From the IMG/VR virus record IMGVR_UViG_3300020438_000311, positions 1-22,163 of that record: a stretch of DNA of 22,163 nucleotides; one strand, written 5' to 3'. A program made the translations under genes and the position numbers. Source of the DNA: a virus. Every line of letters starts with the position of its first letter. The first letter of the stretch is position 1. This document shows positions 1 through 22,163 of this stretch, in pieces. Below the pieces are notes generated by a model. It ran no database searches and was not told the origin of the DNA. It saw only the letters and a program-made list of their open reading frames with translations.

Positions 1-1
1 A

Positions 2-481
2 AAGAATCATTTGATTTTAAAGAACAATGGTAACTACAAGAGATGGAAACAAAATGCTTTATTATCATCTATGCCTCCAACTTGGAATCCCGAAGATGAT
101 TTTTATGAAAAGGAAGAAAATAACGAATTTAGAGAATTTAAAAATATTATGTTAGGTTATTGGGATAATAATTTAAATTCAGTATTTACAAAGAAAAGAG
201 ATTTACAAATAGCAGATGCAGTATTAGAATTATTTAGAAGAAGTGAACATATAGAAAATTTTAATAAAAAGCATCTATATCTACTTATAAGAGAAATGAC
301 TGATTGTAAAACTCATTATATTACCAAAGTTGTAAATGTAATGAAACAACATCAGAAAAAAATGTTAAATGAATATCTTGAACATGGTGAGTTTATAGAA
401 CCAAACAGAAAACCTTTTTGGCAAAAACCAACTCAAGAAGATGAAGAAGAGAATCCATATTTAGATAACGAGTTTTTATAA
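2..481 (+). CDS. Conserved phage protein, 5'-truncated, possible HTH/late-transcription factor
   Basis: The reading frame is open to the left edge, so the true start may lie outside the window; the first in-window start is TTG at 11 (156 aa), with ATG at residue 21 as an alternative. The protein is hydrophilic. Residues about 83-112 (NFNKKHLYLLIREM, then CKTHYITKVVNVMK) look like two or three helices of a helix-turn-helix. The end is very acidic and then hydrophobic (EDEEENPYLDNEFL). In T4 the late sigma factor gp55 and the co-activator gp33 end in short acidic/hydrophobic tails (of the type LDFL) that bind the sliding clamp, so a late-transcription role is conceivable. I cannot show homology; no sigma region 2 motif is visible. 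The carbamoyltransferase gene starts 3 bases after the stop, suggesting co-transcription. Confidence 0.6.
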   Translation, partial: KNHLILKNNGNYKRWKQNALLSSMPPTWNPEDDFYEKEENNEFREFKNIMLGYWDNNLNSVFTKKRDLQIADAVLELFRRSEHIENFNKKHLYLLIREMTDCKTHYITKVVNVMKQHQKKMLNEYLEHGEFIEPNRKPFWQKPTQEDEEENPYLDNEFL

Positions 482-484
482 AAA

Positions 485-2191
485 ATGAAAAGTTATATTT
501 TAGGAATATCATGTGGTTACCACGATAGTGCAGCTGCACTTATAAAAGATGGTACGGTTTTAGGAGCTTGTGAAGAAGAACGATTTACTGGTGTAAAGCA
601 CGATTCCTCCTTTCCTATTAATACCATACGATGGTTATATAAAGAGTTTAAAATAGAAGGTGAGGATATTGAATCAGTAGCATTCTATGATAATCCCAAA
701 TCTAAATTAGATAGAATTGAAAAATCCTTAAAAAGAGGGCCCATCACTCAATTTTTTAATCGAAAAAAGATACTCAAAAGAAATAAAATAAAATACAGTA
801 CATTTGAGAATCAAATATATGGTATAACAAATCGTAACGTAGATATTTTTTATTCAGACCATCATCTTTCCCATGCAGCATATTCTTATTATACATCACC
901 ATATGATAGAGCATCTGTTCTTTCAGTAGATGGTGTTGGGGAATGGGAAACAACAACCCTTTATTATGGTGAAGGAAATAAACTTTCAAAGATACAACAA
1001 ATTAAATTCCCACATTCATTGGGAATGTTATATTCAACCTTTACTGCTTTCTTAGGATTCAAACCAAATGAAGGTGAGTATAAGGTAATGGGATTGGCAC
1101 CATATGGTGACCCAAAAAAGTTTCTTAATAAGTTTAGGAAATTATACACCATAAAAGATGATGGTGGTTTCGAATTAAATATGGAATACTTTACATTTGA
1201 TTGGTCGGATACTCATATGTTTAATGAAAAGTTGGGAAAACTATTAGGAATCCCAAATAGATTACCTGAAGATAATCTGAATCAACCACATAAAGATTTA
1301 GCAGCAACACTACAACACGAATATGAATTTCTATTCTTTAGATTAGTAGATAGATTATTCGCAATTCGTTCATCTAACAACTTATGTTTAAGTGGAGGAT
1401 GTGCTTACAATGGAACTGCTAATGGAAAGATATTGGAAAAAACAAACTTTAAAAATGTTTGGGTTCCACCAGCTCCATCTGATGCTGGTTCTGCTATCGG
1501 TGCCGCACTTCATGTTTATTTTGAACAAGGAGGTACTCAACAAGTAGATAACAAATCACCGTATCTTGGACCTCATTATACAAATGAAGATGTTGAATCT
1601 GCTTTGGAAGAAATGGATGTTGATATTTGGTTTGAAAAGAAAAACCATTCTGAAATAATACCAATTATCTCAAAAGAAATTACAGAAGGAAATGTAGTAG
1701 GTTGGTTTGAAGGTAGAATGGAATTTGGTTCTCGTGCACTTGGTAATCGTTCTATATTAGGAAACCCATGTGACCCACAGATGAAATCAAGAATGAATCG
1801 TGTAATTAAGAAACGAGAAGGGTTTAGACCATTTGCTCCTATTGTAAAGTTAGAAGAACAAACAAAGTACTTTTCTTATAAGAAAGATGTTCCTTACATG
1901 AATCAAGTAGTAAAGGTAAAAGAAGAACATAGAGAGAATCTTCCTGCAATTACTCATGTTGATGGTTCTGCAAGAATCCAATCTTTAACTCAGAGACAGC
2001 ATAAACGAATGTATCAACTTCTAACACATCTTCATAAAGATAATGGATATCCTCTTGTTTTAAATACTTCTTTTAATCTAAAAGACCAAACTATGGTATT
2101 AGACCCTAAATCAGCAATAGAAACTTTTCTAAACTGTGAAATGGATACCTTAGTAATTCACAACTATGTTATAAAGAAAAAGATACTTTAA
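485..2191 (+). CDS. O-carbamoyltransferase, NodU/CmcH family
   Basis: This enzyme is predicted to transfer a carbamoyl group from carbamoyl phosphate, through a carbamoyl-adenylate, onto a hydroxyl. It is 568 aa, the usual full length for NodU/CmcH/TobZ proteins. The N-terminal Kae1-like domain starts ILGISCGYHDSAAALI and contains the metal-binding SDHHLSHAA motif (residues 124-132; H126 and H130), a conserved SVDGVGEW (147-154), GEYKVMGLAPYGDP (197-210) and the nucleotide-binding LSGGCAYNGTANGKI (302-316) followed by PSDAGSAIGAAL. The C-terminal YrdC-like domain has GWFEGRMEFGSRALGNRSIL (406-425) and FRPFAPIV (447-454). Nothing key appears missing. Related genes are known in T4-like marine cyanophages; some phage members have been linked to carbamoylation of hydroxymethylated cytosine in DNA. 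The substrate here is unknown; cell-surface sugar or DNA base are both possible. No Shine-Dalgarno precedes the ATG. Confidence 0.95.
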   Translation: MKSYILGISCGYHDSAAALIKDGTVLGACEEERFTGVKHDSSFPINTIRWLYKEFKIEGEDIESVAFYDNPKSKLDRIEKSLKRGPITQFFNRKKILKRNKIKYSTFENQIYGITNRNVDIFYSDHHLSHAAYSYYTSPYDRASVLSVDGVGEWETTTLYYGEGNKLSKIQQIKFPHSLGMLYSTFTAFLGFKPNEGEYKVMGLAPYGDPKKFLNKFRKLYTIKDDGGFELNMEYFTFDWSDTHMFNEKLGKLLGIPNRLPEDNLNQPHKDLAATLQHEYEFLFFRLVDRLFAIRSSNNLCLSGGCAYNGTANGKILEKTNFKNVWVPPAPSDAGSAIGAALHVYFEQGGTQQVDNKSPYLGPHYTNEDVESALEEMDVDIWFEKKNHSEIIPIISKEITEGNVVGWFEGRMEFGSRALGNRSILGNPCDPQMKSRMNRVIKKREGFRPFAPIVKLEEQTKYFSYKKDVPYMNQVVKVKEEHRENLPAITHVDGSARIQSLTQRQHKRMYQLLTHLHKDNGYPLVLNTSFNLKDQTMVLDPKSAIETFLNCEMDTLVIHNYVIKKKIL

Positions 2192-2192
2192 G

Positions 2193-2221
2193 TAACATTC
2201 TCTTAACATTTTCTTAACATT
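2193..2221 (+). repeat. Three TAACATT direct repeats at 11-bp spacing (operator-like)
   Basis: TAACATT occurs at 2193-2199, 2204-2210 and 2215-2221, so the period is exactly 11 bp, about one helical turn. The unit is TAACATTCTCT, then TAACATTTTCT, then TAACATT. The array begins two bases after the carbamoyltransferase stop and ends just before the promoter-like TATAGTTATAT. Same-face spacing fits an activator or repressor binding cooperatively upstream of the exported-protein gene. Function is inference; the repeats themselves are directly visible. Confidence 0.6.
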
Positions 2222-2223
2222 GA

Positions 2224-2234
2224 TATAGTTATAT
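2224..2234 (+). promoter_or_regulatory. Putative late promoter element, variant TATAGTTATAT
   Basis: This differs by one base from the TATATTTATAT element found upstream of six other gene starts or gene ends in the window. It lies 28 bases before the preferred ATG at 2252, within the 25-38 base range of the others, and immediately follows the TAACATT repeats. Confidence 0.5.
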
Positions 2235-2237
2235 TAA

Positions 2238-2242
2238 AGAGG
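2238..2242 (+). promoter_or_regulatory. Ribosome binding site deciding the start at 2252
   Basis: AGAGG, within AAAGAGGAAG, lies 9 bases before the ATG at 2252 but only 3 bases before the in-frame ATG at 2246. The spacing favours 2252, which also gives a more typical signal peptide start (MKTQKLF). Confidence 0.6.
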
Positions 2243-2251
2243 AAGATGCTT

Positions 2252-2584
2252 ATGAAAACACAAAAACTATTTTATGTAAAGGTGGTACAGTTAGTGTTAA
2301 TTTTTTTCTTAGCACTATTTACTACCAAGATGTACTCCCAAACTGAGGGAGAAATCAAAAGATACAAAGACGATATTCAGATGGGTCATTTCATTATGAA
2401 AGATGGTGAGTGGCTAAGACATGGTTTATGGAAAAGTAAATTTGAAAAAGCTGAATACGAAAACAATCAATTGGTTTGGATTCAACCAAATGGTGATAGA
2501 AAATATTACTATGAGGAAATTAGAGCACGAGTAATTGTTGCTCAATTAGAATCAAATCAAAAGGAAAACTTAGTAATAAACTAA
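2252..2584 (+). CDS. Small exported protein with Bacteroidetes-type signal peptide
   Basis: The protein is 110 aa from the ATG at 2252 (112 aa from the ATG at 2246). It begins with a basic N-region and a hydrophobic core (VVQLVLIFFLALFTT), then KMYSQTEGE. Cleavage just before or after SQ is common in flavobacterial Sec substrates. The mature part is about 80 aa, hydrophilic, with a GEWLRHGLWKS segment and YENNQLVWIQPNGDRKYYYE that loosely recall MORN-like toxin/antitoxin-unrelated repeats of Bacteroidetes; I do not recognise a family. No lipobox cysteine is present, so it should be periplasmic or secreted rather than a lipoprotein. The gene has its own promoter-like region (repeats plus TATAGTTATAT) and a strong terminator right after the stop, so it forms a one-gene unit, like a phage 'moron'. 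Roles such as superinfection exclusion or envelope modification are guesses. Confidence 0.8.
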   Translation: MKTQKLFYVKVVQLVLIFFLALFTTKMYSQTEGEIKRYKDDIQMGHFIMKDGEWLRHGLWKSKFEKAEYENNQLVWIQPNGDRKYYYEEIRARVIVAQLESNQKENLVIN

Positions 2585-2590
2585 ACAAGA

Positions 2591-2614
2591 ACCCACCACT
2601 CGGTGGGTTTTTTT
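2591..2614 (+). terminator. Rho-independent terminator
   Basis: Stem ACCCACC / GGTGGGT with an ACTC loop, followed by a T tract to 2614. It starts 7 bases after the stop of the exported-protein gene. Confidence 0.92.
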
Positions 2615-2686
2615 ATATATATTTCTTTATTATATACCCCCAATTAACGATTCCATATATATTGGATACTTTTATTATCATATTCT

Positions 2687-2697
2687 TATAGTTATTC
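2687..2697 (+). promoter_or_regulatory. Weak promoter-like element upstream of the membrane-protein gene
   Basis: TATAGTTATTC matches the element at 2224-2234 in 9 of 11 positions. The gap between the terminator at 2614 and the next ATG (2764) is about 150 bases, so a promoter is needed here, but the match is poor and lies 77 bases upstream. The rest of the gap is AT-rich with one short dyad (GGACAGTCC, 2701-2709) and no other feature I can support. Confidence 0.25.
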
Positions 2698-2763
2698 CTC
2701 GGACAGTCCTACGTTTTGTAATATGGAAAAGTTATTTTCTTAATTAAAGCAAAGGAGAACTAT

Positions 2764-2997
2764 ATGGAATTTCTAAATAAGATTGGCGATTGGGCCAAAT
2801 CATTAACAGAAATCGGTATAAGTATCATCGCTCTTGGAGTAGTACTTGAAGTATTATTCAAAGGAATGCAGATACCTTTTTGGCCAGAAAACTCAGTAGT
2901 GGAAAACATTATGGGTATTTTGGGTGGATTGAGTAGTGAAGGTTTACTTGGATTAGTAGGTGCCTTTATTCTATACCACATCCTTAAAAAGAAATAA
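2764..2997 (+). CDS. Small two-helix membrane protein, possibly holin-like
   Basis: The protein is 77 aa, preceded by the best Shine-Dalgarno in the window (AAAGGAG at 2751-2757, 6-base spacer). It has two predicted membrane segments: residues about 15-32 (TEIGISIIALGVVLEVLF) and about 50-72 (MGILGGLSSEGLLGLVGAFILYH). A short loop containing PFWPEN separates them, and the tail is basic (LKKK). Size, two helices and a lysine-rich end fit a class II holin or another small phage membrane protein; there is no endolysin next door to support lysis. It is flanked by terminators on both sides, so it is its own transcription unit. I recall similar short proteins in marine T4-like phages, but without a firm function. 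Confidence 0.82.
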   Translation: MEFLNKIGDWAKSLTEIGISIIALGVVLEVLFKGMQIPFWPENSVVENIMGILGGLSSEGLLGLVGAFILYHILKKK

Positions 2998-3020
2998 GGA
3001 TTAATTGAAATCAATTGATT

Positions 3021-3048
3021 AAAAACCTCTCTTCGGAGAGGTTTTTTT
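3021..3048 (+). terminator. Rho-independent terminator with UUCG tetraloop
   Basis: Stem AACCTCTC (3024-3031) / GAGAGGTT (3036-3043) closed by a TTCG loop, giving the extra-stable C(UUCG)G arrangement. A run of T follows to 3048. It ends the membrane-protein transcript before the baseplate block. Confidence 0.95.
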
Positions 3049-3054
3049 ATTTAC

Positions 3055-3066
3055 TATATTTATATA
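3055..3066 (+). promoter_or_regulatory. Putative late promoter element TATATTTATATA
   Basis: Exact copy of the recurring element, starting 32 bases before the ATG at 3087 and 7 bases after the preceding terminator. It would drive the first baseplate operon (3087 to 5767). Confidence 0.65.
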
Positions 3067-3086
3067 CAACATAATGTGGAAAAATT

Positions 3087-3503
3087 ATGAGTACAGATTT
3101 TGAATTATTTCCAGGTAAGAATCTAAGTGGATTGTTTAAAGATATCTATGAAAATCAAGTAAACAAGAAACAAAGAATATCTGAGTTGATTGCTGAAATG
3201 AAAAAGGTAATCAGACATGCAGGTGATATGGCAGTTATTGGACCAATCATAAAAGATTTAGTTGATACATCAGTTAAGAATGATGATTCACTAATTAAGA
3301 TGGCTGCAATCGCACAAAGAATTATTGGTGCCCAACATAAAGCCGAAGGTGATACTGGCTTTCTTTCTGATGATGAAAAAGAACAATTACTTTCTCAGTT
3401 AGAAGAAACTGCAAAAGAAGTTGTTGATGAGCAAGACTTGAAGGTTGATGAACTTACAAATGAGATAGAAGAACTCAAACAAAAAGTAGATAACGATGGC
3501 TAA
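3087..3503 (+). CDS. Small helical conserved phage protein of the baseplate block
   Basis: 138 aa, starting MSTDFELFPGKNLSGLFKDI and predicted almost wholly helical. Residues about 20-95 hold amphipathic helices. The C-terminus from about residue 98 (SDDEKEQLLSQLEETAKEVV, then a heptad-like stretch to 136) is an acidic coiled coil. I recall proteins with the same opening in marine T4-like phages next to baseplate genes, without an assigned function. It is the first gene after a late promoter element and its end overlaps the next start by 8 bases (ATG 3496 inside GATGGCTAA), so translation of the spike gene is probably coupled to it. A chaperone or assembly-factor role is possible but unproven. 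Confidence 0.85.
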   Translation: MSTDFELFPGKNLSGLFKDIYENQVNKKQRISELIAEMKKVIRHAGDMAVIGPIIKDLVDTSVKNDDSLIKMAAIAQRIIGAQHKAEGDTGFLSDDEKEQLLSQLEETAKEVVDEQDLKVDELTNEIEELKQKVDNDG

Positions 3504-4779
3504 AAGATTACAACAATCATATAAATCTGCACAAACTAATAAAATAGCAATCAGAGAAACTCCAGAAACAGGAATAGTTACTGAAGTTATATTAGATGAT
3601 ACTCACAAAATAATTCGTTCTAAGGAAGATAGTACTGAGAGTATTTATACTGAAAAGGAAACTGGTATAGTGGGTTCAGCTGTTATCAGACCTATAAAAG
3701 ATAAGACCTCGGCTGAGAGTTCGCTATTCACATACCAACCCTTAAATTCATCTTTATTAGAATTACCAATTATAGGTGAAACCGTAGAATTATATAAAAT
3801 AGGTTCTGTAAGATATTATAGAAGAATATCTTCAAACAATATCAGTAGTGGTAATGCAGCAATTAATAAAAATAAAACCACATATAAACAAACCCAAAAA
3901 TCAGCTGGTGGTGGTGATTATTCAACTGTATCAAAAACAAGTACTGCAAACTCATCAAAATCTGATGATAGAAGTACTAAGTATGGTGAATATTTTGAAG
4001 AGCAACAAGTTAACAAGTTAAAATTATATGAAGGAGATTCTATTCTTCAATCGAGATTTGGACAATCTATACGATTTAGTGGATATAATAATTCAGAATC
4101 TACATTTTCTCCAACTACAATAATTAGAAACAGACAAAACGATGAATCTGTTAGTAAGTTAAAAAGTGGTGATATCACAGAAGAAGATGTAAACAAAGAT
4201 GGTTCTATTATTGCACTTACATCTCAAGATTATAAGATACCATTCCAACCAGGTCTTGTAGATGATGGTGGTTCTTCTAACTTTGAAACTACTCCGATAA
4301 AGTTTGAGTTACCAGAAGAATATGTAGGACAAGACCAAATACTAATTAATTCAGAAAGAATTATTCTTTCATCTAAAGCATCTGAAATGATGTTCTTTTC
4401 AAAAGGAGATTATGGATTCATATCTGATGGTAAATTCACAATTGATAATGGAAACAAAGGTGCTGAATTAGATTTTGGTGATGATATTATCATTACATCT
4501 AACAGAAATAATAGCAACTTTATTGTAACAACTGGTACTGGTCAAATAAGATTAAATACCGAAGATAATGGTAATAGTGGTGGTTCAGGTCAAAAGGAAC
4601 CATTAGCAAGAGGACAAACTTTAGTAGATATATTAGATGCACTGATTACTGCAGTTTCAAATCAAATTTACGCAACTCCTGCAGGACCTACTGCTAAAGG
4701 ACCTTTAAACTTACCTGAGTTCGAACAAATTAGAGCAAGGTTAGACCAAATAAAATCTACATTAAACTTTACGGAGTAA
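3496..4779 (+). CDS. Baseplate central spike protein, gp5-like, no visible lysozyme domain
   Basis: The 427-aa protein is likely the cell-puncturing spike at the base of the tail tube. Residues about 23-112 look like an OB-fold (GIVTEVILDD at the start; LPIIGETVELYKIGSVRYYR at 90-109). A Ser/Thr/Asn/Lys-rich linker follows (113-165). Next is LKLYEGDSILQSRFGQSIRF (175-194), which begins a second beta region. Residues 282-356 are short repeating beta strands (QILINSERIILSS, GDYGFISDGKFTI, DDIIITSN) as expected for a spike beta-helix. The end (EPLARGQTLVDILDALITAV, 368-387) is helical and typical of such marine phage proteins. T4 gp5 (575 aa) has a lysozyme domain between the OB-fold and the helix; none is seen here. 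It is the second gene of the late operon. The fold assignment is by eye. Confidence 0.75.
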   Translation: MAKRLQQSYKSAQTNKIAIRETPETGIVTEVILDDTHKIIRSKEDSTESIYTEKETGIVGSAVIRPIKDKTSAESSLFTYQPLNSSLLELPIIGETVELYKIGSVRYYRRISSNNISSGNAAINKNKTTYKQTQKSAGGGDYSTVSKTSTANSSKSDDRSTKYGEYFEEQQVNKLKLYEGDSILQSRFGQSIRFSGYNNSESTFSPTTIIRNRQNDESVSKLKSGDITEEDVNKDGSIIALTSQDYKIPFQPGLVDDGGSSNFETTPIKFELPEEYVGQDQILINSERIILSSKASEMMFFSKGDYGFISDGKFTIDNGNKGAELDFGDDIIITSNRNNSNFIVTTGTGQIRLNTEDNGNSGGSGQKEPLARGQTLVDILDALITAVSNQIYATPAGPTAKGPLNLPEFEQIRARLDQIKSTLNFTE

Positions 4780-4783
4780 AATT

Positions 4784-5767
4784 ATGTCTTGGAAATTGTT
4801 CAAAGTAAATATGTTACTATATCAGAACAATCCTCTTGGAGTTGCTGCATTCCCTCAATATGCAGCTAAGTTGGCTATGGAGTACGATATGTGTATGAGA
4901 AGAGGTGGTCAGCTCATAAACAAAAATCCAGTTGCTACCGCACTGGTTCCATTATTTGTTACTATGATGAATGTAGCACATACAACTGCACTTACAAAAG
5001 GAACGCCTGGTAAACATGCTTTTTTAAAAGATGTTGGTAATGCAGTAAAAGGATATTGGACTGGAGCAACATTACTCCCCTTCCCCACTCCATTAATACC
5101 AGCACCGGGTTCAGTACAAAATATAATTGCAAATTCAGTTATGGTAACTTCGCCTGGCACATGGCCAAATGTACCATTTGAAATTCCAACTGATTCTTGT
5201 TTAACATTTTTAGATATGATGGTTCTGTTTATGCAAATACATCTTTTATCATTAAAAGGAATGTATATGACAACATCGTTATACCCTTCAGCCCCATCTC
5301 CAATTCCAGGTCCTGGTGTTGTACAATGGACGGGGTATTCAATACCAAACATTCCATTTCCGTCTTTAAAGTTGGGTGGAGGAACTGCACCAAATGGACA
5401 ATCTGCAGCTAATTTTGGAAAAGATGGAAATTTTGGAAATTTAAATGGTTCAACATTTGGTGGTAATAATGTACCATTTAATCCAGGACAACAAGGAGGT
5501 GGTTCCGAGGATTTAGATAATGAACTTAGAGCAAGATTATCAAGTGGGGGTACGTTGGAATCAAATTTAGATGATATACTTAGAGCAGAAACACAAAAAG
5601 ATAGTTTAGGTAGAGAAAGGTTTTTTACAGAAGCTGATTTGATGGTTGCTGATTTAATAGATAAAGCAAAAGATGATAGAAATTCTAAAGAATTACAAAA
5701 ATCTTTATCTCAAATTAGACAAGAGCTTGAGGAAGAAAGAAGAAAGTGTTGTACGGACTGTGATTAA
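4784..5767 (+). CDS. Conserved phage protein, probable virion component, Cys-rich tail
   Basis: 327 aa, with GGAG at 4773-4776 placed 7 bases before the ATG and overlapping the previous stop. An N-terminal helical region (1-90, including AMEYDMCMRRGGQLIN) is followed by a proline-rich part (LLPFPTPLIPAPGSVQNI at 97-114; VTSPGTWPNVPFEIP at 121-135) and a hydrophobic stretch at about 140-160. A Gly/Asn/Pro-rich linker (197-240) leads to a charged helical C-terminus ending CCTDCD. I recall this layout, with 'TALTxxTPG...' and 'PAPGSVQNI', from unassigned genes beside gp5/gp25 in marine T4-like phages. A structural or baseplate-assembly role is inferred from position only. The hydrophobic stretch is probably not a transmembrane helix, since it is flanked by soluble-like segments. 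Confidence 0.8.
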   Translation: MSWKLFKVNMLLYQNNPLGVAAFPQYAAKLAMEYDMCMRRGGQLINKNPVATALVPLFVTMMNVAHTTALTKGTPGKHAFLKDVGNAVKGYWTGATLLPFPTPLIPAPGSVQNIIANSVMVTSPGTWPNVPFEIPTDSCLTFLDMMVLFMQIHLLSLKGMYMTTSLYPSAPSPIPGPGVVQWTGYSIPNIPFPSLKLGGGTAPNGQSAANFGKDGNFGNLNGSTFGGNNVPFNPGQQGGGSEDLDNELRARLSSGGTLESNLDDILRAETQKDSLGRERFFTEADLMVADLIDKAKDDRNSKELQKSLSQIRQELEEERRKCCTDCD

Positions 5768-5788
5768 AAACTATAAAACGAACAAAGA

Positions 5789-5799
5789 TATATTTATAT
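5789..5799 (+). promoter_or_regulatory. Putative late promoter element TATATTTATAT
   Basis: Exact copy of the recurring element, 35 bases before the ATG at 5824, in a 56-base gap that has no terminator. It would reinforce or start transcription of the gp25-gp6 group. Confidence 0.62.
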
Positions 5800-5823
5800 T
5801 AAGATAAAAACAATTTTTCAAAA

Positions 5824-6408
5824 ATGGATAATAAAAAACTTATTAAGGTAATAAAGGCATTAGTGGAGGTTGAGGTGTCTAAGAAACATGAGAAGTTTCT
5901 TAAGGAACAATTTCCAGCGATACTCGATGAAGCCGTTAAAGGTAAAATGAAAACTTTGAAAAAAACTACAACAAAAAAAGTAGTTAGTGAAGAAGCAGAC
6001 CCTTTTGAAATGGCAAATCAAGTATTACAAAACGAACGAGAAGAACAGCCAAAAAGACAATTGAGTAAAAACGCTGCAATTAATGAGGTTCTTAATAATA
6101 CACAACCATTCTCTAAAGAACAAAGAAGTGGAGGAACACAAGTTAAATCTGTGTTAGATTCATTTCAGAAACCACAAGTGAATGAAAGTATGGATAAAAC
6201 AATTACATTTGATTCAACTAACGTTGCAATGGGAGGAGGTGTACCACCGAACTTGCAACATTCAATGGCAGCACAGATGGGATATGGAGATGTATCAGCA
6301 ACTGCTGGAGTGAAGCAAGGTGGATTGGGTGTACAGACTGGGTTACCTGGTTTAGATAGAATATTAAACAGAGATAACTCTGCTTTAGTTAAAAAGTTTA
6401 AAAAGTAG
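5824..6408 (+). CDS. Lysine-rich low-complexity phage protein upstream of gp25
   Basis: 194 aa. Residues 1-50 form a basic helix or coiled coil (LIKVIKALVEVEVSKKHEKF, then KGKMKTLKKTTTKK). Residues 55-120 are polar and probably disordered (DPFEMANQVLQNEREE). The C-terminal half is Gly/Met/Gln-rich (MGGGVPP at 136-142, AGVKQGGLGVQTGLPGLDRI at 161-180) and ends basic (ALVKKFKK). I do not recognise a family with certainty. Its position, first gene behind a late promoter and 10 bases before gp25, suggests a baseplate assembly or scaffold-like role. No catalytic motif, signal peptide or membrane segment is seen. The N-terminal coiled-coil opening resembles unassigned proteins in related marine phages. 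Confidence 0.8.
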   Translation: MDNKKLIKVIKALVEVEVSKKHEKFLKEQFPAILDEAVKGKMKTLKKTTTKKVVSEEADPFEMANQVLQNEREEQPKRQLSKNAAINEVLNNTQPFSKEQRSGGTQVKSVLDSFQKPQVNESMDKTITFDSTNVAMGGGVPPNLQHSMAAQMGYGDVSATAGVKQGGLGVQTGLPGLDRILNRDNSALVKKFKK

Positions 6409-6412
6409 GGAG
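6408..6412 (+). promoter_or_regulatory. Ribosome binding site supporting the GTG start of gp25
   Basis: GGGAG directly follows the previous stop and lies 6 bases before GTG at 6419. The next in-frame ATG (residue 61) would remove the conserved part of the protein, so the GTG start is preferred. Confidence 0.65.
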
Positions 6413-6418
6413 TAAGTA

Positions 6419-6847
6419 GTGGCATACGTTATAGGTAAAAAAATTGTAAAAGATACTGAATCAGAGTTTGATAGTCATGCTTATGGATTTCAGTTTCCTA
6501 CAAATGGTGGTACTTTATTTAAACCAACCTATACCTCATATGAAGCTGCAAAATCTAATTTAAGAAATCTTCTTCTTACAGCAAAAGGAGAGCGAGTAAT
6601 GCAACCAGAATTTGGTACAGGATTACACGAATTATTATTTGAACAAATGGGAGATGATTTCGAGGGTAGATTAGTAGATACAATAACTGAAAGTGTAAAC
6701 TTTTGGTTACCTTATATAAACATAGATGAAATAAATGTTGAATTAACAGATGAAATGAAAGATAGAAATCAAGTTGGAATGAATATAAAATTTTCAATTG
6801 GTGATAATATCGAAACCGATAATGTAACATTTACTTTGCAGGGATAA
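6419..6847 (+). CDS. 25: Baseplate wedge protein gp25 (GPW/gp25 family)
   Basis: 142 aa starting at GTG. The family's signature is clear: SYEAAKSNLRNLLLTAKGER (40-59) then VMQPEFGTGLHELLFEQ (60-76), followed by a helix (VDTITESVNFWLPYI) and beta strands (INVELT, VGMNIKFSI). T4 gp25 is 132 aa, so the size fits. The protein is the conserved core of contractile-tail baseplates and type VI secretion (TssE), where it binds gp6-type wedge proteins and initiates sheath assembly. The gp6 gene follows after 6 bases, the usual partner order. Confidence 0.95.
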   Translation: MAYVIGKKIVKDTESEFDSHAYGFQFPTNGGTLFKPTYTSYEAAKSNLRNLLLTAKGERVMQPEFGTGLHELLFEQMGDDFEGRLVDTITESVNFWLPYINIDEINVELTDEMKDRNQVGMNIKFSIGDNIETDNVTFTLQG

Positions 6848-6853
6848 TAAATT

Positions 6854-8893
6854 ATGGCACTTAATACTGGTAATATAAAAAACAAGGGAAGAGATATTAA
6901 ATATCTAAATAAAGACTTTGGTCAATTTAGAGATAATTTAATAGAGTTTTCAAAAACATACTTCCCACAAACGTATTCTGATTTTAATGAATCATCGCCA
7001 GGTATGATGTTCATAGAAATGGCATCTTACTTAGGAGATGTTCTTGGATATTATATTGATGATACTTTAAAAGAATCAATGATTCATTCTGCAGAAGATA
7101 GAAGTAATGTTGTTGCTCTTGCAAACTTCTTAGGATATAAACCAAAAACAACATCGGCAGGATTAACAACTATATCAGTTTACCAGCTTGTACCAAGTAA
7201 AAGAAAAGCTAGTGGTAATTTATATGATGGTGATAATAGATTTGATTTAGATGCAGGATATCTTATTAGAATTAAAGAAGGAATGAATATTACTTCTTCA
7301 ACAACAGGTCTTACTTTTAGAACTACCGAACTTGTAGATTTTAATGACTTGAATGAGAGAGAAGTATCTGTGTACGAAAGAAACGAATTCGGTGAACCAA
7401 CATTTTATTTAATAAGAAAATATGTAAATGCTATTTCAGCTGAATTAAATACATTAAATGTTTCATTTGATTCACCACAGCAATTTTCTAAAATTAATAT
7501 TGCTGATACTAATATAATTGAAATTTATGATGTGAGAGATTCAAATGGAAACAAATGGTATGAAGTTCCTTATCTTGCACAAGAACTTGTTTATACTGAT
7601 TACGCAAACACAGACCAACGTGATAAAGATTTAGCACAATTTAAAGATTCAGTATCACAGGTTTTACAAGTAACTAAAACATCAAGAAGATTTGTAAGAC
7701 AAGTAAATGAAGATAATTCAACATCTCTTGTATTTGGGGGAGGTAATTCAGCATCTTCAGATGAAACTTTCTTACCAAACTTTAAAAATGTGGGATTAGG
7801 ATTAAACAACTCAATTGATAGATTGGGAGCATCATTTGACCCTGCTAACTTTTTAAAATCAAAATCATATGGACAGGCTCCTGCCAACACAACACTCACT
7901 ATACGATATTTTACAGGTGGTGGTGTTGAGGCAAATGTACCTGCAAACGATTTAACTAAAATAGATGCAATTGAATTCGATGAAGATTTATCTTTATTTG
8001 ATGATGATGAATTAACATTATATAGATTCTGTAAAAATTCAGTTGCAGTTGATAATGAAATACCAGCTAGTGGTGGTAGGGGTGCAGAAACAATCGATGA
8101 GATTAGAGAAAACGCACTTGCACACTTTGGTTCACAAAACAGAGCAGTAACACGAAAAGATTATCAAGTTAGAGCATTAGCTCTTCCACCAAAATATGGA
8201 GGTGTAGCAAAAGCATATACTGCTCCTGATGGAGAATTGGATAACAACTCACCATCATCAATATTATCCTCACCTGATTCTTTAGATGAGTTCGCAGGGT
8301 TGGTTTTAGATTTACAAGAAAAAGAACTTACAGAAACTGAGTTAAAAACACAATTACAAACTTTTTTAACTAATAAAAAAGGAACTGTAAATGAAAAGAA
8401 TAATCCATTTGCTATAAATCTATATGTTCTTGGATATAATTCAAATAAAAAATTAACATCTTTAAACAGAGCAGTTAAAGAAAATTTAAAAACATACCTA
8501 TCAGAATATAGAATGTTAACCGATGGTATAAATTTATTAGATGGTTTTGTAATAAATGTTGGTGTTGATTTTGAAATCAGAGTATTTAATTCTTATAATA
8601 AACGAGAAGTAATGTTACAATGTATTACTGAAATAGAAAATTATTTTAATATTGATAATTGGGCATTTAATAAACCAATTAATATTTCAGAATTAGAATT
8701 GATAATAGCATCCGTAGAAGGAGTACAATCTGTTCCTAAATGTACAATTGAAAACAAATGTGGTGGAACTTACTCCAAGCACAAGTATAATATTGAAACG
8801 GCAACTAAAGGTAAAATGGTTTTTCCATCATTAGACCCTTCAGTATTTGAATTAAAATATCCTGGTAAGGATATAAAAGGGAGGGTTATATAA
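6854..8893 (+). CDS. 6: Baseplate wedge protein gp6-like (Baseplate_J family)
   Basis: 679 aa, close to T4 gp6 (660 aa). It forms the wedge ring of the baseplate with gp25 and gp7-type proteins. The N-terminus has KYLNKDFGQFRDNLIEFSK and the family motif NESSPGMMFIEMASYLGDVL (residues 45-64), with YYIDDTLKESMIHSAEDRSN and VVALANFLGYKPK following. The J-type core is marked by ETIDEIRENALAHFGSQNRA, then VTRKDYQVRALALP (about 410-445). The C-terminal part repeats an alpha/beta wedge unit (GFVINVGVDFEIRVF; YFNIDNWAFNKPINISELEL). Its stop overlaps the next start by one base (TAATG), indicating translational coupling. Confidence 0.94.
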   Translation: MALNTGNIKNKGRDIKYLNKDFGQFRDNLIEFSKTYFPQTYSDFNESSPGMMFIEMASYLGDVLGYYIDDTLKESMIHSAEDRSNVVALANFLGYKPKTTSAGLTTISVYQLVPSKRKASGNLYDGDNRFDLDAGYLIRIKEGMNITSSTTGLTFRTTELVDFNDLNEREVSVYERNEFGEPTFYLIRKYVNAISAELNTLNVSFDSPQQFSKINIADTNIIEIYDVRDSNGNKWYEVPYLAQELVYTDYANTDQRDKDLAQFKDSVSQVLQVTKTSRRFVRQVNEDNSTSLVFGGGNSASSDETFLPNFKNVGLGLNNSIDRLGASFDPANFLKSKSYGQAPANTTLTIRYFTGGGVEANVPANDLTKIDAIEFDEDLSLFDDDELTLYRFCKNSVAVDNEIPASGGRGAETIDEIRENALAHFGSQNRAVTRKDYQVRALALPPKYGGVAKAYTAPDGELDNNSPSSILSSPDSLDEFAGLVLDLQEKELTETELKTQLQTFLTNKKGTVNEKNNPFAINLYVLGYNSNKKLTSLNRAVKENLKTYLSEYRMLTDGINLLDGFVINVGVDFEIRVFNSYNKREVMLQCITEIENYFNIDNWAFNKPINISELELIIASVEGVQSVPKCTIENKCGGTYSKHKYNIETATKGKMVFPSLDPSVFELKYPGKDIKGRVI

Positions 8894-9957
8894 TGTATCA
8901 TTTCGTAACCGCATCTAAAGATGCATCTATTTACTTACAACAACCATCTCAGAATACTGGATTAGATGAAATTTTAGAAGTTTCTAAAACTTATTATGGA
9001 AGTTTAAAAGATATAGCACATTCTGTAATCAAGTTTGAAACAACTCCACTTTCACAATCTATTGCAAGTGGTGAAGTAACAATGAGTGCAGTAGATATGA
9101 TTCTTAAAGAATGTGAATCATCTGAAATTCCAATTGATTATACAATATATGCTTATGCAGTAACACAATCATGGGAAATGGGTATAGGTACTCGTTTCGA
9201 TGATATTACAACTGATGGTGTATCTTGGAACTCTGTAAGAACAGGACAAGACTGGTTATCACAAGAAAACCATTCTGCAGATACAACTGGTTCATTTAAT
9301 GGTAAAGGAGGAACTTGGTTTACTGGTTCATTCTCAACGCAATCATTTTCATACGAATCATCTGATGTAGAAATGGATGTTAAAACAACTATGGATGAAT
9401 GGATTGGTGGAACTCTACCAAATGAGGGATTTATTTTAAAACATGATACATCATTAGAAAATGATACTAATGATTACGGACAATTAAAATTCTTTTCAAA
9501 AGAAACAAACACTATTTACCAACCTAAGTTAAGAATTGGTTGGGATGATTCTTCATTCTCTACTGGCTCTTTAACAGAACTTACCGCTGATGATATTCAT
9601 GTAACGTTTAAAAGATTAAAGACCAGATACAAGCGTGGAAGTAAACCTCAAATCAGAGTTTTCGGAAGAGAAAAATATCCTCTTAAAACATATACTAATG
9701 AATACTCATATACAGATTTATATTTTTTACCATCAACTACTTATTATCAGGTAAAAGATATATTAACTGATGAGATTATAATTCCATTTGATGATGATTA
9801 CACAAAAGTTTCGTGTGATTCAAATGGTAATTTCTTTAAATTAGATTTAACAAATTGGGAATATAATAGAGATTACTATATTCAGATTAAAACTAATAGA
9901 GATGGTGTTATAGAATACTTTGATGATAAGGATTTAACTTTTACGATAGAGAAATAA
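8893..9957 (+). CDS. DNRLRE-like beta-sandwich virion protein
   Basis: 354 aa, starting at the TAATG overlap with gp6. Residues 1-200 follow the DNRLRE pattern: TASKDASIYLQQPSQNTGLD (6-25), then SLKDIAHSVIKFET, then VDMILKEC, YTIYAYAVTQSW and DDITTDGVSWNS. DNRLRE domains are beta-sandwiches found in surface and fibre proteins. The rest (about 225-354; VTFKRLKTRYKRGSKPQIRV, YYQVKDILTDEIIIPFDDDY) is a separate beta domain. It occupies the place where T4 has gp7, but shows no gp7 similarity that I can see; wedge extension or fibre attachment is likely. Family call is by pattern and moderate. Confidence 0.82.
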   Translation: MYHFVTASKDASIYLQQPSQNTGLDEILEVSKTYYGSLKDIAHSVIKFETTPLSQSIASGEVTMSAVDMILKECESSEIPIDYTIYAYAVTQSWEMGIGTRFDDITTDGVSWNSVRTGQDWLSQENHSADTTGSFNGKGGTWFTGSFSTQSFSYESSDVEMDVKTTMDEWIGGTLPNEGFILKHDTSLENDTNDYGQLKFFSKETNTIYQPKLRIGWDDSSFSTGSLTELTADDIHVTFKRLKTRYKRGSKPQIRVFGREKYPLKTYTNEYSYTDLYFLPSTTYYQVKDILTDEIIIPFDDDYTKVSCDSNGNFFKLDLTNWEYNRDYYIQIKTNRDGVIEYFDDKDLTFTIEK

Positions 9958-9958
9958 A

Positions 9959-11239
9959 ATGGCATTAGATAATAAATTTAGAGTTTCAGAATTGGCACAG
10001 AGTGGTTCACGAGCAATCATCTCTGAGGACCCTATTTCTAAAACTCATACATTTATTGATGGTTCTACTACCATAGTTTCTCAATCTGCTTCTGAACCAT
10101 ATGAACATATTGAAGGTGAAAGAGATGGTGAGTTAACAAACTTTATAGAAAAGCCAAAGTACGAAGAAGAACAATTAAAGAAAGCAGTTGATACTGTTAT
10201 TGATGAGTTAATAGTACCACCATTACCACCATCACCGCCGGTAGTTCCTAAACCAATATACGATGATTTATTAGAACGATATAATCAAGCGATTGCAGAT
10301 TTAGCAACTGCTAATAATACAATTAGAGATTTACAAGCACAGATTGCACAATTACAAGGTCAGATACAATCATTAAGACAACAACTTGATGCTGCACAGG
10401 TGGCCAGAGCAATTGCTGAAAACCAATTACAACAACAAGCTAGTTCATTTGGTGATTTAAGTGCTAAATTTTCACAAGCAATTATTAAAGCAACAAGAGA
10501 AGCATCAGCAAGAGTATCTCTTCAAGCACAAGTTGCAGGTTTAGATGCTCAGAAAGAAACACTTAGAGAACAAATACTTGGATTGAGACAGATTGTTGCA
10601 TCACTACAAGGACAGGTAGAAGCTCAATTAGCAATATTGGACCAACAGGTTGCATCATCACAGGCAGCTCAACAAGCAGCACAAGACATGATATCAGGTA
10701 ATCAAGCAACAAGTACTGCAGTAGCAAGTGGATTTGAAGATATGGGTGATGGTGATATATTCGTTAAATGGAGTACTGGAAAATATACAAGTGGTAATTT
10801 AGTTGTTGGAATGACAACTAAATGTAAAGATTATATAGGTGGACCTGGTAGATGGGACGGTGGTGAAAAACTTGAAATACAAAATTTAAAAGATGATGAT
10901 ATCTCTGTAACTAAAGTTAGTATAAGAGTAACTTCACAAAGTGGTGGTGGATGGAAAGGAACAAAAAATTGGTTTAAACCAGCATCTCAACCAAATATAG
11001 GTAGAGGTGATAAGGGTAGTGTTACTATGGTGGCTGAAAAATGGATTCATGGTCAAAATGGAGGTTCCAATCAAGTACAACCTTCTGATGGTTTATATGT
11101 AAAAAGAGCATTCGGAATTAAAGACCGTGAGGCAAAAAATCATACTGGTAATTTTGAACTAACAATTGGAACTAGTGATGGTGCAACCATAAAGAAAACA
11201 TTTGGATGGAGACTTGCAAAGAATAAAAAGAGTATATAG
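9959..11239 (+). CDS. Coiled-coil virion protein with proline-rich neck and beta C-terminal domain
   Basis: 426 aa. Residues 1-65 are an N-terminal attachment-like region. A proline-rich segment (PPLPPSPPVVPKP, 87-99) follows. Residues about 101-247 are a long Gln/Ala/Leu coiled coil (DLQAQIAQLQGQIQSLRQQL, 124-143), probably trimeric. The C-terminus (about 258-426) is a beta-rich domain with many Gly/Trp (YIGGPGRWDGGEKLEI, SGGGWKGTKNWF, FELTIGTSDGATIKKTFGWR). Rod plus terminal globular domain is the build of a short tail fibre or whisker protein. The gene abuts its neighbours by 1 and 3 bases. I do not recognise the C-terminal domain. Confidence 0.83.
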   Translation: MALDNKFRVSELAQSGSRAIISEDPISKTHTFIDGSTTIVSQSASEPYEHIEGERDGELTNFIEKPKYEEEQLKKAVDTVIDELIVPPLPPSPPVVPKPIYDDLLERYNQAIADLATANNTIRDLQAQIAQLQGQIQSLRQQLDAAQVARAIAENQLQQQASSFGDLSAKFSQAIIKATREASARVSLQAQVAGLDAQKETLREQILGLRQIVASLQGQVEAQLAILDQQVASSQAAQQAAQDMISGNQATSTAVASGFEDMGDGDIFVKWSTGKYTSGNLVVGMTTKCKDYIGGPGRWDGGEKLEIQNLKDDDISVTKVSIRVTSQSGGGWKGTKNWFKPASQPNIGRGDKGSVTMVAEKWIHGQNGGSNQVQPSDGLYVKRAFGIKDREAKNHTGNFELTIGTSDGATIKKTFGWRLAKNKKSI

Positions 11240-11242
11240 AAA

Positions 11243-13243
11243 ATGGCAATAAAAGGATTTAAACAAGTAGTAGAAAAGAAGGGATACCGACTTGATGACA
11301 AAGATAGAAAAATCTTTGAAAAGGAAATCAAGCGTGGGTATTTCGGATTTGATGTTGGTGATATTATCGAGTTTGTAATCTATGATGCATCTGATAATCA
11401 ATTACCACAAGAATTTGTTAATGGTCATAAAGTAAGGTATATAAACTATACTGATGAAAATATAAAAGAATATTTCGATAAAGTACCTGAAAATAAGTTT
11501 AACAAAAAATCTAATAATGCTAAAGAATATTTTATAGACACTGAAAAACTTATTAAAGAAGCTGGATATTCTAATGGAGTATTCAAAACACAGATTACTT
11601 TATTAAATAGAAGATTGGGTTCTGAACCAAGATTGTTTGATAAAGCTTGGATTCATGAAATATCACCATCAAGAACAGAGGTAAGAGTACTACCAGTAGT
11701 AGAAGATGGAACAAATATTCCTAATTCAGATTTACAGGCAAGGTATGATACGTTTGTAAATTGTGGTACTTTTACAGCTGATGTTTTAATTTTTATAGAT
11801 GAGTTTGTAGACCAGTTTGATGTTGCTGAAGTAATCAAAAATATGTTGATGAAAAAGGGAACTATATCAGAAGGACAGGATTATATAAAATTAATAGAAA
11901 AAGAATTTCAATTAGTAAACTTTGAAGTTTATCTTACACAAGCAAAAAAAATGTTTCAAGAGATTGTGGATAACTATCGTATGAATAGATACTACAATCC
12001 ATTTGAACCAAACTTTGGACAACCAACTGGTGAATCATTTGGAGTTGAATTTGATATTGCATCTGTTTTTGGTGAAATTTGTGAAATGGCATCAAATGCT
12101 GCAGAATATACATTACCAAAACAAGATATTAGATTAAATACGGCTAAAAGTGCATCTCAAAGTAGAACAATAGATGAATTAAAAGATATTTTACTAACAG
12201 TTCGTAGTAGTAGTGAATATTCTTCTGATAGACCTACTGCTAAAGCAGCACAAATACGAGGATGTACAGACCCTTCTGCTAAAAACTATAACCGAGCGGC
12301 AACAATATCTTCACAATGTGTGTACGATATAAAAGTACCAAAGTATAGAAGTATAAAGGTTTGTAATGATAGGAGAGCTACAAATTTTGGTAGAGATGGT
12401 AATTGTACATATCCACCCCCACCTCCTCCTCCACCACCACCACCACCAATAGTAGTGAGGAATCCCCCACCTCCTCCACCAAGAGAGTCATCAGGTGGTT
12501 CTGGTTTATGTAAATATGGTAGTAGATATAGTATCTCAGCTGTTAGTAATCAAACTGTTGCAGCTGCAGGTAAAACAATTGGTCAACCACTTCAAGTATT
12601 GTTAGATGGTCAAAGACCTATGGCTGCTTGTAGAACCCAAGTAGGATTTACAATATCAGGATTTCCAAGTTGGATAACACCTAATATGAGAAGTAATAGC
12701 GATTCATCGGCTAGTAACTTTAGATATACAGTAGCAAAAAACACAGGTGCTTATAGAAGTGCAGTAATCAAAGTAACACCAAATCGTGCATCAGCAGGAG
12801 GTAGATATGCTGTATTTACTGTAAAGCAAGCGGCGGCGGTATCAAAACCACCACCACCTCCACCACCTCCACCACCAACAGTTGCTTTAACTACTAGTCC
12901 AGCTACCTTAGAATTTAATTCCCAAGGAAGGCCTGCTTTTGGTATTGCAAGAATTAGTATAACTGTACCAGCTGGAGTAAGATGGGATATATCACCAAAT
13001 GGTGCAGCAGTTAATGGTATAGTATATAATCCAACTATGGGATATGGACCGGGAACCGTAAATTTTACTGATGTTAATCCAAGTTATAGTACAAATGATA
13101 AAGCTGGTTATATCGATGTCCACTCTCAAGGAACATATAGGAGAACTTTTGTTACACAATATAAAGCTCCACGTTCTAGTGGTTATGGAAATATGGGTGG
13201 TGACCAAGTTCAATCACGAGCTGGATTTGAATCACAAGCATAA
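11243..13243 (+). CDS. Mosaic tail/baseplate protein with Cys repeats, polyproline linkers and two BACON-like domains
   Basis: 666 aa. Residues 1-320 are a baseplate-type domain with EISPSRTEVRVLPV (139-152), a motif I know from marine T4-like structural proteins. Two cysteine repeats follow: GCTDPSAKNYN...SQCVYD (340-362) and VCNDRRATNFGRDGNCTYP (373-391). Then come a run of 12 prolines (391-402) and one of 6 (408-413). A first BACON-like domain spans about 424-531 (PSWITP, FRYTVAKNTGAYRSAVIKVT, VFTVKQ). A further 10 prolines (536-545) lead to a second at about 547-640 (VRWDISPN, GPGTVNF, AGYIDV, RTFVTQ). BACON domains are linked to carbohydrate or mucin contact in Bacteroidetes and their phages, so host-surface binding is likely. 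Confidence 0.87.
   Translation: MAIKGFKQVVEKKGYRLDDKDRKIFEKEIKRGYFGFDVGDIIEFVIYDASDNQLPQEFVNGHKVRYINYTDENIKEYFDKVPENKFNKKSNNAKEYFIDTEKLIKEAGYSNGVFKTQITLLNRRLGSEPRLFDKAWIHEISPSRTEVRVLPVVEDGTNIPNSDLQARYDTFVNCGTFTADVLIFIDEFVDQFDVAEVIKNMLMKKGTISEGQDYIKLIEKEFQLVNFEVYLTQAKKMFQEIVDNYRMNRYYNPFEPNFGQPTGESFGVEFDIASVFGEICEMASNAAEYTLPKQDIRLNTAKSASQSRTIDELKDILLTVRSSSEYSSDRPTAKAAQIRGCTDPSAKNYNRAATISSQCVYDIKVPKYRSIKVCNDRRATNFGRDGNCTYPPPPPPPPPPPPIVVRNPPPPPPRESSGGSGLCKYGSRYSISAVSNQTVAAAGKTIGQPLQVLLDGQRPMAACRTQVGFTISGFPSWITPNMRSNSDSSASNFRYTVAKNTGAYRSAVIKVTPNRASAGGRYAVFTVKQAAAVSKPPPPPPPPPPTVALTTSPATLEFNSQGRPAFGIARISITVPAGVRWDISPNGAAVNGIVYNPTMGYGPGTVNFTDVNPSYSTNDKAGYIDVHSQGTYRRTFVTQYKAPRSSGYGNMGGDQVQSRAGFESQA
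12260..12412 (+). repeat. Tandem 'CTD-NYN-CxY' cysteine repeat coding region
   Basis: Two degenerate copies of a short Cys repeat, at residues 340-361 and 372-390 of the mosaic tail protein. The pattern is C-x-D-xx-A-x-N-(Y/F)...C-x-Y. Each has two cysteines, suggesting small disulphide- or metal-stabilised modules. Confidence 0.6.
12413..12481 (+). repeat. Polyproline-coding tracts (12 and 6 Pro)
   Basis: CCN-rich DNA, strikingly C-rich in an AT-rich genome, encodes 12 consecutive prolines at 12413-12448 and six at 12464-12481. They form stiff linkers between the Cys repeats and the first BACON-like domain. Confidence 0.85.
12848..12877 (+). repeat. Polyproline-coding tract (10 Pro)
   Basis: Ten consecutive proline codons, mostly CCA and CCT, separate the two BACON-like domains of the same protein. 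Confidence 0.85.
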
Positions 13244-13245
13244 AG

Positions 13246-13256
13246 ATATTTATATA
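13246..13256 (+). promoter_or_regulatory. Putative late promoter element ATATTTATATA
   Basis: Copy of the recurring element lacking its first T, beginning 3 bases after the stop of the mosaic protein and 37 bases before the ATG at 13283. No terminator lies between the genes. AAAAGGAG at 13264-13271 provides a ribosome binding site with a rather long spacer of 11 bases. Confidence 0.58.
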
Positions 13257-13282
13257 GAAGGATAAAAGGAGAAAAATAGAAA

Positions 13283-16200
13283 ATGGCAAGACCAAGTAGA
13301 AATGGTACTTATAATGGAGAAAAAGATGGGTTCTACACATGGAATGGACGCATGTGGGTGGATTCTCGTGTCACTTCTTTTAACAATGGTAATGGTGGTT
13401 TACCATTTGTTGGTGATTTAGGATTAGGTGACATTGGTGATTTTAGTGATTTTAAAATTGATATACCAGAAATCAAATTTGACCCAATTCATTTCGAAAA
13501 TATTACATTAGTATGGGGTTCTAATCCTACTGGTATAGACTTTACTGTAAGTCATAATGGTAGAAATAAAACCAAATGGAGTAGTAGAGATTTTCTAAAC
13601 CGAAAAACCTTTTCGGCTAAAGCAGGTGGATATGGTGAATCAGCTGATAAATATACTGTTGAAACAGTTGTGAGCAACCCTTCTTCAGTTAATTCAATTG
13701 GTTTCTTCCCCATGTTTCAGGTTCTTATTCGTAAAAATGGTGCTCTTGTAAAAACAATGACACTGGCAGATAAATACTTTACAGGTAAGTTTGAATTTAA
13801 AAAAGAAGAAATTATAGTTCAAAACCCTCCGACTGGAATAGGTGTAAATGTTGATGTACAGGTACCAAATGGAGTTTCTGCTAAGGTTCAAATCAATAGT
13901 AAATCAGAAACCTCGAATGGTTCTGAAGATTTATCAATAGTAGACCGAGATTCAAGTGTAGGAAACTTAAATGTTACATTACAAGGAACTGATTCTACTT
14001 GTAACTATATGTATGAGTTGGCTAATTCAGCAGGAGCCTTTATAGCTTCTGGAAATACAAAAAACTTTAGCAAGAGTGGATTAACAGTTGGGAGTTATAA
14101 ATTAAAAATTGTAGTAAGTAAAACTGCTGTTCCAGACCCACCTAAACCATCACCAAGTTATAGATATAGAACAGAAACATATTATGTAAACTCCACATCA
14201 ACGGCTGGTAGTGTTGCTGCATCTGCAGCTAAGGTAACAACAACTGCAACCGCGGATAGAGATTTTATAAACTTTGGAGCAGGTACTGAAGATGATGATA
14301 CGATAGATATTTCTTATAGCTCAACAAACGCAGATTATGTTAATTTTATTTTAGGTTCTTCTAAAACAGAATTAGGAAAAAGTGGTACAATTACAATTTC
14401 AGGTACAGATTTATTTCAAGGAGAAGGAAAATATACAGCATATTTTCAAGCAGTATCTAGGAGAGATGGAACTGGTAATACCGCATCTATTCAATTTAAC
14501 GCTATTAGAAAAAATCTTTTACCTGGTCCTGATATTTTAACAATAGATTATCCTAACCAAATTGTTGGTAAAGATTATCAAGGATATAATGTTGATTTTG
14601 AAATATCTTGGACTTCAATAAACACAAATTATGTTGATATTTGGATAAATGAGGTTAAAGATACATTGAAATTGGCTTCAAAAAGACCTGCCGATGGAGT
14701 ACAATCTTTTAATATTAAAGATGTATTAAGAAAAGCAGGAAATAATTTAGATGAAGATGCTGATGCAGTTGTATTTGATTTAAAATTAATTCCTTACAAT
14801 GAAGAGGGTGATTCTAAAGTAGCAGGTAAAACCGAAACTATACAAATTACCTTTGATAAAGGAAACATAAAATTAAGAAGAGATGTAATTTTAAAAGATA
14901 TTAAAGAATCTATTTGTGATTTATTCAATACTGATGTATTGGGTAGTGATTCTTCTAAATACTTAACTCACTTAATGCACTTTGGTGAAGCTAATAACAA
15001 AGTAGTTGCATCTTGGGATACTGATTACGAAACATTCTCAGAATATGAATTCAAGGAAGATACTGGTGAAAGATTAAAAGTACATGAAGAAAAAACTCTT
15101 GTATTTAAATTATATGAACCTCTTCCAAGAGAAGTACAACCAAATGAACAGATTTGGGTTTCTAAGATACAATCAATTCCTTATGTTGAACAGGTAACAA
15201 TAGTAAATGAAGAAGTTGAAGATTGTATTGAATTAATACCAAACTTTGGTACTGATGTGTGTGGTGAAAATATTGGATATCAACTATATGATGATTTGAT
15301 AGCAAGTGGTTCTACATCATCCACAAAACTTTTAACAGAATATGTTAGTGGTAGTGGGTTTGATTTAAAAAAGCTTGATATTAACTTTGTGAGTTCATCA
15401 AGAGAAGTTAGTGGTTCGATATATGTTGATGGGGATTATACCTATGCTTGGAATAATTTTGTAAAGTATTCTTCAGCTGAAGAACGAGTTGATAACTTTA
15501 TGTATAAAATAAAGTTAATAGAATTCTATGAAGATAAAATAACAAAATTACAATCTGGTTCGTTCCACACAGGCTCAGTAACATTAAAAAACGAAATTAA
15601 TAGAAACTCCGAATCGATTCAAAAAGTAGAAGATGAACTTGATGCATTTGAATCATTCTTATATACAAGTTCATCGATAGATGGATTAACATATCCTGGT
15701 GCTGGTGGTAATTCTATATCTTCATCTGATTCATCAGATGCTACATCTTGGTATAATAGTATAATATCGAATGCAAAGAATTATGATTATTACAACAAAG
15801 ATTATCTTGTAAACAACTTACCACTTCATGTTCAAGATTCTGAAGATTCTGAACAGTTTAAAATGTTCTTTAATATGATGGGTCATCATTTCGATGTTCT
15901 TTACTCATATACAAAATCTATTGCACAAAAGAAAAACTTAGAACATAAGTATGATATTGGTATTAAAGATTCTTTACTTTCAGAAATGTTAAAATCTTTA
16001 AGTTGGGATGCTAAAATACCAGCTAAAGCACAATCTCTGTGGGAATATGCATTTGGTGAAACATCAACTGGTACATCAGTATCATCTATGACTGGTAAAC
16101 AAATCCAAAACGAAGTATGGAGAAGATTACTTAATAACTTACCTTACTTGATGAAACACAAAGGTTCAAGTAGAGCAGTAAAAGCAGCACTTACTTGTTA

Positions 16201-18316
16201 TGGTGTTCCTTCATCAATGTTAACCATTATGGAATTTGGTGGACCAAGGAGTTCAGATGGTGGTACAACTAAATTCTCATTCGAAGATAGAACCGCAGCA
16301 ATAAACATAAGTGGTTCGCAATCAATATTAGTTCCTTGGAAAGAATACTCAGAAACATCTGATTATCCAAATGCAGTTGAAATTAGAGTAAACTCTGATA
16401 CAAGACAAGACCAAACCTTTGTATCAAGTTCATTATGGAGTGTGGGTGTTGAGCATACAAGTGGAAGAAACGCAGTATTAAAACTTACAGTTTCAGATAC
16501 TACATCTGCATACTCAGTTACATCTTCAGCTTTCCCATTCTATAATGATGAATATACACAAGTTATTGTAACTAAGAGTGGTAATTCATTTAATGTATAT
16601 GGTAAGGAAGCATTTCAAGGTAGAATACGAAGTGAAGTTTCTGCTTCATTAGAAGTTGAAAATCATATTTGGCAAACTGATACTACATTAAGAATTGGTG
16701 GAGATACATTGACTGGTTCTGTTGATGAATTTAGATATTGGACAACTCCATTATCTGAATCAAGAATGGATAATCACACTTTGATGCCAGATGCAATTGA
16801 TGGTAATCATCACTCATCATCTACTGAAGATTTAATATACAGATTAGATTTTGAATATCCAAAAGATAGAAACGCTGATACTGCAATTAAAAACGTATCC
16901 ATAAATGAAGGATATGGTGAACCATTTGCTACGGCAAGTGGATTTGATTCTATTACAGATTATCCATATCATTATACAACATATGAAAGAACTGTAACTG
17001 CAAATGTTCCTTCAAGTGGATTTAACGTTTCACAAAAATTTAGATTTGAAGAACAACAAGGATTAAATGAAGATATAGAATATGGATTAACTCTTTCTTA
17101 TAGAGACCGTTCAACTAAAAAATCTTTCGATACTTCTCCTGTTGATTCAAATAGGTTAGGATTATTCTTTTCACCTGTTAAAGAGGTTAATATGGATATC
17201 CTAAAATCATTAGGACAGTTTGAATTGGATGATTATATTGGTAATCCATCAGATGAATATGAGTATGAATATAGAGATTTAAGAATTTTAAGAAATTATT
17301 ATTTTGAAAGATATAGTTTAAACTTATACGAATATATTCAATTAGTAAGATATATTGACCAATCATTATTTGAGGTATTAGAATCACTTGTACCTGCAAG
17401 AGCAATTGTATCAAGTGGATTATTGATTGAACCACATATACTTGAAAGAAATAAAGTAAAAAGAACTAAACCTCAAGCAGTAGATTTTGGTTCTAAATTT
17501 CAAGATGGGGAGATTGATGCTAGAGAAGCTTATCAATTAGCAATGATTCCAATAACACAATGGCCAGCTGATTTAAAATTACAAGAACAAGTAAGATTAG
17601 CAGGTTTACAGAATCAATATGCATCTTTACTTAAATTGAGTAAACCAACATTCCAAGGAAATTTTAATGATTTCATCGGAAGAATAGAGGATTTATCACC
17701 AACATTTGTATCAACTGTTGATTTAATTGATGGAAAAATTACAGATTCAAAAGTTGTTGATAAGTTAATCAAACAATTCGAAGCATTTGGTGGTCAAAAT
17801 CAGGTCGGTATTGATACTGATAATTTAACAAATGGATTAGCGGGTATAACCGCACAAAACGGATTTGCGTATATTACTAAATTAGATGGAAGAGGAAATC
17901 TTATAAAAGAACATAAACAGGTATTTATAGTAGAAGAATCTTATACTATTACAATTCCAAAACTAATTAATAGAAATGACCCATCATTGGGTTACGAAGA
18001 TGAGATTGTAACTAAAACAAGAAAAGTAGTAGTATTTGCTGATATTGGTGATAACGGACCAACAGTTGGTGGTAACACATTATCAGTTACAAGAGCAAAT
18101 TCAAATGGTGGTAAGTTGATAGGACAGTTGGGTTCTTCTAACTTAGGTCAAAAATATAGTGGAAGAGGATTTAGGTTCCCTTCTTTACAAAATGAAAACA
18201 CAACACTAGATGGACGTTCACCAGTAGAAACTTTCTGTACAAACCCTAATATTCTTAAGGTTTCTGATACATCAAGGGGAGCTGGAGAACCAATTTTAGA
18301 GGTAGATGTTAAATAA
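13283..18316 (+). CDS. Giant baseplate/tail protein with Ig-like and LamG-like domains
   Basis: 1677 aa. The N-terminus has DGFYTWNGRMWVDSR and several Ig-like beta repeats (to about 520) joined by a Pro-rich linker near 283-292 (PDPPKPSPS). A conserved core begins about 530 (DVILKDIKESICDLF). Next are FFNMMGHHFDVLYSYTKSI (about 865) and VWRRLLNNLPYLMKHKGSSR (about 945), a motif of large tail proteins in marine T4-like phages. Residues about 990-1170 form a concanavalin/LamG-like domain (TQVIVTKSGNSFNVYG, TLRIGGDTLTGSVDEFRYW). Then RNYYFERYSLNLYEYIQLVR and LVPARAIVSSGLLIEPHILE (about 1340-1395). The core flanks the LamG insert. T4 gp7 (1032 aa) is the positional equivalent, but I cannot show homology. 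Confidence 0.9.
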   Translation: MARPSRNGTYNGEKDGFYTWNGRMWVDSRVTSFNNGNGGLPFVGDLGLGDIGDFSDFKIDIPEIKFDPIHFENITLVWGSNPTGIDFTVSHNGRNKTKWSSRDFLNRKTFSAKAGGYGESADKYTVETVVSNPSSVNSIGFFPMFQVLIRKNGALVKTMTLADKYFTGKFEFKKEEIIVQNPPTGIGVNVDVQVPNGVSAKVQINSKSETSNGSEDLSIVDRDSSVGNLNVTLQGTDSTCNYMYELANSAGAFIASGNTKNFSKSGLTVGSYKLKIVVSKTAVPDPPKPSPSYRYRTETYYVNSTSTAGSVAASAAKVTTTATADRDFINFGAGTEDDDTIDISYSSTNADYVNFILGSSKTELGKSGTITISGTDLFQGEGKYTAYFQAVSRRDGTGNTASIQFNAIRKNLLPGPDILTIDYPNQIVGKDYQGYNVDFEISWTSINTNYVDIWINEVKDTLKLASKRPADGVQSFNIKDVLRKAGNNLDEDADAVVFDLKLIPYNEEGDSKVAGKTETIQITFDKGNIKLRRDVILKDIKESICDLFNTDVLGSDSSKYLTHLMHFGEANNKVVASWDTDYETFSEYEFKEDTGERLKVHEEKTLVFKLYEPLPREVQPNEQIWVSKIQSIPYVEQVTIVNEEVEDCIELIPNFGTDVCGENIGYQLYDDLIASGSTSSTKLLTEYVSGSGFDLKKLDINFVSSSREVSGSIYVDGDYTYAWNNFVKYSSAEERVDNFMYKIKLIEFYEDKITKLQSGSFHTGSVTLKNEINRNSESIQKVEDELDAFESFLYTSSSIDGLTYPGAGGNSISSSDSSDATSWYNSIISNAKNYDYYNKDYLVNNLPLHVQDSEDSEQFKMFFNMMGHHFDVLYSYTKSIAQKKNLEHKYDIGIKDSLLSEMLKSLSWDAKIPAKAQSLWEYAFGETSTGTSVSSMTGKQIQNEVWRRLLNNLPYLMKHKGSSRAVKAALTCYGVPSSMLTIMEFGGPRSSDGGTTKFSFEDRTAAINISGSQSILVPWKEYSETSDYPNAVEIRVNSDTRQDQTFVSSSLWSVGVEHTSGRNAVLKLTVSDTTSAYSVTSSAFPFYNDEYTQVIVTKSGNSFNVYGKEAFQGRIRSEVSASLEVENHIWQTDTTLRIGGDTLTGSVDEFRYWTTPLSESRMDNHTLMPDAIDGNHHSSSTEDLIYRLDFEYPKDRNADTAIKNVSINEGYGEPFATASGFDSITDYPYHYTTYERTVTANVPSSGFNVSQKFRFEEQQGLNEDIEYGLTLSYRDRSTKKSFDTSPVDSNRLGLFFSPVKEVNMDILKSLGQFELDDYIGNPSDEYEYEYRDLRILRNYYFERYSLNLYEYIQLVRYIDQSLFEVLESLVPARAIVSSGLLIEPHILERNKVKRTKPQAVDFGSKFQDGEIDAREAYQLAMIPITQWPADLKLQEQVRLAGLQNQYASLLKLSKPTFQGNFNDFIGRIEDLSPTFVSTVDLIDGKITDSKVVDKLIKQFEAFGGQNQVGIDTDNLTNGLAGITAQNGFAYITKLDGRGNLIKEHKQVFIVEESYTITIPKLINRNDPSLGYEDEIVTKTRKVVVFADIGDNGPTVGGNTLSVTRANSNGGKLIGQLGSSNLGQKYSGRGFRFPSLQNENTTLDGRSPVETFCTNPNILKVSDTSRGAGEPILEVDVK

Positions 18317-18338
18317 TACGTTAATTTTATAAAATAGT

Positions 18339-18350
18339 TATATTTATATA
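18339..18350 (+). promoter_or_regulatory. Putative late promoter element TATATTTATATA
   Basis: Exact copy of the recurring element, 36 bases before the ATG at 18375. The upstream palindrome TTTTATAAAA (18324-18333) is too weak to be a terminator. Confidence 0.65.
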
Positions 18351-18374
18351 TTGAATAACACAGAGGAATAAATT

Positions 18375-19004
18375 ATGGCATATTTAGATAATTCAGAAAT
18401 CACAGTTGATGCTATCCTTACAAGAAAGGGTAGAGAACTTATGGCAAATGGTCAAGGAATCAACATAACAAAATTTGCATTGGGAGATGATGAGATAGAT
18501 TACTCATTATATGAACCAGCACATCCAAAGGGTAGTGCTTATTATGATGCAGCAATTAAAGCAATCCCAATTACAGAGGCTTCACCAGATGAGACTCAAG
18601 TATTGAAATACAAATTGGTAACTTTACCAAAAGGTACTAAGAAGATTCCACAAGTGGAATTTGGTATTCCATCTATTTCAGTAACTCAAACTTCAGGTCA
18701 AGTTTCTCTAACACCAACAACTTCACCAGCAGGAAACACTCAGAGTGGATATACTATGATACTTTCTAACAAGAACGCAGGTTCTGTTGTAGGTACTGGA
18801 ATCGCAGCTGGTAGTGGTACAGTTCCTTTAACTCTTGGGGAGGAAATAACAACAACTGCAGCCATAGAAGTTGGACAAGCGTTTACATTTATTCCTAACC
18901 CAAGTATTACACAAACAATTAAGACAACGATTACTGTATATGGTAATGAAACGGGTGGTTCACAAACTATTCCTGTAACTATTACTTATGTACAACCAAG
19001 TTAA
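18375..19004 (+). CDS. Conserved virion protein with N-terminal phage module and C-terminal Ig-like region
   Basis: 209 aa, with AGAGGA at 18362-18367 (7-base spacer). Residues 1-85 form a module I recognise from marine T4-like phages but cannot name (ILTRKGRELMANGQGINITK at 14-33, FALGDDEIDYSLYEPAHPKG at 34-53, then KAIPITEASPDETQVLKYKL). From about 95 to the end it is Thr/Ser/Gly-rich beta sequence (TVPLTLGEEITTTAAIEVGQ; TIPVTITYVQ), resembling an Ig-like decoration domain. The next gene starts 18 bases on, so they share the promoter at 18339. No membrane segment or signal peptide is seen. Confidence 0.86.
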   Translation: MAYLDNSEITVDAILTRKGRELMANGQGINITKFALGDDEIDYSLYEPAHPKGSAYYDAAIKAIPITEASPDETQVLKYKLVTLPKGTKKIPQVEFGIPSISVTQTSGQVSLTPTTSPAGNTQSGYTMILSNKNAGSVVGTGIAAGSGTVPLTLGEEITTTAAIEVGQAFTFIPNPSITQTIKTTITVYGNETGGSQTIPVTITYVQPS

Positions 19005-19022
19005 TAAAAAGGAAAAAATAAA

Positions 19023-20255
19023 ATGGCAAATATAGCAGGACAAGCAGGAGTAAATTTATCAGCTGATTTAGCATCATATCTATCACAGAATAATGGTAAC
19101 CTAACCTCTGAACAATTAACCGGAATCATCAACAACTATTTGACTGGTGGTGATAAGGTTGCTGCACAAGGTGGTAACTTATCAACAGGAGTATATAAAA
19201 GATTTGGAGAGTTTGATACCGTACAAGGAAAAATAGATACAGTTACTTCTGGTCTTTGGACTGGAGATACTGGTTCGATGACATCCTTTTTTACTTCATC
19301 TACTCAAACAAACGCAACAAAAAATTATTATCTAAATGTGTACAATGCAGACCCTGCTACTGATGAAACTGCAACTGTACAATATGCAATTGCATTTGGT
19401 AACAAATATGGAAGTGGTTCTGTATCACTTGCAAATTCGGATGATGCAACTTTAGCAGCTAAAGCAACATATGCACAATATCGTTCTATTCTTCTTGAAG
19501 AAGAAGATAACTTCTTCTCATTCACATCAGCATCAGGTGGAACACATGATTCAGAAGATATCTTTATAGTTAATGTTGCAAGAGCAAGATATAAAGAAAC
19601 AATGGATCCTGGTAACATAGAGTTTAAACTCGCTGGACCAAATGGAACCCAAACATTTATTGATGATAGTGGTAAGAAATTTTCAGATTCAGTTGGAAAA
19701 GCTGGTAGAGTGTTTAATATTGTAAGTGGTTCACTTAATTTAGGAACTGAAAATGACCCAACAGTAGCAGAAAACTATTCAAGTGGTACTGCAAATGGAC
19801 AAGGATTTGGATTATTTTATCCAGACCAAGGATTGATGGTACTTAACCCAGCTGCTCTTAGAGCAACAGTTGGTACATCAACCGATAGTGGTTCTGTTGG
19901 TGGAACATGGTTGTACAAAGGATTTGATTATGAAGGACAAAATTCTTACTTACTACATAATATGTTAGAAAGTGGTTCTGATTTCCAAGCAAGAAGAGTA
20001 GAAAACATTTCTACATCACATTACTTTGTAAGAGCACAGAATAGAGAATTTAACTTCTCTAACAACCCAACATTCATAACAGGTTCAGATGGAACTTTCA
20101 AAGAATCAGATTTCGAAACAAATCCAAGAACTTATATTACAGCAATTGGATTGATGAATGATGCTAACGAAATTCTAGCAGTAGCTAAAACTTCACAACC
20201 TATTGAAAAATCATTCGATAAAGAAGTACTTGTAAAAGTTAAACTTGATTTCTAA
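19023..20255 (+). CDS. Virion structural protein, paralogue of the protein at 20867
   Basis: 410 aa, with AAAAAGGAAA upstream. The N-terminus is Ala/Ser/Gly-rich (NIAGQAGVNLSADLASYLSQ). A beta-rich middle includes KNYYLNVYNADP and DIFIVNVARARYKETMDPGN (about 183-202). The C-terminus (about 330-410) has HYFVRAQNREFNFSNNP and YITAIGLMNDANEILAVAKT, ending EVLVKVKLDF. The same module ends the 20867 protein, so the two are paralogues or share an exchanged domain. Such C-termini are common in marine T4-like structural proteins. It is the last gene before a strong terminator, so its transcript ends here. Tail fibre or baseplate location is likely but not proven. Confidence 0.88.
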   Translation: MANIAGQAGVNLSADLASYLSQNNGNLTSEQLTGIINNYLTGGDKVAAQGGNLSTGVYKRFGEFDTVQGKIDTVTSGLWTGDTGSMTSFFTSSTQTNATKNYYLNVYNADPATDETATVQYAIAFGNKYGSGSVSLANSDDATLAAKATYAQYRSILLEEEDNFFSFTSASGGTHDSEDIFIVNVARARYKETMDPGNIEFKLAGPNGTQTFIDDSGKKFSDSVGKAGRVFNIVSGSLNLGTENDPTVAENYSSGTANGQGFGLFYPDQGLMVLNPAALRATVGTSTDSGSVGGTWLYKGFDYEGQNSYLLHNMLESGSDFQARRVENISTSHYFVRAQNREFNFSNNPTFITGSDGTFKESDFETNPRTYITAIGLMNDANEILAVAKTSQPIEKSFDKEVLVKVKLDF

Positions 20256-20275
20256 AAGAACTTAACCTATAAAAC

Positions 20276-20304
20276 AACCCTCACCACTTAGGTGGGGGTT
20301 TTTT
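20276..20304 (+). terminator. Rho-independent terminator
   Basis: Stem AACCCTCACC / GGTGGGGGTT (one T-G wobble) with loop ACTTA, followed by T residues to 20304. It lies 20 bases after the stop of the 19023 gene. Confidence 0.95.
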
Positions 20305-20307
20305 GTT

Positions 20308-20313
20308 TATAAT
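20308..20313 (+). promoter_or_regulatory. TATAAT hexamer just upstream of the oxygenase start
   Basis: A perfect sigma70-type -10 hexamer ends 7 bases before the ATG at 20321, so a transcript from it would begin at or near the start codon (leaderless). No -35 or Shine-Dalgarno is evident, and AT-rich chance matches are common. Confidence 0.25.
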
Positions 20314-20320
20314 TAATATA

Positions 20321-20821
20321 ATGGATTCATACGGTAATTTACTTCTTTCTGATACTGAAATAGAACGTATCAAATCACAATATAATAATAAATTAAAATT
20401 AGTAGAAGGTGATATCAGACATCATTGGCATTATCATGAAACCAATCCAACTGCATGGATATATAAATTAGTAGATAATTTAATTAAAGAAAATATAGGT
20501 AGTGAATATTCCATTTACACTCGTGTAAGTATTTTAAAGTACACAAAGGGAGATTATTTTTTAGAACATTCTGATGGAAGTTATAATACATCTTTAGACC
20601 CAAATCTATCTGAACATTTTTACGGTGGAATTGAAATGAGTAATTTTAATGATTTTATGGGTGGTGAGTTCTTCAAAAATGGTATAGTTGTACCTTTTAA
20701 AAAAGGTAAAATAAATACCCATCAGTTTGATGAACCACATGGTGTAAACGAAATAACATCAGGAGTAAGATGGAGTTTACAATTTCCAATAAAATGGCGT
20801 TATGAAACAAATTTAATATAA
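20321..20821 (+). CDS. 2OG-Fe(II) oxygenase, prolyl-4-hydroxylase type
   Basis: 166 aa from the ATG at 20321; an in-frame TTG at 20303 lies inside the preceding terminator and is unlikely. The double-stranded beta-helix motif is complete: H83-x-D85 in FLEHSDGSY, the distal H140 in DEPHGVNEI, and the 2-oxoglutarate-binding R150 in SGVRWSLQF. YTRVSILKYTKGDYF precedes the first motif, as in P4H-like enzymes. It should use 2-oxoglutarate, O2 and Fe(II) to hydroxylate a substrate, possibly a protein side chain. Such genes are common in marine T4-like phages, with unknown targets. It is a lone gene between a terminator and the next late promoter, splitting two paralogous structural genes, which suggests insertion. 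No ribosome binding site is seen. Confidence 0.9.
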   Translation: MDSYGNLLLSDTEIERIKSQYNNKLKLVEGDIRHHWHYHETNPTAWIYKLVDNLIKENIGSEYSIYTRVSILKYTKGDYFLEHSDGSYNTSLDPNLSEHFYGGIEMSNFNDFMGGEFFKNGIVVPFKKGKINTHQFDEPHGVNEITSGVRWSLQFPIKWRYETNLI

Positions 20822-20841
20822 TTAGAGGTTTTTTGTTTCCA

Positions 20842-20853
20842 TATATTTATATA
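20842..20853 (+). promoter_or_regulatory. Putative late promoter element TATATTTATATA
   Basis: Exact copy of the recurring element, 25 bases before the ATG at 20867, the shortest spacing seen. AGAGGA (20853-20858) follows as a ribosome binding site with an 8-base spacer. Confidence 0.65.
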
Positions 20854-20866
20854 GAGGAATTATAGT

Positions 20867-22141
20867 ATGTTAAAAAATATAGCCAAATCAAACGTTCAAC
20901 AGAGAAGCTTTCCTGTATATAAGAAATTTTATGCATCCGAAGCTGATTATCCTGTAATGAAGATATATGATAAAACATCTGCTCTTCATAGTGGGAGTGG
21001 TGCCTTTGATGCAGATACATTTGAAAGAACTATAAGTGGTTCTATTATAGATTCGTATCATAAACATTCAATGTACAAATCGATAAGACAAAAGTATTTT
21101 ATTGAAAATGATTTGGTAAAAATGTTTGGACCCATTTCTAACCTTTATGATTTTTCAAATGAGAGAAGATTAGAAGAAACAATTTATGTAATTGATATAG
21201 ACCAAATAAGATATGGTGAGGGAATAAAACCTTCTTCTATTAGTTTAACATCACCACAAGTTGCATCTGGTTCCGAAGTTACTGATGATGGTAAAGGAGT
21301 TTTAAGAGCAAAAACTACCGAATACCAATGGACTAGAATGGATATGAATCAGTTTCAAAATGATTTTTCAAGGGGAGTTGATATTGTATTTGTAGATAAT
21401 GATACTCAACCAATTACCATTAGAGCACAACAACCATATGGTATTGATTTTAATAATCCATTGGTTAAACTAACTTGGGAAGGTGATACGGATGATAGAA
21501 CTATTCAAAGAATGGATGCATATACTGATACATTCCAAACAGGTAGTCAAGGTCAGATTACAATAGCAGAAGGATTAAACTTTTTAGGTTCTGGTTTAGA
21601 GAATGTACAAGTAGGTAATGTATTTTATGCAGATGGTTTAATTGTATTTACTACACTTGCTGAACAAGAAGAAGATGTTACTGATTATGATTTAGAGTTT
21701 CGTTCTACAAAAACAATACATGAATTAGAAGTACTTTGTCAAGCAGGAGATTGTGAATTTAACTACTCACAAAATCCATCAGCAATAACCACAACTTTAA
21801 GTGGTTCATATAATTTTACAGAAAGTGAAATACGAGAAGGTAGTAGAATGGTTAGAAATGCTAGAACAAGACCAATAAGAGAAATAACAACAATAGATAG
21901 GTTAAATCAATTTCATGGTTCTGTAACAAGTTCTGAAACTGGTGATTATACAACTGGTTCTTGGGATGATTATTATAACTATTCACTAACAGACCCAACT
22001 GGTTCATATTTAACAACATTCGTATCAACAATAGGGTTGTACGATGATAACAATAACATGGTAGCAGTAGCAAAGTTACCACAACCAATAAAGAAATATC
22101 CAGATATGGCGGTGAATTTTATCGTTCGTATGGATTTATAA
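20867..22141 (+). CDS. Virion structural protein, paralogue of the protein at 19023
   Basis: 424 aa. The N-terminus (RSFPVYKKFYASEADYPVMK; then YDKTSALHSGSGAFDADTFE) is unlike its paralogue. The middle is beta-rich (QPITIRAQQPYGIDFNNPLV; TITIAEG-like strands). The C-terminus from about 285 has HELEVLCQAGDCEFNYSQNP, then YLTTFVSTIGLYDDNNNMVA and VAKLPQPIKKYPDM, ending NFIVRMDL. This matches the end of the 19023 protein motif for motif (EFNFSNNP; IGLMNDANEILAVAKTSQPI; VKVKLDF). The stop is followed immediately by another late promoter element. Role as a tail or fibre-associated protein is inferred from the family and context. Confidence 0.88.
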   Translation: MLKNIAKSNVQQRSFPVYKKFYASEADYPVMKIYDKTSALHSGSGAFDADTFERTISGSIIDSYHKHSMYKSIRQKYFIENDLVKMFGPISNLYDFSNERRLEETIYVIDIDQIRYGEGIKPSSISLTSPQVASGSEVTDDGKGVLRAKTTEYQWTRMDMNQFQNDFSRGVDIVFVDNDTQPITIRAQQPYGIDFNNPLVKLTWEGDTDDRTIQRMDAYTDTFQTGSQGQITIAEGLNFLGSGLENVQVGNVFYADGLIVFTTLAEQEEDVTDYDLEFRSTKTIHELEVLCQAGDCEFNYSQNPSAITTTLSGSYNFTESEIREGSRMVRNARTRPIREITTIDRLNQFHGSVTSSETGDYTTGSWDDYYNYSLTDPTGSYLTTFVSTIGLYDDNNNMVAVAKLPQPIKKYPDMAVNFIVRMDL

Positions 22142-22151
22142 TATATTTATA
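22142..22151 (+). promoter_or_regulatory. Putative late promoter element TATATTTATA at the right edge
   Basis: The element begins directly after the stop codon of the last gene; its target gene would start beyond the window, about 25-38 bases on if the pattern holds. Confidence 0.55.
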
Positions 22152-22163
22152 CTTATATAAAAG

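Follow-up and report, generated by a model that had tools for sequence, protein, structure and literature searches.

A Pho-box-like array of three direct repeats upstream of a predicted exported-protein gene in a T4-related phage

Introduction

OmpR-family response regulators bind DNA as monomers lying side by side on direct repeats spaced by 10–11 bp. In the E. coli PhoB box, direct repeats recur every 11 bp and end just upstream of the -10 element. Can a phage place its own genes under a host regulator of this kind? Cyanophages provide the precedent: host PhoB binds promoters of Synechococcus phage S-PM2d, and the same published test warns that Pho-box prediction alone is unreliable in phages (PMC10976474). 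A further cyanophage case, pstS of P-SSM2, is cited in that paper. Among Bacteroidota, Flavobacterium johnsoniae has a large Pho regulon induced at low phosphate (PMC8115612). In Riemerella anatipestifer phoPR is upregulated in phosphate starvation, and PhoP is reported to bind a motif whose most conserved bases are TTTAACA and which was found to be most similar to that of E. coli ArcA (PMC9603813).

Here we describe a repeat array in a marine phage sequence of 22,163 nucleotides (IMG/VR record IMGVR_UViG_3300020438_000311), referred to below in its entirety as the window. The array comes closest in form to a Pho-box-type site, with 11-bp direct repeats for an OmpR-family regulator of the PhoB/PhoP type. 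Like the E. coli PhoB box, it consists of 11-bp direct repeats just upstream of a -10-like element; the core is TTAACAT in the phage and CTGTCAT in E. coli. With the cyanophage Pho boxes (S-PM2d, P-SSM2 pstS) it shares a direct-repeat operator whose proposed reader is the host phosphate regulator. It differs from them in the probable host phylum, in the repeat itself (TTAACATT here) and in the gene served, which is a small, predicted exported protein rather than a phosphate-binding protein or an enzyme. Binding has been proven for the cyanophage boxes and is proposed for the present array. With the PhoP sites of R. anatipestifer, read by an OmpR-family regulator of the Flavobacteriales, it has TTTAACA in common (PMC9603813).

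The array and its single-gene unit

The array (2192–2221, plus strand), a putative response-regulator operator, directly adjoins a carbamoyltransferase gene (485–2191; PF02543/PF16861), whose stop codon it follows. TAACATT occurs at 2193–2199, 2204–2210 and 2215–2221, with a period of exactly 11 bp, within a longer unit that reads GTAACATT at 2192–2199 and TTAACATT at 2203–2210 and 2214–2221. Could such an arrangement be fortuitous? Lone TAACATT words are at chance frequency in the window (14 against 11.3 expected), so it is the arrangement alone that is unusual. About 7e-7 exact triplets of this word are expected at period 11; among 150 Markov-3 surrogate windows, a single one contained a triplet of any heptamer at any period of 8–20 bp, and no window had one at period 11. 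The only N4-spaced TAACATT pairs in the window with fewer than three mismatches are the two perfect ones of the array itself. The surrogate windows and the pair scan rule out a chance origin, and they bear out the initial annotation, which had reported the three exactly spaced copies and had stated that no other gap in the window has such an array. A reading as an RNA element was dropped, as an Rfam scan of the window returned no family at its gathering score. The window also contains CTTAN7CTTA, a cyanobacterial pattern quoted in PMC3037559.

What would the array control? Eight base pairs past it lies a -10/-7-like element, TATATT (2230–2235), followed by a Shine-Dalgarno-like GAGG (2239–2242) and by a gene for a protein of 110 amino acids (2252–2584; alternative start 2246). 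This layout agrees with the earlier proposal that a regulator would bind the array, in helical phase, ahead of a promoter-like element. As the gene stops at 2584 and a terminator-like hairpin with a T tail follows (2587–2612), a one-gene unit is possible, again as had been proposed; upstream transcription may also read through into the gene. The stem of the hairpin is invariant in relatives except for one G-U to A-U change. Might an ordinary sigma-70 promoter be sufficient? The consensus scan is uninformative on this candidate, because sites were no more numerous than in shuffles.

The protein is probably exported, to judge from its signal-peptide-like N-terminus (a hydrophobic stretch ending MYSQ). 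It has no match in Pfam, PHROG or NCBIfam, and no relative was found in named phage records. In 9 chosen genomes and 247 genomes of the phylum Bacteroidota, no convincing cellular relative was detected; two matches among the 247 have several stops inside. The AlphaFold model is of low confidence (pLDDT 54).

Other elements of the phage group deserve mention. The motif (A)TATTTATAT recurs in the window upstream of 3087, 5824, 13283, 18375 and 20867, and also in L093–L095 and L098; it is probably the group's own promoter element, resembling a modified Bacteroidota -7 box. The core that follows the array, TATAG/CTTATAT, is one base off TATATTTATAT, a motif that precedes many other genes of the phage, and might be, as a suggestion only, a weak, activator-dependent variant of it. 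Separately, the leader of a 77-residue membrane-protein-like gene (2764–2997) is nearly invariant among six related phages. In an alignment fold of this leader (2684–2778), GGAG and the start codon are paired in a long stem in which C-to-T changes preserve G-U pairs. Taken by itself, the window strand has a fold only marginally better than those of shuffles (z -1.8); a translation-control element is possible.

Conservation in viral relatives

Relatives of the small protein with upstream DNA are found (tblastn) in seven viral contigs, L002–L007 and L129, at 75–96% identity; the seven comprise six full-length relatives plus L129, and an eighth, L008, covers the end of the gene only. The array is retained at the same place in all seven, so the reading of the initial annotation survives this comparison, which it had itself named as a test. 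Unit 1 reads GTAACATTCTC, TTAACACTTAC or TTAACATTCAC, unit 2 reads TTAACATTTTC or ATAACATTTTC, and unit 3 is invariant. The -10 hexamer is TATATT or TATAAT (the latter in L005) and stands 8 bp from the array throughout.

Might the repeats have no regulatory role, being a recent tandem duplication retained through a short divergence time? All gene-bearing relatives are fairly close, which makes conservation alone weak evidence. Counted by eye, however, substitutions affect none of the 15 TAACA positions and 5 of the 14 remaining positions of the array, so that the cores are spared. The array also persists where the upstream genes differ, and its geometry matches that of cellular promoters (see below); a functionless duplication is thus very unlikely. 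In L002 two other genes separate the carbamoyltransferase gene from the array, and the array and small gene are unchanged, which argues that the array belongs to the small gene. In one relative (L098, 4979–6111) the carbamoyltransferase gene and the array are set apart by two extra genes; one resembles a methyltransferase by eye, and the region is possibly an insertion spot.

Is the array one of many? A second array was not found in the records of six relatives, the longest of 53 kb, a count that covers these fragments and not whole genomes. Within these records the repeat array is not scattered at random, and the earlier reading survives this further test, which it had also named. In the related isolates Mel-JY01 and immuto and in record LR756508, where the small-protein gene is absent, the array occurs only as two-mismatch matches, in numbers equal to the control.

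These counts bear on who the reader might be. A phage-encoded activator, acting as T4 MotA does at middle promoters, could bind the array and time expression during infection; the phage is related to T4-like phages (it has a gp25-type baseplate protein), and T4-like phages often encode their own transcription factors. Middle promoters of the T4 type would place a recurrent activator box before many genes, whereas each record searched, a fragment of up to 53 kb, holds one array; moreover, the upstream motif that does recur in the phage group is a different one, the promoter-like motif noted above, which as TATTTATA is found in 16 of 40 upstream regions. We consider a phage activator distinctly unlikely. 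The assay proposed in the initial annotation had assumed a phage-encoded regulator, an assumption that finds no support in the single site per record of up to 53 kb and in the occurrence of the array beside cellular phosphate genes. The same two observations indicate a host regulator of the PhoB/PhoP type.

The pattern is also present in other viral contigs (L009–L042), as TTAACATT three times at 11 bp. It was found in 34 stretches, compared with 11 and 16 for control patterns; being just 2–3 times commoner than controls, it cannot by itself be taken as diagnostic in viruses. In 6 of 23 distinct viral contigs, TAnnTTTG lies 18–19 bp past the array, a distance at which control patterns have none. 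This geometry differs from the 8-bp gap of the present phage; Bacteroidota phages apparently have a second class of promoter, in which TAnnTTTG stands 18–19 bp from the array.

The array at cellular phosphate genes

Does the same element occur in cells? Scanning a genome collection for the exact pattern TTAACATTNNN three times yielded 36 loci, none within a long ORF. In 8 of the 36 a phosphate gene identified by Pfam (Na/Pi cotransporter, PiT, PhoU-like or phosphate porin) adjoins the array, the yardstick being general gene content, in which phosphate transporters make up well under 1% of genes, rather than matched random loci. The neighbours are Na/Pi cotransporters (L043, L072), PiT/PHO4 proteins (L051, L064, L074, L078), a PhoU-like DUF47 gene followed by a PiT gene (L053) and a phosphate porin (L049). 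Farther along in L061 and L075 there is a Na/Pi or PiT gene, and the neighbour in L055 looks by eye like a PstC N-terminus, with no Pfam match. Two of these arrays (L043, 3739–3768; L072, 7685–7714) stand ahead of Na/Pi cotransporter genes of Ktedonobacter-like Chloroflexota, which shows that the element extends beyond Bacteroidota. About 25 of the 36 loci have no recognisable phosphate gene beside the array, the neighbours being other or unnamed genes.

In four of the 36 loci (L049, L054, L059, L077) a small exported MORN-like gene reads away from the array. The gene of this Flavobacteriaceae protein (L049, 6056–6412, and L099–L128) has a conserved 11-bp array and TATATTTG upstream and usually lies divergently to phosphate porin and PiT genes. 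The family profile matches in 117 of 149 Flavobacteriaceae genomes. Among 30 loci, chosen as best-scoring members and not as a random sample, all have an array ahead of the MORN-like gene (on average 3.6 mismatches of 24, 8.6 when shuffled), and in 24 a porin_O_P or PiT gene lies divergently within the 1.5-kb flank. MORN-like and PiT genes are at most 3 kb apart in 31 of the 45 genomes that have both, by hand comparison of coordinates.

How close is this cellular locus to the phage unit? Both have the octamer, the 11-bp period and an 8-bp gap to the -7 box, so that in Flavobacteriaceae the same element stands at phosphate-uptake genes of plausible hosts. The MORN-like gene's array, unlike that of the phage, is opposite in orientation and has four units; its consensus is TAATGTTAATTTAATGTTAnnTAAATGTTnnnTAATGTAAA, 8 bp, TATATTTG. 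At some porin promoters, in contrast, the orientation is as in the phage: upstream of the porin genes of L222, L227, L229, L231 and L232 the upstream units are degenerate, and TTCTTTG or TTATTTG follows 8 bp past the array. The order in the phage is TTAACATT, 8 bp, TATATTAA; the -7 box of the Flavobacteriaceae locus is instead TAnnTTTG or TTCTTTG. The DNA following the array in L229, GATATTGGTTAT, resembles the phage's GATATAGTTAT.

The phage protein is a possible distant relative of the MORN-like family, as far as profile comparison goes. With hhalign the probability was 57–75% when 13 or 30 members represented the family, and 1.6% when four did; the score was 33.4 with the signal peptide kept (at most 25.2 in shuffles) and 24.7 for the mature part (at most 21.3). 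HMMER did not separate the phage protein from shuffled sequences against this family, and the MORN_2 Pfam domain has no match in it. The AlphaFold model of the cellular protein is also of low confidence (pLDDT 56). The family has five viral relatives, none with the array and three of them long multi-repeat proteins; the flavobacterial multi-unit form of the array was not found in viral contigs.

Another OmpR-family regulator of the host, for example an ArcA-like redox regulator, might bind the array, in which case the gene would answer to oxygen or envelope stress rather than to phosphate. Such binding is conceivable since direct repeats of TTAACA/TGTTAA with a spacing of about 11 bp are read by an ArcA-like regulator too, and by sequence form alone the reverse strand of the array fits the ArcA box (TGTTAA direct repeats, about 11 bp). 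The likeness of the flavobacterial PhoP motif itself to that of E. coli ArcA (PMC9603813) and the many array loci with no adjoining phosphate gene point the same way. Against this, the array is found repeatedly beside phosphate-uptake genes, at a position conserved in Flavobacteriaceae, and we regard this alternative as unlikely.

The probable host

Which bacterium would supply the regulator? Three phages are nearest by their baseplate proteins (35–41% identity): the Flavobacterium phage immuto, a phage listed for Microcystis, which is nearer than immuto, and an uncultured huge phage. Promoter-like sites in the relatives read TTTG, 20 bp, TATCTTTG or TATATTTG, and the Bacteroidota -7 consensus is TAnnTTTG (PMC9723704). 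Several structural genes of the phage are preceded by Shine-Dalgarno-like sequences; since these are naturally missing in Bacteroidota (PMC6847099), they weigh mildly against such a host. On balance a Bacteroidota host is favoured and, within the phylum, probably one of the Flavobacteriia.

Proposed mechanism and significance

Our preferred reading, which we hold to be probable while leaving appreciable room for error, is that the array serves as operator for a promoter of one gene under host control and is read by an OmpR-family response regulator, most likely the phosphate-starvation regulator PhoB/PhoP of the host. Lined up along one face of the DNA, three monomers of the response regulator would take the place of a -35/-33 element and bring RNA polymerase to the -10/-7 element, which lies 8 bp downstream. 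When the cell is starved for phosphate, PhoB/PhoP in its phosphorylated form would occupy the three half-sites and activate the adjacent promoter. The phage would thus express the small protein mainly on infecting a phosphate-starved Bacteroidota cell, probably of the Flavobacteriia, and the exported protein might act within the envelope, affecting either the uptake of phosphate or the entry of phage.

A broader reading, offered tentatively and rather unlikely as a whole, is that marine Bacteroidota phages encode a small envelope protein induced by phosphate starvation, that this protein descends from a little-known gene accompanying the phosphate porin/transporter genes of the host, and that in starved cells it alters the uptake of phosphate or the porin-dependent entry of phage. 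On this reading the gene would belong to the auxiliary genes for phosphate, without being an enzyme or transporter gene, and would be under host control. From cyanophages, phage genes that respond to phosphate under the control of the host are already known; for Bacteroidota phages none was found in the accessible portions of the open-access literature. If such control is true of the present phage, phages of heterotrophs likewise sense the phosphate status of their hosts. Attention would then also fall on an uncharacterised protein of the flavobacterial phosphate locus, small and exported, with an operator common to host and phage.
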